64,000 bases of DNA from Saprospiraceae bacterium (GTDB lineage Bacteria; Bacteroidota; Bacteroidia; Chitinophagales; Saprospiraceae): positions 124,001 through 188,000 of the forward strand of contig JADZFD010000032.1 of assembly GCA_020850225.1 (NCBI GenBank). Reading direction: 5' to 3'. The position numbers and the translations under genes are program-made. This document shows positions 1-64,000 of the stretch, one piece after another. The notes under the pieces are model-generated. The model ran no database searches, was not told where the DNA came from, and saw nothing but the letters and a program-made list of their open reading frames with translations. Every line of letters begins with the position of its first letter. Positions within the stretch are counted from its first letter, which is position 1.

Positions 1-656
1 GCGACTTGTATCCTACGCATGGTATTGGTCCGATAGGTAGTTACATCAATAATAACAGAGGTAACCGTTTTGAATATCTGACTTCCATGTCGTCTAAAGC
101 AAGAGGTTTGCATGACTATATCGTCAATCACCCTAAGGGTGGCCCGGACCACCCAAATGCTAAAGTCAAGTTCAGATTGGGTGATGTAGTCACTACGCAT
201 ATTATGACATCCAATGGCGAAACAATCACGCTTACACACGATACCAATCTTCCACGACCATATTCAATTGGATTCCGGGTACAGGGCACAAAGGGATTGT
301 GGATGGATCTGAACAAGTCATTGCATATTGAAGGTATCAGCCCTGCGCACAAATGGGAAGATGCAGAACCATACCTTAAAGAGTATGACCATCCATTGTG
401 GAAAAAATATGCCAGTGATGCTGCAGGAGCCGGACACGGAGGTATGGACTGGTTCGTTTTAAACGCTTTTATTGAGGCATTCAAAAACAAAGAGCCTATG
501 CCACTGGATGTATATGATCATGCATCCTGGTCAGCGATTACATGCTTGTCCGAACAGTCCATCGCTCAGGGAAGTGAACCTCAGTCATTTCCTGATTTTA
601 CTGACGGCAAATGGATGACAAGAAAGCCAATATTTGCATTGGATGACAGGTATTGA
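1..656 (+). CDS. Gfo/Idh/MocA-family oxidoreductase, GH109-like (C-terminal part)
   Basis: The gene is cut by the left edge; the reading frame is already open at base 3 and about 217 C-terminal residues are present. The piece opens with DLYPTHGIGPIG, which matches the substrate-side motif of GH109-type NAD-dependent glycosidases and related Gfo/Idh/MocA dehydrogenases (family knowledge). The rest is the C-terminal alpha/beta oxidoreductase domain, with a late GHGGMDWFVLNAFIEAF helix and a WSAITCLSEQS segment typical of these enzymes. The N-terminal Rossmann domain and any Tat or lipoprotein signal lie outside the window. It probably acts on an N-acetylhexosamine glycoside or another sugar, but the substrate cannot be read from this part. 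It ends in a hairpin terminator shared with the convergent dehydrogenase gene. Confidence 0.8.
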   Translation, partial: DLYPTHGIGPIGSYINNNRGNRFEYLTSMSSKARGLHDYIVNHPKGGPDHPNAKVKFRLGDVVTTHIMTSNGETITLTHDTNLPRPYSIGFRVQGTKGLWMDLNKSLHIEGISPAHKWEDAEPYLKEYDHPLWKKYASDAAGAGHGGMDWFVLNAFIEAFKNKEPMPLDVYDHASWSAITCLSEQSIAQGSEPQSFPDFTDGKWMTRKPIFALDDRY

Positions 657-677
657 CGGATAATAATCCGAATAATG

Positions 678-717
678 AAAAAGGAGTCTGTAGTATTATT
701 TGCAAACTCCTTTTTTT
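678..717. terminator. bidirectional intrinsic terminator
   Basis: The arms AAAGGAGT and ACTCCTTT form an 8-bp stem flanked by A-run and T-run tracts. It lies between two convergent genes, so it can end transcription from both sides. Confidence 0.7.
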
Positions 718-745
718 ATTAACCTATTTAAGAAACTATGTTGTA

Positions 746-1948
746 TTATCCAAAAGCATTGAATCCGGTAACATCCATACCTGTGATGAGTAAATGAATA
801 TCATGTGTACCCTCATAAGTGACTACAGACTCCAGGTTCATCATATGTCTCATAATCGGATATTCTGAAGTGATACCCATTCCACCGTGCATTTGACGAG
901 CTTCGCGGGCTACTTCCAGTGCCATAGCTACATTGTTGCGTTTGGCCATAGATATCTGTGCCGGTGTTGCAAGTCCCTGATTGGCAAGTGTACCCAATCG
1001 CCAAACTAAGAGTTGTGCCTTGGTAATCTCAGTAATCATCTCAGCCAATTTCTTCTGTGTTAACTGGAATTCTCCCAGTTTTTTACCGAATTGTTCCCGC
1101 TCCTTACTATATCTCAATGCTGAATCATAGCAATCCAGAGCGGCACCAACAGCTCCCCAAGCGATTCCATACCGGGCTTTAGACAAGCAGCTCAATGGTC
1201 CTTTTAATCCCTGAACATTAGGCAAAACATTGGCTTTGGGAACGCGTACATCTTCAAATACCAGCTCTCCTGTAACGGATGCACGTAGCGACCATTTTCC
1301 GTGGATCTCAGGTGCAGAAAACCCTTTCATATCTTTTTCTACGATTATACCCCGGATAATTCCATCTTCGTCTTTTGCCCAGACGACAGCAATATCGGCA
1401 ACCGGTGAATTGGTAATCCACATTTTGGCCCCATTGAGGATGTAGGCATCTCCGTCATCCTTGATGTTAGTAATCATTCCGGCTGGATTGGAGCCGTGAT
1501 CGGGTTCTGTCAAACCAAAGCATCCGATGAAATCTCCATTCCCTAATTTTGGCAGATACTTTCTTTTTTGTTCTTCATTGCCAAATCTGTATATAGGATA
1601 CATCACCAGAGAACCCTGTACGGATGCCATAGAACGTATACCGGAATCACCGCGCTCAAGTTCCTGCATGATGATGCCGTATGCCATTTCATCCATGCCT
1701 CCACCGCCATATTCTACGGGCAGGCTGGGGCCGAAAGCACCTACTTCCGCCAATCCTTTAAAAAGATGCTCAGGACATGCCGATCTGTTGGCATAATCCT
1801 CGATTATAGGACTAACTTCCTGCTTGACCCATTGTCTGACGGCGTCTCTTGCCAGCAAATGATCTTCGCTGAGCAAACTGTCAATGGCATAATAGTCGTG
1901 ATGTTCGTAAAGATCTGTTTTGGATGATTTTTTTATTTCCTGACTCAT
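746..1948 (-). CDS. gcdH: glutaryl-CoA dehydrogenase (acyl-CoA dehydrogenase family)
   Basis: This 400-residue FAD enzyme would oxidise and decarboxylate glutaryl-CoA to crotonyl-CoA in lysine and tryptophan breakdown. The full acyl-CoA dehydrogenase fold is present. An N-terminal helical domain is followed by the FAD/substrate motif GCFGLTEPDHGSNP, the middle beta domain with KMWITNSP, and the C-terminal helical domain. The catalytic glutamate is E379 in YEGTHDIH, the context of glutaryl-CoA dehydrogenases. The SGIRSMASVQGSLVM stretch matches the family's glutaryl-binding Arg-Ser segment, which supports this substrate over short-chain acyl-CoA. The start is an ATG with a TATCTTTG promoter-like box about 40 bases upstream. 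It stands alone, so the rest of the pathway is elsewhere. Confidence 0.88.
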   Translation of the reverse strand: MSQEIKKSSKTDLYEHHDYYAIDSLLSEDHLLARDAVRQWVKQEVSPIIEDYANRSACPEHLFKGLAEVGAFGPSLPVEYGGGGMDEMAYGIIMQELERGDSGIRSMASVQGSLVMYPIYRFGNEEQKRKYLPKLGNGDFIGCFGLTEPDHGSNPAGMITNIKDDGDAYILNGAKMWITNSPVADIAVVWAKDEDGIIRGIIVEKDMKGFSAPEIHGKWSLRASVTGELVFEDVRVPKANVLPNVQGLKGPLSCLSKARYGIAWGAVGAALDCYDSALRYSKEREQFGKKLGEFQLTQKKLAEMITEITKAQLLVWRLGTLANQGLATPAQISMAKRNNVAMALEVAREARQMHGGMGITSEYPIMRHMMNLESVVTYEGTHDIHLLITGMDVTGFNAFG

Positions 1949-2342
1949 TTCTATATGATTTATGATTGAATTTTCAATAAAAGCTGTGCAAAGATACGGT
2001 CTTCATACCAATATATCTCAATATCATTCATCAATAATTCCTTATGAAGACTGACATATGTCATGGTTTTGGGTAGGGTAGATGAGTTTTGGTGTGTTTT
2101 AATACGTTTGCGAACTTTTTGACTATGGCTACGTTTTTTATTAACGAAAGATAAGTCTTGAAATTCAGTATATTTTGGTTTACAAATGGAAGGAATGGTA
2201 GCATCATTTGTACATAAAGTTAAATTGAAGAGGCACAACTGAACGAAATTAATCTGAAGCATGGATTCTGATTACGTGCTGTTTTTAAGGCGCAATAGAA
2301 ATTTTTAATTTATATTTTGTTTAAATTTTCAAATCGGTACAT
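1949..2342. other. intergenic region between gcdH and folB
   Basis: This 394-base gap separates divergent genes. It holds a TATCTTTG box on the minus strand (1989-1996) suited to gcdH, with a possible TTG 22 bases further up, which is longer than the usual 19. An open frame on the minus strand (1960-2262) has no recognisable protein features and is not called. I see nothing else. Confidence 0.5.
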
Positions 2343-2693
2343 ATGAAAACGAGAATAGCCGTAGAAGGCGCAGAATATTATGCATATCATGGGTTCTATG
2401 ATGAAGAACAGCTAGCCGGCAATGTGTTTATTGTAGATGCTGAAGTCGTTCTGATTACTGAATTTATGGGTAGTGATGACATCGACAATACGATCAATTA
2501 TGAACTAATCTACAAAATATGTACCACTGAAATGAAAAATACCCAACGTCTGATAGAGACTGTAGCATTTCGTATCCTACAAGCTTTAAAGACGCAGTTG
2601 AACCATGTTGATACTGCAAGAGTGAAAATTCAGAAAGTTCAACCTCAACTGGGAGGAAAGGTAGCACGAACTGTTATTGAAATGGAAGCCTGA
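2343..2693 (+). CDS. folB: dihydroneopterin aldolase
   Basis: This 116-residue protein has the normal length for FolB, which cleaves dihydroneopterin to 6-hydroxymethyl-dihydropterin and glycolaldehyde in folate synthesis. Visible family features are AYHGFYDEEQ near residues 19-28 (holding the conserved Glu of the active site), NYELIYKIC in the middle, LIETVAFRI, and the late Lys in KVQPQLGGKVA corresponding to the catalytic lysine region. The ATG follows an AT-rich leader with a near-consensus TATATTTTG box. It is not next to other folate genes here; folE (GTP cyclohydrolase I) is about 17 kb away on the other strand. Confidence 0.9.
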   Translation: MKTRIAVEGAEYYAYHGFYDEEQLAGNVFIVDAEVVLITEFMGSDDIDNTINYELIYKICTTEMKNTQRLIETVAFRILQALKTQLNHVDTARVKIQKVQPQLGGKVARTVIEMEA

Positions 2694-2710
2694 TGTAACT
2701 GTTGCGTTTT

Positions 2711-3313
2711 TTAAGAATTTTGGTTGATTTTTAATTCCAGATCTGTTCGGTCATATTCGGTTGTCCCTCGCTGTGTACGTTTTATTTTCCAGTATTTCAT
2801 AGCATCTTTACCCGATAAACCTGGATTGTCAGCTAAAAAAGCTCTCATATACCTATTGTATTCATATTGTGGTTCTATTTCACTGATAAAACTCTTATCC
2901 TTTTTTAAAACATGTATTCTATGCCATTCTGTAATCGCATCACCAAGTGTTTTGCCAACGTTTTGTTTGACCCATTTCATAAATATAACATTAAATTTAA
3001 AATGTTTCCCAATCTCCCTTGTAAAAAATCTCCTTACGTTTTCTCCATTTTTATAATTGTCTGTGATAATAGTATTATGGTTTAAATGTGATGTTTTCCA
3101 ATCGAATGACGAAATGACATTATCTGTCTTTTTATTATGATGTAATTTTTTTCCTGTCATTAGATAATGACGAATCCTGTTTGTTATATCTATTTTTCCA
3201 CCCTTTGTTGAAATGCCTGTTTCTTTACAAAAGTTTGTTAGTTCTTCTTTCAGCCAATAATATTCGCTGAAATCCTTAAGTGAAATATTTATATCCAATT
3301 TTGGTCTATCCAT
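2711..3313 (-). CDS. SAP domain / DUF6434 protein
   Basis: This is a 200-residue basic protein. Residues about 15-53 fit a SAP-like helix-extension-helix motif (YYWLKEELTNFCKETGIS followed by GKIDITNRIRHYL), a fold often used to bind DNA or RNA. Residues about 65-118 (FDWKTSHLNHNTIITDNYK onward) match what I recall of DUF6434. The C-terminal third (residues about 145-190) contains YMRAFLADNPGLSGKDAMKYW and ends in a charged tail. No catalytic motif is evident. It is convergent with folB and sits just downstream of mfd, with no sign of co-transcription. The function is unknown; nucleic-acid binding is an inference from the SAP part. Confidence 0.75.
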   Translation of the reverse strand: MDRPKLDINISLKDFSEYYWLKEELTNFCKETGISTKGGKIDITNRIRHYLMTGKKLHHNKKTDNVISSFDWKTSHLNHNTIITDNYKNGENVRRFFTREIGKHFKFNVIFMKWVKQNVGKTLGDAITEWHRIHVLKKDKSFISEIEPQYEYNRYMRAFLADNPGLSGKDAMKYWKIKRTQRGTTEYDRTDLELKINQNS

Positions 3314-3385
3314 TTGATATCCGCTCTCATATTAATCTAAAGAAATTCTGCTTATCTGCTATCTGAAACCCAATTTCTACAGGCA

Positions 3386-6300
3386 TTAATTAGTACTATC
3401 TGCATGTTGTAGGATTTCCTCCAGTAATGTCCTGACTTCCTGTAGTGTTTTTACATTTTCTCTAACCATGATTAATGTCGTATTGTTCTGTTTCATGGTA
3501 ATACCTTTGAACTGACCGATGGTGCCGATATACTGAATAATTTTCTGAAATAGTTCTGTCTCATAATAGACGGATTGTGGATTGCTGATAAAAAAACAAA
3601 TTAGTTTTTTGTTTTTCAGCGTGATGCGTTCAAAACCCGATTTTTTGGCTATTCTACGTATTCTCAAGCCATCATACAACTCATAAACCTGATTGGGAAC
3701 GGTACCAAACCGGTCTTTCAGCATTTTGTCAAATTGCTCTATGTCGGCTTCACTCTCCAGCTTGTTTAACATCGTATACAGGGAAAGCCGTTCCTGGATA
3801 TTAGAAACATAGGAATCAGGGATGAGCATTTCTATATCGGTATCAATCTCTACACCATGCACAAATGTCTGTTTTTTAGACATTTCTTCCTTAAACAATT
3901 CCTTGAAATCTGATTCCTTAAGTTCCTGTATGGCTTCTTCCAGTATCTTTTGGTAAGTTTCGTAGCCGATATCTGCAATGAATCCGCTTTGTTCTGCTCC
4001 CAGTAGATTGCCTGCTCCGCGTATATCCATATCTTTCATGGCAATTTGAAATCCGGAACCCAAATCCGAAAATTCTTCCAGTGTTCGGATTCGCTTACGG
4101 GCATCATCCGTCAGTACAGACAGTGGTGGTGCAAACAGATAGCAGAACGCACGCTTATTGGAACGCCCGACCCGCCCCCGCAATTGGTGCAGATCGCTCA
4201 GTCCGAACTGATGTGCATTGTTGATAATCATCGTGTTGGCATTTGGTATGTCTAACCCGGTTTCGATAATATTGGTACAAACCAATACATCGTATTTGCC
4301 ATCGATAAAATCCACCAATGTTGTCTCCAGCTGATGTGCTTCCATCTGTCCGTGTGCTACAGCCACACTTACGCCCGGACACAGGTTTTTGATCATTTCA
4401 GCCATCTCATACAGGGTTTTAACGCGGTTATGCACGAAGAAAACCTGCCCATTGCGGTGTACTTCCTGATATATAGCTTCTTTGATCAGGGCTTCGTTGA
4501 ATACACGTCTTTCTGTATAAATGGGTTGTCTGTTGGGTGGTGGTGTACTTATGATGGATAAATCCCTGGCTGCCATCAAACTGAATTGAAGTGTACGTGG
4601 AATAGGCGTTGCCGTTAATGTAAGTGTATCTACATTTATCTGTAATGCACGCAATTTTTCTTTGGCGGAAACACCAAATTTTTGTTCTTCATCGATAACC
4701 AGCAGACCCAGATCCTTAAATTTGATTTTATTGCTGAGCATGGCATGGGTACCAATAAGAATTTCGGTCTTACCGGCTTCAATATCCTTCAGAATTAATT
4801 TTTTTTCTTTGGCACTCCTGAATCTGTTGATATAGTCGACCTTGATGCCGAATTCCTTAAGCCTGGAAGAAAAGGTTTTATAGTGCTGCAAGGCCAGAAT
4901 GGTGGTTGGAACCAGTATAGCGACCTGCTTGCCATTCACTACGGACTTGAAAGCTGCCCGGATTGCAACTTCAGTTTTGCCGAATCCTACATCCCCGCAG
5001 ATCAGTCGGTCCATCGGATAACTCCGCTCCATATCAGCCTTAACATCCTGTGTGGCGGTATACTGATCAGGTGTATCCTCATAGATAAATGACGCTTCAA
5101 GTTCGGTTTGAAGGTAACCATCCGGCTGGAAGGCAAATCCCTTTGATGCCTTTCTCTGGGCATACAGTTTGATCAGTTCTTTTGCTATGTCCTTTACTTT
5201 TGCCTTGGTTTTACGCTTGAGGTTTTTCCAGGCATCACCGCCGATTTTGCTGAGTTTGGGTTCTGTTCCGTCTTTGCCTACATAGCGGGATATCTTATGC
5301 AGGGACTGAATGCCTACATATAGGACATCATTGTTCTGGTATATCAGTCTGACTGTTTCCTGTCTGTGACCGTTGATTTCTATTGTTTCAAGACCTGAAT
5401 ACCTACCTATACCATGATCGATATGTGTCACATAATCTCCGAGTTGCATCTCCCTGAGCATCTTCAGGGTTATAGCCATATCCTGGGTGAATCCCTGACG
5501 AGTCTTATACCTGTGAAATCGCTCGAATATCTGGTGATCGGTATAGCAGGCTATCTTATGTGTATGGTCAATAAATCCGCTGTATACTGAAAAAAGCAGG
5601 GGATGAAACTGTACAGCCACACCCAAATCTTCAAAGATACTGTAGAAACGCTCTATTTGCTTGACATTGTCCGTAAATATATAGTTGGTATAGCCGTTTT
5701 GTGTGTTTTCCCTGAGGTTTTCAATGAGTAACTGGAAGTTTTTATTGAACACAGGTTGTGCCGATACGTCATATATAAACTCCTTTTCCAAAGGAAAATA
5801 TTGCGAATGTGCAAGACATACTGTATGGTGTATTGTAACTTCACCGACGATATCATGTGGATAGATGAATGCTCGTTCTGCAAAGGTCTGCTGCAGCTCT
5901 TCCTCTGTGATATTGGACAATCGGGCAGCGTAGTGTTCTACCTTGTCAAAGCACAACTGCAGTTTTTCGACCAGCAGGTCAGGTTCCCTGATCCAGATAC
6001 AGGTATCTTCGGGAAAGATGGAAAACAGACTGATTTTCTGATCCTGACGAAACTGATTGTTGATGTTAGGTATAATGGATAACTGGCTGATGTTGTTCAG
6101 TGAGAGCTGTGTTACAGGGTCAAATGTACGAATACTTTCTACTTCGATGTCCAGCATTTCTATCCGATAAGGCCATTCATTGCCATAGCTAAAAATATCT
6201 ATGATGCCACCTCTGATTGAAAATTGTCCGGGTTGGTAGACGAATTCCACACGCTCAAACCCAAATCGAACCAGAGAAGTTATCAGCGGATTTATGTCCA

Positions 6301-6760
6301 GTACATCGTTTTTTACTATTTTGATTTTTTCCTTGTCGAGATGTGCTGGATCCACGGCCTTTTCGAAGATTGCTTCCGGGTAGGTGACCAATATCTGCTC
6401 CCTTCCGCGGGCTGTGTGTATCTTATTGATGATTTCAGTACGGTTGAGTATATTCTGCTTGTCCAGTTCATCATATTGCATGGGCCGCTTGAACGAATCC
6501 GGAAAGAAATATACCTCCTTGTCTCCCAGGATAGACTGGAGTGTATTCTGTATGTAAGCTGCTTCTTCCAAATCGCCGGCTATCAGAATATGTGAACGTC
6601 TATGTTGCAGAAAGGTTCCTGCAAGGACAAAGCAATCCATAGCACCCTTCAGTCCCAGTACTCTTATATGTTCGGCCTCTTTACTTTCCAACAGTCTATT
6701 TAGTTCTGATATCTGTGTGTCACAGACGAACAAGCCAGTCAGATCCTGTATATTACTCAC
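3386..6760 (-). CDS. mfd: transcription-repair coupling factor
   Basis: This 1124-residue protein displaces RNA polymerase stalled at DNA damage and recruits UvrA. Domains in order are a UvrB-like N-terminal module (GGIIDIFSYG near residue 185), the CarD/RID RNA-polymerase-binding domain (GDYVTHIDHGIGRYSG near 440), and a SF2 translocase with Walker A GDVGFGKTE near 590 and DEEQ near 690. A TATPIPRTL motif and the HQLRGRVGRS motif VI follow, then a C-terminal TRCF domain. The start is GTG. It is bounded upstream in frame by a TAA that is part of a strong promoter box only four bases away, so translation may be leaderless or may start further in. Apparently monocistronic. Confidence 0.95.
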   Translation of the reverse strand: MSNIQDLTGLFVCDTQISELNRLLESKEAEHIRVLGLKGAMDCFVLAGTFLQHRRSHILIAGDLEEAAYIQNTLQSILGDKEVYFFPDSFKRPMQYDELDKQNILNRTEIINKIHTARGREQILVTYPEAIFEKAVDPAHLDKEKIKIVKNDVLDINPLITSLVRFGFERVEFVYQPGQFSIRGGIIDIFSYGNEWPYRIEMLDIEVESIRTFDPVTQLSLNNISQLSIIPNINNQFRQDQKISLFSIFPEDTCIWIREPDLLVEKLQLCFDKVEHYAARLSNITEEELQQTFAERAFIYPHDIVGEVTIHHTVCLAHSQYFPLEKEFIYDVSAQPVFNKNFQLLIENLRENTQNGYTNYIFTDNVKQIERFYSIFEDLGVAVQFHPLLFSVYSGFIDHTHKIACYTDHQIFERFHRYKTRQGFTQDMAITLKMLREMQLGDYVTHIDHGIGRYSGLETIEINGHRQETVRLIYQNNDVLYVGIQSLHKISRYVGKDGTEPKLSKIGGDAWKNLKRKTKAKVKDIAKELIKLYAQRKASKGFAFQPDGYLQTELEASFIYEDTPDQYTATQDVKADMERSYPMDRLICGDVGFGKTEVAIRAAFKSVVNGKQVAILVPTTILALQHYKTFSSRLKEFGIKVDYINRFRSAKEKKLILKDIEAGKTEILIGTHAMLSNKIKFKDLGLLVIDEEQKFGVSAKEKLRALQINVDTLTLTATPIPRTLQFSLMAARDLSIISTPPPNRQPIYTERRVFNEALIKEAIYQEVHRNGQVFFVHNRVKTLYEMAEMIKNLCPGVSVAVAHGQMEAHQLETTLVDFIDGKYDVLVCTNIIETGLDIPNANTMIINNAHQFGLSDLHQLRGRVGRSNKRAFCYLFAPPLSVLTDDARKRIRTLEEFSDLGSGFQIAMKDMDIRGAGNLLGAEQSGFIADIGYETYQKILEEAIQELKESDFKELFKEEMSKKQTFVHGVEIDTDIEMLIPDSYVSNIQERLSLYTMLNKLESEADIEQFDKMLKDRFGTVPNQVYELYDGLRIRRIAKKSGFERITLKNKKLICFFISNPQSVYYETELFQKIIQYIGTIGQFKGITMKQNNTTLIMVRENVKTLQEVRTLLEEILQHADSTN

Positions 6761-6764
6761 AGTG

Positions 6765-6794
6765 CAAAATTAGGTATATTAAATTATTACACAA
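6765..6794 (-). promoter_or_regulatory. promoter of mfd
   Basis: Reading on the minus strand, TTG (6794-6792), exactly 19 bases, then TAATTTTG (6772-6765). This is the Bacteroidota primary sigma consensus. The box ends four bases before the GTG start of mfd, which puts the expected transcription start at or next to the start codon. Confidence 0.6.
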
Positions 6795-6887
6795 GTATAG
6801 GGTGGATTAATTTGTAAGTGATGTAATTTGAAATTTGCAATCAAAGTCTTTTTATTGTGGGAAAAGCTGAATCTTTTGGCGTTTAAA

Positions 6888-7176
6888 GTGGTAACCCCAA
6901 AAACCATAATTCAGAAGTATAAAGAATAACATTAATAACAAAGATTGACAATGAATTCTATGGGGAATCATTTATCATCCGTTTAAAAGATGGCCATGAG
7001 GTTGCCTTTTCAGGAGATATGATATTAAGACAGAGGAGATTGTTTTTTTATTAAATTATTTTAAAACTGCACTTCTTCATAATCTTGATCGATTTTACAA
7101 GGCACTAAGTACTGAAGATACTGAATATCAGGGAAGTTATAAAAAGTGCTTTGACTCAAGCCAGAGCTTAATTTAA
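6888..7176 (+). pseudogene. decayed small gene of unknown family
   Basis: No intact gene fits this gap, but protein-like pieces appear in neighbouring frames. VVTPKTIIQKYKE runs from 6888 to a stop at 6927. ITLITKIDNEFYGESFIIRL continues in a second frame from about 6926, followed by KDGHEVAFSGDMIL. The frame then shifts near 7024-7030. In the third frame TEEIVFLLNYFKTALLHNLD is followed by RFYKALSTEDTEYQGSYK and a stop at 7174. Adding one base near 7026 would join the last two pieces into a smooth sequence of about 84 residues. There is no start codon for the middle piece. I do not recognise the family. It is best read as a frameshifted remnant; an assembly or sequencing error is the main alternative. 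Confidence 0.45.
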
Positions 7177-7180
7177 TGCC

Positions 7181-7205
7181 TGATATAACTTCGACAATTA
7201 TATCA
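7181..7205. repeat. inverted repeat behind the decayed gene
   Basis: The arms TGATATAA and TTATATCA form a perfect 8-bp stem with a 9-base loop, starting five bases after the stop of the decayed gene. It lacks a clear T-run, so it may be a remnant terminator. Confidence 0.4.
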
Positions 7206-7296
7206 GACTCGGCGCATACAAAATGGTACGAGCAAATCGGATATTTGTATTATATTTTTGGAAAATTCAAGATAGTTTTTAAATTCAGAATTTATA

Positions 7297-9195
7297 TTAG
7301 TCTTCAAGCAACCATTGAATACCAAGTCTGAAAGTCGGATCAAAGACCGGATATCCTGCTACATTAAAAATATAAGACTTGTCCCAGTATCTGGAAAAAT
7401 TTTCAATACCCAGTAAAGCCCTGAAATTTGATATTTTTGCATGTACGAAAAAGTTGATTTCAGGAGCTAAAGGAAGCGTAGTAGTGCTCAAGTGATATGC
7501 TCCTGTAAGCGGCTGAAATGCAGGTCCATTGTAAGAAGGAATAAACCTTCCTTCCAACCCAATGCGTATCTGCATTGCACTATCAAACCAATTACCGTTG
7601 TAGTAAAGTCTGTGTGTAGAGAAAATTCCAGGTAATGGTAATAATCGATTGCCCTGAAACTGAAGGAATACGTTGTTTTCCAAACCAAAAAATCTGGAAT
7701 TTAATTTGTGGTTGATTTCCAATTGAGATAAAGTAAATAGACCTTCATATTGAGCAGCTCTACCATCATTATCCCAGTAAACAGGATTGTTAATCAATGT
7801 TTGGTTAACAGAAGCTGTAAGGTGTATCAGCGGAACCGTCAGCGTTGCGAAAATACGGGTTCCGAAAGGGTTGCTGAAAGAAGTATCCGTAATAATGAGT
7901 TGATTCAGATTAAGATGCGTCTCACGGTATGAAGGTTCTGATCTGAATAATTGAATTCCACCATTTATAGAGCCGATTTTTCCTACCCGGATACCAATAC
8001 TACCTGAAATGTCAAAGTTGCCGATATTTTTCAGGATACCCAGTTTACCCCTGGTATCAATCTCAAGAACTCTTAAAAAAGGAATTTTCCCCTCAGCAAC
8101 GATGGTAGCATCCGATCTGCTATAAGATACTGGGTAGTCCTTTACAGTCCAATAATCATAAACAAGGCCTAATTTACCATGCAATCCATTGACATTGTAG
8201 CCATGAATAAAGATACCATCTGAAAATCTGTCAATATCAGTATACCGGCGTATCCCACCTGGAGTAATATTGTCCGCTGATAGGTTATATACAGTATAGG
8301 CAAGTGAGTCCAGGGTCTTATCCCAAAATTTATAATATCCAGGCTGATAGGTAAAATCATTGGAAAGATAGAGGTTCCATCGTGTATTGGTGGCTGCATG
8401 CAGGTTATAATACTGTATGAGTGAATATGTCTGTTCCTGTTGCCTACCCGATGCTCCTGTAAGTTTTGTAGGAATACTTTTTCTGAATCTTTCGGACAGC
8501 AGGCTATCTGCCAGAATACCACCATTGAATTTTTCTTCATTCGCATTCTGAATAAAAAGTAGGAATGCTGTATATTTTCCGGATGTTTCTGAATAACCCA
8601 AACCGAATCCAAATGCTGTACTTTTAGCATCCTGTTCATTATAAAAACCTTTTTGACTAAGTCGTTTGTAATTCAGGCTGACGGAAAACCCATTTTTAAA
8701 ACTTCTTGAGAAATCAGCACCTACAGATATATTATCCTGATTTCCGGATTGTGAAAAATAGAGATTGGAAACTGGTCGGTTTTGTTGATAAAAACGAAAA
8801 GTCTCTTTTTTGACCTGGTATCTCTGATACTGATTATATCCGGCATTAAATCCGGTATTAACCTGATAATCCCAGTACAGAGGGAATATCGCACTCCCGT
8901 AATTTCCTGTATTAATAAACTGATTTTTTTTGAAACCATCCAGGTCTTTTAAAAATGCTGAATATTCAACAGTATCGGCTGCCTCATATATAGTCCGGAT
9001 ATCAGTTACAGTAGTATATTTGTACAGTAGGGTAGCAGTACTGTCTTCCAGTATTACCTTTCGATCATTCTGATTGGTAGATTGAGCAACAATGTTTAAG
9101 TGAAACAGGCAAATTATAACAAGAATTAACCAATTTTTCCACTTGAAGAGCAAGTGAGAAAATAAAATAATAACAGTACTTTTGTGTATACTCAC
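7297..9195 (-). CDS. putative porin, outer-membrane beta-barrel (Porin_10-like)
   Basis: This 632-residue protein has an N-terminal hydrophobic stretch (LVIICLFHLNIVAQ, residues about 25-38) consistent with a signal peptide. After it come many alternating aromatic/polar strands, such as GNQDNISVGADFSRSFKNG and KGFYNEQ, typical of outer-membrane barrels. The segment FINTGNYGSAIFPLYWDY resembles the start of the Bacteroidota putative-porin family, and the C-terminus ends in strand-like sequence (FRLGIQWLLED). The substrate is unknown. It lies 34 bases downstream of ftsY on the same strand. A TAATTTTG box with TTTTG 17 bases upstream overlaps the end of ftsY and may give it its own promoter. Confidence 0.75.
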   Translation of the reverse strand: MSIHKSTVIILFSHLLFKWKNWLILVIICLFHLNIVAQSTNQNDRKVILEDSTATLLYKYTTVTDIRTIYEAADTVEYSAFLKDLDGFKKNQFINTGNYGSAIFPLYWDYQVNTGFNAGYNQYQRYQVKKETFRFYQQNRPVSNLYFSQSGNQDNISVGADFSRSFKNGFSVSLNYKRLSQKGFYNEQDAKSTAFGFGLGYSETSGKYTAFLLFIQNANEEKFNGGILADSLLSERFRKSIPTKLTGASGRQQEQTYSLIQYYNLHAATNTRWNLYLSNDFTYQPGYYKFWDKTLDSLAYTVYNLSADNITPGGIRRYTDIDRFSDGIFIHGYNVNGLHGKLGLVYDYWTVKDYPVSYSRSDATIVAEGKIPFLRVLEIDTRGKLGILKNIGNFDISGSIGIRVGKIGSINGGIQLFRSEPSYRETHLNLNQLIITDTSFSNPFGTRIFATLTVPLIHLTASVNQTLINNPVYWDNDGRAAQYEGLFTLSQLEINHKLNSRFFGLENNVFLQFQGNRLLPLPGIFSTHRLYYNGNWFDSAMQIRIGLEGRFIPSYNGPAFQPLTGAYHLSTTTLPLAPEINFFVHAKISNFRALLGIENFSRYWDKSYIFNVAGYPVFDPTFRLGIQWLLED

Positions 9196-9224
9196 TGATA
9201 ATTACGATAGGTGTTATGAATATA

Positions 9225-9254
9225 CAAAATTATGAAAAAAGTGATTCTACAAAA
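9225..9254 (-). promoter_or_regulatory. possible promoter of the porin-like gene
   Basis: TAATTTTG (9232-9225) has TTTTG 17 bases upstream on the minus strand. The spacer is two bases shorter than usual, and the element overlaps the last codons of ftsY. Confidence 0.35.
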
Positions 9255-10183
9255 GCTCTTTTATTAAAAACCTGTAATTGTTCCATACCTTCTCCGACGC
9301 CAATATATTTGATGGGAATTTTAAACTGATCCGATATACCCAGTACAACTCCTCCTTTGGCACTTCCATCCAGTTTTGTAAGAGCGAGTGCTGTCACATT
9401 GGTAGCAGCTGTAAAGTGTTTAGCCTGTTCTATGGCGTTTTGTCCGGTTGTAGCATCCAATACCAGCAATACTTCATGTGGTGCACCCTGATATTTCTTA
9501 TCTATAGACCGTTTTATTTTGGATAATTCGTCCATAAGCTGAATCTTGGTGTGCAATCTTCCTGCTGTATCAATGATAGCTATATCCATACCATTATTCT
9601 GAGCATACTGCGTAGTTTCGTATGCAACAGCAGCCGGATCAGTATTCATACCTTTGGAGAAAAAAGCACTGGAACTGCGCTCAGCCCAAATTTTTAACTG
9701 GTCTACAGCTGCAGCACGGAAAGTATCTGCTGCACCTAAAACGACTTTATAGCCTTTTTTATGATACTGATTGGCTAATTTACCGATTGTTGTTGTTTTG
9801 CCAACACCATTGACACCTACGACCATGATAATATACGGATGAGTTCCGGTAGGCGGATCAAAATCTTCAATATCTACTGTATTGTTTTCAGACAGGATGT
9901 CAATAATAACTTTTTTTAAGATGGAATTGAGTTCGTCTGTATTCAGGTACTTGTCTTCAGCAACTTTGGCTTCGAGTCTGTCTATAATCTTTACTGTAGT
10001 ATCAAGTCCAACGTCGGATGAAATCAGTATATTTTCAAGCTGATCCAAAAACTCGACATCTACTTTAGATTTTCCTGCTACAGCTTTGGTTATCTGACTA
10101 AAAATACTGGATTTGGTTTTTTCCAAACCTTTATTTAAGTCTTCTTCTTTATCCTTAGAGAAAAATTTCTTAAAAAAACTCAT
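9230..10183 (-). CDS. ftsY: signal recognition particle receptor FtsY
   Basis: This 317-residue SRP receptor GTPase docks ribosome-SRP complexes at the membrane. It has the short acidic/basic N-terminus usual in Bacteroidota, an N domain of helices, and the G domain with P-loop GVNGVGKTTTIGKLA near residue 125. DTAGR and TKLDGSAKGG follow in the expected order, and the C-terminal GVGEGMEQLQVFN segment closes the NG domain. It follows DUF4295, rpmG and rpmB on the same strand, a neighbourhood common in the phylum. A stem-loop between DUF4295 and ftsY may reduce read-through. Confidence 0.96.
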   Translation of the reverse strand: MSFFKKFFSKDKEEDLNKGLEKTKSSIFSQITKAVAGKSKVDVEFLDQLENILISSDVGLDTTVKIIDRLEAKVAEDKYLNTDELNSILKKVIIDILSENNTVDIEDFDPPTGTHPYIIMVVGVNGVGKTTTIGKLANQYHKKGYKVVLGAADTFRAAAVDQLKIWAERSSSAFFSKGMNTDPAAVAYETTQYAQNNGMDIAIIDTAGRLHTKIQLMDELSKIKRSIDKKYQGAPHEVLLVLDATTGQNAIEQAKHFTAATNVTALALTKLDGSAKGGVVLGISDQFKIPIKYIGVGEGMEQLQVFNKRAFVESLFS

Positions 10184-10221
10184 ACGATAATTGTTTCGCT
10201 TTGAATGAAATATAAATACTA

Positions 10222-10255
10222 ATAGGGTTTCCCTTAATACAAAGAAAAACCCTAT
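10222..10255 (-). terminator. stem-loop between DUF4295 gene and ftsY
   Basis: The arms ATAGGGTTT and AAACCCTAT form a perfect 9-bp stem with a 16-base loop. On the minus strand it is followed by a T-rich but broken tract, so it may be a weak terminator or an attenuator before ftsY. Confidence 0.45.
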
Positions 10256-10281
10256 CTGTGTTATTTAATTAAGAAAACAGA

Positions 10282-10458
10282 TTATTTGTTTTCCTGCAAG
10301 AATTCTTTAACCTTATCCTTGTGCACCATTGTTTCCTTGTAAGAGTACTTGCCAGTAACCGGATCTTTAATTGATTTGATTACTTTGACGTGATCTCTTC
10401 CAGAACCTGCGTTGGCTGCTCTTTGTGCAACCCTTGAGTTTTTAGATACTTTAGCCAT
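10282..10458 (-). CDS. DUF4295 family small protein
   Basis: This is a 58-residue basic protein starting MAKVSKNSRVAQRAANAG and ending VKEFLQENK. The central GRDHVKVIKSIKDPVTGKYS segment fits DUF4295, a short family found in Bacteroidota directly after rpmG. The gene starts seven bases after the rpmG stop. Constant linkage to two ribosomal proteins and its small basic nature suggest a ribosome-associated role, but no function is established. The ATG is preceded by an A/T-rich stretch without a clear Shine-Dalgarno site, as for its neighbours. Confidence 0.85.
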   Translation of the reverse strand: MAKVSKNSRVAQRAANAGSGRDHVKVIKSIKDPVTGKYSYKETMVHKDKVKEFLQENK

Positions 10459-10465
10459 CTTTTAA

Positions 10466-10654
10466 TTATTTAATTTCTTTATGAACTGTATATTTCTTCA
10501 AGACTGGATTATATTTCTTAATTTCCATTCTATCAGGATTGTTTTTTCTGTTTTTCTCAGTTACATATCTTGACATTCCGGGCATACCACTCGTCTTGTG
10601 CTCTGTACACTCTAAAATTATTTGTATTCTGTTACCTTTTGCTTTCTTTGCCAT
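10466..10654 (-). CDS. rpmG: 50S ribosomal protein L33
   Basis: This 62-residue protein of the large ribosomal subunit has the usual L33 layout: a basic start ([20 protein letters not shown]), [21 protein letters not shown] in the middle, and a short lysine-rich end. The paired cysteines of the zinc-binding form are absent (a single Cys at position 16), so it is the zinc-free type. It sits between rpmB (22 bases upstream) and the DUF4295 gene, almost certainly in one transcript. Confidence 0.96.
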
Positions 10655-10676
10655 GGTTATAACAATATTTTATCTG

Positions 10677-10925
10677 TTAAAGTTTGATGCCGGTGTCAAC
10701 ACCCTGATATTTTAATTCTTTAAGGTACTCGTGCAATCCTTTTTTATCGATATTTCTTAATGCACTTGCGCTTACCTTCAATTTTATCCATTCTCCCGTT
10801 TCAGGAATAAAAAATCTCTTTTCAAAAAGGTTTGGTAAGAATCTCCTTTTTGTCTTGATATTGGAGTGGGATACTTTGTGACCTTTGATTGGTCTTTTAC
10901 CTGTTAATTGGCAAATCTTTGACAT
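10677..10925 (-). CDS. rpmB: 50S ribosomal protein L28
   Basis: This 82-residue protein has the typical L28 start MSKICQLTGKRPIKGHKVSH, the TKRRFLPNLFEKRFF segment and the late SASALRNIDKKGL motif. It is the first protein gene after the upstream tRNA-Arg on the same strand, 66 bases away, and has no separate consensus promoter that I can see. It may therefore be co-transcribed with the tRNA and released by tRNA processing. Confidence 0.96.
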   Translation of the reverse strand: MSKICQLTGKRPIKGHKVSHSNIKTKRRFLPNLFEKRFFIPETGEWIKLKVSASALRNIDKKGLHEYLKELKYQGVDTGIKL

Positions 10926-10991
10926 CTCTATTTTTGTTTAAGTATGATTAATACTATGGGAATAAAATCCCTTTACTAATGTTTTATTTTG

Positions 10992-11065
10992 TGACTCCGG
11001 AAGGATTCGAACCTTCAACCGCCTGATCCGTAGTCAGGTACTCTATCCAATTAAGCTACGGAGCC
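10992..11065 (-). tRNA. tRNA-Arg (anticodon ACG)
   Basis: On the minus strand the 74-base cloverleaf folds fully. The acceptor arms are GGCTCCG and CGGAGTC with one G-U pair and discriminator A. The anticodon stem-loop is CCTGA CTACGGA TCAGG with anticodon ACG, and the T arm is GAAGG TTCGAAT CCTTC. CCA is not encoded. ACG (read as ICG after deamination by TadA) decodes CGN arginine codons. Confidence 0.95.
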
Positions 11066-11153
11066 CGACGTTTATGAAACTATCTGGCTATCTTTCAATG
11101 TTTTATCATTTCAAAAACATTATAAAGTAAGCATACTTCCTTAATTCAGGCTG

Positions 11154-11184
11154 CAAAGATAATTGAATTATTTATAACTGCAAA
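11154..11184 (-). promoter_or_regulatory. promoter of tRNA-Arg and probably rpmB-rpmG
   Basis: On the minus strand TTTTG (ending at 11181), exactly 19 bases, then TATCTTTG (11161-11154). This is a full match to the Bacteroidota -33/-7 consensus, about 85 bases before the mature tRNA 5' end. Confidence 0.7.
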
Positions 11185-11304
11185 AGTTTTTTTAAAAATA
11201 AATATATATTTTTTTATAATATTATTTTTAAAAATTTATTTTCAAAAAGATTTTATTGGATTTGAGTGCATAAATACTGAACATCTTGTATCGTTCCCTA
11301 AAGG

Positions 11305-12381
11305 TTATATCCAGGATTTTCTTTTAAACCAATAGGCAAGTAAAATTCCTATAATTACCATAACTCCCAGAACTATGAAATATCCGTATTGGGTTTGCAA
11401 CTCAGGCATATTTTCAAAATTCATACCATAAACTCCTGCTATAAAAGTCAAGGGTATGAAAATCGTAGAAATTATTGTCAGTACTTTCATGATTTTATTG
11501 ATTTCATTACTCTGGGTATTGAGATATATATCCTTCAAACTCATATTGACTTCTCTGAAAGTTTCAATATTTTCTATATTTTGAGTTGTGTGGTCCAAAA
11601 CATCCCTGAAATACTTACGAGTTTTGACATCAATCAATGTATTTTCATTGTATGTTAATTTATTGATGACATCTCTAAGTGGATAAATGTTTTTTCTAAG
11701 TATCATCAGGTCTTTCTTATTATTCTGTACTTTGATCAGAGTTTGTCTTACCGGCTCATCAATAACTTCGTCTTCGAGTTCATCGATGTACTTTCCAACG
11801 TTATCCATAATATCGTAATAACCATCAACTGTTATATCCATCAACCTGTAAAATAAATAATCGATATTTCTTTCCTTGATAATTGAAGATGGTGCCATTA
11901 GTTTTTCTCTGATCGGATCAAAATTGTCTCCCGGTGACTCCTGAAATGAGATTACTGTGTCTTGCGTCAGAATTAAAGAAATCTGTTCTTCTTCTATAGT
12001 TTTGATTTCGTCAACCCATGTCAGAGATTTGAAGCAAATAAACAGATATTCATCATCTTCTTCAACCTTTGGTCTTTGGTCGATGTTGAGGATGTCCTCC
12101 TGATATAAATAATGTATACCAAATTTATCGCAGATAGATCTTATTGCGTCTACATCATTCAGGCCAGTGATGTTTATCCATTTTTTTTCAACATCAACCA
12201 TTTTAAGTAGTTGTTCAGTATCCGGGCTGAAACGATGATAATCAGTAGAGCTGTATGTAAAAACGTCTATATCGATTTTTTCACTATGCTTTTTACCTGT
12301 ATATACAGGTGTCCCGGGAGGTAAACCAGTTTTACTGGTTCTTATTGAAAGGTTTTTATTTCTTTTATTTGTGGTTTTCAT
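11305..12381 (-). CDS. corA: magnesium/cobalt transporter CorA
   Basis: This 358-residue Mg2+ channel of the inner membrane has a long cytoplasmic N-terminal domain (funnel), a stalk helix, and two C-terminal membrane helices (about 300-320 and 330-350). The signature YGMNFENMPE lies between them near residue 319 and forms the selectivity loop. The short KRKSW tail is typical. The start codon overlaps the stop of the upstream DUF5683 gene by one base (TAATG), so the two are translationally coupled, at the end of the run that begins with the metallo-hydrolase and parAB. Confidence 0.95.
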   Translation of the reverse strand: MKTTNKRNKNLSIRTSKTGLPPGTPVYTGKKHSEKIDIDVFTYSSTDYHRFSPDTEQLLKMVDVEKKWINITGLNDVDAIRSICDKFGIHYLYQEDILNIDQRPKVEEDDEYLFICFKSLTWVDEIKTIEEEQISLILTQDTVISFQESPGDNFDPIREKLMAPSSIIKERNIDYLFYRLMDITVDGYYDIMDNVGKYIDELEDEVIDEPVRQTLIKVQNNKKDLMILRKNIYPLRDVINKLTYNENTLIDVKTRKYFRDVLDHTTQNIENIETFREVNMSLKDIYLNTQSNEINKIMKVLTIISTIFIPLTFIAGVYGMNFENMPELQTQYGYFIVLGVMVIIGILLAYWFKRKSWI

Positions 12382-13031
12382 TAAGGATATATATACTTAA
12401 TATCTGGATTCGGAATAGGGGTGGTTTTAGTTGAAATGTTGAGTCTGATGCCAGCATTTAATACAAAAAATCCGTTTTGAACAGGTATATATTCAGGAAC
12501 TATACTCAAATCAGGGCTGATATCAAAATCCATTAGATGCCGGTCAACAAAAGCGTCCACAACAGTGATGAGATGGCCTCCAATCAGCCATAACCAGGAA
12601 TATTCACTCCATTTTCGATAGTAGTCCCTTTGTTGTTTGTATCTGGATGCAAGTGGACTGCCTTCAGCTAATAATTCCAGGTATCTTTTTTCTGACTTAT
12701 TGTACTGTTGTCTGTTGAATATCAATACATAGGTAAGGCTGCCGTCTATCCCTAATGCAAGAGGTACCTTCCACCATTTTTTGTTGTAAATCTGACCTCC
12801 GGATGGTATTAATAGCCCGTATAATGCTGCTTTGCCTGGCTTTCCCTTAAACAATGAAAAAAAACCATTCTTGTTGATAATGGTATCGTTGTCGTTTAGT
12901 GCTGATGTATCTAAAACTATCGGTTTTCCAAACGGATCAGTGTTGTTATTGAACTGAGCATGTAAAGAGCAAATGGTACTCAAAGCAAAAAGTAAGATAG
13001 CAATGAATCTGCCTGTTATTCCCTCTTTCAT
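12381..13031 (-). CDS. DUF5683 family protein
   Basis: This 216-residue protein has an N-terminal signal-like stretch (FIAILLFALSTICSLHAQ). A conserved block near residues 66-95, KAALYGLLIPSGGQIYNKKW, matches DUF5683, a Bacteroidota family usually found right after parB. Hydrophobic segments around 85-105 and 145-165 could be membrane-associated. The role is unknown. It starts 18 bases after parB and overlaps corA by one base. Confidence 0.8.
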   Translation of the reverse strand: MKEGITGRFIAILLFALSTICSLHAQFNNNTDPFGKPIVLDTSALNDNDTIINKNGFFSLFKGKPGKAALYGLLIPSGGQIYNKKWWKVPLALGIDGSLTYVLIFNRQQYNKSEKRYLELLAEGSPLASRYKQQRDYYRKWSEYSWLWLIGGHLITVVDAFVDRHLMDFDISPDLSIVPEYIPVQNGFFVLNAGIRLNISTKTTPIPNPDIKYIYP

Positions 13032-13049
13032 GGCTTTTTTCAGTATTGT

Positions 13050-13958
13050 TTAATCATTTATTATGGAATCAATGATATTATTGAAGTCGTCATCTGAATT
13101 GAACCGGATAATGATGCTTCCACTGCCGTCAGTTGCTCTTTTTATATCAACAGGTTGACCCAGATGGTGACTCAGCTTGTCTTTTATTTTTTTAACTTCA
13201 GGAGTAATGCCACCTGTAGTGATGTTATTGGATACAACTACTTGGGATTTGGGTTGACTGAATGATTTTGCCAGAGACTCCAATGCACGTACTGAAAGTT
13301 GTTTTTCGATAGCTTCCTGATGGAGTCTGAGTTGCAAAACCGGATCTTCTATTCCTGCAAGAGTACGCGCATGACCCATTGACAACATTTTATTTTTTAC
13401 AGAAGACTGAATTTGTGGAGGTAATTTCAATAACCTTACATAATTGGTTACTGTACTTCTGTCCTTACCAACCCGATCAGACAAGGCGTCATGTGTAAGA
13501 TTGCATTCTTCCATGAGTCTTTGGTAGGAGATTGCTACTTCTATGGCATTAAGATCTGCACGTTGTATGTTTTCAACAAGTGCCATTTCGAGCATTTCCT
13601 GATCGTTGGCAACGCGGATATATGCAGGTATTTCTTTCAGGTTGGCAATTTTTGAGGCTCTTAATCTTCTCTCACCGGAGATAAGCTGATACTTATTGCC
13701 TCCAACAGAACGTACAGTTATAGGTTGTATCAATCCGTTGGATTTTATGGATCTGGATAGTTCTTCAAGTTGTTCCTGATCAAATTCGGTCCTGGGTTGA
13801 AATGGATTAACCTCAATGTTGTCAGGATTAATCATTATTATGTTATGGGATAATTCCCTGACAAGCTGATTCCTTTCTGTGGGATTACTCGTTTTTTCAA
13901 TATTATTAAGCAGAGATCTGAGCCCCTTCGATACTTCACTTTTTTTATTCATACTCAT
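13050..13958 (-). CDS. parB: chromosome partitioning protein ParB
   Basis: This 302-residue DNA-binding CTP switch loads at parS sites and spreads to form the partition complex. The N-terminal ParB/Srx domain contains NPFQPRTEFDQEQLEELSRS and the CTP-binding box GERRLRASKIANL. It is followed by ENIQRADLNAIEVAISYQRL and the helix-turn-helix with DRVGKDRSTVTNYVRLLKLP, then a C-terminal dimerisation region. Its start overlaps the parA stop by one base (TAATG). I found no full parS-like palindrome (GTTTCACGTGAAAC type) nearby. Confidence 0.95.
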   Translation of the reverse strand: MSMNKKSEVSKGLRSLLNNIEKTSNPTERNQLVRELSHNIIMINPDNIEVNPFQPRTEFDQEQLEELSRSIKSNGLIQPITVRSVGGNKYQLISGERRLRASKIANLKEIPAYIRVANDQEMLEMALVENIQRADLNAIEVAISYQRLMEECNLTHDALSDRVGKDRSTVTNYVRLLKLPPQIQSSVKNKMLSMGHARTLAGIEDPVLQLRLHQEAIEKQLSVRALESLAKSFSQPKSQVVVSNNITTGGITPEVKKIKDKLSHHLGQPVDIKRATDGSGSIIIRFNSDDDFNNIIDSIIND

Positions 13959-14746
13959 TATTGATTTTGAAAAATATTTTCTGTCTCCTGAATGGTCAAA
14001 AACTCTTTAGCTAAATTTAAAAAATTAATTGCTCCCTTGCTGCTTACATCATATACCACCACGGGTTGTCCTAACGATGGAGCTTCGCCTATTTTACTAT
14101 TTCTGTGAATGATGGTTTCGAAAATTCTGTCGGAAATTATGGTTCTAATTTCTTCCAGTACCATATTGGCCATTCTGAGCCGTTGATCATACATGGATAA
14201 TACTATGCCTTCGATTTCCAAATCCGGATTCAGCGACTGTTGCACCAAGCTTATAGTGTCTTTAAGTTTTCCAAAACCTTCCAGCGAAAAGAATTCACAT
14301 TGTACAGGTACGATAACACTATCAGCTGAAGATAAAGCATTCAGTGTTATCAGTCCCAATGAAGGTAGGCAATCAATAAAAATATAATCGTACTGATCTT
14401 TGATTTTTTCAATCAGTTGCCTCATTTTATATTCTCTTTCAGCAGTATTGACAAGTTCAATTTCTGCTCCGACAAGGTCAATGGATGATGGAAGAATGTA
14501 TAAGTTAGGTGTGGAAGTAGCGACTATTCCATCTGCCGGATGCACACCTTCAGTCAGGCATTCATATGTTGTTATCGATATTTGTTCTGGTCTCACGCCG
14601 ACTCCTGAAGTTGCATTTGCCTGAGGATCGGCATCAATGATGAGCACTTTGATATCCAGTACCGCCAATGCTGCGGCAAGATTTATAGCCATGGTTGTTT
14701 TACCAACACCACCTTTTTGATTTGCTATTGCAATTACTTTTCCCAT
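13958..14746 (-). CDS. parA: chromosome partitioning ATPase ParA (Soj-like)
   Basis: This 262-residue ATPase has the deviant Walker A motif KGGVGKTTMAINLAAAL at residues about 11-27, the DADPQANATSGVG switch region and the YIFIDCLPSLG Walker B region. It lacks an N-terminal DNA-binding extension, so it is the chromosomal Soj type. It acts with ParB in origin segregation. It begins three bases after the stop of the metallo-hydrolase gene and is coupled to parB by overlap. Confidence 0.95.
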   Translation of the reverse strand: MGKVIAIANQKGGVGKTTMAINLAAALAVLDIKVLIIDADPQANATSGVGVRPEQISITTYECLTEGVHPADGIVATSTPNLYILPSSIDLVGAEIELVNTAEREYKMRQLIEKIKDQYDYIFIDCLPSLGLITLNALSSADSVIVPVQCEFFSLEGFGKLKDTISLVQQSLNPDLEIEGIVLSMYDQRLRMANMVLEEIRTIISDRIFETIIHRNSKIGEAPSLGQPVVVYDVSSKGAINFLNLAKEFLTIQETENIFQNQ

Positions 14747-14749
14747 TTA

Positions 14750-15430
14750 TTAAATTTCTATATTTTCACCTACTTCCAATAGAATCAGTTCTTTTCCGAC
14801 ATTTTTAAAGTGCGCTTTGGCCGCTGCATGGTCTATACGGATATAGCCGAATGTATCAAAATGACATCCGATTATGGTATCACATTCTATATATGATGCA
14901 GCAATGGCAGCATCTTCATATCCCATAGTAAAATTATCTCCTACAGGTAGAATTGCAAAGTTCAGTTTCGGACACGTTAACGGAATGAGTTTCATATCCA
15001 TAGTTAATGCTGTGTCACCGGCAAAATAAAAGCTGATATCTGGATTCCAGATTACAAAACCTCCCGAAGGCCCACCATAACTGCCATCCGGCAGCATACT
15101 GGAATGTACGGCTGTGACATATTTGACAGTGCCAAAATCAAAGTTAAACTTACCTCCCAGATTCATCGGATGCCCGTCGATGCCCTTTTGATTGTACCAG
15201 GATACGATTTCAAAATTTGAAATCAGTCGTGCATTATTGTTTTTAGCAATTTTCTCTGAATCTTCAACATGATCAAAGTGACCATGTGATAGTAGAATGT
15301 AGTCAGCCTCAAGTGCATCAGTATTTATATGATCTGCTAAGTTGTTCGACGATATCATCGGGTCAAATATCAGAGTCGTTTCTTTTAATTGAATCTGGAA
15401 TGATGATTGTCCTAGGTATCTGATGTTCAT
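14750..15430 (-). CDS. metallo-beta-lactamase-fold hydrolase (UPF0173)
   Basis: This 226-residue cytoplasmic protein carries the MBL zinc motif SHGHFDHVED (H49, H51, D53, H54). Further metal ligands are likely in TAVHSSM, FAGDTA and the late GCHFDTFG. The length and the MNIRYLGQSSFQIQ start fit UPF0173-type metal-dependent hydrolases; the natural substrate of this group is not established. It is the first gene of the run leading into parA-parB-DUF5683-corA. Two TAnnTTTG boxes (near 15458 and 15549) lie upstream. Confidence 0.85.
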   Translation of the reverse strand: MNIRYLGQSSFQIQLKETTLIFDPMISSNNLADHINTDALEADYILLSHGHFDHVEDSEKIAKNNNARLISNFEIVSWYNQKGIDGHPMNLGGKFNFDFGTVKYVTAVHSSMLPDGSYGGPSGGFVIWNPDISFYFAGDTALTMDMKLIPLTCPKLNFAILPVGDNFTMGYEDAAIAASYIECDTIIGCHFDTFGYIRIDHAAAKAHFKNVGKELILLEVGENIEI

Positions 15431-15457
15431 TATACTATCTTTTAAATAACCCTATAA

Positions 15458-15556
15458 CAAATATATGTAACCGAATATTTATTTATAAAATGTTGTAAAT
15501 AAATCAAGTATTTCAAAAATGATAATAATTAAGGGTTCTTACAGCCTGCAAAGATA
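15458..15556 (-). promoter_or_regulatory. candidate promoter boxes of the parAB operon
   Basis: TATATTTG (15465-15458) and TATCTTTG (15556-15549) both match the -7 box on the minus strand. Neither has a clean TTG at 19 bases upstream, so which one is used is uncertain. Confidence 0.35.
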
Positions 15557-15680
15557 CATATTTTCCAACTATTTGACAGCAGAAATAATGTATTAACGCA
15601 TATTTAATAAAATAACAGCTAATCCGATAACCTTTAGGGTTGATTAAGTAGAAAAGACTCGTTTGATCATAGGTCAGACA

Positions 15681-16694
15681 TTAGTTTACATTGCCCATTT
15701 TCAGAATATCGATTTTCAGTTCTATAGTTTTACCCGGATCTTCAATGATTTCAAGGGGTTCCTGTAGCAACCGGTATGAAGGTACATTATTGGGAAATTT
15801 GTTTAAAACTCCCAAAATGACTCTTTTCAGGATCGTCAAATCTGATGCGGATATGAAGTCGTCTCCATTAACATTTGCTGTGATAAGTTGAACCGGATTA
15901 GTAAAAATATCCAATCCGAGTATGTGACGCTGTATTTTGACTACATCGAGTACAGATATTTTTTCTGAAAATGCTTCATCGTGACTTTCCATAACTATTA
16001 CGGGGTTCTTCATTTGCGGATAATTATCTGAAGGATAATCGAAAGTATAAATACCCTGAACATTTTTCCTGATTTCCAATCTCGGAGAACCTGCACTTTG
16101 GGGCTTTAAAAAGAAGTTGATTTTCAAATCATAGGGATTACCTGTTACAGGATCTATAGCTGAAAATGTATATTTGGTTGAAATTTGTGATTTTTTGCTT
16201 CTTGCAATGGTGATAGCATTATCCAGATTGTTGAAAAAAACAGGATATTGCATGGTTTTATCCGGGGCAATGACTACAAATGATGGTGTGCCATACCAAG
16301 GGCCATACAACCCATCTTTAAATTCATAGGACAGTGACAGAGCGCCTCCGTCCACACTGATTCCTTTCATCGTCTGGTTATACGTTTGTTCGAAAGCGAG
16401 AACTTCCGGGTTAAAATCACCTGGTATAGTAGTGATACTGAAAAATTCGACGTCCTGATTACCTTCGCCATACTCTATGTATTTCTGTTGAAAATAAGGC
16501 GCATTGGCTATACATGGCGGACACGTAGTGAAGAAGAATTTTATTACAACTATCTTATTTTTATTTAAATAGTCATCGTAGAGCTTGTGCTGCTGGCCAG
16601 TCACATCTGTAACTGTAAAGTCATGCAATGTCTGTGTATATGTCTGGTAAGTACAGAACATACATATTGCAAAAATCAATATTTTAGTCTTCAT
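15681..16694 (-). CDS. secreted redoxin with C-terminal dockerin-like domain
   Basis: This 337-residue protein has a signal peptide (residues 1-20, ending around TYQTYTQT) and a thioredoxin/TlpA-like domain at about 22-165. The active-site motif is CPPC (C58-C61) in FFFTTCPPCIANAPYFQQKY. A linker of about 80 residues follows. Residues about 245-300 are dockerin-like: SVLDVVKIQRHILGLD, then a calcium-loop-like ANVNGDDFISASDL helix. The protein stops right after KMGNVN, which aligns with the KIGDVN motif behind the dockerins of the two giant proteins in this window. It has no cohesin-like part and no T9SS tail, so it is probably periplasmic or surface-tethered through a partner. The redox role is inferred from the CPPC motif. 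Confidence 0.82.
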   Translation of the reverse strand: MKTKILIFAICMFCTYQTYTQTLHDFTVTDVTGQQHKLYDDYLNKNKIVVIKFFFTTCPPCIANAPYFQQKYIEYGEGNQDVEFFSITTIPGDFNPEVLAFEQTYNQTMKGISVDGGALSLSYEFKDGLYGPWYGTPSFVVIAPDKTMQYPVFFNNLDNAITIARSKKSQISTKYTFSAIDPVTGNPYDLKINFFLKPQSAGSPRLEIRKNVQGIYTFDYPSDNYPQMKNPVIVMESHDEAFSEKISVLDVVKIQRHILGLDIFTNPVQLITANVNGDDFISASDLTILKRVILGVLNKFPNNVPSYRLLQEPLEIIEDPGKTIELKIDILKMGNVN

Positions 16695-16823
16695 TTTCCT
16701 ATAAGTTATTGATATCTATGATACAAATATATGAAGTTTAATTTTATTTTGATAAAAAAAGTTTAGCAAGGCCGCCTGACTCAGTAAATTATTGTATAAT
16801 TGCATGGTATATTACAGTAAATA

Positions 16824-18035
16824 ATGAAAAACAGAAGCTTCATACCGGATATAACATTAATAGTGGCTGTAGGTGTATTGTTATCTTTTTCAAGACCTGT
16901 GATGTGGGGATTTTACGGGCATAAACTGATTAACAGAATGGCCGTATTCACGCTTCCGCCAGAGCTCATCGGTTTCTATAAAAAACATATCGAATATATC
17001 ACAGAACACGCTGTTGATCCGGATAAAAGACGCTATGCCACCAAACATGAAGGACCCCGTCATTTTATAGATATTGATCACTGGGATAAAATACCATTTG
17101 ACAATGTACCCAGGGATTTTGAAGAAGCAATAATACAGCATTGTTCAGTTAAATTGGTATTTGGTCAGGATTCCGTATATTTTAATAAAGAGATCAAAAA
17201 TGATTCTATATTTCTGAAGACACCATATCTTGGTGGAATATATCTGACTATTGATTATCCAACCTTCGTTAAATACTGGAAAAAAGTTATAAAACCTCTG
17301 TATTATGATGATCAATGGCGACTATCCGGCTATGATTTTGATGAATTATTCGGAACAACATATTTTCAAAAAAATAAGGTAGATATTCTGATTGAAGACC
17401 ATTTTTCTGAGTACGGTATAGTACCATATCAGCTGGAAATGAGTTTGTCCAGGTTGACTTATGCCTTTGAACAAAAAGACAAGTCTGCTATTTTAAGATT
17501 GTCAACTGAGTTTGGACATTATATCGGAGATGCACATGTCCCATTGCATACAACCAAGAACTACAACGGGCAACTTTCCAATCAAAATGGAATCCATGCA
17601 TTTTGGGAATCCCGTATTCCCGAATTATTTGCCGAACGCAACTTTGATTTTTTTGTAGGAAAGGCTGAATATGTTGAGAATCCTAAAGACTACATCTGGG
17701 ATATTATCATTAAGGCACACAGTCATCTGGATAGTGTCCTGGCAATTGAGCTCAGACTGAGCAAAACCTTTGATTCAGATAAGCAGTATTGTTATGACGA
17801 ACGTTTAGGCAGAACAGTAAGGCTGGAATGTCCTGAATATGCTGAAGCTTATATGAATGCGATGGGTTCGATGGTAGAAGAACAAATGCGTTCTTCGATT
17901 ATTGCTGTTGGATCATTGATTTATACAGCCTGGGTTAATGCAGGTCAGCCAGTTTTGGACTTTGAGGAAGACTTTGAACTTGTACCTGAACTCATAATTC
18001 CTGATAAAAATGTGAAAACGAGAGCGCACGAATAA
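16824..18035 (+). CDS. secreted S1/P1-nuclease- or zinc phospholipase C-like protein
   Basis: This 403-residue protein has an N-terminal hydrophobic segment (TLIVAVGVLLSFS). After it comes W28-GFYGH33, the position of the N-terminal Trp and His zinc ligands in the S1/P1 nuclease and bacterial PLC superfamily. Further ligand-like motifs are HEGPRHFIDIDHW, FGHYIGDAHVPLH (near 230-242) and GIHAFWES. The sequence fits this trinuclear-zinc fold, acting in the periplasm or outside the cell, but the substrate (nucleic acid or phospholipid) cannot be decided from sequence. It is divergent from the redoxin gene and ends in a hairpin shared with yqgE. Confidence 0.75.
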   Translation: MKNRSFIPDITLIVAVGVLLSFSRPVMWGFYGHKLINRMAVFTLPPELIGFYKKHIEYITEHAVDPDKRRYATKHEGPRHFIDIDHWDKIPFDNVPRDFEEAIIQHCSVKLVFGQDSVYFNKEIKNDSIFLKTPYLGGIYLTIDYPTFVKYWKKVIKPLYYDDQWRLSGYDFDELFGTTYFQKNKVDILIEDHFSEYGIVPYQLEMSLSRLTYAFEQKDKSAILRLSTEFGHYIGDAHVPLHTTKNYNGQLSNQNGIHAFWESRIPELFAERNFDFFVGKAEYVENPKDYIWDIIIKAHSHLDSVLAIELRLSKTFDSDKQYCYDERLGRTVRLECPEYAEAYMNAMGSMVEEQMRSSIIAVGSLIYTAWVNAGQPVLDFEEDFELVPELIIPDKNVKTRAHE

Positions 18036-18053
18036 TCTGATAGGTACTTTAAA

Positions 18054-18085
18054 ATCAACATCCTGGTATATGTTGATAATTACTT
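18054..18085. terminator. possible bidirectional terminator
   Basis: The arms ATCAACAT and ATGTTGAT form a perfect 8-bp stem with an 8-base loop between two convergent genes. T-rich sequence follows on both strands, though the T-runs are short. Confidence 0.45.
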
Positions 18086-18140
18086 TTATTCAATTACTGC
18101 CTGAATGACGTTGTCAGGACTGTTTTCAATATAAAATCTG

Positions 18141-18689
18141 TCAGTTAAGGCTCTCAGTATCCGGGATTTGGGCAATGACAGTATATCTGTCACCTTTATT
18201 GTGCAATACGGTCTGCCAGAGGACTACTGGTTTGATTTTAAATAAGTAATTCGGGTCAACTTCATCGACAATCCAGGATTGTTCTTTTAATTCATCTTCC
18301 AACTGGCCTTCACTCCATCCCGAATATCCGAGAAAAAACTTAACATTATTATCCTTTATGACACCGTTTTCCATTAGAAACTGAAGTTTTTCGAAATCGC
18401 CACCCCAGAATATGCCCGGACTTACTTCGAGTGTGTCATCGAGCATATGTCCTACATTGTGTAAAAAATGCAGACGATCAGTTTCTACAGGCCCTCCAAT
18501 GTACACCTGAGCATCAGATTCCGGAAATTCGGGTACAATCTCATGAATTCGAACTTCAATCGGTTTGTTCAGCATCAGACCAGTTGTTCCAAATTCATGA
18601 TGTTCGCAGATGAGTATCACAGAACGTTTGAAGTTGGGATCCAACAGAAATGGCTCAGCAATCAGTATGTTACCAGCATTTATATTCAT
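18141..18689 (-). CDS. YqgE/AlgH family protein
   Basis: This 182-residue cytoplasmic protein matches the DUF179/AlgH family throughout. It starts with NAGNILIAEPFLLDPNFKRS, then GTTGLMLNKP, VYIGGPV (near 84), FWGGDFEKL and FLGYSGWSEGQLEDEL. The family has no agreed biochemical role; a transcription-related function has been proposed in pseudomonads. It follows fabD by four bases, so it is the third gene of a folE-fabD-yqgE unit. Confidence 0.9.
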   Translation of the reverse strand: MNINAGNILIAEPFLLDPNFKRSVILICEHHEFGTTGLMLNKPIEVRIHEIVPEFPESDAQVYIGGPVETDRLHFLHNVGHMLDDTLEVSPGIFWGGDFEKLQFLMENGVIKDNNVKFFLGYSGWSEGQLEDELKEQSWIVDEVDPNYLFKIKPVVLWQTVLHNKGDRYTVIAQIPDTESLN

Positions 18690-18693
18690 ATAG

Positions 18694-19569
18694 TTATAAT
18701 GTCTCTGTAGAAACTTCCCTGTTTACTTTTTTGATTAATCCTGAAAGAACCTTACCGGATCCTCCAACTTCTGTGAAAGTATGGATACCATCTTCGATCA
18801 TTTTTTCTATTGTCTGTGTCCAACGTACTGAACCCGTCAACTGATCAATAAGATTCTGCTTGATTTTTGCAGGGTCGGTTTCAGGAAGACCGGTTACATT
18901 CTGGTAAACAGGACAAACAGGAGTTTGAAAATGTGTTCCAGAAATGGCTTCTGCCAAAGATTGGCGAGCTGGCTCCATCAGTGGACTATGAAATGCACCA
19001 CCTACTTCGAGCATAAGAGCTCTTTTGGCTCCTGCTTCCTGAAGTTTGACAATAGCCTTTTGAACACCTTCAACTGAACCTGAAATGACTAATTGCCCGG
19101 GACAATTGTAATTGGCAGGTGCTACAACATCATTGATTTCAGCACATATGTTTTCTACGACATCATTGTCAAGGCCCAGAATGGCTGCCATAGTTCCGGG
19201 TACAGCATCACAGGCTGCCTGCATAGCCAAAGCACGGACATATACCAGTTTTAATGCATCATCAAAAGATAGCGTTCCATTAGCTACCAAAGCAGAAAAT
19301 TCTCCGAGCGAATGACCTGCTACAGCATCCGGTTTGTTGTCGGGATGTGCAGCTAGTGTGGCCACAGCATGTACAAACAGGGCAGGTTGTGTTACCTTGG
19401 TTTGCTTCAGCTCATCCGCTGTCCCGTTAAACATGATATCTGACAGTTTATATCCCAGAATAGTGTCAGCCTGATCAAATATGGAACGTGCTGCTTCATT
19501 CTGATCGTATAAATCCTTACCCATACCTTCAAACTGAGCTCCTTGCCCTGGAAAAACATATGCTTTCAT
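18694..19569 (-). CDS. fabD: malonyl-CoA:ACP transacylase
   Basis: This 291-residue enzyme loads malonyl groups onto acyl carrier protein for fatty acid synthesis. The oxyanion motif GQGAQ is at residues 8-12, the nucleophile Ser is in GHSLGEFSAL near residue 85, the substrate Arg is in YVRALAMQ, and the catalytic His is in GGAFHSPLM. The gene starts 27 bases after the folE stop and is followed within four bases by yqgE. Confidence 0.95.
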   Translation of the reverse strand: MKAYVFPGQGAQFEGMGKDLYDQNEAARSIFDQADTILGYKLSDIMFNGTADELKQTKVTQPALFVHAVATLAAHPDNKPDAVAGHSLGEFSALVANGTLSFDDALKLVYVRALAMQAACDAVPGTMAAILGLDNDVVENICAEINDVVAPANYNCPGQLVISGSVEGVQKAIVKLQEAGAKRALMLEVGGAFHSPLMEPARQSLAEAISGTHFQTPVCPVYQNVTGLPETDPAKIKQNLIDQLTGSVRWTQTIEKMIEDGIHTFTEVGGSGKVLSGLIKKVNREVSTETL

Positions 19570-19596
19570 AAAAAATCGTTTTAGGTGACTGAACTT

Positions 19597-20193
19597 TTAT
19601 TTCAATTTAGCTGAAATAAGGCTCAAAAATTCATTTCTCGTTTCGTCTATTTTAAATTCTCCTGTAAATGCTGATGTGGTGGTTACTGAGTTCTGTTTTT
19701 GTACTCCACGCATCATCATACACATATGTGCTGCTTCAATCACAACAGCGACACCATGAGGTTTCAGATATTTGTCCAGTGCTTCGAGTATTTCGTGTGT
19801 GAGTCGTTCCTGAACCTGAAGTCTTCTGGCAAAAACATCCACTATTCTTGGTATCTTACTTAATCCAACCACATAACCGTTGGGAATATATGCTATATGT
19901 GCCTTGCCATAAAACGGAAGTATGTGATGTTCGCAAAGAGAATACAGCTCAATATCCTTTACAATTACCATTTCTGTATAATCCTCTTTGAAAAGGGCTG
20001 ATTGCAATATCGCACCTGCATCCAGTTCATATCCCTGAGTCAGATACTGTATTGCTTTGGCTGCGCGTTCCGGCGTTTTTGCCAAACCTTCCCTGCTGAC
20101 ATCTTCGCCTATAGAACTGATTATGTATTCATAACGTTCAGACAATGATTTTGTCAATTCGTCGTTATAAATTTCTTTCTTTTTATATGTCAT
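19597..20193 (-). CDS. folE: GTP cyclohydrolase I
   Basis: This 198-residue enzyme converts GTP to dihydroneopterin triphosphate, the first step of tetrahydrofolate synthesis, and is a pathway partner of folB at 2343. The zinc ligands are visible in [19 protein letters not shown] and [11 protein letters not shown]. The Arg/Lys-rich [20 protein letters not shown] segment is characteristic. A TATATTTG box (20229-20222) about 30 bases upstream is a likely -7 element; the TTTG at 23 bases beyond is further than usual. Confidence 0.95.
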
Positions 20194-20221
20194 GAAAAAT
20201 GTATTTTACCAAAATATGCTA

Positions 20222-20256
20222 CAAATATACTATACGTTTCTGAAGATTAACACAAA
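20222..20256 (-). promoter_or_regulatory. possible promoter of folE-fabD-yqgE
   Basis: TATATTTG (20229-20222) on the minus strand, with TTTG (20256-20253) 23 bases upstream. The -7 box is a full match; the spacer is long. Confidence 0.4.
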
Positions 20257-20451
20257 GAAATGAACGACCTTTAATATAAGATAATTATTGTACACTGATT
20301 CATATTATGTTTTAGTTCAATTTGTTAATTAGAAACGCATGATTACCTAAAAAGTTTTTATGATATCGTGAAAATTAAAGCATATTTCAGGGATATAAGA
20401 ATCTGTAAGTATTCTGGGTATACTCCTAAAATTTTTTTTAAAAAAAAAACT

Positions 20452-20655
20452 TTATTCAACATATTCAAGGATATCACCAGGTTGACATTCCAATGCTTTA
20501 CAAATTACTTCCAGGGTACTGAAGCGAATAGCTTTTGCTTTACCAGTTTTCAAAATGGATAAATTAGAGAGTGTAATATCCACTTTACCTGACAATTCGT
20601 TAAGTGATATTTTTCGCTTGGCCATCATTACATCTAAATTTACTATTATTGCCAT
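20452..20655 (-). CDS. XRE-family helix-turn-helix regulator
   Basis: This 67-residue protein is a single Cro/CI-type DNA-binding domain. MMAKRKISLNELSGKVDITL, SNLSILKTGKAKAIRFSTL and CKALECQPGDILEY give the five-helix pattern of the YozG-like group. The gene begins three bases after the DUF2975 stop. Small XRE proteins of this type are often paired with DUF2975 membrane proteins. A palindrome in the shared promoter is a good candidate for its binding site. Confidence 0.9.
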   Translation of the reverse strand: MAIIVNLDVMMAKRKISLNELSGKVDITLSNLSILKTGKAKAIRFSTLEVICKALECQPGDILEYVE

Positions 20656-20658
20656 GTC

Positions 20659-21195
20659 TTAAACAGTTAAATCTTTTTCATGTTGAAGCTCAACGCCTCT
20701 GTTAAATATTTGTGCTATAATGTATATAATTGCTGACATCATAATGAATGTATGACTATCAATCCAAAAATCGTTGAATTTACTCATTTCAAATCCCTGA
20801 CGATGGAAAAATTGAATGATCCACCTTCCGATAAAACTTACAATTCCTATTGAAAAAGTAATAGATGCAATCTTCAGGATTTTTTTTGAAATAAATTCAT
20901 TAAACGGCTCATCTAAATTTAGTTTAAGTAGCATATTAATTACGGTATAAAATAACTTCACCTTTAAAAAGGCAATTATTATTATAATAGCATATGTTAT
21001 AAAAAATACCGATTGTCTTTGTTGATATAATAATGATAAATCTAGTTTTTGGTATAACCTGCCTATAAATTCCGGATATAATATATTAAAAACGAAATTT
21101 ACTATTATACCTCCTAAATCTATACATAAGCCAACAAAAATCATCCATGTAATTACATGGAGTGTTGTAAAGATGAAATTTTTTGTTTTTTGCAT
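20659..21195 (-). CDS. DUF2975 membrane protein
   Basis: This 178-residue integral membrane protein has about four hydrophobic helices (near 10-35, 55-78, 100-125 and 145-170). The lengths and the FNEFISKKILKIASITFSIG segment fit DUF2975. These proteins have no known function but recur next to small XRE regulators, as here. It is the first gene of a two-gene operon with a consensus promoter directly upstream. Confidence 0.85.
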   Translation of the reverse strand: MQKTKNFIFTTLHVITWMIFVGLCIDLGGIIVNFVFNILYPEFIGRLYQKLDLSLLYQQRQSVFFITYAIIIIIAFLKVKLFYTVINMLLKLNLDEPFNEFISKKILKIASITFSIGIVSFIGRWIIQFFHRQGFEMSKFNDFWIDSHTFIMMSAIIYIIAQIFNRGVELQHEKDLTV

Positions 21196-21218
21196 TTTAA
21201 TGATATTTTAAATTTAGG

Positions 21219-21248
21219 CAAAAGTAATAAATATATATTGATATACAA
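21219..21248 (-). promoter_or_regulatory. promoter of the DUF2975-XRE operon
   Basis: On the minus strand TTG (21248-21246), exactly 19 bases, then TACTTTTG (21226-21219), a full consensus match. The TTG lies inside a 26-bp palindrome. Confidence 0.65.
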
Positions 21249-21266
21249 TAAATATTTATCGTATAT
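21241..21266. promoter_or_regulatory. 26-bp near-perfect palindrome, likely operator
   Basis: The half-site ATATACAATAAAT is mirrored with 12 of 13 base pairs matching (one A-C mismatch at pair 7). It covers the -33 element of the DUF2975-XRE promoter, so a bound dimer would block RNA polymerase. The XRE protein of the same operon is the obvious candidate ligand. Confidence 0.55.
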
Positions 21267-21515
21267 TTTTATTAAAAAATTAAAAAGGTATAATTTGAAC
21301 AGATATAATGTTGAGGATGATTATTTATGATTTACTGCAATTTTATTGGAATGTACTTTGTGAATTTTTACCTGGCAATTATTCAGAACGGTACTATTTC
21401 TTATTACACATTTATCTATTGACAATACCTTAATCCTGCATCTACTTCTGATATCAATTCGGAATATTATTAAATAATTTTTTAACTTTGAGTTTTCAAC
21501 ATTATGTTATAAGTC
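21267..21515. other. remainder of the intergenic region before the FemAB-like gene
   Basis: This is AT-rich sequence without a credible reading frame. A TAACTTTG box at 21483-21490 on the plus strand is a likely -7 element for the following gene, though I see no TTG at 19 bases before it. Confidence 0.4.
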
Positions 21516-22724
21516 ATGACAATGTTGTCAACGAAAATCATGAGGGAGCAGTTTGAAAAAATTCAGTATCAGTTTTCAATATATACCAGGCTATCGGATA
21601 TAACTTCCTACGGGATGTTGTGTCAGGCAGGTAATGATATATTTTTTGAAGCCCCTTACCTGGAACTGCTTGAGCATTATATGCCGGAAGGTATCCGTCC
21701 TTACTACGTTCAGGTCGGATATAACAATAAGGTAGTTGGTTTGCTTTATTTTCAGCTTAAATATGTACGTCTTGCAGAAAATCTGAGGGTTGCTGATGAT
21801 GAAAACGCTTCAATGATACAAAAAGCTGTTGTTCCACTGAGAAATGCTATTGTTAAATCACTACAGTTTCAAACGTTGATATGTGGCAATCTGTTGGTAA
21901 CGGGCAGCTATGGTTTTAAATGTGTAATGGACCAATCACCTGATAGAACATTTGATATTGTTACTCAGGCAATGGATGTTTTAAAAGTATATCTTGAAAA
22001 GGATAAAATATATGTAGATCTGATGCTGATTAAGGATTTGTATACAATGGAATTACCACATTCAAAGAAACTTCAGAAAGGTTTTACCCGATTTTCTGTA
22101 CAACCCAAAATGATTTTTGATGTGCACCCACAATGGGATTCCATCGGCGATTATATGTCACAACTCAAATCCAAGTATCGTGTAAGAGCGAAGAAAGCGA
22201 TAGCATCCGGTAAGATACTGGAAAGAAAAAGATTGGATTATGAGGATATAGTTGCACATAGAGATGTTATATATCAGTTATATAAATGTATTTCAGATCA
22301 GGCAGGGTTTAATGCTTTTCTGTTACATCCGCTTTACTTTGAAAACCTTAAACTTGCTCTTGGTGACAAGATACAGTTTAATTCATACTGGATGGAAGGT
22401 CGTATGATTGCCTTTTATACCAGTGTAGATAATTATAATGTTATGAATGCCCATTTTTTGGGATATAATGTCGAAGACAACAGGAAGTATCACCTTTATC
22501 TCAATATTTTGCTGGATATCATCTGTGAAGGAATAGAAAACAAGGTTGCTGTCATTGATTTATCCCGGACGGCCATTGAAATTAAATCTTCAGTTGGTGC
22601 CGTTCCAGAAGAGCTGTTTCTTTTTGTCAGACATACCAACCCCATTATCAATAAATCACTGGAGATGCTCATAAATGTAGTAAATCCGGAAAACAACTAC
22701 GTGTATCGTCAACCATTCAGATAA
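21516..22724 (+). CDS. GNAT/FemAB-like acyltransferase-fold protein
   Basis: This 402-residue soluble protein has no signal peptide. The C-terminal half (about 210-370) looks like an N-acetyltransferase or FemAB-type domain: KSKYRVRAKKAIASGKILER, a YWMEGRMIAFYTSVDNYNVM strand pair, and HFLGYNVEDNRKYHLYLNIL with IDLSRTAIEIKSSVGA. The N-terminal half may be a second, diverged copy of the fold. The order of elements resembles the BioF2-like acetyltransferase group, but the substrate is unknown. Starts at 21516, 21522 and 21540 are all possible; the first is given. It is a single gene, divergent from the DUF2975 operon. Confidence 0.65.
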   Translation: MTMLSTKIMREQFEKIQYQFSIYTRLSDITSYGMLCQAGNDIFFEAPYLELLEHYMPEGIRPYYVQVGYNNKVVGLLYFQLKYVRLAENLRVADDENASMIQKAVVPLRNAIVKSLQFQTLICGNLLVTGSYGFKCVMDQSPDRTFDIVTQAMDVLKVYLEKDKIYVDLMLIKDLYTMELPHSKKLQKGFTRFSVQPKMIFDVHPQWDSIGDYMSQLKSKYRVRAKKAIASGKILERKRLDYEDIVAHRDVIYQLYKCISDQAGFNAFLLHPLYFENLKLALGDKIQFNSYWMEGRMIAFYTSVDNYNVMNAHFLGYNVEDNRKYHLYLNILLDIICEGIENKVAVIDLSRTAIEIKSSVGAVPEELFLFVRHTNPIINKSLEMLINVVNPENNYVYRQPFR

Positions 22725-22749
22725 AAATAGGGAGACCTAATTTAAATAA

Positions 22750-24165
22750 TCATAACTTTATTTTTTTTATTAACCTATGCCCGTTTTTCAACCACAAAAC
22801 AAGAAAATAGACGCCGGCAGGCAACGTTGGAAGATTTAGTTGGGATTTTGATTCCTGCAGAATCAGCCTGCCATTCATATCAGTAAGCTGAACATAGTGA
22901 ATCTCTGAATCTGAAAGAATATAAAGTGTATTATTTTGGTGTACTATCTGAATTTGATTGATGTCTGCTTCTTTTATCCGGGAAGATTTGTGGTATTCAA
23001 ATGCGCCTGCGTCAACTTTATCATACAGGGTACGAGCTGTTTTTAAAACAGGATGCTGATATTCAAATTCCGGAACAAGTTTGAAACCATTGGAAGCCGG
23101 TTCCGGGTCAGAAGAATAGTCAATTGCTGTAGCTGATTCGTTCAAATGATAGTCATAAAAATCAGAATTTGTAAACCCGGCATTCATGATTTCTTCCAAC
23201 ACGATATTTCCCGATGTGTCCGTCTTTTCAGGCAGACCGTTAAGCAGAGTTCCTTTACCTGCAAAAATATTGTTGTATCCTTTATACAGATGGGTGCCGT
23301 CTTTTACAGCCACATAAGTGCCACGACCTTTATTGTTGACAAGCGTATTGTTGATCAGGTATAATTCATGTGGACTGGTATTTGTCAGACCTTCCAAGCC
23401 AAATCCAACAAGATTTGAATTTTCACCTTTTTCTCCCTGCTGGATTATATTGCCCATTATGATAGATGTTCCACCGTTGGGTAAATCGATTTCCCGGCTG
23501 GCTGTTCCGGACTTTTCATTACTGATACGGTTGTACAGAATGTAATTGACACGGGCACGTGATTTCAGTTCATGCCCGATGTTGCAGTGATGAGCATAAT
23601 TAAACCTGAATATCAACGTATCAATATGATTGATGTAGAGGTTGTGCGTGTAACCATCACCATGCCCGTTGTATGCAAATTCGCAGTGCTCTATCAGGTA
23701 GGTACATGGTGTAAAATTTCCGGCCAGAATGCCGTTTTCATTATGATGAAAATAACAATTGCGTATCGTAAGGTTAAGTCCTTCACCCCTGATACCTGCT
23801 CCATTCCTGTCTTTGGAAGTACTTTCGGAAAATTCAATCCATTCTATGGTAGTATTATTGCCCTGAATAACCCAGATAGCTTTTTCACCCCAGCTTTTAC
23901 CATTGGATTTGAGATGAGCATAACCGCCGATTCCTCTGATTATCAGATTATTTGCCGTCCATCTGCAAACGTCTGATAAATAGATTCCGGCATCTATTTC
24001 GACTATATCGCCATCTTTTACCAAGGATGCAACCTGAGACGGAAGGGTATAGGTATGTGTTGGACCGACCTTCCAAACATTGCCGAAAATGGTTGATTGT
24101 ATACAAAAAATGAATACATGTGTCAGAAGCAAGTTAATTGTTTTGTGAGATATCATTTGCAACAT
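22750..24165 (-). CDS. right-handed beta-helix protein with T9SS sorting domain
   Basis: This 471-residue exported protein has an N-terminal signal peptide (residues about 8-30) and a parallel beta-helix over about 35-390. The helix turns read as repeated short strands such as NLIIRGIGGYAHL, LTIRNCYFHHNENGILAG and YLIEHCEFAYNGHG, the pattern of polysaccharide lyases and related surface proteins. The last 70 residues form a type A T9SS sorting domain (LTDMNGRLILQ, LPAGVYFLVL, ending RLIKKIKL), so the protein is secreted to the surface by type IX secretion. No catalytic triad is assignable. It is convergent with the upstream gene. Confidence 0.82.
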   Translation of the reverse strand: MLQMISHKTINLLLTHVFIFCIQSTIFGNVWKVGPTHTYTLPSQVASLVKDGDIVEIDAGIYLSDVCRWTANNLIIRGIGGYAHLKSNGKSWGEKAIWVIQGNNTTIEWIEFSESTSKDRNGAGIRGEGLNLTIRNCYFHHNENGILAGNFTPCTYLIEHCEFAYNGHGDGYTHNLYINHIDTLIFRFNYAHHCNIGHELKSRARVNYILYNRISNEKSGTASREIDLPNGGTSIIMGNIIQQGEKGENSNLVGFGLEGLTNTSPHELYLINNTLVNNKGRGTYVAVKDGTHLYKGYNNIFAGKGTLLNGLPEKTDTSGNIVLEEIMNAGFTNSDFYDYHLNESATAIDYSSDPEPASNGFKLVPEFEYQHPVLKTARTLYDKVDAGAFEYHKSSRIKEADINQIQIVHQNNTLYILSDSEIHYVQLTDMNGRLILQESKSQLNLPTLPAGVYFLVLWLKNGHRLIKKIKL

Positions 24166-24282
24166 AAGTGGTTGTTTGGGTTAGTTATTTATAAAAATGA
24201 ATTCCTCTACCGATTCAAATACATGAATTACGATTTAAACCTACCAACAATAATAGTCATGATTTATGATAAAAAAATAGGT

Positions 24283-25641
24283 TTATCCGTTTAATAAAAT
24301 CTTATCGTCATTATCCTGAACAAATAGCGTAGCAAGGGCTCCAAGTAATAAAAAAACACCGGCAATAACGATAGCATAAATAGAATGATTGCCATAAAAG
24401 TGTTTCAACAGTACACCACCCATTAATCCATTTACAATCTGAGGGATAGTTATAAAAAAATTGAAAAGTCCCATATAAATACCCATTTTCAAAGCGGGTA
24501 CCGAACCGGCAAGCATTGCGTAGGGCATGGCAAGAATACTTGCCCAGGCTATGCCTACTCCAATCATCGATATATACAACAAGTCAGGATTACTGATATA
24601 ATAGATGGATATCAATCCAATACCACCACATATCAGTGAGATCATATGCGTGTATTTTCTGCCTATTCTGGAAGCTATCAACGGCAGGGCAAAGGCATAA
24701 ATTGCTGAAACCAGATTGTAAAATCCAAAGATAGAACCCACCATGTTACCGGCTTCCTGAAACTGTGGAGACGTCGTATCATTGGCCTGTAAGCCATATA
24801 TGTGCTCAGCTATTGCCGGAGTACTGTATACCCACATACCAAACAATGCAAACCAGGAACAGAACTGAACCAAACCCAATTGACGCATAGTAAAAGGCAT
24901 TTCCTTAAAATCCCTGAAAATACTGGATACCAACAATGATTTTTCAGTAGGTTTGTCTTCTACTTGTTGAACGTCTTCAAATGATTTTAATTCTTCCGGA
25001 TTATATTCTGATGTTGTAACAATCGTGCGGATAATGGCAGCCATCAGGATTATGGCGCCGATGATGAATGCATAGATGACATTATCCGGTACATGTCCTG
25101 GTGCAGACTGAGCAGAAACATTGAACCAGGATACCAGTATATTCGGAAGCCAGGAACCAATAACAGCACCTAAACCGATTAATATGGTTTGAATGGCAAA
25201 TCCCGCCGTTCGCTGGTCAGTAGACAGTTTGTCAGCAACCAGTGCCCGGAATGGTTCCATGGCAACATTAAATGAAACGTCCATAATCATAAGCATACCT
25301 GCACCTACCCACAGTGCCGGTAGGAATGCTGTAAATAAAGCGGCATTGGGCATGAGCATCAATCCAATGGAGGCCATGATAGCACCTATCAGAAAGAATG
25401 GTCTTCTTCTGCCCATTTTTGTCCAGGTATTGTCGCTGTAATGACCTATAATGGGTTGTACAATCATTCCGGTGATCGGTGCAACCAGCCAAAACCAGCC
25501 CAACTCATGTGTGTCGGCACCTAATGTCTGTAATATACGGGATGCATTGGCATTCTGAAGGGCAAAACCTGTCTGAATTCCCAAAAATCCAAAACTCATG
25601 TTCCAGATAGCACTTACAGGTAAGATTGGTTTTTTCATCAA
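24283..25641 (-). CDS. SLC45/GPH-type sugar MFS transporter
   Basis: This 452-residue inner-membrane transporter has 12 predicted helices. The segment PIIGHYSDNTWTKMGRRRPF after helix 2 and the GRKYTHMISLI loop after helix 8 are typical of the sucrose/maltose (SLC45-like) branch of the major facilitator superfamily. The gene follows a cytoplasmic GH13 enzyme by 25 bases, so the pair probably imports and hydrolyses an alpha-glucoside. The exact sugar cannot be read from the sequence. Confidence 0.85.
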   Translation of the reverse strand: MMKKPILPVSAIWNMSFGFLGIQTGFALQNANASRILQTLGADTHELGWFWLVAPITGMIVQPIIGHYSDNTWTKMGRRRPFFLIGAIMASIGLMLMPNAALFTAFLPALWVGAGMLMIMDVSFNVAMEPFRALVADKLSTDQRTAGFAIQTILIGLGAVIGSWLPNILVSWFNVSAQSAPGHVPDNVIYAFIIGAIILMAAIIRTIVTTSEYNPEELKSFEDVQQVEDKPTEKSLLVSSIFRDFKEMPFTMRQLGLVQFCSWFALFGMWVYSTPAIAEHIYGLQANDTTSPQFQEAGNMVGSIFGFYNLVSAIYAFALPLIASRIGRKYTHMISLICGGIGLISIYYISNPDLLYISMIGVGIAWASILAMPYAMLAGSVPALKMGIYMGLFNFFITIPQIVNGLMGGVLLKHFYGNHSIYAIVIAGVFLLLGALATLFVQDNDDKILLNG

Positions 25642-25666
25642 TTATGATTTTGTTATATTGTGTCCG

Positions 25667-26953
25667 TTATTGAATAATGAGATAGGTCCAGGGTTGCATA
25701 CGGATGTTGTCTCCAGTGTGGATGTTGTACATTCTCTGTGTAAAAACTTCTTCTCCGGCAATATCTCTGTCTGCATTGAAAATCTGGAGCTGGTGGCTGA
25801 GATTGATGATTACTGTAACAGTATTATTGTCCGATTTTCGCTGAAAAGCAAAGATATGATTATGTGGGCTAATTCGCATAAGAACGCCCCCGTAGAAAGC
25901 GTTCCAAAGTGCTGGATTACGATGTTTTAGCTGGAGTAATTTGCTGTAAAAATCAGCATATGCATAGTGATTGAATCCGATATCGTCTTTGTCGAAAAAT
26001 TTCAACCGCTGCGGCATGGGTTCTTCCTGACCGGAATATATCAGGGGTACACCATTGAGTGTGGCAGTCAGTACGGCAAATGCCTGGTGTGCTTCACCCA
26101 TGCGTTCGATTTCCGAACCAGACCATGAGTTTTCATCGTGATTGGATGTAAAAAAAAGATAGGCACCCTGTGTTAGTTTGGGATATTCATCCTGATACCA
26201 TTTGTCAATGGCTGTAACATCCTGTTTGCCTTGTGCTATCTGATTGAGGATGTGATGCATCGACCAGCAATAGATGATATTGAAAAGTCCTGTTGTTGTA
26301 TGTTGGTGATCTTCTGATTCTGCTATCAAAAGTATGTCCTGTTTGACGGCGCGTAATCTTCGGTTAGCTTCTTCCCAGAAATCCATCGGAACCAGCATAG
26401 CCATATCCTGACGGAAACCATCCAGATTGTATTCGGCCATGCAGTACAGCATCTCTGCAATCATCGTCTCCCGCATGGATGTATTGTCATAGTTCAATTC
26501 TGCTACGTCTTCCCAGCCTAAGAGCTGTCCCTGATTGTCTAAAGGTTCAGTAATGTGTCCATCACGGTTAAGTGTGTAAAATTCGGGTCTTTTATGAATC
26601 CATTCGTGATCCCATCCTGTATGGTTGGGCACCCAGTCAATAATGACCCTTAAACCCAGGTCATGAGCCGATTTGACTAATTTTTTGAAATCTTTCTTAC
26701 TGCCGAACTCAGGATTGATATCCCTGTAGCCGGAAACTGAATAGTAACTGCCAAGACTTCCTTTGCGCTTTGTTTTACTAATAGGAAAAATGGGCATGAA
26801 CCAGAGCACATCAACATCCATATCCCTGAGCCTTTTCAAATGTACCGAAAATGCATTGAATGTACCTTCTGGCGTATATTGACGGATATTGACCTCATAG
26901 ATATTGATATTTTTAGACCATGCAGGCCATATGTTTAATGGTGCTTGCGTCAT
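25667..26953 (-). CDS. GH13 alpha-amylase-family enzyme, cytoplasmic
   Basis: This 428-residue (beta/alpha)8 glycosidase has the four GH13 regions. They are IIDWVPNHTG near 115, GFRQDMAML with the nucleophile Asp near 183, IAESEDH with the acid/base Glu near 208, and FFTSNHDENSW with the third Asp near 272. A short C-terminal beta domain follows. There is no signal peptide, so it acts in the cytoplasm on imported maltodextrins or related sugars, in line with the transporter gene that follows. Region II has Gln in GFRQD where Cys, Met or Leu is more usual. It is probably the first gene of a two-gene operon. Confidence 0.88.
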   Translation of the reverse strand: MTQAPLNIWPAWSKNINIYEVNIRQYTPEGTFNAFSVHLKRLRDMDVDVLWFMPIFPISKTKRKGSLGSYYSVSGYRDINPEFGSKKDFKKLVKSAHDLGLRVIIDWVPNHTGWDHEWIHKRPEFYTLNRDGHITEPLDNQGQLLGWEDVAELNYDNTSMRETMIAEMLYCMAEYNLDGFRQDMAMLVPMDFWEEANRRLRAVKQDILLIAESEDHQHTTTGLFNIIYCWSMHHILNQIAQGKQDVTAIDKWYQDEYPKLTQGAYLFFTSNHDENSWSGSEIERMGEAHQAFAVLTATLNGVPLIYSGQEEPMPQRLKFFDKDDIGFNHYAYADFYSKLLQLKHRNPALWNAFYGGVLMRISPHNHIFAFQRKSDNNTVTVIINLSHQLQIFNADRDIAGEEVFTQRMYNIHTGDNIRMQPWTYLIIQ

Positions 26954-27063
26954 GTTTGATTATTCACTCATTACAAAATATGAAGCAATATCGCAATATT
27001 TATGGATTGCATGTATGCAAAATGGAAAAATGTTTATTTAAAGAGGTTGTAATTTATACTAAT

Positions 27064-30000
27064 TCACCCAAACAGCCTTTCCATTTTCTTTATCTGATCC
27101 AATCTTGGTTTATAATAAAAAATACCGTGGTTACTATCTTTTCTTACACCTCTTAAAAAAAGATATATTACGCCTCCAAAATCTCTTGTATAATCGAATG
27201 ACGCACCTTTCCTGAATTGAAGGTATTTCCGGATGGCATAACTATATATGAGATATTGTAAATGATAATTATTATCCGACATGGCTTCTGATGTTTTGTT
27301 CGTTGTATATGCATCCAGGCTGTATCCAAGGTGATTGGATTTCCAGTCAAGAATATAATATTGCCCTCCATATTCGAAAAACAAGTCGATTTTTCCGTTC
27401 ATCATTCCAGCAACTTCGTTATATTTTTCTCCTGTTATAATACCTCCCGGCATCAGATCCATCAATTGTGTCACGTTGAAATCGGATATGGGAAAATCAA
27501 ATTCAAACTCATGCAAACATTGTGATAATGGTACATCAGACAATTTCAGATTGCCTGTTTCTACATGAATATCCGTATACATAACATGTTCGAGCAATTG
27601 GAATATATACTCAGTGAAGTTGTTGGATTTATTAGAAAAATATTGCTTTGTTGCTCTCTCTATTACTTGACTCCAGATGTCGGATTGGGTGAAGTCGATG
27701 TGTTCCATTATGTAATGCAGGAAATTGCCTGTATTGCTGCCTTTAGGCAAATCATTGAAAATAAACGCTTCATATCCTTCAGTTTCGGTAATTATATTGT
27801 TCCTGAAAGGTTTTTCAGGATGCCTGGCAATACTACTGTAACTGACCTTACTCCAGTTGATATCTTTGAGAGAAAACAGGTCAGGTTTCAATAACTTTTG
27901 AGATGTTTCATGGTTTGGAGCGGTATATTTCGATTTGGATTTTCTTACATATTGCTCCTGAAAAGTTTGAATAAGTGAGTTGTTTTCTATCTCTTTTGTA
28001 AAAAAAGAAAGTGTAGAATTACTTACATTAGTTTTACTATTAAAAATAAAACATGCATAAGCGGCACGGGTTAATGTTACATATAGTAGCCGTCTGTTTT
28101 CCTGCTGTTGTTGTTTATCGTAGAGTATCTTTTCTCCTTCTTCCAGTTGGCCGTATAATGCCGTAACATAGATGCCATTGTCATCTCTGAAACCTACCAT
28201 ATTATTATTTTTATTTGCCGTCGCAAAGTCAGAATCAGCAGCGAATACAATGCGATATTCCAATCCTTTACTTTTATGAATGGTAACAATTTTAACCGAT
28301 TCTTCATCGTTTTCTATCCGTTGTTCCCATTCATCGTCGCTGCTCTGATCTTTCTTGAGATTGACTTTCAGCCAGTTGATTAGCTCAGGTGGACTAAAAT
28401 TGCGCCGATGCTCTGTTTTATATAACATCTCAGTGAGATGAAGCAGATTTGTCAATTTCCTTTCACCATTATTTTCATCAGGGTGTAACAGTTTTTGCCT
28501 TATATCAAAATCGTGATAAAGTTGCGTCAGAGCGCTGTAGATACTTCTGGACTTCCATAGTTCGTGGTAAGAACGGAATATTTCGGTAGCTTTTTCAATA
28601 TCCATGCTCAGAATATTTTTAATATCATAATGAAACATCGTTAAAGCTAACACACGTCGAATATTGGATTTGACGGGCAGGAGCATAGCTTCCACAATAT
28701 AGACAAGTTCTCTGGCCTGATCCGATTGAAGGATTTTGTCATCAGAAACAGTCACAGCCGGAATGCCCAGTTTGGATAACTCTTCTTTGATGTGCAAACC
28801 TTTTTTATTTGTTCTTACTATAATACCTATATCGGACGGTCTGACTGGCCGTTGTGACTTTGTTGGAATATCGTATATTGAATAATCCGGTTGAGACAAC
28901 ATATCTAATATCAAACCAGTCAAATTCTGTAGAGTACCTTCAATTTTGGTAGAATCATAGATACTAACCGGAATACATGGCTGATTTTGATACAGCAGCT
29001 GGCCTATTGTATTCTCAGCAGGTGACTGAACATTATGGTAATCTATTCTATCCTCATCACTGCCATAGTGAAAAGTATCAAAGTCTGGTTTCGGCAGAAA
29101 AAAATGATTGAGTGCATCCAGAAGCTGGCCTGTCGAACGATAATTGATATTCATACTATAAAGCCTGTCAACGTGATTGCGTGCATCAAAGTAGGTTGCA
29201 ATATCAGCCCTTCTCCATCCGTAAATGGATTGCTTGGGATCTCCGATATAAAACATAATGGACCTCTGATGAAAGGCTGTATTGAATATTTCATACTGAA
29301 GTTTGTCAGTGTCCTGAAATTCGTCTATAAAAACAGCCTTGTACTTGTTTTGCAGCCGTACTGCCAGGTTTGTGTTTTTGCCGGATACCAGCGACTTGTG
29401 CAGCTTGTTTATCATATCATCGAAGGAGATAAGATTATTGGTCATCTTATAGCTTTCAATCCTGGGTACGATGATCTGAATGGCAGTTGCATACAGGTAA
29501 TTTGCCGCTAGCTTACCTGTTATTTTTGATTCTTCTTTATTTTTGATTTGCTTAGTAACCAGTTCCTTTAATTCAGGAAATAAATTATCAATATAATTAG
29601 TTTCTATTTTTTTCTCAAATATGGCTAAAAAAGTCTCTGGATGGTTGATGCTATTTTCAAATGCTTTTTTAGCAAAACTGTTCCTGTTACATGCTTCAAT
29701 TATATAGGATTTATTTACAGATATATAATTGAATATTTTAGTTTTCAAATCAAGTATTTGAATTTGTAACTCAGAAAGTATTTCCAGATATTCCTGTTGT
29801 TTTGCCTCATCAAGCAAATATATTTCAGTTGAATCATAAAATTTATAACTTTTACCACTGAGATATTCCTGGATTACTTTTGTTATTTGGTTTAGATTTA
29901 CTTCTGAATCCATTAGTCCGGCAAGCAATTTTTCATGAATGACAGTGACTTGTTTTCTCCAGAATTCCTGTACTTCTTTTTCAATTATATCTGAAGTGTC

Positions 30001-30441
30001 TGGGATTAATTCAGTACTAAAAAGTTGTCCTGTCTCGAAGGCAAATTCATTCAGCGTCACCTGAGCAAATCCATGAATGGTCATTACATTGATTTCGTCC
30101 AGATTGATTACAGCTGTATCTAACAACTCTGAAACAATATCTTTGCCGGTGAGGTCTACTATTTTTTTTATGGTTGCGTCCCGGATATCTTCACCCTTAC
30201 TATAACGGGAAGCCTGTCTTACAAAGTTGCGGATGCGGTCATCCAATTCAGCAACAGCAGCCTTTGTAAATGTAACCATCAATATCTCCTGAAGAGGAAT
30301 ATTTTTCTCCAGAATAAGACGTAGAACCAAGATTGCTATGGAATAGGTCTTTCCTGTTCCGGCACTTGCTTCAATGAGATTACTTCCTTCCAATGGAACA
30401 GTCATTACGTCAAAAGGAGTAGCTTGTTTTGATATGGACAT
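27064..30441 (-). CDS. recB: exodeoxyribonuclease V beta subunit RecB
   Basis: This 1125-residue helicase-nuclease has the UvrD-type Walker A LIEASAGTGKTYSIAI at about 22-37. Motif II is VFIDEFQDTDKLQYEIF, with GDPKQSIYGWRRAD and motif VI LYVTLTRAAY also present. The C-terminal nuclease domain carries the RecB signature: His in GNFLHYIMEH and GKIDLFFEYGGQYYILDWKS near 1030. The start LIEASAGTGKT and its partners RecC and RecD identify RecB and not AddA. It is the last gene of a recD-recC-recB run (gap of 73 bases after recC). The complex resects double-strand breaks for RecA loading. Confidence 0.93.
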   Translation of the reverse strand: MSISKQATPFDVMTVPLEGSNLIEASAGTGKTYSIAILVLRLILEKNIPLQEILMVTFTKAAVAELDDRIRNFVRQASRYSKGEDIRDATIKKIVDLTGKDIVSELLDTAVINLDEINVMTIHGFAQVTLNEFAFETGQLFSTELIPDTSDIIEKEVQEFWRKQVTVIHEKLLAGLMDSEVNLNQITKVIQEYLSGKSYKFYDSTEIYLLDEAKQQEYLEILSELQIQILDLKTKIFNYISVNKSYIIEACNRNSFAKKAFENSINHPETFLAIFEKKIETNYIDNLFPELKELVTKQIKNKEESKITGKLAANYLYATAIQIIVPRIESYKMTNNLISFDDMINKLHKSLVSGKNTNLAVRLQNKYKAVFIDEFQDTDKLQYEIFNTAFHQRSIMFYIGDPKQSIYGWRRADIATYFDARNHVDRLYSMNINYRSTGQLLDALNHFFLPKPDFDTFHYGSDEDRIDYHNVQSPAENTIGQLLYQNQPCIPVSIYDSTKIEGTLQNLTGLILDMLSQPDYSIYDIPTKSQRPVRPSDIGIIVRTNKKGLHIKEELSKLGIPAVTVSDDKILQSDQARELVYIVEAMLLPVKSNIRRVLALTMFHYDIKNILSMDIEKATEIFRSYHELWKSRSIYSALTQLYHDFDIRQKLLHPDENNGERKLTNLLHLTEMLYKTEHRRNFSPPELINWLKVNLKKDQSSDDEWEQRIENDEESVKIVTIHKSKGLEYRIVFAADSDFATANKNNNMVGFRDDNGIYVTALYGQLEEGEKILYDKQQQQENRRLLYVTLTRAAYACFIFNSKTNVSNSTLSFFTKEIENNSLIQTFQEQYVRKSKSKYTAPNHETSQKLLKPDLFSLKDINWSKVSYSSIARHPEKPFRNNIITETEGYEAFIFNDLPKGSNTGNFLHYIMEHIDFTQSDIWSQVIERATKQYFSNKSNNFTEYIFQLLEHVMYTDIHVETGNLKLSDVPLSQCLHEFEFDFPISDFNVTQLMDLMPGGIITGEKYNEVAGMMNGKIDLFFEYGGQYYILDWKSNHLGYSLDAYTTNKTSEAMSDNNYHLQYLIYSYAIRKYLQFRKGASFDYTRDFGGVIYLFLRGVRKDSNHGIFYYKPRLDQIKKMERLFG

Positions 30442-30514
30442 TGTGGATTATTTATGAGTATTTATTGCAGTTTATGCATATTTTTCTAAAAGGGTTCAAT
30501 ATTGATTTGCTAAT

Positions 30515-33500
30515 TTAAAACAAAATTTCATGCAGACAGGATTTTATCATTTTCCATGTTGCTTCTGCAACACCTTTGCATTGTTCATATGCATCCGAAT
30601 GATTGAAAGTTTCCCTTTCGTTGGCATACTTCAGGTAAATATCAATCTTGTCATCTGAATTGCTATTGAAATATTTATGTATTGATTTATTATACCAATC
30701 CACATCAAAATGGCCGGATTTGTCAGCTTCGAATTCAAAAGAGAATGGAAGTATATTCCGGTGTCCTTCAGTATATATGGCTATGAGTCTTTGTAGCCGA
30801 AGGATAGCTTCATCTCTGGAAAGCTTTGTGACTGAATACATTTTCTTCTCAGTATTGTTGATATAAATAACCTGTGCCGGATGATCAGCAGCAGCAAGAA
30901 CAAGTGCTGTCAGATATGCCTGGAATTGATACTTGGCGTAGCTTTTTGAAAAAGAATACTGTACTACCTTATCTCCGAAAATATTATCAATAACGCCTGT
31001 AAGAATTGTGTCACCTATGGTTAAATTAAGTGAATAGCATTCATTGTTATGTCCTGCAGCTATACGTCCCATCATATCCTTTACATATTGAATTTCTTCA
31101 AGGTTTTTATCAATAGCAACTACCCCACTATTTTTCAGGGTCAGAAATCCTTTTTTAACGCCTTGTAGTCTGAATTTGTCGTATTCTGCATTATCTATAG
31201 ATAATAGATCATTCCTCAGGCTCCATTTTTGAAGATTATCCAGTTCAAATATTTCTGTTTCATGTAAATCCAAATCTGTCTCATCTAAATATACATTCAA
31301 TACATTATTATAAAATGCTTTTACCGGATTCCTGAAAAACGAAATGAGTTGGCTGAAAGTTATTTCATCCATTTCTTGAACAGGTATATCTGCTGTGCCT
31401 GACAATGACAATTCGCTTGCTTTTTTATCTGACATATAAGAATATAACCGTGGATTACCTGCGTTGTATTTACGGCTGTAGCTATGGAGTGGATGTCGCT
31501 GTACAAAGTTTTTTCTTACTTCATCAGGTTCACTGCTATGGGATGCTATATAATCAATTAACTCGTCAATCAGAGATGAAGGAGGTAAGTGTGAATTGTC
31601 TCTGACACTTTGTCCCAGATAACTGATATAGAGATAATCCCCGGCTGACAGCAATGTTTCTAGTAATAGATGTTTGTCATTCTCTTTGAGATTTCTGTCG
31701 CCTCTTCTTGGATTTTTCAACATCAGGTCAAAACTAACCCGCTGATCTTTACGGGGAAATTTGTCAAAATTCATTCCAAGCAATGCAACTACCCTGAATG
31801 GAATACTACGCATAGGTATGAGAGAACAGAAAGTTATACCATGACTGGCATAATTATGACTCCTGCGGTTAGATGACAATAGAGGTAGTAGCTGGTATAT
31901 AAAAACTTCAAACGGAACCTTGCCTGTAAAAATACCGGACACAATGCTGTATTTACCAAGTTGTTGCTGTAATAAACGGAAGTCTTCCTGATCATTATCT
32001 TCAGTGTCTCCAATAAATTCAGCTATAACTTCATGAACGTAGGCAACCCATTCATCAAGCGTTTTCTCACCTTGGCGATTTCTGATAAAATGCTGCAGTG
32101 ATTGTACAAAATGTGTAAATCGGACAACTTCAAGACTATCTCTTCCCTCGGTTATATCTACAGGATAAAAACTCGAATCACCTGTGATGAATTCTTCTGA
32201 TCCGGACATACATATACCATACATCAATCTGTTGAGACCGTATTCCCAACTAACATATATAGTTTCATCTTCACTGTTACCCTTATATCCGAAACGGATA
32301 TTGGCTGCATCTGTCCATCGTCGTATTGATGTTGTATCCGTTATCTGAAACTGATTGCGAATAGAAGAATAATCGAGTAGACTGACTACTTTTTCAGAAG
32401 TGAATTCTTCCGCATGAATGGAGAGCAATGCATGTAAAGTATTGGTAATACTGTCGGAAACAGCATAGCTCTCATCCGTAATGGTATATCTGAAAGAATA
32501 GGGAGCATTGTCAAATACAGCCCTTATATAGGATGCATATGTATCAATATCAGAGACCATAACTACAATATCTCTGGCAGACAGTTGATTCGGGTGTGCA
32601 TCCACACATTTAACAAGGTAATTGTATAATACTTCTACTTCCCGCAATGGACTGTAATTAGAATTAATCGTAATGGATCCATCGTTGATAATATCAGATG
32701 AAAAATGTTTCTTTTCATTAGAATTATGATAAATGGCATGTTGAATTTTATGCAATAAAGTATCCTGTAAAGGCTCTTTTATACCGGAATCATCATATAT
32801 ATTGTAATTTTCTTCATCTTTGAACAATAGATAAAATGTATCCTGTATCAGCTTTCCCCATCCAACGAGCAACGGATTGGCTATTGATTTTTCATCTTTG
32901 GGCAATCTCCCTTTGCGTTGCATATGGCTTATATATTTCTGACTCATATCTTCCAGCCAATATTGTTCAGGAGCAGGATTTTGGATCAAGAATCGAATTT
33001 CAATATGTTGGGCTATAAAATGGATGAGTTGTACATGATATTCAGTAATCAAACTGAGTCCAAAAAAATAGATTGCCGGTATTTTATGCCGAAGATTTTC
33101 AGATTTTGAGCGGTCTTGCAGTGCTTCAATAATGTATTTGCCTACTTTGGTTTTGTCCGGAAACAGATTGCCTGCGATATCCCTGATATATCTCCAGAGC
33201 CATTTTTGCCAGTCGTCGCCTCCTTCACCGGCATCCCATTGCTCAATGATATCTGTCCGGTATATCTGATACTGATCCATCAGGTCGGCCATTTTCACTG
33301 CCAGTGCCATGCGTTTTTGTCGTGCATTAACTTCCTTATGTGCATAATAGGCTGCTATATCCGGAAATTTGTGAATGAATATTTTCTCATTCAAGCCCTG
33401 ATAAAGTAGCCAAGACATGTCGCCGGAAGACAACGTTTGTCTGTGTTTACCTCCGGTCGCCTGGTAGATAAGCTGTATTGCATCATTGGGTTTCAGAAAA

Positions 33501-33679
33501 TGAATGTTTGCGGCTATGCCCAATTTTTCAGCGAGCTGTATCCGTAGCCAGTTGTTCATCCCTTCAGTTTGTGTTACGATATAGACAGGTTCAAAAACGG
33601 GTGCTGTATGGCTCAGTTCCCCAGCTAATTGATTGACAAGGCTTTTTAATGAATTGGATACTTTAAGTTGAATTGCCAT
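30515..33679 (-). CDS. recC: exodeoxyribonuclease V gamma subunit RecC
   Basis: This 1054-residue subunit holds RecB and RecD together and, in the well-studied enzyme, recognises Chi. The N-terminus has the RecC signature TEGMNNWLRIQLAEKLGIAA with HFLKPND. SNYSPLREVEVLYNYL near 345 corresponds to the conserved HS(P/H)xREVEVLHD motif, and ALLGMNFDKFPR matches the inactivated-helicase region. The C-terminal part keeps a degenerate nuclease fold. It sits 63 bases after recD and upstream of recB, and is probably co-transcribed with both. Confidence 0.93.
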   Translation of the reverse strand: MAIQLKVSNSLKSLVNQLAGELSHTAPVFEPVYIVTQTEGMNNWLRIQLAEKLGIAANIHFLKPNDAIQLIYQATGGKHRQTLSSGDMSWLLYQGLNEKIFIHKFPDIAAYYAHKEVNARQKRMALAVKMADLMDQYQIYRTDIIEQWDAGEGGDDWQKWLWRYIRDIAGNLFPDKTKVGKYIIEALQDRSKSENLRHKIPAIYFFGLSLITEYHVQLIHFIAQHIEIRFLIQNPAPEQYWLEDMSQKYISHMQRKGRLPKDEKSIANPLLVGWGKLIQDTFYLLFKDEENYNIYDDSGIKEPLQDTLLHKIQHAIYHNSNEKKHFSSDIINDGSITINSNYSPLREVEVLYNYLVKCVDAHPNQLSARDIVVMVSDIDTYASYIRAVFDNAPYSFRYTITDESYAVSDSITNTLHALLSIHAEEFTSEKVVSLLDYSSIRNQFQITDTTSIRRWTDAANIRFGYKGNSEDETIYVSWEYGLNRLMYGICMSGSEEFITGDSSFYPVDITEGRDSLEVVRFTHFVQSLQHFIRNRQGEKTLDEWVAYVHEVIAEFIGDTEDNDQEDFRLLQQQLGKYSIVSGIFTGKVPFEVFIYQLLPLLSSNRRSHNYASHGITFCSLIPMRSIPFRVVALLGMNFDKFPRKDQRVSFDLMLKNPRRGDRNLKENDKHLLLETLLSAGDYLYISYLGQSVRDNSHLPPSSLIDELIDYIASHSSEPDEVRKNFVQRHPLHSYSRKYNAGNPRLYSYMSDKKASELSLSGTADIPVQEMDEITFSQLISFFRNPVKAFYNNVLNVYLDETDLDLHETEIFELDNLQKWSLRNDLLSIDNAEYDKFRLQGVKKGFLTLKNSGVVAIDKNLEEIQYVKDMMGRIAAGHNNECYSLNLTIGDTILTGVIDNIFGDKVVQYSFSKSYAKYQFQAYLTALVLAAADHPAQVIYINNTEKKMYSVTKLSRDEAILRLQRLIAIYTEGHRNILPFSFEFEADKSGHFDVDWYNKSIHKYFNSNSDDKIDIYLKYANERETFNHSDAYEQCKGVAEATWKMIKSCLHEILF

Positions 33680-33742
33680 ATATAAAATGTTAATAATATG
33701 TTCAATAAATAAAAAGAAGTATTTTATGTAAAATCACATGAA

Positions 33743-35509
33743 TTAATCAATAGAATTACGCATACGTCCTGCCAGACCTGATCCTCTTTCCACTTTTTTT
33801 TCAGCCGATTCAAGGATGACGTTATGACTTCCCTGAATGATAACACGATTACGGGCACGAGTAACTGCCGTGTACAGTAATTCGCGTGTCAGCAATGCGG
33901 TATCTTCATTTTTGGGCATTACGATCATGATATTATCGAATTCTGAACCCTGACTTTTGTGAATGGTCATAGCATAAACGGTTTCTGCTGCTTCGATGGA
34001 GGATGGTTGAAAAGAAATCAGCGATCCTTCACTACTTTCAAACCATACTTTCAGATTTCCATGTTCGTCTCTTTTTACAATTCCGGTATCGCCGTTGAAT
34101 AGCCCGAGTTCATAATTATTTTTGGTGATAATTACAGGCCTGTTTTCGTAAAATTCTGTATTCCTGTGTATCCATTTCCTGGATTGAAGATATTTCTCAA
34201 TACGCCCATTGATGTTGACAATGCCTTCATTACCTTCGCGCACAGCACATAATACTTTCAGTCGGTTCAGTTTATTAAATGCAGTATTAATATCAGTTTC
34301 CTGAATATAATCGAGATAGCCATCCAAAAATCTATTAAAAATGTCCTCAGAATAAGTTTCGTCAATAAATACTTCATCGTCCTCATTGTTAAAAAATAAT
34401 TGTATAGCATCTTTGTTGGAGCTGATTATAGCGTTACTTAACTGCCCGATTCCTTTTTCAGTAGAAAATCGATGACTGTACTGTAATGCTATCACATGTT
34501 CGAAAAGAATGGTGGTATTATTTATATGTTCTGATACAGGTAAAGGCATTTGGGTGAATTGTCCAAACCAACGAGCTCTTTGAGTACTGAATATGTTGAT
34601 ATGTGCTTCAGCATTGCACAAGTCGCCGAAGATGCTTCCAGCTTCAACGGACGCCAACTGGTCTTTATCTCCCAGTAATATAACTTTAGTTGATGGTTGA
34701 ATGGCAGACAATAACTTTGAAAATAATGCGATGTCAATCATCGAAGATTCATCAATTATTACCAGATCATACGGTAGAGGCCGGCCGGTATCATGTTTGA
34801 AGTAGATGCTGTTTTTTTGACTACCCAACAACCGGTGGATAGTGGAAGGAATCAGATTATTTATTTTTTCGCGGATAACCGGATTGTTATATTGAACTCT
34901 TTTAAGGGATTCTGCCATACGATTTGCTGCCTTTCCGGTAGGTGCTGCCAGTGCAATATGCATATCGGGTGTCAACGTCAGCAACATTGTCAATATCCTG
35001 GATACGGTAGTAGTCTTGCCTGTCCCGGGTCCACCTGTTATTATCGAAAACTGATTGATAATTGCTGACAGTGTGGCAAGCATTTGCCAGTCAGTGCGAC
35101 TTGCCAGTAGTTCAGGAAATAATTGTTTGATTATGTATTTGTTCGCTGTTAAATCCTGCATTCTTTTTTCAAGCACCTCGTTTTCATAACTGATTATTGA
35201 TTGAATACTGCTAATAATATTACTTTCATATTTATAATAACGTTGCATGTACAGGTTGCCGTTATTGATTACGAAAGGCTTATTTTGTGTGCCATCCGAT
35301 ACCAAATGGTGCAGATGCAAGTGTTTAGGTTGAGTCACTGTACCAGGATAATATTCACCAAAATCAGCATGTTTTGTATTTTCAATATTAATACAAATAT
35401 GTCCCTCACTCATTTTTTTGGACAGTATATAAATATAGGGTTCCAACTCACCTGCATTGAAATATGTAGCGAAGTATCTATGTATATCTCTTGTTGATTT
35501 TATATTCAT
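33743..35509 (-). CDS. recD: exodeoxyribonuclease V alpha subunit RecD
   Basis: This 588-residue 5'-3' SF1B helicase is close to the length of other RecD proteins. Walker A is IITGGPGTGKTTTVSRIL near 158. LVIDESSMIDIALFSKLL and LLGDKDQLASVEAG follow in order, then TIHKSQGSEFD and LLYTAVTRARNRVII near the C-terminus. It leads the recD-recC-recB run, an order unlike the recC-ptrA-recB-recD of Escherichia coli. A TAAGTTTG box (35571-35564) lies upstream. Confidence 0.93.
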   Translation of the reverse strand: MNIKSTRDIHRYFATYFNAGELEPYIYILSKKMSEGHICINIENTKHADFGEYYPGTVTQPKHLHLHHLVSDGTQNKPFVINNGNLYMQRYYKYESNIISSIQSIISYENEVLEKRMQDLTANKYIIKQLFPELLASRTDWQMLATLSAIINQFSIITGGPGTGKTTTVSRILTMLLTLTPDMHIALAAPTGKAANRMAESLKRVQYNNPVIREKINNLIPSTIHRLLGSQKNSIYFKHDTGRPLPYDLVIIDESSMIDIALFSKLLSAIQPSTKVILLGDKDQLASVEAGSIFGDLCNAEAHINIFSTQRARWFGQFTQMPLPVSEHINNTTILFEHVIALQYSHRFSTEKGIGQLSNAIISSNKDAIQLFFNNEDDEVFIDETYSEDIFNRFLDGYLDYIQETDINTAFNKLNRLKVLCAVREGNEGIVNINGRIEKYLQSRKWIHRNTEFYENRPVIITKNNYELGLFNGDTGIVKRDEHGNLKVWFESSEGSLISFQPSSIEAAETVYAMTIHKSQGSEFDNIMIVMPKNEDTALLTRELLYTAVTRARNRVIIQGSHNVILESAEKKVERGSGLAGRMRNSID

Positions 35510-35647
35510 AATGAAGATATTGAAGATTTATCCCTGTAAAGCTGTATGCTTGCAATACAAAAGCAAACTTACAGATTAAAATAAGATTCAGAGATATTGA
35601 AGCAATATAATTTTTAAAACGGATTGACTTTGATTAGCTCGGGTTGA

Positions 35648-36241
35648 TTACATTTTCATATATCCGTATCCTACCAGTTTGAAGATAAGTTCAATAGAAT
35701 TATCGCAGCCGAATTTATTAAGTAAGTGATTTTTTTGATTGTGAATAGTATTGGGAGACACCTTGAGTTCATTAGCAATAGTTCTAGCAGTATGACCTTT
35801 GGCAAGATGCGTTATAATGATCTTTTCCTGTTTTGTAAGTGTTGGTATTGACCAGATCAGGGTATCTATGTCTTTTTTCTTAGTTAATACTTCCATTAAT
35901 ACATCTTCGAGCTGTTTCAGGCTAATGGTTTTGTTGACTAATGTTGTAGCTCCAGCTTTCATACAATCCTCGGATATAAAATCATGATTACTTGAGGTAT
36001 ACACTACAATCTTTATTTTAGCATTGAGATTATATATTTGTGATATGAGTTGAATACCGTTCTCTTCAAGCGTGTTGATTTCAATTAGTGCCAGGTCAGG
36101 GTTATTTGTATTTAATGATTTCAAAAGTTCATCTGAATTAAGAAAACTTTCCTGAATACGAATAAATTTATTGTTTGAAAAGTAGGAAACAAGTCCATTG
36201 ATTAAAGCAGGTTTGTCATCATAAACTAAAATATTGAACAT
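35648..36241 (-). CDS. LuxR/NarL-type response regulator with atypical receiver
   Basis: This 197-residue protein has a receiver domain (1-120) and a C-terminal LuxR-type helix-turn-helix (about 135-190, LTKQEKIIITHLAKGHTART then VSPNTIHNQKNHLLNKFG). The acidic pair D8-D9 and the conserved Lys in VNKTIS are present. The phospho-acceptor position, normally Asp in LLDIN, is Glu here (E54 in LALIEIN), so it may not be controlled by a histidine kinase in the usual way. No kinase gene is adjacent. It lies upstream of recD on the same strand with 138 bases between, so co-transcription is uncertain. It is divergent from the membrane protein and giant surface protein genes. Confidence 0.85.
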   Translation of the reverse strand: MFNILVYDDKPALINGLVSYFSNNKFIRIQESFLNSDELLKSLNTNNPDLALIEINTLEENGIQLISQIYNLNAKIKIVVYTSSNHDFISEDCMKAGATTLVNKTISLKQLEDVLMEVLTKKKDIDTLIWSIPTLTKQEKIIITHLAKGHTARTIANELKVSPNTIHNQKNHLLNKFGCDNSIELIFKLVGYGYMKM

Positions 36242-36325
36242 AAAATATGAATTGGGGTATATTATAAGAAAAATTTATAGCAAATATGCAATTTTTTAGG
36301 TAAAATATGACAAATATCATATTTT
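36241..36325. repeat. direct repeats and inverted repeat between divergent genes
   Basis: TAAAATATGA occurs at 36241-36250 and again at 36301-36310. The second copy is part of an inverted repeat, AAATATGA and TCATATTT, followed by a long T-run. It sits upstream of both the response regulator and the membrane protein gene and could be an operator or an AT-rich terminator. The rest of the gap up to 36493 is very AT-rich with no gene. Confidence 0.35.
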
Positions 36326-36493
36326 TTTTATTTTTTTTTTAATATTATTGATTTATTATATATGTAAATATCAGAAAATAAGTTTATTGCATTTTGTAGT
36401 CAAAATTAACTATTTGCAGAATGCTTTTTTGACATTTATCTTCGCCAATGATTTTATAATTTACCAAACTAAAAAACCAAAACTCTCACATAA

Positions 36494-37453
36494 GTGACCA
36501 CTTCTGCTATTACACTTATTGTTGCAATAGTTGGCTTAGCTGCCACATTTATGCCTTGGGTTCACTTTCCAAAAGGCAATACTGATTTATATGGTTATGT
36601 AGGGGATGGTCTCATTACAGGATTCGTTTTTATTTTGGTTGGTATACTTTCAGGCATAGAAATTTTTAAACATAAGCAAATAGTTGTATTTAAAATTATC
36701 AATGCCATTTTGGGTTTATTGATGCTGATTGCCGGAATTTCCAAAATTTATGAAATAGAATTTGAAAAAACTAATTTTGAATCTGATAATCCATTCATAG
36801 GAGCTGCATTTGCAGGCTTTACGCAGGGTTCCGGATTATATATTTTGGTTTTTGCCGGATTAGGTGTTATGCTTTTTTCATTGTCAGGTCTTTATGCAGC
36901 TATTAAAGATAGCTCTTCTTCTTCAGAAAGTAAATGGCCATTATATATTCCGTTGATTTTGATCACTCTAATGGCAGGTGTTTTGTTTTTTAATTATTCC
37001 GGAATCAAATTTTCAGGTATACCTACAAAGGAATCAATGGAACAGACCTTCAAAAACGATATTGAAAAGATGGGACAATGTCTGATAGACAGAGATTTTG
37101 ATTGTTTCATTGAATATAATCATCCCATGATAGTCCAGAGTTATGGTACCAAACAGAAAATGAAGGATATTCTTAACCAGGCTTTACGGGCATATAAAGA
37201 TCAGAAAGGAGCATATAAAAATATAAAGTTTGTCAATATCGTACAGACTGAGCAACAAGGGAATAACATACAGTCAATCATCAATCAGGATGTGACGATT
37301 AAAACCCCGACTGGTGATATAACAGAAGAACAAAAGGTATTGGCCATATCTGATGATAATGGTGCTACCTGGCATTATATTAACTTAAGTGGAATGACCA
37401 AAGAAAGGTTATTGAAATTTTATCCCGCTTTTAACCCCAAATTAAATTTTTAG
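36494..37453 (+). CDS. membrane protein with C-terminal soluble domain, function unknown
   Basis: This 319-residue protein has about five membrane helices in the first 170 residues (near 3-22, 38-58, 66-84, 112-136 and 147-167). A soluble domain of about 140 residues follows (MGQCLIDRDFDCFIEYNHP onward), with alternating strands and helices that could be an NTF2-like fold. I do not recognise the family. The start is GTG directly after an in-frame TAA. The next Met (residue 20) would delete the first helix, so GTG is preferred. The gene ends 19 bases before the giant surface protein and is probably in the same transcript, which hints at a role in its export or anchoring (inference only). Confidence 0.7.
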   Translation: MTTSAITLIVAIVGLAATFMPWVHFPKGNTDLYGYVGDGLITGFVFILVGILSGIEIFKHKQIVVFKIINAILGLLMLIAGISKIYEIEFEKTNFESDNPFIGAAFAGFTQGSGLYILVFAGLGVMLFSLSGLYAAIKDSSSSSESKWPLYIPLILITLMAGVLFFNYSGIKFSGIPTKESMEQTFKNDIEKMGQCLIDRDFDCFIEYNHPMIVQSYGTKQKMKDILNQALRAYKDQKGAYKNIKFVNIVQTEQQGNNIQSIINQDVTIKTPTGDITEEQKVLAISDDNGATWHYINLSGMTKERLLKFYPAFNPKLNF

Positions 37454-37472
37454 CAAATCTAAATCAACAAGT

Positions 37473-40400
37473 ATGAATCTCAACACGTACCCGAATTTTA
37501 AAACAAAAATGGATTTATTTTTAAATAAATCATATGTGTTTTTAATGTCAGGATTCAAATCCGCAATTGATTTTAAATCAAAGGTATTTTGGCTACCTGT
37601 ATTATTCTCTGTTTTTGGGATTTACAATACAGCAATCGGTCAAACTCTTAGTACTAATAACTTTGGCCCTACTTCTTTTTGCCCTGGTGCAAGTGTTTCG
37701 GTTGGATGGACGGGAACAGGCACCTTTAATACAGGAAATGAATTCAGAGTTCAGATAAGTAATGCAAGCGGAGTATTTCCAATAGATAATTCATCCAATG
37801 TTATAGGATTTGTTGCATCAACTGCACTGACGGGTACGGTTACAGCCACAATACCAGGAAGTCAGACAACAGGTACAGGATACAGAATGCGCGTAGTCTC
37901 AACAGATCCGGCTTTGAATTTTACTTCACCTTATGATGATAATGGAAACAATCTCACTGTTTTACCTTCAGCTATATTACCTGTTTATCCATTTGTTGCT
38001 TCACCGGTACAACGTTATAATATTGGAGCAACATTGACAGTAACTGCTAACTTACAATGTGTCACTATGAATACTGGAAATATTTTTTCCATCGAAATGA
38101 GTGATGCCACTGGAAGTTTTACTGCTACTGGTTATCCAAAAATAATTGGTATGGTAGGGTCAACAGGTGCAACTAATATAACAGGTACAATCCCAAGTGT
38201 TCCCTATGGAACAGGTTACAGATTGCGTATCAGATCATCCAGTCCGGTTATGCTTTCCGATATAAGTGCGCCTTTTACAATCAATGGAGCAAATTTATAT
38301 ACATCTCAATGCGTATGTAATAACGATCAGACACCTAATAATAATGATGGAACATACTCTGTTACACTTTATATTGCTAATCAGGATGGAACACCACTAC
38401 CTCCCGGTCTCAACTACAGGGTTATTCCTGCATCATCTACTGGTTTGTTGAATACTTCCAATGGACCTATAGGTAATGCTTTGTTTTCGTATTGTGATGG
38501 ACTTGGATGTCCTTCAGGTATAAGTTCAGGTCAGTATTATCTAAGAGTACATGTTATATATGCCGGAACATACAGTGCAGGAGTAGATGATCCGGATTCT
38601 GATTTTGATCCGGATTTATTCCTGAGTTCTACAAATTGCGGGACTAGTACACTCTATCCTGCATTACCTGTTTTTCCTGCAAATTTACAAGCATTAAATT
38701 GTCTTCATACAGGTACCAATACTTTTGGGAACTCTTCCATGGGCGTATTTTCAGAAACAAATACTAATACTGCACCAACTTTACCTGATGGATTCTATCA
38801 GACTGTGTCAGGTATAACAGGTGGAGATCTTACTATAGAAAACGGTGAAGTAAATGAAGCTGATAATGATCCTGTATTTGAATTATATCTGATCAGACAG
38901 GCAACGAATGGTTGTAAAGTGTCTGCCTATAAAGAATTTAAAGTATTTAATGCTATATCTGCTGAACTTGTGGATTTGCCTATATTCTGTAGAAATCCGA
39001 GAACTAAAGATTCAATTAGTTTAGATATAATGCTTGGTCCGGATAACTCAGGAGGTGGTACTTTCTCTATTCCTGGTGTCACTATAGTCAATGGAAAAGT
39101 TGAAGTTGGTAGTGGTTTCTGCTATCCTGTCACCTATTCAGTTGTTGACAGTTGTGGAACTACCCTTACAGATACTAAATATCTGCAAGTGACAATAAAG
39201 CCGGATCCCAAATTTGATATTGATGCTGGTCAACCTGCATCTCCGCAATGTGCAACTTCAACTACATCTATCAATATTTCCCGAACGAGTACGGGACCCA
39301 ATCCAGTATTTACAGTTACCACTAATAATGCATTATATCCCGCTTCAATTACCGGTAGCAATACAAATGCAACAGTTCATTTCCCAGCTCTTCCTGCCAA
39401 TGTTAATGTAAAGTATAACATATGTTTGACAGAATCCAATAATACACCTTCAGGATGTGGGGCAATTGCTCCACATCCTGAACCATGTGAGAATACGATT
39501 TGTAAATCTTATACAATATATAATGATGGCCGTAATTGTGGATCAGACAATCTTTTTGCCTCCCAGTGTGGTGATGATAAAATTGATGTATGCGGTGTAG
39601 ACACGTCTCCAAGTTTGGATTTTGGTTGTAGCTTCTTTACCATCCAGGGTCCGGATGTACTGACATCTGAAGTAGAGTTTGATAACGGAGTAGTCGGATG
39701 TGCAGACGAAATGGTTACTGGTACATTTAATGTTTCATTGTTCGGAATTGATGCCAATCAGGTAGCCGGTGGACAAAAATTGAAGTCATTCCCTGGTATG
39801 AATGTTATATGTTCTATTTTTGGATTTAAAATTTTTGGATGGCGGCCTTTAGGTAAATTATATAATTTATTAGGTTGTGACAGAACAATTGCACAATTTA
39901 TTTTAGGTCTAATCAGTAACCTTGCCGGTGGAGACGGAGGTGGCTATATTGTGATGGCTGATACAGATGGCGATGGTGCTTTCGATTACTTGATAGATGA
40001 TGGTCCGTTTCCGTCAGGTAATCAGACTTTCTCCATACCCAACAGAACCAAAGCAAATGGCTATATTACTGTCAGAGCTGTAGGAGGATGGGTGAATTCC
40101 CCATCTGATGTATGTGGTGATATGGGAATCGAAGAAATAAATCTGCTGGATTTATTGCCTATTGGAGCTATTCCGATAGTAGGAGCAGTAATTGAAGATA
40201 TCTTGGCATCTGCTGGTTGCGGTGTCAATATTGCATTTTCAGTTGATGCAACAGAATCTGTCAAAATTCTGAATAATGAGCCTCCAATTTTTGTTAGTTG
40301 CAACCCAAGTGGCTATGTTTTTGCCCAAACTCTAGATTGTGAAATTCCTGTTAACTGGTCAATCCCTGGAGTTGTCGATGGTTGTAGTAAGGAAGCTTTG

Positions 40401-43400
40401 GTTTACAGAGGTTATGTAGAAAATCCAACGACTGATGCTTCATTGTATGCAGGTACAATGCTCCCACCATCTTTTACGAGTATTACTGAACCGGGTATCT
40501 ATCAGATTGCAGGGCCGTTACCCGGATCTGTATTGACACCTGGTGACTATACAATAACTTATCAGGCTGTATCTTGCAATGGTATACCTTCTTTATGTAC
40601 CTTTGTATCCCGGGTAACTTCCGGAAATCCAATTTTGGAATGTCCACAGGATTTGACAGTATCAGCTGATATCGATAAGTGTACAGCGGTTGTTAATGGA
40701 TTGGCACCTTATCAGGGATTGGGTTGCTCCAGTATTATCAATTACAGCTTTACCAATCCTGTTTCAGGTACTCTGGTACAAACCAATAGTACAATAATTG
40801 GTACACATAATATACCTGATGGTTATGCATTTGAATTAGGAATAACTTCGATTACTTATACCATGCAGGTAGATATAAACGGAGATGGTGATTATGCAGA
40901 TACGAATGAAACACAGAATTGTTCTTTCAGTATATCAGTCGAAGATAATCAGCTTCCACATGCCGTATGCATCGATGTTTCATTACATCTCAATAATGAA
41001 GGTAATGGAACGGTGTATGCCTCCGATCTTCAGGATTCCATCTATGTCGATGGTGGAAGCAATGACAATTGTACAGGAGCATTATTATTGGAAATTTCAA
41101 GAGACAGAGTTAATTATTCTTCTTCATTGAATTTTGACTGTGCTGATAAAGGTCAGCAGGTTATACTGTTAAGAGTAACAGATGCAAGTGGCAATGTCAA
41201 TTCATGTAAGGCAGTGGTCAATGTTTTGGATTATTTCGAAGGATATAAGTTAGACCTGGATGTACCTGAAGTTTGTTTTGAACCATTCCAGGATACCTTT
41301 GACTTTTCTCCATATATCGTAATTGCTCAACCGGGAGGTAAAAATATCAGACATCAGGATGTGGGTACCCTGGGTCCGCAAATTGAAGGTCAGTTTGGTA
41401 TTTCAGCCTTCTTGCCGGATGCCGGTTCTACCAATGATCCGGGTACCATTACAGAAGATGGTATTTATACTTTGGGTACTGGTACCGGATGGATAACCAT
41501 TTCTTATGTTTTATCTATAGAAGGTCAGGTCAATCAGATTAATGATACAACAGCACTTAAAGGCTGTTTCAGAATGGTACACGATGTATTCAGGGTAGAA
41601 AAACTGGATCCTGTTTGGAAGGGTGGATTTATGTGTTGTGATCAGCTTCCTGTATGGTTAGGTGGAGCGAATTGGGATGGCAATGGTGCTCCTCCCATTC
41701 CTGCTGGTATGCTGAGTCTTACAGATATCAGAGGTAGCTATCCGGGTGATGTATACGGAGAATGGATAGGTCAGGGTGTTTCATTTGTCGATCCGGACGG
41801 TATCAAATACACTGGAGATGAATTCTTCCAGTTTGATCCGAATGGATTGGATGGTACCTATTCTCTTACATATGCTATTGGGGACGAACCTTGTGAATTC
41901 AAATATACGCAGGAGATACTGGTGACATGTCAGGATTTACACATTTCTATCAGTGATTACACTGTTTGCCCTGCCAATTGGGTAGATGAAAAACAGGTGA
42001 TTGTTAATTTGGATGATAAGGATTTAGTGGTTTCTACAACTGGATTTGATGCGATTGGAGCAGATGGCGGACATTATGCCGATGGTACACCAGTGCATGA
42101 TCTGGATTCAGTAGTTGTCCATGACGGACGAGTAGTCATACCTGGATTTTTTGCTCCTGCTGTCAGAAGTAAGGATTACGAAATATGTGTGACCACATTC
42201 CAGGTAACGCCTTTTGGATGTGCTGACGTATTCTGCTACACCATAACAGTTGAAGATTTGCTGGCACCTGAATTCCAGAATTGTCCAAGAGATCCGATTG
42301 TGGTGGATGCACCTGCAGGATGGTGTTCGTCTTTCGTTAACTTTGAACTACCATGGGCATCGGATAATTGTATGGGATTGAATGCCAGAATAGAAAGAGG
42401 TGATTCTACCGGATTAAATTCAGGCGACTTGTTCCCTGTAGGTTTGACGATTTTGTCGTACCTGGCAACTGATACTGTGGGAAATCAAAGTTATTGTGAA
42501 TTAAAAATAATCGTTAATGATTATCATACACCACCTTCTATTGAATGTCCTAAGAATGTGACACAGGTCAATGACCCTGAAAAGTGTGGTGCTATTGTTC
42601 ATAATATAGCTCCAGCAAAAGTAGAGGATAATTGCCCTGATAATCTTACGATCATTTATGAAACAAAAGATCCGGATGGTAAAGTTATTGCCTGTGGTTT
42701 TGAAGATGCCAGCGGAGATTTCTTCCCAGTAGGTACTTCAAAAGTGAAATATAGGGTAGAAGATCAGCCGTTGATACTGATTACTGAGATTGTACAGGAT
42801 GGCGTTACGACAGGCATGGAGATTACCAATTTTGGTCCTGCAGCTATGGATATTACTTGTAGCAGCTTTATACTTAAAGACCAGAATGGCAATGTACTTG
42901 AAACATATATGGTGCCTACTGCCAATAATAAGTCCACATACGGTAGTACACCGATATATCCACCGGATCCAATCATGTGGGTTGTTCCAAATCCGAATGT
43001 AATACCTGTTGGAGAAACATTTACACATACATTCAATACTAATATTCCGGCAGGACAGATTGCCAAATACTGCTTTACCTTCCTGAAGAGAGTCATAGAT
43101 GAAGCAACAATCAATGATCTCGTCAAAGGCAATGTTATACTGAGAAAAGATGTCTGCGACCACGATGTACAGTCCGATTTCAGAGCAGCTACTCCATGTG
43201 ATCCGGGAAGTTTCGGTACCCTGAACCCTGGTTTACCAACCATGACACCGAATGGCACAACAAGAGGACTTCAGAATTATGCCCCTTCGGTTGATGAATG
43301 TTCATTTACAGTCACGGTAAATGATCTTGAAGCACCGTATTGTATCAAACATGATTCTATTACGGTTATCAATAATATAGTACCAACACAGATAGGAGCC

Positions 43401-46400
43401 CAGACATGTGTTATATCCAAAGTGAGCATGCCTGCAGGAATAGTTAATGACGTTAATATACATAATCTTAAGATTACCATTCCAAATGCAGGAGCTATAA
43501 CAGCATATCTTAGAAGTCCCGAAGGTACGCGAATTAAGTTGTTTGATGAAGTATGTCTTAATCAACCTAATGTCAACATTAATCTGGATGAAACCATCGT
43601 TTGGACACCGGCACCAAGTGTGGTGAATGCATTGTGTAATCCTATGGGTCAAGGTGGTACATACAGACCGGAAGAATCATTCAAGGCATTTTATGGTGAA
43701 CAGGGTGGAGGAGACTGGTCCCTTGAATTGTTTACAACCGGTAATGTAACAGGAGTCATCACAAACTGGGAATTGGAGATTCTTTACCAATTGCCATATG
43801 ACCAGGGAGATGTTGTGCTTCATAATGCACCTGGTCAATGTGATACAACTTTCTCCTGGATTCATCCGATACTTAAAGATAACTGTTGCTTTGGAACCAT
43901 TACCGTTGATTATACCTTCACGAATGATGTGACCGGTGAAACTTCAAAAGAAACAGTTGTTATTCTAAATTCCAATGGTACTACTAATCTTCAGGGACTT
44001 AGAGAAACCAGAATATTTAAGGTGGGTGTTACCAAAATTGAGTATACATTAACTGATATTCATGGAAATCTTAATACCTGTGGATTTACTGTTACTGTCC
44101 TGGATACAGAAAAGCCTGTATTTACCATCGGATGTCCTGACAGAGTTATTAATTTGGGTCCGGGTGAATGTACCGGAAGACTGGATTTCTATACACCTCC
44201 TGCTACGGATAATTGTGGTATAGAAAAAACTGAATATTTCTTTGAAGATGGTACAATTGCAGACATTAGTCAGTTACCTATTGGTTCTTATATAATTGAA
44301 ATGCATGTGACAGATATCTATGGTAATGTAGGCATTTGTTCATTCACGGTGACTGTCAATGAGTATATTCCAACAAGTACAACGCTGGCATGTAATAATG
44401 AAGTAAATATTTCATTAGGTCCGGATTGTCAGGCTGTATTGAATGCTGACATGATACTTGAAGGATTTGATTACAGATGTTATGACAATTATTGTATCAA
44501 GATTGAAGATCTTTTTGGAATACCTCACGACAACCTGTTTACTCTGGCCGATGAAGGAAAACGATTTAAAGTTAGTATCAGCGATTGTTTGTCAGGCAAC
44601 CTGAATTCCTGTTGGGGTTATGTGAATATAGAGGAAAAACTTACTCCTGTCCTGAAATGCCCTGAAGACCTGACGGTAGCATGTAATTTTGATATAGAAG
44701 CAGTTGATTCTCTCGGACATTTGCTGACTGGAGAAGCCATACTTGAATCATGTGAAGTAAATGCAAAAATCGCATATCAGGACGAATGGACAACATTTGG
44801 TAACTGTGACAACCCGAGAGCATTGGTAAAAAGAACATGGACAGTAATAGATGATGAAGGAAGAAAGGCTGAATGTGTTCAGAATTTTACAATACGACCA
44901 CTTGACCTCAATGATGTTGTGTATCCTAAAGATATAGAATTTAATCAGGCTATAACATGTGCTGATATTATTAACAATCCACAACTGAAACATCCTGATT
45001 ATACAGGATGGCCATTGCTAAATGGTCTTAAGGTAAATAAGGCAGGAAGTCTGTGTATGGTAAGTCTGAATTATTCTGATGATAATTATGATATTTGTGA
45101 AGGAAGCTATGTAATTTTAAGAACCTGGAGGATATTTAATATGTGCTATCCTGTATCAGCAGACAATCCACGTTCTCATGTTCAGGTGATTAAAATACTG
45201 GATGTTATGGGGCCGAAAATCATAGATTGCCCTGCAGATATGACTGTATCTGTTGATCCGTGGAGTTGTAGAATCAATATCGAATTACCTCAGCCCGGAC
45301 AAGTACTGGATGCTTGCTCACCTGGTATTCAGTTCAAACAACTGATTTACGGAGGCGGAGAAATTAAGTCTGTAAAGGATTCAGTTGGTATCGTCCATGT
45401 ATTTGCCAATGAATTGTATAAAGGTGTTCATACTATCAAATATGTGTATAAGGATAAATGTGGTAATGAGTCAGTATGTAGCTTCAGAGTAACGGTCGTA
45501 GACCAGACAGCACCAGTAGCAATAGCCAAACAAAATATCGTGATTGGTCTGTCCAATGACGGTACAGGAAACGGAATAGCCAAATTGTTTGCACATCAGG
45601 TGAATAACGGATCCTATGACCAGTGTACACAGGTAAGACTTGAAATCCGAAGGTTAGACGGAGGTATTTGCAGCAATACAGGAGCTGATGGCAAACACAA
45701 TAACAACAGCACCTACAACAATCACAATGGACTGACATCCGCAACTCCAGGTGTAAGCTGGTTGCATCCGGACGATAGCGTAAACGATACGGATGGTGGT
45801 GAGTTTGTTAAATTCTGTTGTGAGGATATACCAGCCGGTGAAGCATTCGGACTTCATGATGTGGAAATGCGTGTTTGGGATGACGGTAATATGAACGGAA
45901 TCATCGGTGACAATCAGATTGTAAATGGTCTGAAAGACAATTATAATACTACATGGGCAACAATAAGGGTTGAGAATAAGATACCGCCTGTAATCGTTTG
46001 TCCACCGGATGTAACAGTTACATGTGATATGGATATCGAATTGAGTATAGGTAAGGAAGTAGCAACAGACACAGTAGACCTGACGATGACAGGTTTACCA
46101 AACAGCATAGAGTTGTGTACTAATCTGTTGATTACCTATTCAGATCAGGGTAATCTGGATGCTTGTGGAAAAGGTGTTGTTACAAGAACATTTAAGGTAA
46201 AGAAAGGCAGTATTGAATCCAGTTGTACACAAAAGATAACAATCAACTATCTGGATGTGCCATTCACTGTGACATTTGCACAAAACAATGGAGTAACAGA
46301 TTGGGATAAGTGTAATTTTGGATTGGCAGATGCCAGAGACGCTAATAATCCTAAGATTAAAAAACCTGTAGTGAATTTCGGACAGTGTGATATTGTAGGA

Positions 46401-48632
46401 GAAACGGTCAAAATTGATACCTTCCTGTTTGAAGACGGAGCATGTAAGAAGTGGAAGGTGTCATATACATACAAAAGTTGGTGTTCAGGTGATGAGATCG
46501 GACCATTTGTACATTACTATGCATTTAAAGACGATATAGCACCGGTATTAACATGCAATGACCAGATGTTTGCTGCTGTTCCTAATCCAGCTAACCCACA
46601 GGGATACTGTGAAGGAAGTGTAGTGTTGGAATCAAGTGCAGGCGATGCACTTGTATGCGCAGAGGAGAGCTGGATTAAGTGGCAGATGTTTTTTGATGGA
46701 TGGGCAAATGGCACAACGGACAGATTGGGATCCAGTTTTGTTAATAAGGCATGGAAAGACAGATGGGAACGTGTTGACAAGACAATAAACGGAGTACCTA
46801 ATCCGGTATGGGCAGCCTTGCAGGCACAACACCAGGGAACGGTACTTGCCGATCCGGTGTATGTTACCTATGTCAAGCCAACAAAAGCAAGTGGAGAAGG
46901 AGTTAAAATGCCTGCATTCACCCTGCCATCAGAGAACATTCAACACAAGGTGTTATGGAAAGTTACCGATGGATGTGGCAATGTGGATCAGTGTCAGAGT
47001 ACAGTTATGGTAGTGGATAAGAAAGCACCTACACCGTATTGTGTACACCTGAGTACAGCGATTATGCAGACGACACCTAAGATGGTAGAGTTATGGGCAA
47101 AAGACTTTGACAAGGGATCATTTGACAATTGTTCACCTCAGACTAAGTTATATTTTACCTTTGATGAGGTTTCACCTTTATACAGCAAGCTTAACGAAGA
47201 GCATTACTTTAAGGCTGGTACAGGAGGAAGTGTAGTGGCGACTAAAGCAGAGTATGAATCCGGTAAAGCACAGAAATGGATACCTTCATTGAGAAGTTCC
47301 GGTAAGGTATGGACGACATGCGGTGATTTTACAGTTAAAATAAGCGTGTGGGATGAAGCATGGAATACAGATTTCTGCGAAGCAAACCTGAAAGTGATTG
47401 GATGCGGTGCCAACCTCATCGTATCTGGTCATGTAGCGACTGCCACCGGCAATAATGTAAAGGATGCAATGGTAATATTTGAAAGCAACCTTCCTGAATA
47501 TCCTAAGCAATTTGTTACAGATGTGAATGGAGATTACAGTATGGAAGTACAGGCAGATCTGGATTATACGGTGCACACCATTAAGAATGATGACTATATC
47601 AATGGAGTAAGTACCTTGGATATTGTATTGATTCAGCGCCATATTCTGGATCTGGAAGCATTTACGGATCCGTACAATCTGGTGGCAGCAGATGCCAATA
47701 ATGATAAATACGTTACTGCGTCTGACTTATCAGAAATACGTAAACTTATACTGGGAATAACGCAATCATTCAAAAATGATAGCTGGAGATTCCCTGTAAA
47801 ACATCAGACTATGAATATGCAGCAGATATTCCCTTATAAGGAACATTATAATTATGTTCAACTTGGAGAACATAAAGTGAAACAGGATTTTGTTGCTGTA
47901 AAAATTGGAGATGTAAATTCCAGTGCAAAACTGGACGTTAACAGTATCTCTACCGAGCCACGTACTGCTGCCATTTTAACGATGGAAACAGATGTACAGA
48001 ATTACAATAAAGGAGATATCGTAACTGTACCGTTTACTGCTGCAGAAGATCTGAACATCTCAGGATTCCAGTTGACATTGAATACGGGTAATCTTGAATT
48101 TGAAGAAATCCAATCAGGAGCCCTGAATATAGATGCAAGTCAGACGGGTGTATTTGCTAATCAGGACAAGATTACAATGAGTTATGCCGGTAAATCAACC
48201 GAAAAGATTAGCAAAGGTGAAGTGTTGTTTACAATCCGATTTAAAGCAAAGGATTACGGAAGTACTGAAGAAGCATTGTCATTCAATTCAGATATCACGA
48301 AAGCTGAAATGTATGATGCAGAATTGAAAGTAGGAAAAGTGGAACTGAGAATGAAGCACGCAGATGGAAATGCAATTCAGTTGTATCAGAATGAACCAAA
48401 CCCATTTATTGGTCAGACATCAATAAGTTATTATCTTCCTGAAGCATCTGAAGTATCCATGACTATCACTGATGTAACGGGTAAGGTAATTAAGCAGTAT
48501 GATATCACAGGAAATAAAGGAATGAATACAATCCAGGTATCCAGACGAGACCTGGGCGCATCCGGTATATTATTATATACTATGAAATGTGGTGAGTTTT
48601 CTGCGACAAGAAAAATGATTATCGTAGAATAA
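37473..48632 (+). CDS. giant HYR-repeat T9SS surface protein with dockerin-like and cohesin-like domains
   Basis: This is a 3719-residue secreted protein. A signal peptide ends near residue 57 (FSVFGIYNTAIG); Met1, Met13 and Met25 are all possible starts. Two tandem Ig-like repeats follow (about 58-170 and 172-275). From about 935 on come many HYR-type modules, each starting like PPVIVCPPDVTV or APVLTCNDQ. Between them lie a lamin-tail-like segment (about 1766-1870) and a proprotein-convertase P-domain-like segment (about 1970-2108). The C-terminal cassette holds a carboxypeptidase-regulatory-like domain (about 3310-3375), a dockerin-like domain (about 3377-3440, STLDIVLIQRHIL and ADANNDKYVTASDL) and KIGDVN. 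A cohesin-like domain (about 3500-3628) and a T9SS type A tail (about 3634-3719, NEPNPFIGQTSISYYLPE) complete it. An adhesive or scaffold role at the cell surface is inferred. Confidence 0.9.
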   Translation: MNLNTYPNFKTKMDLFLNKSYVFLMSGFKSAIDFKSKVFWLPVLFSVFGIYNTAIGQTLSTNNFGPTSFCPGASVSVGWTGTGTFNTGNEFRVQISNASGVFPIDNSSNVIGFVASTALTGTVTATIPGSQTTGTGYRMRVVSTDPALNFTSPYDDNGNNLTVLPSAILPVYPFVASPVQRYNIGATLTVTANLQCVTMNTGNIFSIEMSDATGSFTATGYPKIIGMVGSTGATNITGTIPSVPYGTGYRLRIRSSSPVMLSDISAPFTINGANLYTSQCVCNNDQTPNNNDGTYSVTLYIANQDGTPLPPGLNYRVIPASSTGLLNTSNGPIGNALFSYCDGLGCPSGISSGQYYLRVHVIYAGTYSAGVDDPDSDFDPDLFLSSTNCGTSTLYPALPVFPANLQALNCLHTGTNTFGNSSMGVFSETNTNTAPTLPDGFYQTVSGITGGDLTIENGEVNEADNDPVFELYLIRQATNGCKVSAYKEFKVFNAISAELVDLPIFCRNPRTKDSISLDIMLGPDNSGGGTFSIPGVTIVNGKVEVGSGFCYPVTYSVVDSCGTTLTDTKYLQVTIKPDPKFDIDAGQPASPQCATSTTSINISRTSTGPNPVFTVTTNNALYPASITGSNTNATVHFPALPANVNVKYNICLTESNNTPSGCGAIAPHPEPCENTICKSYTIYNDGRNCGSDNLFASQCGDDKIDVCGVDTSPSLDFGCSFFTIQGPDVLTSEVEFDNGVVGCADEMVTGTFNVSLFGIDANQVAGGQKLKSFPGMNVICSIFGFKIFGWRPLGKLYNLLGCDRTIAQFILGLISNLAGGDGGGYIVMADTDGDGAFDYLIDDGPFPSGNQTFSIPNRTKANGYITVRAVGGWVNSPSDVCGDMGIEEINLLDLLPIGAIPIVGAVIEDILASAGCGVNIAFSVDATESVKILNNEPPIFVSCNPSGYVFAQTLDCEIPVNWSIPGVVDGCSKEALVYRGYVENPTTDASLYAGTMLPPSFTSITEPGIYQIAGPLPGSVLTPGDYTITYQAVSCNGIPSLCTFVSRVTSGNPILECPQDLTVSADIDKCTAVVNGLAPYQGLGCSSIINYSFTNPVSGTLVQTNSTIIGTHNIPDGYAFELGITSITYTMQVDINGDGDYADTNETQNCSFSISVEDNQLPHAVCIDVSLHLNNEGNGTVYASDLQDSIYVDGGSNDNCTGALLLEISRDRVNYSSSLNFDCADKGQQVILLRVTDASGNVNSCKAVVNVLDYFEGYKLDLDVPEVCFEPFQDTFDFSPYIVIAQPGGKNIRHQDVGTLGPQIEGQFGISAFLPDAGSTNDPGTITEDGIYTLGTGTGWITISYVLSIEGQVNQINDTTALKGCFRMVHDVFRVEKLDPVWKGGFMCCDQLPVWLGGANWDGNGAPPIPAGMLSLTDIRGSYPGDVYGEWIGQGVSFVDPDGIKYTGDEFFQFDPNGLDGTYSLTYAIGDEPCEFKYTQEILVTCQDLHISISDYTVCPANWVDEKQVIVNLDDKDLVVSTTGFDAIGADGGHYADGTPVHDLDSVVVHDGRVVIPGFFAPAVRSKDYEICVTTFQVTPFGCADVFCYTITVEDLLAPEFQNCPRDPIVVDAPAGWCSSFVNFELPWASDNCMGLNARIERGDSTGLNSGDLFPVGLTILSYLATDTVGNQSYCELKIIVNDYHTPPSIECPKNVTQVNDPEKCGAIVHNIAPAKVEDNCPDNLTIIYETKDPDGKVIACGFEDASGDFFPVGTSKVKYRVEDQPLILITEIVQDGVTTGMEITNFGPAAMDITCSSFILKDQNGNVLETYMVPTANNKSTYGSTPIYPPDPIMWVVPNPNVIPVGETFTHTFNTNIPAGQIAKYCFTFLKRVIDEATINDLVKGNVILRKDVCDHDVQSDFRAATPCDPGSFGTLNPGLPTMTPNGTTRGLQNYAPSVDECSFTVTVNDLEAPYCIKHDSITVINNIVPTQIGAQTCVISKVSMPAGIVNDVNIHNLKITIPNAGAITAYLRSPEGTRIKLFDEVCLNQPNVNINLDETIVWTPAPSVVNALCNPMGQGGTYRPEESFKAFYGEQGGGDWSLELFTTGNVTGVITNWELEILYQLPYDQGDVVLHNAPGQCDTTFSWIHPILKDNCCFGTITVDYTFTNDVTGETSKETVVILNSNGTTNLQGLRETRIFKVGVTKIEYTLTDIHGNLNTCGFTVTVLDTEKPVFTIGCPDRVINLGPGECTGRLDFYTPPATDNCGIEKTEYFFEDGTIADISQLPIGSYIIEMHVTDIYGNVGICSFTVTVNEYIPTSTTLACNNEVNISLGPDCQAVLNADMILEGFDYRCYDNYCIKIEDLFGIPHDNLFTLADEGKRFKVSISDCLSGNLNSCWGYVNIEEKLTPVLKCPEDLTVACNFDIEAVDSLGHLLTGEAILESCEVNAKIAYQDEWTTFGNCDNPRALVKRTWTVIDDEGRKAECVQNFTIRPLDLNDVVYPKDIEFNQAITCADIINNPQLKHPDYTGWPLLNGLKVNKAGSLCMVSLNYSDDNYDICEGSYVILRTWRIFNMCYPVSADNPRSHVQVIKILDVMGPKIIDCPADMTVSVDPWSCRINIELPQPGQVLDACSPGIQFKQLIYGGGEIKSVKDSVGIVHVFANELYKGVHTIKYVYKDKCGNESVCSFRVTVVDQTAPVAIAKQNIVIGLSNDGTGNGIAKLFAHQVNNGSYDQCTQVRLEIRRLDGGICSNTGADGKHNNNSTYNNHNGLTSATPGVSWLHPDDSVNDTDGGEFVKFCCEDIPAGEAFGLHDVEMRVWDDGNMNGIIGDNQIVNGLKDNYNTTWATIRVENKIPPVIVCPPDVTVTCDMDIELSIGKEVATDTVDLTMTGLPNSIELCTNLLITYSDQGNLDACGKGVVTRTFKVKKGSIESSCTQKITINYLDVPFTVTFAQNNGVTDWDKCNFGLADARDANNPKIKKPVVNFGQCDIVGETVKIDTFLFEDGACKKWKVSYTYKSWCSGDEIGPFVHYYAFKDDIAPVLTCNDQMFAAVPNPANPQGYCEGSVVLESSAGDALVCAEESWIKWQMFFDGWANGTTDRLGSSFVNKAWKDRWERVDKTINGVPNPVWAALQAQHQGTVLADPVYVTYVKPTKASGEGVKMPAFTLPSENIQHKVLWKVTDGCGNVDQCQSTVMVVDKKAPTPYCVHLSTAIMQTTPKMVELWAKDFDKGSFDNCSPQTKLYFTFDEVSPLYSKLNEEHYFKAGTGGSVVATKAEYESGKAQKWIPSLRSSGKVWTTCGDFTVKISVWDEAWNTDFCEANLKVIGCGANLIVSGHVATATGNNVKDAMVIFESNLPEYPKQFVTDVNGDYSMEVQADLDYTVHTIKNDDYINGVSTLDIVLIQRHILDLEAFTDPYNLVAADANNDKYVTASDLSEIRKLILGITQSFKNDSWRFPVKHQTMNMQQIFPYKEHYNYVQLGEHKVKQDFVAVKIGDVNSSAKLDVNSISTEPRTAAILTMETDVQNYNKGDIVTVPFTAAEDLNISGFQLTLNTGNLEFEEIQSGALNIDASQTGVFANQDKITMSYAGKSTEKISKGEVLFTIRFKAKDYGSTEEALSFNSDITKAEMYDAELKVGKVELRMKHADGNAIQLYQNEPNPFIGQTSISYYLPEASEVSMTITDVTGKVIKQYDITGNKGMNTIQVSRRDLGASGILLYTMKCGEFSATRKMIIVE

Positions 48633-48655
48633 TTATTTTTTTAAAGTAAAATAGG

Positions 48656-48695
48656 AGGCGTATTTGTGGAATTTACCACAGGTACGCCTTTTTTT
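48656..48695 (+). terminator. intrinsic terminator after the giant gene
   Basis: The outer stem AGGCGTA/TACGCCT encloses an inner stem TGTGG/CCACA and is followed by a run of seven T residues. Confidence 0.8.
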
Positions 48696-48784
48696 GTAAT
48701 AAATTAATGTGTTCGATTTGACATAGAAATCAATAAGACATTCAATAATTATTTTTATTCGTATATTATATGGTACAATATTGG

Positions 48785-48792
48785 TAATTTTG
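48785..48792 (+). promoter_or_regulatory. -7 box of glgC
   Basis: TAATTTTG matches TAnnTTTG, 50 bases before the preferred glgC start. No TTG is found at 19 bases upstream, so the call rests on the -7 box alone. Confidence 0.35.
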
Positions 48793-48841
48793 ATTAATAT
48801 TGCTACCGTATTTTATTTATCATATAACATACCTTATAATT

Positions 48842-50134
48842 ATGAAATCCAGTTTTGATGTATTACAGCGTTCTATATGTATAATTCTTGGAGGTGGTGC
48901 AGGAACCCGTTTGTATCCTTTAACGAAAGATCGCTCTAAACCGGCAGTGCCGATAGGAGGCAAGTACAGGTTGATTGATATACCTATTTCCAATTGTTTC
49001 AATTCTGGATTGTATAAAATTTTTGTTTTGACACAGTTTAATTCAGCTTCTCTCAATAAGCATATAAAGAATACATATCACTTTGATTTATTTTCCAATG
49101 GGTTTGTTGATATTCTGGCTGCTGAACAGACCACGAAAAGCAAGGAATGGTTTCAAGGAACTGCTGATGCTGTCAGACAATCCAAGAGACATTTTGCATA
49201 TCATGATTATGACTACGTACTGATTCTTTCAGGCGATCAGTTGTATCAGATGGATATAGAAGATGTACTTGAAAACCACGTAAGACAAAAAGCAGAACTG
49301 ACCATTGCTACGATACCGGTTACGGCTAAAGACGCAACTTCTTTCGGTATAATGAAGGTGGATGAAAAAAATAAAATTTCCAGTTTTATTGAAAAACCTG
49401 ATAAGGAAGTATTACATGAATGGTCTTCTGATGTGAGTGAAGATCTTCAGAAAAGAGGTAAAATATATCTCGCATCCATGGGGATTTATGTGTTCAATAA
49501 AGAAGTACTCAATACTTTGTTGAGAGAAAATGCGGATGCACTGGATTTTGGTAAAGAATTGATACCGGACTCACTCAAACGCCAAATGAATGTAGTGAGT
49601 TATGCTTACGATGGTTACTGGACAGATATTGGAGATATAAAATCATTTTTTGAAGCTAATATAGCGATGACTGAAGATATACCAGCATTCAATATGTTTG
49701 ACAATGAAAACAAGATTTATACACGTCCGAGGTTATTGCCACCGGCTAAGTTTTCAGGTGTTACTTTTACTCGTGCTATTGTATCGGAAGGGTCAATAAT
49801 TCAGGCAAAACTTGTAGAAAACTCAATCATGGGTGTACGTTCAAGGATAGACTATGGCACTGTTGTAAAAAATACATATATCATGGGAAATGATTATTTT
49901 GAACCATTGCACGAAATTGTCAAATCGGATCTGATACCCATGGGAATAGGTAAGGATTGTTATATAGAAAATGCTATTATCGATAAAAATGTACGAATTG
50001 CTGATAACGTAATTGTAAGAGGGCACCATACATTGGATGATATGGAAACGGATCAGTATGCCATCCGAAAAGGAATTGTTGTTGTTAAAAAACATGCATC
50101 CATACCATCCGGAACAATAATAGGGTTCAGGTAA
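48842..50134 (+). CDS. glgC: glucose-1-phosphate adenylyltransferase
   Basis: This 430-residue enzyme makes ADP-glucose for glycogen synthesis. The nucleotidyltransferase domain starts with CIILGGGAGTRLYPLTKDRS and KPAVPIGGKYRLIDIPISNC. The metal-binding SGDQLYQMD is near 127, EKPDKEV near 180 and YWTDIGDIKSF near 260. A left-handed beta-helix domain fills the C-terminus. I chose the ATG at 48842, since the in-frame ATG at 48800 adds only a hydrophobic stretch not seen in the family. The sequence is nearer to the cyanobacterial/plant style than to enterobacterial GlgC. No other glycogen gene is adjacent. Confidence 0.93.
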   Translation: MKSSFDVLQRSICIILGGGAGTRLYPLTKDRSKPAVPIGGKYRLIDIPISNCFNSGLYKIFVLTQFNSASLNKHIKNTYHFDLFSNGFVDILAAEQTTKSKEWFQGTADAVRQSKRHFAYHDYDYVLILSGDQLYQMDIEDVLENHVRQKAELTIATIPVTAKDATSFGIMKVDEKNKISSFIEKPDKEVLHEWSSDVSEDLQKRGKIYLASMGIYVFNKEVLNTLLRENADALDFGKELIPDSLKRQMNVVSYAYDGYWTDIGDIKSFFEANIAMTEDIPAFNMFDNENKIYTRPRLLPPAKFSGVTFTRAIVSEGSIIQAKLVENSIMGVRSRIDYGTVVKNTYIMGNDYFEPLHEIVKSDLIPMGIGKDCYIENAIIDKNVRIADNVIVRGHHTLDDMETDQYAIRKGIVVVKKHASIPSGTIIGFR

Positions 50135-50232
50135 CGTTGATTGAGAGTCTCTCTCTTTTGTTAATAGAAACTTAGATTCAAGTCATAAATGCAACTTTAC
50201 GGGAGATAAAAAAGGTATTAATAGATTGAATT

Positions 50233-50937
50233 TTAATCTTCCCTGTAGTTCTGTAGGAGAACCATGTCCCTTATTAATATTTTGCTACTCTTTCTGGATT
50301 CGTAATGTATGAAATTGGCTCTTTTTAACTCATTCATGATACGTGCGACAGTCTGTCTGCTCGTATCTGTAAGATATGCAATTTCTTTGTGGGTTATACC
50401 ATGCGTAATCAGACATTCTTTAAATCCGATTTTTATACCACGACGTTGACCAGATCGGAACAGGTAATCGACAATTCTTTCTTTGGCCTTACAGAATACA
50501 AAATTCTGAAGACGGGTTTCTATATCCTGAAGCTTGTACAAAATCAAAGACATAACCTGATTGGCGAAAATAACATTTTTAACAGCAAGTTGGCGAAAGA
50601 TATGAACTGGGATTGCTAATAAAACTGAATCAGTCATTGCTTCAGCAACTTCTTGTGTTTGAGGATTATTTGTAAATATATTTTCTCCGAAGATATCATT
50701 GTCATATACGATTTCTTTGGTTAGCGATTTACCATTGAGGGCTGTGATTCCAAGTTTAACACTTCCCTTTTCTATGATGTAAACAAATTCGGGAGTTACT
50801 CCCAATGTGTAAATTTCAGTATTTTTTTTATAATGTACCTTTTTAATCTGGGTACATAATACATCAATCTGTTCTTCAGTCAGATGTTGAAATATATCTA
50901 TTCCAGCTAATGCATCTTTAGTAAAAATATGTTTCAT
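50233..50937 (-). CDS. Crp/Fnr-family transcriptional regulator
   Basis: This 234-residue regulator has an N-terminal cyclic-nucleotide-binding-type beta barrel (about 15-120, YTLGVTPEFVYIIEKGSVKL). A dimer helix follows, then a C-terminal Crp-type helix-turn-helix (about 175-225, THKEIAYLTDTSRQTVARIM). There is no N-terminal cysteine cluster, so it is not an oxygen-sensing FNR. The phosphate-binding residues of true cAMP receptors are not clearly present, and the ligand is unknown. It is convergent with glgC. Confidence 0.88.
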   Translation of the reverse strand: MKHIFTKDALAGIDIFQHLTEEQIDVLCTQIKKVHYKKNTEIYTLGVTPEFVYIIEKGSVKLGITALNGKSLTKEIVYDNDIFGENIFTNNPQTQEVAEAMTDSVLLAIPVHIFRQLAVKNVIFANQVMSLILYKLQDIETRLQNFVFCKAKERIVDYLFRSGQRRGIKIGFKECLITHGITHKEIAYLTDTSRQTVARIMNELKRANFIHYESRKSSKILIRDMVLLQNYRED

Positions 50938-51107
50938 CCGTCATGCTTTTAATATATGATGCAAAATGTAAGGAATACCCTTATTCGGAGAATAGGTAAA
51001 AAGAAATATTTTTTAAAATAGTTTGCAATAACAAACCGGATAGGTGAGAAAGATTTCATAATATCCATGAAATGATTCTTTTCAATCATGTGTGTCTTGT
51101 TGAAAAT

Positions 51108-51137
51108 AAAAAAGTCTTTGTTGCTTAAAGACTTTTT
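51108..51137. terminator. terminator downstream of pgk
   Basis: The arms AAAAAGTCTTT and AAAGACTTTTT form a stem of about 11 bp with a 7-base loop, T-rich on both strands. It lies just past the pgk stop on the minus strand. Confidence 0.65.
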
Positions 51138-51186
51138 ACATGGATTGTATGTTGTACTCTATGGATAATATTTATTTGTATATTTA

Positions 51187-52386
51187 TCAGTCCTGCATTA
51201 TCGCCTTAATACCTGGCAATTCTCTACCTTCAAGAAATTCCAGCATGGCACCTCCACCGGTTGAAACGAAACTGACCTGATCTTCTAATCCGGACTTGTT
51301 GATTGCCGATGCTGAATCACCTCCGCCTATAAGAGAAAATGCACCTTGTTGGGTTGCTTCTGCCAAAGCTTTTGCAACTTTGAAAGTACCATCAGCAAAC
51401 TTGTCAAATTCAAAAACACCCATCGGGCCATTCCACAGAATCGTCTTTGAATCCAGAATTATTTTACTGAATTGCTCCGAAGTAGCTGGGCCTATATCAA
51501 GACCCATCCATCCATCAGGTATCTCATAAGCATCGACAACCATACTTTCAGCGTCAGCAGCAAATTTGTTGGCTACAATATTGTCGGTCGGTAGGTAGAT
51601 ATAGGTATTGTTTGCTTTAGCCTTTTCCAATATATTTTTGGCTGTATCTATAAAGTCAGGTTCCAGTAATGAATTTCCAATTTTACCTCCTTGTGCAGCT
51701 ATAAATGTAAAAGCCATGCCTCCACCTATGAGTATATTATCCATACTTGATATCAGGCGCTCCAGAAGTACGATTTTATCAGAAACCTTGGCGCCACCTA
51801 CTATAGCTGTAACCGGTTTTACCTGGTGATGCAGTAGTTGGGTTGCATTGTTAATCTCAGCAGCCATAAGGTACCCGAATCCCTTGTGAGCGCTGTCAAA
51901 AAATTGTGCGATAGTTGCTGTTGACGCATGTGCCCTGTGAGCAGTTCCGAAAGCATCGTTGATATATATATTGCCATGTCTACTCAGTTTTTCAGCAAAA
52001 TTTACATCACCTTTTTCTTCTTCTTTGTAAAAACGAAGATTTTCTAAAAGCAGTATTTCACCTGCATGCAAAGAAGCAGACAAAAGTTGTGCCTGATCAG
52101 AGATACAATCATCTGCAAATAAAATTGTGTGACCGGAAAAATACTTTTCTAAATTCGGTATAATATGTCGAAGTGAAAATTTGTCTTCCGGACCATTCTT
52201 GGGTCTTCCAAGGTGGCTCATGAGTACTACGGATCCTCCATCTTCCAGTATCTTCTGAATTGTAGGTGCAGCTCCAGCTATTCTGGATTCATCTGTTACC
52301 TGAAATTGCTCATTCAATGGTACATTGAAATCTACACGCATGACAACTTTCTTATCATGGAAGGAAGTAGTATTAAAATCCAGCAT
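51187..52386 (-). CDS. pgk: phosphoglycerate kinase
   Basis: This 399-residue glycolytic kinase converts 1,3-bisphosphoglycerate and ADP to 3-phosphoglycerate and ATP. The N-terminal VVMRVDFNVPLN, LMSHLGRPK and DAFGTAHRAHAS motifs bind the sugar acid. The C-terminal half holds VGGAKVSDKI, WNGPMGVFEF near 312 and the GGGDSASAINKSG nucleotide motif near 350. The gene follows gapA on the same strand, the standard glycolysis pair, but a strong terminator between them means that only part of pgk transcription would come from gapA. Confidence 0.97.
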   Translation of the reverse strand: MLDFNTTSFHDKKVVMRVDFNVPLNEQFQVTDESRIAGAAPTIQKILEDGGSVVLMSHLGRPKNGPEDKFSLRHIIPNLEKYFSGHTILFADDCISDQAQLLSASLHAGEILLLENLRFYKEEEKGDVNFAEKLSRHGNIYINDAFGTAHRAHASTATIAQFFDSAHKGFGYLMAAEINNATQLLHHQVKPVTAIVGGAKVSDKIVLLERLISSMDNILIGGGMAFTFIAAQGGKIGNSLLEPDFIDTAKNILEKAKANNTYIYLPTDNIVANKFAADAESMVVDAYEIPDGWMGLDIGPATSEQFSKIILDSKTILWNGPMGVFEFDKFADGTFKVAKALAEATQQGAFSLIGGGDSASAINKSGLEDQVSFVSTGGGAMLEFLEGRELPGIKAIMQD

Positions 52387-52415
52387 AGGTTTTTTTGATT
52401 TGATAGTATGGTTTA

Positions 52416-52459
52416 TAAAAAAAAAGAGATGCCTTATTAATGTAAATGGGCATCTCTTT
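52416..52459 (-). terminator. intrinsic terminator after gapA
   Basis: On the minus strand AAAGAGATGCC pairs with GGCATCTCTTT across a 15-base loop and is followed by a run of T residues, between gapA and pgk. Confidence 0.75.
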
Positions 52460-52471
52460 CATTTCAAAATA

Positions 52472-53485
52472 TTATTTATCATTCAGATGAACGAAGTATC
52501 TCAATGTTCTTACCAATTGAGCTACATAACTCATTTCATTGTCATACCAGCTAACTGTTTTTACTAATTGAGTGTCACCGTTAGTTATGATTTTGGTTTG
52601 TGTAGCATCAAAAAGACCACCAAATTTTACACCAATTATATCTGCGCTGACGATTTCGTCTTCAGTGTAGCCATAGCTTTCATTGGCCGCCTCTTTCATG
52701 GCAAGATTAATTTCCTCTACAGTTACTTTCTTATTCAGTACAGTTACCAATTCAGTTAACGAACCTGTTATGGTAGGCACTCTTTGTGAATTACCATCCA
52801 GTCTTCCTTTCAGATTAGGTAATACCAATCCAATTGCTTTGGCAGCGCCTGTACTGTTTGGCACTATACTCTGTGCAGCAGCTCTTGCTCTACGCAAATC
52901 ACCTTTAGCATGCGAGGCATCCTGAGTGTTCTGATCATTGGTATATGCATGAACAGTAGTCATAAGTCCCGTAACAATACCATATTTTTCGTCTAGTACC
53001 TTGGCCATGGGAGCTAAACAGTTGGTTGTACAACTGGCACAGCTGATAACTTCTTCACTACCATCCAGTATGTCGTGATTTACATTGAATACTACTGTTT
53101 TGAGATCTCCTTTTGCAGGTGCAGATATAACTACTTTTTTGGCTCCGGCTGTAATATGTGCATATGCTTTGTCTTTGTCATTGAAAACACCTGTACATTC
53201 GAGTACAATATCAACGCCATCTTCTCCCCATGGTATCTGGGCAGGATCTCTGAATGAATGATTGATTATTTTTTTGCCATTAACATAAAAACAACCCTCA
53301 CCTGGTTGAACATCCGCATTGAATCTACCCTGAGCAGTATCGTATTTCAACAGGTGTGTGGACATTTTAGTGTCAGTAAGATTGTTGATTGAAACAACTT
53401 CAATATCATCCAAATCAAAAATTTCTCTGAAGACCAATCTGCCGATTCTACCGAATCCGTTAATAGCTACTCTCTTTTTTGTCAT
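52472..53485 (-). CDS. gapA: glyceraldehyde-3-phosphate dehydrogenase, type I
   Basis: This 337-residue enzyme oxidises glyceraldehyde-3-phosphate in glycolysis. The NAD-binding start is [15 protein letters not shown], the catalytic Cys is C152 in [11 protein letters not shown], and the substrate segments [30 protein letters not shown] and WYDNEMSY are all present. The acidic residue that usually ends the second beta strand (the Asp of IND) is Asn here (N35 in INNLTD), which could relax the preference for NAD over NADP. A TATCTTTG box (53628-53621) lies upstream. Confidence 0.96.
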
Positions 53486-53620
53486 TGCTTGAATAATTTT
53501 ATTTTAAAACTACAATTGTATTTATATGATTATAAAACATTATTTTGTAAAAATGTTTTAAAAACTAATGAATATTTGCAGTGAAAGTCATTAAATAGGT
53601 TTCAACACAATATTGAGCCA

Positions 53621-53628
53621 CAAAGATA
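53621..53628 (-). promoter_or_regulatory. -7 box of gapA
   Basis: TATCTTTG on the minus strand lies 136 bases before the gapA start. I see no TTG at the usual 19 bases. Confidence 0.3.
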
Positions 53629-53706
53629 AGATATTTTAAAGTTGTGTTTGAATAAAAGCTCATCAAAATATTTTTACATTATTAGTTGAACATTAAGTAT
53701 AGAACA

Positions 53707-55308
53707 TCAGAATCCATTCAGATCTAATGTGACTGTCGGAATCAATAAAAAGAAACCTAAAATAACCAGCATAAGTATAAATTTCCAAACCCATTTAAAC
53801 CATTTGTCATAGGGGATTTTTGCAACACCCAAAACACCCATCAACACGCCTGAAGTAGGTGTAATCATATTGGTAAATCCATCACCTAACTGAAAAGCCA
53901 TTACGGTTGCCTGACGGGATAGACCTATCAGATCTGAAAATTGAGCCATAATGGGCATCGTAAGTGCTGCTTTTGCAGATCCGGACGGCATAATCAGATT
54001 GATACCTGTCTGTATTATATACATGATACTTACTGTTGCATAATTGCCAAATCCTGACATGGAATCAGCCACACTATGTAAAATTGTGTCTATAATCTGT
54101 CCGTTTTTTAGAATGACCACAATACCTCCTGCAAGACCGACAATCAATCCTGCAGATAAAATATCCCGGACACCATCCAGAAAATGTCTGGTAATGTCAT
54201 TCAGAGAGAATTCAAATGCCAGCCCTGAAGCAAGGCCCATTACAAAAAACAAGGTGGCAATTTCCATAATGTACCATCCATATCCCATAACACCTGCAAC
54301 AAGAAACAGAATGGTAAAAAGTAAAATATTCAGAATAAAAAAATGAACTGATTTTTTCAGAGACCAAATACCCGTAAGAACAAATAATCCGGTTAAAATG
54401 GGTATCAATGGTAATTCAGACGTAGATTTACCTATATTAAGTGTTGTTTCAGGATTTTTATATGCAAATACTGACATTACAGCTACTAATATACCAAAAA
54501 TAATCCAGGCAGATCGGGATGGTTTTAATGATTCAGTATCTACTGCCGTTTCAGTATATTTTCTCCAGTAAGCATCGTCCTTATAAACCGGAGATAAAGA
54601 AGGGTCTTTCTTGATTGTTTTAGCATATCTCAGGATATAAGCTATACCTGCAATATTGATGATAATCCAGCATATAATACGGTATTCCAATCCTGAAAAT
54701 AAAGGCAAATCCGAAAGCCCCTGAGCGATACCTATTGTAAAAGGATTGAGTACAGCTCCTGCAAAACCCAAACCGGCTCCAATAAAACACATGGCCAAAC
54801 CTACTATAGAATCATATCCCATCTTGATCGATAAAGGAACAAAAATGATTGTAAATGCTATGGTTTCTTCGCTCATGCCAAACACAGCTCCAAAAATACT
54901 GAATACGAGCATCAGCAAAACTATAATAATATGGTCTATACCCAAATATTGGATAAACCTGTATTTTTCTAGTTTTTTAGTTTTGTTCAAAAATGCATAA
55001 ATACCGATATCAATGGCTTTGGTTTGATTCATTATCCAAAAGGCACCGCCAATCAGGAATATAAATACGATAATGTCAGCCTTGTCAACAAACCCATCAA
55101 AAATAGCTGAAAATATCTGCCATGTCTGTGGTGTATTGTCTACATAATGAAAACTGCCGTTTTTTACAACTGAACGTTCAATACCATTGACGATTTTGGT
55201 CTCATAGTCAAAGGCACCTCCGGGAACAATCCAGGTAAGCATTCCGGCGAAAAGAACTATGAAAAAAACTATGACATATGTATTGGGAAATTGATATTTT
55301 TTTGACAT
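53707..55308 (-). CDS. YfcC-family membrane carrier
   Basis: This 533-residue integral membrane protein has about 12-13 helices. It matches the YfcC/DcuC-like group from its first residues (YVIVFFIVLFAGMLTWIVPG) through FGMSEETIAFTIIFVPLS, GAGLGFAGAVLNPFTIGIAQ and the late GFTNMITPTSGVLMGVLGVA. Relatives move C4-dicarboxylates, amino acids such as arginine/ornithine, or short-chain acids; the substrate here cannot be told. It is a single gene between gapA and the M14 peptidase on the same strand, with gaps over 70 bases on both sides. Confidence 0.85.
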   Translation of the reverse strand: MSKKYQFPNTYVIVFFIVLFAGMLTWIVPGGAFDYETKIVNGIERSVVKNGSFHYVDNTPQTWQIFSAIFDGFVDKADIIVFIFLIGGAFWIMNQTKAIDIGIYAFLNKTKKLEKYRFIQYLGIDHIIIVLLMLVFSIFGAVFGMSEETIAFTIIFVPLSIKMGYDSIVGLAMCFIGAGLGFAGAVLNPFTIGIAQGLSDLPLFSGLEYRIICWIIINIAGIAYILRYAKTIKKDPSLSPVYKDDAYWRKYTETAVDTESLKPSRSAWIIFGILVAVMSVFAYKNPETTLNIGKSTSELPLIPILTGLFVLTGIWSLKKSVHFFILNILLFTILFLVAGVMGYGWYIMEIATLFFVMGLASGLAFEFSLNDITRHFLDGVRDILSAGLIVGLAGGIVVILKNGQIIDTILHSVADSMSGFGNYATVSIMYIIQTGINLIMPSGSAKAALTMPIMAQFSDLIGLSRQATVMAFQLGDGFTNMITPTSGVLMGVLGVAKIPYDKWFKWVWKFILMLVILGFFLLIPTVTLDLNGF

Positions 55309-55380
55309 CCTGATCAGATAATTTAGAATTCAGGCACTAATATAATGCGTAAATTGATTTGGATGATATGTTTATAAAAA

Positions 55381-56895
55381 TTATTGTTTGGATTTGTTTT
55401 TAATATTTCTTTCAACCCTTAAAACCGGATATCTTTTGTATTTATGTATGAGATATGCAAATTGGTCATATGTGCCTAAACTGGTCATGGATTGTGGTTC
55501 TAATGCTTGAATAAGCATAGATCCTTTGATTTGAACGACAGGAACATAATAATATTCGGTAGGATTGGAGATGTTTGTTTTCAGTTGGTTTACAAAAGGA
55601 TTTATAATCATGTCTCCTTCAAAATCTATAGAATCCAGACGTTCGATATGGTATTGATTAATCACAGTATTATTTTTTATTTTGAAATCAGTATAAACTA
55701 TTCCACGGTGTTTCAACCACGTTGTAAGAAGTTGGTCGGATTTTGGAATCAGATAGGCTTCGGGATTGGTAACTGACAATACGGATTGTACTACTGGCCT
55801 GTAATTGTCAATAACAATGTTTGTATCTTTTTGTGTTTTATAGCAAAAAACAGGTAGCTTAAGAATAGAACCATTACTTACATGTTTCATCTGAATTGAA
55901 GTGATGCCATTTTTTAATTTTTTCAATAATGCCTTCCTTTCTTCCCCAATGATTTTTTTAATCTCCACATTGTTTGAATAAATAAACTTCAGCAATGCGA
56001 GCATTCCCTGCATCTGACTTTCAGATCTCCATTTAATATTGTCAGCATAATTGTCCTGTCCATTCATACCTTCCTGTATCAATGACAGTGTACCCTGAAT
56101 TCCCGGACTTTGTCTACCATCATTGTAATCAAATGTACTGTGCCGAATGTAGTCAGTATTCGGAGGGCCGCCAGGACAATATGTAAAAGCGGAATATCCA
56201 TGCTGTCTCAAATCAGACAAAATATAAGGCGATACAATACTGTCCGAATATCTCCTTAACTTGTCAGATATATTGATATTGGTACATGTACCAAGAGTGA
56301 CATCTGAATTTTTTCTGTACCCGAAGTTTTTCCAGGATGCACCATAAGGTGAATATTCATGTACATCCATTGTTACATCAAATTGAATACTATCAATTAA
56401 ATGATGTAAAGTCTGTGTTTCGGGTTCTGTCATTATTAGATGGTTTCTGTTCAGATCCATATTATTGGCATTTCGTCTCCTGTTGATTTCAGCTCCGTCC
56501 GGATTGACTTGTGGGATAAGAACGATGTCCAGTCTATTAAGCAGATATCGGTATTCAGGAGATACCAAAGTCCTCGCCAGAAGCAGCATACCTTCTTTTC
56601 CGGACTGCTCATTGCCGTGCTGTTGTGCAAATAGGAGCACTTTTGTTTTTTTACTATTTGCCTTCATGTCATTTTGCGAAAAAGTAAGCGTATATATATT
56701 GCGTTCCTCAACTGATTTACCTATACTTTTAACTTTGAGTATTTCATGTTTGGCATCTAGTTCGTGTATATAAACTGATAAAGATTCGTAAGAAGTGAGT
56801 GAGGAATATTCTGATTTTTCCAATGGTGTTTGCTGACCTGTGGATAATAAGGGCAAAAGAATGAGGAATAAAATAAATTTATATTGAGGGTTCAT
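55381..56895 (-). CDS. secreted M14-family zinc carboxypeptidase
   Basis: This 504-residue exported peptidase has a signal peptide (residues 1-20, FILFLILLPLLSTG). The M14 zinc site is H93-x-x-E96 in QQHGNEQSGKEG with the third ligand H179 in TMDVHEYSPYG. NPDGAEINRRRNANNMDLNR gives the usual Arg-containing substrate loop, and a Glu in SLIQEGMNGQ is a good candidate for the catalytic base. The last 200 residues form an extra domain without a T9SS tail. A TATATTTG box (56931-56924) lies about 30 bases upstream. It is divergent from rpsO. Confidence 0.88.
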   Translation of the reverse strand: MNPQYKFILFLILLPLLSTGQQTPLEKSEYSSLTSYESLSVYIHELDAKHEILKVKSIGKSVEERNIYTLTFSQNDMKANSKKTKVLLFAQQHGNEQSGKEGMLLLARTLVSPEYRYLLNRLDIVLIPQVNPDGAEINRRRNANNMDLNRNHLIMTEPETQTLHHLIDSIQFDVTMDVHEYSPYGASWKNFGYRKNSDVTLGTCTNINISDKLRRYSDSIVSPYILSDLRQHGYSAFTYCPGGPPNTDYIRHSTFDYNDGRQSPGIQGTLSLIQEGMNGQDNYADNIKWRSESQMQGMLALLKFIYSNNVEIKKIIGEERKALLKKLKNGITSIQMKHVSNGSILKLPVFCYKTQKDTNIVIDNYRPVVQSVLSVTNPEAYLIPKSDQLLTTWLKHRGIVYTDFKIKNNTVINQYHIERLDSIDFEGDMIINPFVNQLKTNISNPTEYYYVPVVQIKGSMLIQALEPQSMTSLGTYDQFAYLIHKYKRYPVLRVERNIKNKSKQ

Positions 56896-56923
56896 TTTCA
56901 GAAAGATTTTATGAATTGAATAG

Positions 56924-56931
56924 CAAATATA
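56924..56931 (-). promoter_or_regulatory. -7 box of the M14 peptidase gene
   Basis: TATATTTG on the minus strand ends 28 bases before the start codon. The -33 element is not clear. Confidence 0.35.
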
Positions 56932-57076
56932 ATCATATTTATCTGTTTGGTTTTTTATGTATACATTTATAGTATAATTCGGATTAAATGTCTGATTATG
57001 GGTCTGTATGGTTTGAGAATATTGTCAAAATGATAGATGTATTTTAAAATCTAAAAAAATATTATTATAAAATTAG

Positions 57077-57105
57077 TTTGAAATATTAATAAAATCGTAC
57101 TTTTG
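57077..57105 (+). promoter_or_regulatory. promoter of rpsO
   Basis: TTTG (57077-57080), 17 bases, then TACTTTTG (57098-57105), followed by the CACCG context common in Bacteroidota ribosomal promoters. The leader to the rpsO ATG is about 53 bases. Confidence 0.6.
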
Positions 57106-57163
57106 CACCGCTATTTACAGATTTTCGTAATTTGTATCATTGGTAACCATAAAAAATTAAAAC

Positions 57164-57439
57164 ATGCCTGTTTATTTATCTGATGAGAAAAAAAGAGAAA
57201 TCATCACAGAATTTGGTAAATCTGAAGCCAATACCGGTTCGGTAGAAGTTCAGATTGCAATATTTACCCACAGAATCAAGTCTTTATCCGAACACCTTAA
57301 AGCTAACAAGAAAGACAATTCTTCAAAAAGAAGCTTGTTGACAATGGTTGGAAAAAGAAAAAAATTGTTAAAATATTACCAGTCCAGAAATATCGAAGGT
57401 TACAGAGCCCTGATAGAAAGATTAGGAATAAGAAAGTAA
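57164..57439 (+). CDS. rpsO: 30S ribosomal protein S15
   Basis: This 91-residue small-subunit protein matches S15 throughout: KREIITEFGKSEANTGSVEV, QIAIFTHRIKSLSEHLK, then the 16S-binding SSKRSLLTMVGKRKKLLKYY and the end YRALIERLGIRK. It is followed by a strong terminator and then by pnp, the conserved rpsO-pnp order of many bacteria. Confidence 0.97.
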   Translation: MPVYLSDEKKREIITEFGKSEANTGSVEVQIAIFTHRIKSLSEHLKANKKDNSSKRSLLTMVGKRKKLLKYYQSRNIEGYRALIERLGIRK

Positions 57440-57441
57440 AT

Positions 57442-57476
57442 AAAAAAAAGAGTGGAAGGTTCCACTCTTTTTTTTT
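57442..57476 (+). terminator. intrinsic terminator after rpsO
   Basis: The arms AAAGAGTGGA and TCCACTCTTT close on a tight AGGT loop, followed by a run of T residues. It separates rpsO from pnp. Confidence 0.85.
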
Positions 57477-57508
57477 GATAAAAATTCTATAATTGAATTT
57501 TATTTAAG

Positions 57509-57516
57509 TATTTTTG
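57509..57516 (+). promoter_or_regulatory. -7 box of pnp
   Basis: TATTTTTG matches the consensus and lies 152 bases before the pnp ATG, giving a leader of about 145 bases. There is no TTG at 19 bases upstream. Confidence 0.4.
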
Positions 57517-57667
57517 CACAAAATTGTCAGTAATCATATAATTCATGCCTCCCGAATTTAAAGTTATTGATATATTATTAAGATAATCAGGATGTAAAAG
57601 TTGATTTTGCATTTAGTTATCTGTTACAAGATATTGTTTCTTTTTATACATTAAAATTTTATTATTT

Positions 57668-59809
57668 ATGGGGAATATCGTTCCTGTTACCGTTTCATTT
57701 AATCTTCCTGACGGTAAGGAAGTCATTATAGAAACCGGAAAACTGGCTACGCAGGCGCACGGATCTGTTGTAGTTAAAGTTGAAAACACAATGTTACTGG
57801 CTACAGTTGTTGCCAGTTCTGAGGCTAAGGCAGATCAGTCCTTCTTTCCGTTGTCAGTTGATTATCAGGAAAAGTTTGCATCAGGAGGCCGTATACCGGG
57901 TAATTTTTTCAGAAGAGAATCCAAGTTGTCTGATTATGAAGTCTTAATATCCAGACTCGTAGACAGGGCAGTAAGACCATTATTTCCGGATGATTTTTTA
58001 AACGATACACAGATTATCATATATCTGATTTCCGGTGATCAGAACAATATGCCGGATAGTTATGCTGCATTGGCTGCTTCTGCTGCATTGGCAGTGTCAG
58101 ATATTCCGTTTGATGGACCTATCTCTGAAGTAAGAGTTGCTAAAATCAAAGGAAATTATATAGTTAATCCGGAACGTAGTCAGTTAAGTGAAGCATCTCT
58201 GGATCTGATTGTTGCTGCTACGATGGATAATGTAATGATGGTAGAAGGAGAAGCGGATGAGTGTCAGGAATCCGAACTGATAGAAGCTATCAAAGTAGCG
58301 CACGAAGCCATCAAAGTACAGTGTCAGGCACAATTGGCACTCGCTCAGAAAGTGGGTGATAAGGCTTTGATCAAGCGCGAACAGGTAAAACCTGAAGAAG
58401 ATACTGAATTAAAGACCTTGGTTACTTCTTTAGCATCAGCACCTATGTTGAAAGTAGCATCATCTGCTTTGGATAAGACTGCCCGCAAGAAAGGATTTAA
58501 GGAGGTTTTGGATGCAGTCAAAGCTTCAGTCTTAGAAGAAAAAGGAGAAGAATATTATGAAGAGAAAGCAAATAGCATAGGTCAATTGTTTGAAAAATTA
58601 AAAAAAGAGATTATCCGTAAAATGGTTCTGGATACTGGAATCCGGTTGGACGGAAGAAAGACAACTGAAATAAGACCTATTTGGTGTGAAGTGGCTTACC
58701 TGCCGGCAGCTCACGGTAGTGCCATTTTCAACAGAGGTGAAACTCAGTCGTTGACCTCGCTGACGCTGGGTACCAAACTGGATCAGATGCTGATAGATAA
58801 TGCTTTGCAGCAGTATGATGAAAAGTTTATCCTCCATTATAATTTTCCGGGGTTATCAGTAGGAGAAGTTAAGCCTAACAGAGGTCCCGGAAGAAGGGAA
58901 GTAGGTCATGCCAACCTTGCCGGACGTTCTCTTAAGAAAGTTATGCCTGAAGGATTGCCCTATACGGTTAGATTGGTATCGGATATTCTTGAATCCAATG
59001 GTAGTTCGTCAATGGCTACCGTTTGTGCCGGTTCACTCGCGCTGATGGATGGTGGTATACAGATAAAAAGTCAGGTGTCAGGTATCGCAATGGGAATGAT
59101 AGCTGACGGCACAAGAGCTGCTATATTGTCTGATATTCTTGGTGATGAGGATGCGATAGGAGATATGGACTTTAAGGTTACAGGTACAGAAAAGGGAATC
59201 ACCGGTTGTCAGATGGATATTAAAGTTGATGGTCTTTCCTATGAGACGCTCGAAAGTGCATTAATGCAGGCAAAAGACGGACGCTTACATATATTGGGAG
59301 AGATGAATAAAGTGATTAATAGACCGGCTGACGACCTCAAACCACATGCTCCGCGTATGGTAGAAATGACTATTGACAAAACATTTATAGGAGCTGTAAT
59401 CGGGCCAGGTGGAAAAATTATTCAGGAAATTCAGGCTCGCACAGGTACCATTATCAATATTGAAGAAGTAGGAGATAAAGGGATTGTGACCATTGCCAGT
59501 ACAAATGCTGAAGGTCTTCAGGGTGCAAGAGAAGCTATTTCCAGAATTGCATTCACACCTTCTATCGGAGATGTATACGAAGCTGAGGTTGAATCACTCA
59601 TGCCATATGGGGCATTTGTCAAATTCTTTGGACAAAGTGGACTCCTGCATGTTTCTGAAGTGGATCATAAGCGCATTGAGGATGTAAGTACTGTATTGAA
59701 AGTTGGTGATAAAGTAAAAATTAAAATAATTGGTACCGACCCTAAAACGGGAAAACTCAGACTTTCCAGAAAAGCATTACTGGACAATCCTAAAGAAAGT
59801 AAGGAGTAA
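57668..59809 (+). CDS. pnp: polyribonucleotide nucleotidyltransferase
   Basis: This 713-residue 3'-5' phosphorolytic exoribonuclease is part of RNA turnover. It has the first RNase PH domain (about 10-145, with FFRRESKLSDYEVLISRLVD), an alpha-helical linker, and the second RNase PH domain (about 325-540). The second domain carries RLDGRKTTEIRPI, GRREVGHANLAGRSL, VSDILESNGSSSMATVC and the catalytic Asp-rich GDMDFKVTGT and GCQMDIK. The KH domain (IGAVIGPGGKIIQEIQ near 575) and S1 domain (MPYGAFVKFFGQSGLLHVSE near 640) close it. The long leader would suit autoregulation as known for other pnp genes. Confidence 0.96.
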   Translation: MGNIVPVTVSFNLPDGKEVIIETGKLATQAHGSVVVKVENTMLLATVVASSEAKADQSFFPLSVDYQEKFASGGRIPGNFFRRESKLSDYEVLISRLVDRAVRPLFPDDFLNDTQIIIYLISGDQNNMPDSYAALAASAALAVSDIPFDGPISEVRVAKIKGNYIVNPERSQLSEASLDLIVAATMDNVMMVEGEADECQESELIEAIKVAHEAIKVQCQAQLALAQKVGDKALIKREQVKPEEDTELKTLVTSLASAPMLKVASSALDKTARKKGFKEVLDAVKASVLEEKGEEYYEEKANSIGQLFEKLKKEIIRKMVLDTGIRLDGRKTTEIRPIWCEVAYLPAAHGSAIFNRGETQSLTSLTLGTKLDQMLIDNALQQYDEKFILHYNFPGLSVGEVKPNRGPGRREVGHANLAGRSLKKVMPEGLPYTVRLVSDILESNGSSSMATVCAGSLALMDGGIQIKSQVSGIAMGMIADGTRAAILSDILGDEDAIGDMDFKVTGTEKGITGCQMDIKVDGLSYETLESALMQAKDGRLHILGEMNKVINRPADDLKPHAPRMVEMTIDKTFIGAVIGPGGKIIQEIQARTGTIINIEEVGDKGIVTIASTNAEGLQGAREAISRIAFTPSIGDVYEAEVESLMPYGAFVKFFGQSGLLHVSEVDHKRIEDVSTVLKVGDKVKIKIIGTDPKTGKLRLSRKALLDNPKESKE

Positions 59810-59831
59810 TTCTTATATCTAGACTAATATA

Positions 59832-59875
59832 TTCAAAAGCCTGATAATTGATTTATTATCAGGCTTTTGAATTTT
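59832..59875 (+). terminator. intrinsic terminator after pnp
   Basis: There is a perfect 17-bp stem, TTCAAAAGCCTGATAAT with its complement, a 6-base loop and a short T tract. Confidence 0.8.
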
Positions 59876-60019
59876 AGTAAGTTGAGTTTTAGCTGTGCAT
59901 GGATTATATATTGCATGTCACTATCGGGCATCAATAACCATCTGATCTGATTTGGATGTCATTCAAGTCGTTATCTGTAAAAAAGTATTTCAAGTTCAGA
60001 TAGATATACTTCGGTTTTT

Positions 60020-60037
60020 TATACCCTTTTTGGTATA
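60020..60037. repeat. short inverted repeat upstream of the second giant gene
   Basis: TATACC and GGTATA flank a CTTTTT loop, about 85 bases before the ATG at 60123. It could be an operator; the rest of the 313-base gap holds only the pnp terminator and AT-rich sequence. Confidence 0.3.
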
Positions 60038-60122
60038 GTTATTGCATTAAATTAAATTGTAATATATAGTAGTGCTGAAAAGCATTCATTAATATTATAT
60101 ATTTATTTATAATGTCAGTTGG

Positions 60123-63100
60123 ATGAAACAAGTATTTTTTACATTATTATTGCTCACAGGCTTAGTTGTTTGGGTTGCACCCATTCAGCATAATAATGTA
60201 GTAGTGTTAAGTCCATTGAGTATACATGTTTTTGCCGGCAACGATCGTACAGATTGTTTGGGTCAAAGTCTGCTGATACAGGAACTTCAGGCAACAATCA
60301 ATGGTGATGTAAGCGATGGAGATTGGATCAGTTTTGGTGATGGCAGGTTTCAACCGGGTAATTTACTGACAGTAAGGTATAGTGTGGCACAGGCACAGCA
60401 AATCAGGTATGTTCCCGGAAGTAATGATATATCACTCGGTTTTTACAGACTAATGTTATTGTCTGATGCGCCCGTAGGTAATCCGCAGGAAAGAAAGACA
60501 GATGAAGTTAAAATCAGTTTCCAGACTGCACCTCCTTTATTTTGCTCAAATAATTTTACGATCGCACTGAATGAGTCATGTAGTCAGAAGGTGGATGTGA
60601 CCATGCTGCAATCCAATCCTGTTCCGCCTTACACCAATTATATCGTTGAGCTATACACAAAAGACGGTAAAATAATACCCGATAATATTTTGACCAAAGA
60701 TCATATTGGTAAAGAAATTTCTTATAAGTTGGGACATCAGTGTACATCCAATGTATGTTACGGGTCATTTTTTGTTAAAGATTTCTTTCCGCCTGTTTTT
60801 AAGTGTAGCAATGATACCGTATTCTGTAATGCATCTGTTGTACCTGAAAGCCTTGGGTTTCCTATACCGTCAGGTGCCTGGGTAGATACAATTATAAATA
60901 AAAAGTACTTAGTCAAAAATTGGGATAAATGTTCAGATGTAACTCTGGAATATACAGATCAGGAATTGAAACCTGATTGTTTCGGGCAGGCTGACAGGAT
61001 TATTACCCGTAAATGGAAGGCAAATGATGTCAGTGGTAATACATCTGAGTGTACAGAAATCATTTTTATCAAGAGAATGCCGCTGGATTCAGTGGTTTTT
61101 CCTGTTAATTTTGACGGCTTACAGGCACCCTTCTTCGAATGCGGTGATACTTTTCCAGTATTGACAAATGGTAATCCTTCACCTGATACTACAGGGATTC
61201 CGGGTATTGGATTTTGCGGACACCTTCAGTATCAGTACAGCGATATTGTTTTCGCAGAATGTGGCAACAGTTTTAAAATAGCCAGAAACTGGTTCGTTAT
61301 AGATTGGTGTACTTCATCCAGCAGAAGCATCAATCAATTGATTTATATCAAAGATACCAGAGCTCCTGAAATAGTAAGTCAGGATACCATTCATCTGGTA
61401 ACTGATCCATATTCATGTAATACTGCACAAATCGCTGTGCCTGACTTAATACTTGCGACAGATTGCTCTGAATTTACAACAACATATAAATTAAAGCGAT
61501 TATCAGGTGAAAATTACAACGACAAAATAGTGTTCGTTAATAATAAATATTATTTCAAATCACTTCCACAAGGTGTTTATAATTTGGAATATATCAGCCA
61601 GGATCTTTGTAATAATACATCAGTAGATACTAGTATAGTTATAGTTTCAGACAAAACAGCACCTTATACAGTTTGTAAGGAACATACTGCTGTGACCCTT
61701 GACAATACCGGAAACGGGCGTGTTTTTGCAGCATCTTTTGACAACGGTAGCTCTGATAATTGTGCAATCGATAATTTTAAGGTTAGAAGAATGCAAGCCG
61801 CTTGTGGAAGAAATGATGATTGGGCAGATTATGTAGATTTTTGCTGTGCTGATATCGGTACTACACAAATGGTAGTTTTTCAGGTGACGGACGCTTCAGG
61901 AAACCGTAATACCTGTATGGTGGAAGTGAATGTTGCAGATAAATTAAAACCGACGATTACATGTCCGCCAGATATCACGTTGGCTTGTTCGGATGATTAC
62001 GATCCGTCTGACATGAGTCGGTTTGGTACAGTTGTTACTACTGCGGCCGAACAAAAGAATATTATAATAAATAATTTTTATCACAAAGGTGTAGTAGGTA
62101 AAGATGGTCTGGCAAAGGATAATTGTAGTGTAGCTGTCAAATCCCGCACAAGCATGGATATAGCTTGTCATACAGGCTTTATTTACCGGACTTTTGTAGC
62201 TACAGATGCGAGTGGTAATTCAGATTCCTGTGTTCAGACGATTACGATTTTAAATCCGGATCCATTTGATGGCTCGGATATAACATGGCCGGATAATTAC
62301 AGCGGAAATGGTTGTAAATTGCTGGATGCAGACCCCAAAGTGACAGGTTATCCTGAATATAAAAATACAGCTTGTAGCAATGTAACGCACAGTTATACTG
62401 ATCAGCATTTCTATATGGCGGACAGTGCCTGTGTAAAAATATTCAGAACATGGTCAGTGATGGACTGGTGTCAGTTTGATCAATCGAATCCTAAGGAAGG
62501 AATATATTCTAAAATTCAGGTAATTAAATTGAGCAACAATCAAAGTCCTGAAATAATATCTTCATGTCAGGATACGGTATACTGCTCTTTTGTTCTGGAT
62601 TGCGGACTTACAAATATAATATTAAGTGCCTCGGCTTCCGATGATTGTACTGCCTCTGATTACTTGTCATGGACGTATGAACTTGATTTGAACAATGATA
62701 ATACTTACGATATTCAGGGAAATGCATCGCGTTTTGAAGTTGATATCCCGATGGGAAGCCATAGTGTCAGATGGACAGTTACTGATCAGTGTGGTAACTA
62801 TACACAATGTGTAAGGAGATTTTCAGTTGAGGACTGTAAAAAACCAACTCCTTACTGTATCAGTTACCTGACCAAATCATTGGATGCTGTAACCGGTGAA
62901 CTTGAAATTTCAGCCATAGATTTTGATAAAGGCAGTTCTGACAATTGTACTGTTTATGATGATTTAGTATTTACATTTGACAGAGCATTTCCCGTACATT
63001 CAAAACTGGATTCTATACATTATTTTAAAGGAGACGGATTTAATGCAAATTTGTCTGATTATCTGTCCGGACAAGCACAACGATGGGATCCTGTTAAAAA

Positions 63101-64000
63101 AAGTTCAACAAAATATTTTGATTGCAGTAATATTGATAATGGTATTTCGGATACAGTTTCTTTTCAAATGACTGTTTTTGATAAAAATGGTTACTCAGAT
63201 TTCTGCGAGGTTGTCCTGATTATGCAGGATAACAGTGATGTGTGCCCAGATGTCGTAACAAAGCATTCTGTCTCAGGAAGTGTCAAAACAGAAAATAATG
63301 AAGTTGTTGATGGCGTTGAAGTTAGCTACCATTCTTCAGAAAAAGAAGGATCGGCTATAGTGGATAAGGATGGTAGATACGTATTCCCTGATTTATTGAG
63401 AGGACGGCCTTATACCATAGGTGCTTCTTTGAACAGTGATCCTTTGGAAGGTGTAAATACGCTGGATATTGTTCTGATACAAAGACATATTCTGGGTTTG
63501 TCAACTTTGGATAGCCCGTACAAGCTCATTGCAGCAGATGTGGATAATAATAAATATGTATCTGCATCAGATCTTACCAAAATCAGAAAACTCATTCTGG
63601 GAGTTACTGATAAATTCAGTAAAGACGTTCCTTCATGGGTTTTTGTAGCAAAGGATGGTATCACCAATCCTAATACGCCACTTATTTATAAGTCTTTGTA
63701 TGACACCGATATTTTGCAAAACAACATGGATAACGTCGATTTTGTAGCAGTAAAGATTGGAGATGTTAATAATTCCGCACTGAATGAGTTTAAACCCAAT
63801 AATCAAACAGAGAATCGTATCAATACAGAAAGCTCTTATGTAATCAATTACACTGCTGTTAAAGAAATGAATCATATCAGGTGGGTATTTACTGCATCCG
63901 ATGCATTGGGTTTGGATGCTTTACAAGCTGGCCTTGATTTTTATAATGCAGGGGAGATATTGAGTTTTAATATTAATGATAATTTGAATATGGAGCATGA
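60123..64000 (+). CDS. second giant HYR-repeat protein with dockerin-like domain (3' end outside window)
   Basis: The frame is open from the ATG at 60123 to the right edge (1292 codons) without a stop. A signal peptide covers about residues 1-20 (FFTLLLLTGLVVWVAP). HYR-type modules follow, for example KPTITCPPDITLACSDDYD near 610 and the Cys-rich DNCAIDN and DDCTASD turns. A module starting KPTPYCISYL and containing IDFDKGSSDNC matches the module before the cassette in the 3719-residue protein. A carboxypeptidase-regulatory-like domain (about 1045-1095) is followed by the dockerin-like NTLDIVLIQRHILGL and AADVDNNKYVSASDL (about 1110-1175), then AVKIGDVNNS and the first strands of a cohesin-like domain. 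A T9SS tail is expected beyond the edge. It is probably a paralogue of the first giant protein. Confidence 0.88.
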   Translation, partial: MKQVFFTLLLLTGLVVWVAPIQHNNVVVLSPLSIHVFAGNDRTDCLGQSLLIQELQATINGDVSDGDWISFGDGRFQPGNLLTVRYSVAQAQQIRYVPGSNDISLGFYRLMLLSDAPVGNPQERKTDEVKISFQTAPPLFCSNNFTIALNESCSQKVDVTMLQSNPVPPYTNYIVELYTKDGKIIPDNILTKDHIGKEISYKLGHQCTSNVCYGSFFVKDFFPPVFKCSNDTVFCNASVVPESLGFPIPSGAWVDTIINKKYLVKNWDKCSDVTLEYTDQELKPDCFGQADRIITRKWKANDVSGNTSECTEIIFIKRMPLDSVVFPVNFDGLQAPFFECGDTFPVLTNGNPSPDTTGIPGIGFCGHLQYQYSDIVFAECGNSFKIARNWFVIDWCTSSSRSINQLIYIKDTRAPEIVSQDTIHLVTDPYSCNTAQIAVPDLILATDCSEFTTTYKLKRLSGENYNDKIVFVNNKYYFKSLPQGVYNLEYISQDLCNNTSVDTSIVIVSDKTAPYTVCKEHTAVTLDNTGNGRVFAASFDNGSSDNCAIDNFKVRRMQAACGRNDDWADYVDFCCADIGTTQMVVFQVTDASGNRNTCMVEVNVADKLKPTITCPPDITLACSDDYDPSDMSRFGTVVTTAAEQKNIIINNFYHKGVVGKDGLAKDNCSVAVKSRTSMDIACHTGFIYRTFVATDASGNSDSCVQTITILNPDPFDGSDITWPDNYSGNGCKLLDADPKVTGYPEYKNTACSNVTHSYTDQHFYMADSACVKIFRTWSVMDWCQFDQSNPKEGIYSKIQVIKLSNNQSPEIISSCQDTVYCSFVLDCGLTNIILSASASDDCTASDYLSWTYELDLNNDNTYDIQGNASRFEVDIPMGSHSVRWTVTDQCGNYTQCVRRFSVEDCKKPTPYCISYLTKSLDAVTGELEISAIDFDKGSSDNCTVYDDLVFTFDRAFPVHSKLDSIHYFKGDGFNANLSDYLSGQAQRWDPVKKSSTKYFDCSNIDNGISDTVSFQMTVFDKNGYSDFCEVVLIMQDNSDVCPDVVTKHSVSGSVKTENNEVVDGVEVSYHSSEKEGSAIVDKDGRYVFPDLLRGRPYTIGASLNSDPLEGVNTLDIVLIQRHILGLSTLDSPYKLIAADVDNNKYVSASDLTKIRKLILGVTDKFSKDVPSWVFVAKDGITNPNTPLIYKSLYDTDILQNNMDNVDFVAVKIGDVNNSALNEFKPNNQTENRINTESSYVINYTAVKEMNHIRWVFTASDALGLDALQAGLDFYNAGEILSFNINDNLNMEH

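Follow-up and report, generated by a model that had tools for sequence, protein, structure and literature searches.

A conserved redoxin that ends in a dockerin suggests enzyme docking onto a non-cellulosomal protein scaffold in Saprospiraceae

In the cellulosome of Acetivibrio cellulolyticus, the surface anchor ScaC carries three cohesins and receives the dockerin of ScaB (PMC4217186). A cellulosome-like system has also been proposed for Ca. Stygibacter (Cloacimonadota), in which a scaffoldin-like protein with tandem cohesins, CBM2/CBM3 and a conserved C-terminal surface-attachment domain is accompanied by enzymes that end in a dockerin, the clients being hydrolases and peptidases (PMC8542988). 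Non-cellulosomal cohesin/dockerin adhesins, for which a role in extracellular assembly is inferred, are described for ANME archaea and syntrophic sulfate reducers (PMC10553843). Here we describe a redoxin gene and two genes for very large HYR proteins (the giants) in a 64,000-nucleotide stretch of DNA from a Saprospiraceae bacterium (hereafter the window; contig C32:124001-188000 of a 3.25-Mb genome). Our literature search found nothing on dockerin redoxins or on this cohesin-dockerin system. As our best reading of the sequences, we propose that the redoxin is probably a dockerin-only client of a non-cellulosomal cohesin-dockerin assembly displayed by the type IX secretion system (T9SS).

Table 1. 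Features of the redoxin-dockerin and giant genes, in positions of the window
Feature	Position	Strand	Basis or remark
Redoxin-dockerin gene, tail-less, 337 aa	15681..16694	-	ORF, Pfam, orthologue L009
Probable type I signal peptide, residues 1-20, without lipobox	16635..16694	-	by eye
AhpC-TSA/redoxin domain, residues 22-150	16245..16631	-	Pfam, E 4.8e-9
CPPC active site, residues 58-61	16512..16523	-	sequence
Ig-like/CarboxypepD_reg-like linker domain, residues 172-238	15981..16181	-	limits by eye; aligned with giants' domain
Dockerin type I domain, residues 244-294	15813..15965	-	Pfam Dockerin_1
Post-dockerin stretch, residues 298-337, KMGNVN end	15684..15803	-	Gly334 conservation
HYR giant 1, 3719 aa: HYR, dockerin, KIGDVN, cohesin, T9SS type A tail	37473..48632	+	Pfam, NCBIfam
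Giant 1 dockerin, residues 3379-3427	47607..47753	+	Pfam
Giant 1 cohesin, residues 3507-3607	47991..48293	+	Pfam Cohesin
Giant 1 T9SS type A sorting tail, residues 3642-3717	48396..48623	+	TIGR04183, 31.5 bits, cut-off 23
HYR giant 2, continues beyond window	60123..63998	+	dockerin 63453-63596; cohesin-like domain and tail outside

The redoxin frame (Table 1) opens with ATG, and KMGNVN, its C-terminus, is directly followed by TAA. The marks of a TlpA/ResA-like redoxin are present, namely a thioredoxin-fold family (AhpC-TSA and Redoxin both above the Pfam cut-off), a CxxC motif and a cis-Pro (Pro137). A profile of its relatives has ResA (4nmu_A, 6.9e-11) as best redoxin match, and the protein itself does not reach the ResA family NF002854 (30.9 bits versus an NCBIfam cut-off of 170). 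The same genome encodes 13 further AhpC-TSA matches. Dockerin_1 (PF00404) scores just above its curated cut-off (23.7 versus 22.9 bits, E 5.5e-5), and phmmer with the redoxin matches the solved dockerins 4dh2_B (1.2e-5) and 4fl4_A (6e-5). Pfam detects CarboxypepD_reg in 17 of 86 tail-less relatives and has no match for it in the window redoxin, and neither Pfam nor NCBIfam finds a T9SS sorting tail, type A or B, in the latter. AlphaFold models had a mean pLDDT of 38.5 for the full redoxin with one relative in the alignment, and of 38.7 for the Ig-dockerin module with a shallow four-row alignment, values too low for the models to be used. Among solved structures, the redoxin-dockerin family profile matched PDB 8x39_A and 8x3a_A best, two chains named 'Serine protease', and did so in the dockerin part. 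We consider it fairly likely that the product is an exported, soluble thiol-disulfide oxidoreductase of the TlpA/ResA kind with a CPPC site, and that an Ig-like domain and a type I dockerin make up its C-terminal half.

An earlier note on this DNA had pointed to one dockerin-like sequence common to the redoxin (SVLDVVKIQRHILGL) and the two window giants (STLDIVLIQRHILDL and NTLDIVLIQRHILGL). Its quotations are correct, and the likeness is not due to chance, since a six-frame genome search with a profile of 14 giant C-termini returned 14 full copies, several cut copies and the redoxin at E 1e-23. The 14 large proteins have the C-terminal order CarboxypepD_reg-like domain, dockerin, SWRFVD..KIGDVN, cohesin-like domain and T9SS type A tail, of which the redoxin covers only the dockerin part (profile positions 68-167). 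As that note had read, the redoxin stops at KMGNVN, where the giants run past KIGDVN into the cohesin-like domain; a T9SS tail follows there. The genome-wide search yields the 14 giants with cohesin-like domain and T9SS tail, and the redoxin as the sole dockerin carrier of this kind in the genome to end its chain with a GDVN-like motif. Contigs C112, C82, C29, C93, C2 and C18 have cut copies of this C-terminal module at their ends or close to them, so that 14 is a minimum count of giants. Further dockerin carriers of the genome are a divergent protein of 775 aa (C12), an HYR protein with dockerin and tail and no cohesin (C29), and a protein with a different dockerin-like pair at its C-terminus (C101).

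Over the whole genome, Pfam matches number 19 for Dockerin_1 and 10 for Cohesin; scores are modest for both families here, and many of the cohesins are detected solely by the giants' own profile. One giants' profile matches both the ScaB dockerin (4uyq_B/4uyp_B, 6.9e-7) and the ScaC cohesin (4uyp_A, 8.8e-5), the two chains of a solved cohesin-dockerin complex (4uyp/4uyq), and this supports the view that the giants' dockerin and cohesin-like domains are real members of both families. The earlier reading of a cohesin-like domain in the giants is thereby supported; in giant 1 Pfam Cohesin matches it as well. No relatives of the giants' C-terminus were found on viral contigs. Among individual loci, an HYR protein has its T9SS tail directly after the dockerin, with no cohesin (L196 424-2745); a secreted-looking protein of 532 aa has a different dockerin-like EF-hand pair at its end and no T9SS tail by eye (L070 2287-3885); and a divergent dockerin HYR protein (L065 2081-5709) has behind it, on its own strand, a TlpA-type redoxin that looks like a lipoprotein (WCGPC).

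The combination of an enzyme with a docking module and nothing else, recognized from the window sequence alone, recurs well beyond it. A redoxin match (E<=1e-25) occurs in 142 of 398 genomes of the same family, i.e. a minority. We read 131 proteins over their whole length, namely six redoxin-only relatives and, among the matches listed, 125 in which the match includes a dockerin; family matches covering the redoxin part alone were left unextracted, save four in the outgroup. The 125 comprise 86 tail-less relatives, 34 longer ones, two with an extension of ~100 aa, two tail-less proteins with three redoxin domains, and one cut protein. The 86 tail-less relatives represent 85 different sequences, L009 and L077 being identical; L009, from a Chitinophagales MAG, is the nearest named relative and an orthologue that is 64% identical, stops at the same residue and has the same flanking genes. 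Both active-site Cys and Pro137 are invariant in all 86, and the two Cys are also kept in the remaining 45 rows and thus in all 131 proteins. Gly334 is invariant in the tail-less set, and after it each chain runs on for 3 (30 rows) to 10 residues. The giants' profiles detect the dockerin in 86 of 86 and neither cohesin nor tail in any, and Pfam gives Dockerin_1 in 78 (E<=0.01) and no Cohesin or T9SS tail; the NCBIfam T9SS tail is likewise absent from all 86. The three-redoxin proteins (L197 784-2844 and L198 1102-3165, from two genomes of one genus) combine CPPC, CSPC/CGPC and CPPC domains with a single dockerin, an arrangement that, by analogy, looks like that of disulfide isomerases.

By these comparisons, the redoxin-dockerin is a conserved dockerin-only architecture and not a broken giant, and the shared end point of its relatives from many genera suggests enzyme docking onto a protein scaffold other than a cellulosome. 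A truncated giant is ruled out by the conserved end in 86 rows together with the absence of any cohesin or tail trace (E<=0.05) downstream of the window redoxin or of the 86 scanned tail-less relatives, 84 of which have at least 300 nt downstream; the earlier observation that no decayed cohesin lies past the stop is thereby extended to the whole set. The gene could instead be a relic, derived from a giant or a tailed redoxin by loss of cohesin and tail and now with a decaying dockerin. This would fit with the dockerin changing faster than the redoxin, as it does in 9 of the 10 same-genus pairs compared (pN 0.20-0.45 versus 0.09-0.26); synonymous sites are saturated in these pairs, so that dN/dS by domain is unusable. 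However, all 86 rows keep a recognisable dockerin, Asp250 and Asp285 (loop position 12 of both repeats) are invariant in them, the tail-less form is basal (see below) and downstream traces are missing, and we regard a relic as very improbable and largely refuted.

Features of the dockerin itself bear on whether it may have a partner. The second calcium loop of the redoxin is near canonical (NVNGDDFISASD), and the first is degenerate in the window redoxin (SEKIS versus NGVS in the giants). Tail-less relatives keep H257 in 78 of 86 and L259 in 84 of 86, and are basic at position 256 in 69 and at position 291 in 78. A basic pair in this helix region is what we take to be the cohesin contact in type I dockerin complexes. 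It is possible, if on the unlikely side, that Ig-like domain, dockerin and KIGDVN form a self-contained, calcium-stabilised C-terminal module which has no cohesin partner, the chain ending where the folded unit ends. In favour of this, the chain end is tied to the invariant Gly and not to the dockerin, conservation of the last stretch equals that of the dockerin (mean frequency of the commonest residue 0.51 in each, tail-less relatives), and a cis arrangement is conceivable as the giants have dockerin and cohesin in one chain. However, the presumed cohesin-facing positions stay basic, and tandem-cohesin proteins adjoining dockerin giants, described below, suggest a working pair system; we continue to prefer the dockerin-only client.

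The cohesin profile matches 28 of the 34 longer relatives, all labelled dockerin-cohesin-tail; 23 of the 28 also match the tail profile and five do not, and the remaining six of the 34 match neither. In the 45-row alignment that includes the six redoxin-only rows, Pfam gives 35 rows with a tail and only five with a cohesin. In a tree of the redoxin domain alone (131 rows, quick method; L045 and L147 labelled by eye as 'cohesin, no tail', with no cohesin match at E<=0.01), the redoxin-only relatives split off on a starred branch, the tail-less redoxin-dockerins are basal and the longer forms are nested in several places, with L169, L176 and L127 as unsure long branches. The tail-less label changes state 9 times and the long label 8 times, of which starred branches force only 1 and 2, respectively. 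Because the long forms are nested in tail-less ones, cohesin and tail have probably been added (or lost) more than once, and the tail-less form is likely the older one within the dockerin clade.

The tail-less redoxin would be periplasmic by default, because it has neither T9SS tail nor lipobox; a home-made rule applied to the N-termini of the 86 tail-less relatives gave five lipobox-like strings, all read inside hydrophobic cores, and no weak N-terminus. SprA is present in the genome. It may nevertheless act at an exported site that it reaches by docking, since redoxin-only relatives and nested long forms have T9SS tails. Specifically, one might imagine that the tail-less redoxin is carried out of the cell by a T9SS cargo to whose cohesin it is bound. 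The profile finds a tail in five of the six redoxin relatives outside the dockerin clade, as in the 23 nested long forms counted above, so that an exported site may be ancestral, with the tail-less forms in between. However, a periplasmic enzyme would need no such route, and we know of no T9SS example of it; we hold this kind of export to be distinctly improbable.

If the redoxin is a client, what does it dock on? The earlier note had suggested that the giants could be the scaffolds, which is partly right. They have a cohesin-like domain, yet they look more like adaptors, because a single dockerin and a single cohesin-like domain share the chain in each of the 14; as proteins with tandem cohesins exist elsewhere in the genome, we set the giants aside as scaffold. 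A better scaffold candidate, judged by domain composition, is a protein of 1078 aa on contig C7 (L073 6100-9333), with three tandem cohesins (2.7e-10, 3.5e-5 and 2.0e-8 by the giants' cohesin profile; Pfam Cohesin 52.5 bits), SprB repeats and a T9SS type B tail. About 13 kb away on the same contig, L074 (5964-9689) combines SprB repeats and a type B domain with a single cohesin, again found with the giants' cohesin profile, and we treat both as candidate anchoring scaffolds. The L073 cohesin block is matched in 97 of 120 family genomes (E<=1e-10). We inspected 15 scaffold loci (L073, L184-L191 and L199-L204; several cut by contig ends), with 2-10 cohesins each by profile, and in five of them (L185, L186, L200, L201 and L202) a dockerin giant is the adjacent gene on the same strand. 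At a chance of 1-3% per locus, estimated from ~14 giants per 2,900 genes, this has a probability of 3e-7 to 6e-5. At L190 the adjacent gene carries a cohesin and a tail, and the scaffold of the genome studied here has no adjoining dockerin gene. The flanks of the 131 redoxin loci have no recurrent cohesin or dockerin neighbour; their neighbours are kept in few close genomes only, this genome included (a Zn-phospholipase-like gene in 5 of 131, a UlaG-like gene in 8).

Co-occurrence across genomes was compared with kinship and genome size ignored in every test that follows. Pfam cohesin matches occur in 112 of 120 sampled family genomes, which are assumed to lie within the 398, and the redoxin-dockerin is found in 39 of these 112 versus none of the eight without (p=0.052), four genomes in which the redoxin matched and the dockerin part was unseen (G275, G290, G321 and G323) being counted here as lacking it. 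With these four left out, a scaffold match is present in 38 of 39 redoxin-dockerin genomes versus 56 of 77 others (p=0.0009), and HYR_4C matches have a median of 29 versus 9 (p=0.0025; counts of 43 per genome mean at least 43). HYR_4C is also higher for the 30 genomes with a tail-less redoxin (p=0.004). Some open frames are packed with HYR_4C, the examples seen being of 8775 aa (G284:C92), 6917 aa (G331:C65) and 3742 aa (G256:C51).

The giants were also described at the outset as Cys-rich, and this is so: 13 of the 14 have 2.3-3.5% Cys and the fourteenth (C27b) 1.7%, versus 0.67% over 27 other window genes, the value for giant 2 coming from its C-terminal 821 aa only. The high Cys content, the invariant CxxC and the three-redoxin forms would suit a disulfide enzyme for the giants. 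We propose that the redoxin dockerin would bind, with calcium, the cohesin of one of these T9SS-exported proteins in trans, making the redoxin a client enzyme in a three-tier assembly that is like a cellulosome without being one, namely dockerin-only client, dockerin-cohesin adaptor and multi-cohesin anchor. Against this reading stand the faster change of the dockerin, the degenerate first calcium loop, the presence of a redoxin match in only a minority of family genomes, redoxin flanks with no recurrent cohesin or dockerin neighbour, and the borderline association with Pfam cohesins. The task of the redoxin, on which we place less weight, might be to form, proofread or repair disulfides in the Cys-rich HYR giants, either during their transit through the periplasm or at the surface. 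The full picture, a three-tier T9SS surface assembly built around Cys-rich HYR giants and not around a polysaccharide, in which the CPPC redoxin, in one genus with three redoxin domains, rides as disulfide enzyme and possibly crosses the outer membrane without an export signal of its own, seems to us unlikely as a whole. If the dockerin binds, the system would make it possible to test whether docking delivers an enzyme to a scaffold displayed by T9SS, and the redoxin would be a candidate for the enzyme that acts on disulfides of giant, Cys-rich proteins of the surface.

How this system compares with known ones can be stated at the level of domains. The redoxin resembles ResA/TlpA oxidoreductases in fold family and CxxC, and differs in its CPPC site, in having no membrane tether that we could see, and in its Ig-like and dockerin domains. 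It shares with the ANME and sulfate reducer proteins a non-cellulosomal cohesin-dockerin setting; those proteins are adhesins, and the passages considered make no mention of a dockerin-bearing redox enzyme. Two hallmarks of a cellulosome are found here, a multi-cohesin scaffoldin (L073) and a dockerin-bearing enzyme (one, the redoxin). The 25 Pfam families listed for the 17 other dockerin proteins of the genome include no clear enzyme family and no glycoside hydrolase or CBM, and the latter two are also absent from L073 and L074. In the Acetivibrio cellulolyticus cellulosome, with ScaA as enzyme scaffoldin, ScaB as adaptor and ScaC as anchor, the likeness is that L073, too, combines three cohesins with an end for sorting to the surface and that the giants' dockerin and cohesin profiles match those of ScaB and ScaC, respectively. 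However, the anchor here has a T9SS type B tail and not SLH, and the sole tail-less client of this dockerin kind that we see is a redoxin. With the system proposed for Ca. Stygibacter, there are in common a candidate surface scaffold of tandem cohesins and an enzyme that ends in a dockerin, whereas the client here would be a thiol oxidoreductase and the adaptors HYR giants.

Follow-up and report, generated by a model that had tools for sequence, protein, structure and literature searches.

The window analysed in this study, a stretch of 64,000 nucleotides from the genome of a Saprospiraceae bacterium, contains an intact open reading frame (ORF) on the plus strand (37473-48632), which encodes a putatively secreted protein of 3719 residues. 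According to its Pfam and NCBIfam matches, five HYR stretches and a match to the P-domain precede a C-terminal cassette that ends in a T9SS type A tail. The cassette, all of it on the plus strand, consists of a CarboxypepD_reg-like Ig domain (residues 3314-3370, positions 47412-47582), a dockerin core (residues 3372-3430, 47586-47762), a conserved segment of about 60 residues that ends in the motif KIGDVN (SWRF ... FVAVKIGDVN, 47763-47939, with KIGDVN itself at 47901-47918), a cohesin domain (residues 3497-3628, 47961-48356) and the T9SS type A sorting domain (residues 3642-3717, 48396-48623). Residues of the cassette are also numbered separately below, and adding 3306 to such a number gives the residue number in the whole protein. 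The CarboxypepD_reg-like domain was assigned from a sub-threshold Pfam match and from the strands in the AlphaFold2 (AF2) model, and 50 of 76 relatives match the same family. The start of the ORF is uncertain (37473-37650): the probable signal peptide, KVFWLPVLFSVFGIYNTAIGQ, only starts some 37 residues past the first ATG, so that translation may actually be initiated at an internal ATG.

The sorting domain matches TIGR04183 with 31.5 bits (cut-off 23), so that the protein shows both properties of a T9SS type A cargo, i.e. a C-terminal sorting domain and a T9SS encoded in the same genome. Since this genome encodes 122 type A tails as well as a full SprA homologue (1926.9 bits), export of the protein by the T9SS is credible from the sequence.

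The cohesin domain was recognized by several independent comparisons. The Pfam family Cohesin (PF00963) matches residues 3507-3607 with 30.6-37.3 bits, above the curated cut-off of 24.1, and a profile of the cohesin part searched against the PDB retrieved cellulosomal cohesins (best E=1e-6, 3l8q), with no non-cohesin match at an E-value below 0.1. The AF2 model, built with 76 relatives, shows, besides the dockerin helices, about nine strands that form a beta domain at cassette residues 191-322, and the best Foldseek matches of this domain in the PDB were solved cohesins, including those of CipA, C. perfringens, Archaeoglobus and Ruminococcus; the TM-scores of 0.4-0.6 are normalized to the target, with a query of two domains. 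Residues 3497-3628 are thus modelled as a true cohesin with the jelly-roll beta-sandwich fold, and the profile and Foldseek matches in the PDB rule out both a chance similarity and a look-alike fold. An earlier note on this DNA had described dockerin-like and cohesin-like modules on one T9SS-exported polypeptide, a description with which Pfam, AF2, Foldseek and TIGR04183 all agree; it had also proposed to compare the cohesin region with known families and to abandon the idea of assembly if a non-cohesin fold emerged, and what emerged were cohesins by both profile and structure.

The dockerin core scores close to the threshold of its family. Dockerin_1 matches residues 3379-3427 with 19.6-23.2 bits (cut-off 22.9), the lowest value being obtained when the whole 3719-residue protein was scanned, and with 27.8 bits in the scan of the genome. 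Dockerin_1 was matched at E<=0.01 by 74 of the 76 relatives, and a profile of the dockerin part matched type I dockerins in the PDB. Compared with the type I pattern of two calcium-binding F-hand loops (D-x-[DN]-x-[DN]), loop 2 is canonical in the 76-sequence alignment (D101, N/D103, D/S105 and D112), while the sequence of loop 1 is [ND]-x-[DN]-x-[LI]-N-G-V-S-T-L-D, in which the calcium position 5 is mostly hydrophobic and the N-G is shifted. The segment that follows the core is modelled with a pLDDT of about 95 and is coupled to the core through the residue pairs Y69-F127, T63-Q139, A102-P148, I81-V175 and K65-V170. Furthermore, K171, G173 and D174 of the KIGDVN motif are invariant in 76/76 sequences, and GDVN resembles the first residues of a type I dockerin loop, so that it might complement the unusual first calcium site. 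The motif had been taken for a linker; the invariant residues and the couplings to the core rule this out, and the segment of about 60 residues is part of an extended dockerin unit.

The cassette is not a one-off. By alignment, about 15-16 ORFs of the genome share this C-terminal block with its order of modules unchanged, and the genome contains 18 matches to the profile of dockerin plus segment and 20 matches to Pfam Dockerin_1. The 30 kb that follow downstream on this contig (up to 198.7 kb) contain a tandem run of three more cassette genes, the first of them starting at 60123 on the plus strand. A search of species-representative genomes returned 462 relatives, and nearly all of the 79 that were kept belong, by record name, to Saprospiraceae, Saprospirales, Chitinophagales, Bacteroidetes/Bacteroidota, or Aureispira/Portibacter. 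Of the 25 genomes sampled within the family, 22 contain the cassette, which was further found in one other family among 41 genomes across the order and in four of 148 genomes across the phylum, three of these four being from the same family; in these samples it is therefore family-wide and almost absent elsewhere. As paralogues and relatives show the same order and the same spacing of the modules, chance can be excluded as the origin of the combination. In order to avoid the bias of selecting whole cassettes, 80 loci were also collected by a search with dockerin plus segment only, which favours better-scoring dockerins and under-represents weak members. The cohesin follows in frame in 77 of them, two end just past the segment, and one has no detectable cohesin. 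In this genome and four others, a cohesin detectable by profile follows 41 of 54 dockerins, and at least some of the remainder have diverged cohesins. The linkage of dockerin and cohesin in cis is thus near-obligate.

The model also places the two modules relative to each other. For dockerin, segment and cohesin (267 residues) AF2 gave a pLDDT of 94.2 and a pTM of 0.87, and for the whole cassette 93.6 and 0.75, with dips only at two inter-domain loops and at the N-terminal end. By our own calculation from the pTM formula, which is not an output of the tool, two independent bodies of 125 and 137 residues would give about 0.5, and a pTM of 0.87 implies a mean inter-domain error near 3 Angstrom. 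From this difference, the dockerin unit and the cohesin are predicted to pack together within one chain. Against pairing in cis it may be said that a pair able to bind in trans would likewise be folded in cis when a monomer is modelled.

The conservation of the cohesin points to the same contact. Outward-pointing residues of its 8-3-6-5 sheet, assigned from the hydropathy pattern and not from coordinates, show stronger conservation than their counterparts on the opposite sheet (mean entropy 1.76 vs 2.63 bits, p=0.016), and G225, Q227, T229, S264, E306 and Y308 on this face are nearly invariant. The 8-3-6-5 sheet is the known dockerin-binding face. In a global alignment G225 and Q227 fall on N37 and D39 of 1OHZ, with an hhalign probability of only 1.2 and with E306 gapped; hhalign of the cohesin profile against 1OHZ gave a weak local match; the register of strand 3 comes from the global alignment, and that of strand 8 is ambiguous. 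In 1OHZ, the Ser/Thr motif of the dockerin is reported to contact N37 and D39 (PMC5772552). An invariant patch confined to cis pairs was considered and partly rejected: free cohesins of the same genomes also commonly have Q227, N251 and S264, the Q, N and S/W positions being shared, whereas the E306-x-Y308 motif is typical of cassette cohesins and mostly missing in free ones. Only E-x-Y, and often G, separate the two groups.

Mean-field direct coupling analysis of 169 sequences returned pairs that are consistent with neighbouring strands and helices, and no clear canonical dockerin-cohesin face. The coupling between dockerin and cohesin residues exceeded that of re-paired controls, although the inter-domain values are inflated by shared ancestry, and the strongest pairs, Q145-F237 and P135-L235, do not point to the canonical face.

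One may ask whether the two folds persist simply as stable elements of a stalk, one Ig-like and one calcium-binding, between which there is no specific interface. Such an inert spacer would suit the HYR/Ig-rich ectodomains, and would account for the paralogues L015, L024 and L025, which have degraded cohesins or altered dockerin helices, and for L028, which has lost the cohesin altogether. On the other hand, the dockerin is 63% identical across the set, far above the neighbouring regions, the conserved face of the cohesin is the known binding face, and AF2 places the two modules confidently, so that we consider this explanation unlikely. From the conservation of the dockerin and of the 8-3-6-5 face relative to the opposite face, both modules look functional.

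Taken together, the most economical reading is that dockerin and cohesin form a fixed C-terminal cassette of T9SS type A surface proteins, which is closed in cis as a stem, and we regard the chances of this reading as about evenly balanced. The dockerin core and the segment ending in KIGDVN would fold as one calcium-binding unit, which would dock onto the cohesin next to it in its own chain; the result would be a closed, rigid and probably calcium-dependent stem that joins the HYR/Ig-rich ectodomain to the T9SS tail, the latter presumably being removed or modified on export. We infer that the predicted contact is a dockerin-cohesin interface, dependent on calcium and closed in vivo.

The earlier note had suggested instead that the protein could self-polymerize or cross-link on the surface if both modules are functional and compatible; the dockerin of one molecule would then be inserted into the cohesin of the next, head to tail. 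Both modules are present and probably compatible, and closed modules can swap domains at high surface density. However, a flexible loop between the dockerin unit and the cohesin (cassette residues 181-190, pLDDT about 75) allows closure in cis, which is favoured by the local concentration, and nothing positive points to chains. While the identities of the modules hold, the assembly idea is weakened, since the pairing is fixed in cis, the packing (pTM 0.87) is predicted within one chain, and a closed chain does not polymerize by default; we consider head-to-tail chains possible but improbable.

Cohesin-dockerin pairs are known as intermolecular connectors, and non-cellulosomal modules of this kind also occur in C. 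perfringens glycosidases and in Archaeoglobus. The C. perfringens glycosidase cohesins (2w1n, 2jh2 and 2vo8) are among the closest solved folds; they are, however, borne by enzymes of a Gram-positive organism that have no T9SS tail. With the cellulosomal type I dockerins and type I/II cohesins (1OHZ, 3l8q and 4uyp) the cassette shares the fold, the second calcium loop and profile similarity, but its first calcium loop is altered, a long C-terminal segment belongs to the dockerin unit, and the partner lies in cis. The genome does encode a multi-cohesin protein of the kind expected of a cellulosomal scaffoldin, i.e. a three-cohesin type B protein (G000:C7). Nevertheless, we found no glycoside hydrolase domain in the 3719-residue protein or in eight other cassette proteins scanned, and membership in a cellulosome was rejected as no plant-polysaccharide enzymes were found on the cassette proteins scanned. 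The premise that cohesin and dockerin always reside on separate partners proved too strong, as ANME archaea encode non-cellulosomal proteins in which a single dockerin is accompanied by up to five cohesins (PMC9012536). In these proteins, too, the dockerin shares an extracellular polypeptide with one or more cohesins in a setting other than cellulose degradation, but with a variable architecture and in an S-layer context (PMC9012536), whereas a fixed 1:1 cassette directly precedes a T9SS type A tail here. The cassette belongs with the known non-cellulosomal cohesin/dockerin biology, in a form that differs from the published cases; a literature search, with most subscription journals outside its reach, found no paper on this arrangement in Saprospiraceae.

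The main rival of the closed cis unit is docking onto a multi-cohesin scaffold. The three-cohesin protein of this genome (1078 residues, L111:2600-5833) has its cohesins at the N-terminus, followed by an SprB repeat and a T9SS type B tail, and a PorP/SprF gene comes next. Counting this gene, four genomes were inspected that encode scaffold-like proteins (the others at L108:3056-6112, L109:3309-6377 and L110:1359-6521), with three to five tandem N-terminal cohesins, SprB repeats, a CHU_C/TIGR04131 type B tail and a PorP/SprF gene next to them, the tail and PorP/SprF being supported by profile matches in three of these genomes. Most of the family genomes examined contain similar multi-cohesin genes, with tails checked by profile in only three. 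Of the 13 multi-cohesin genes, at least eight have a cassette dockerin on the same strand no more than about 10 kb away, where about 0.4 would be expected (p=4e-10, or 1e-8 when two genomes of one genus are counted once); the limit was set after the distances had been seen, the count being seven of 13 at a strict 10 kb, and in nine genomes neighbours were counted only among the matches listed, which would hide neighbours.

Since multi-cohesin proteins are encoded beside cassette genes in most sampled genomes, a role in trans is possible. The partners of the cassette dockerins might be the tandem cohesins of a T9SS type B protein with SprB repeats, held at the surface as a scaffold together with its PorP/SprF partner; a surface complex free of cellulases would result, in which the cohesin in cis would either cap the dockerin or lengthen the chain. 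In addition to the scaffold-like genes and their clustering, this possibility draws on a dockerin protein that has no cohesin (see below) and on Ca. Stygibacter (Cloacimonadota), for which a putative CTD-anchored scaffoldin system with dockerin enzymes has been proposed (PMC8542988). That system likewise has a tandem-cohesin protein with a surface-attachment CTD as well as dockerin proteins, but its dockerins are on GH/peptidase enzymes and its scaffold carries CBMs (PMC8542988), whereas the dockerin proteins here are HYR/Ig-rich with a cohesin of their own, and the scaffold carries SprB repeats. Docking in trans leaves unexplained why nearly every dockerin has its own cohesin; furthermore, the multi-cohesin gene of this genome has no cassette neighbour, and gene clustering is not binding. 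We therefore hold the whole of this reading to be possible but doubtful. Equally tentative is its extension to the family, i.e. that Saprospiraceae might possess an enzyme-free T9SS surface system, in which a type B, SprB-type tandem-cohesin scaffold with a PorP/SprF partner would take a dozen or more type A adhesins, their dockerins pre-capped by the cis cohesin and exchanged onto the scaffold.

If closure in cis is true, the cassette would be a self-closing version of the cohesin-dockerin pair, which could serve as a calcium-dependent stalk or a capped connector, in an abundant and little-studied family, and the nearby multi-cohesin type B scaffold would make a non-cellulosomal surface assembly directly testable.

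Several dockerins of these genomes depart from the cassette. On the minus strand of the window (15681-16694), a thioredoxin/AhpC-TSA-like protein carries a dockerin of the same family and ends at ...KMGNVN, without a cohesin or a T9SS tail, and putative dockerin-only ORFs of like size (356 and 357 residues) occur in two other genomes of the family, one of them with an in-frame TAG. Two loci of the present genome, L018 and L020 (G000:C63 and C101), encode different, more canonical two-loop dockerins with both loops DxNxDG-like, and the dockerin of L020 ends its protein without a T9SS tail.
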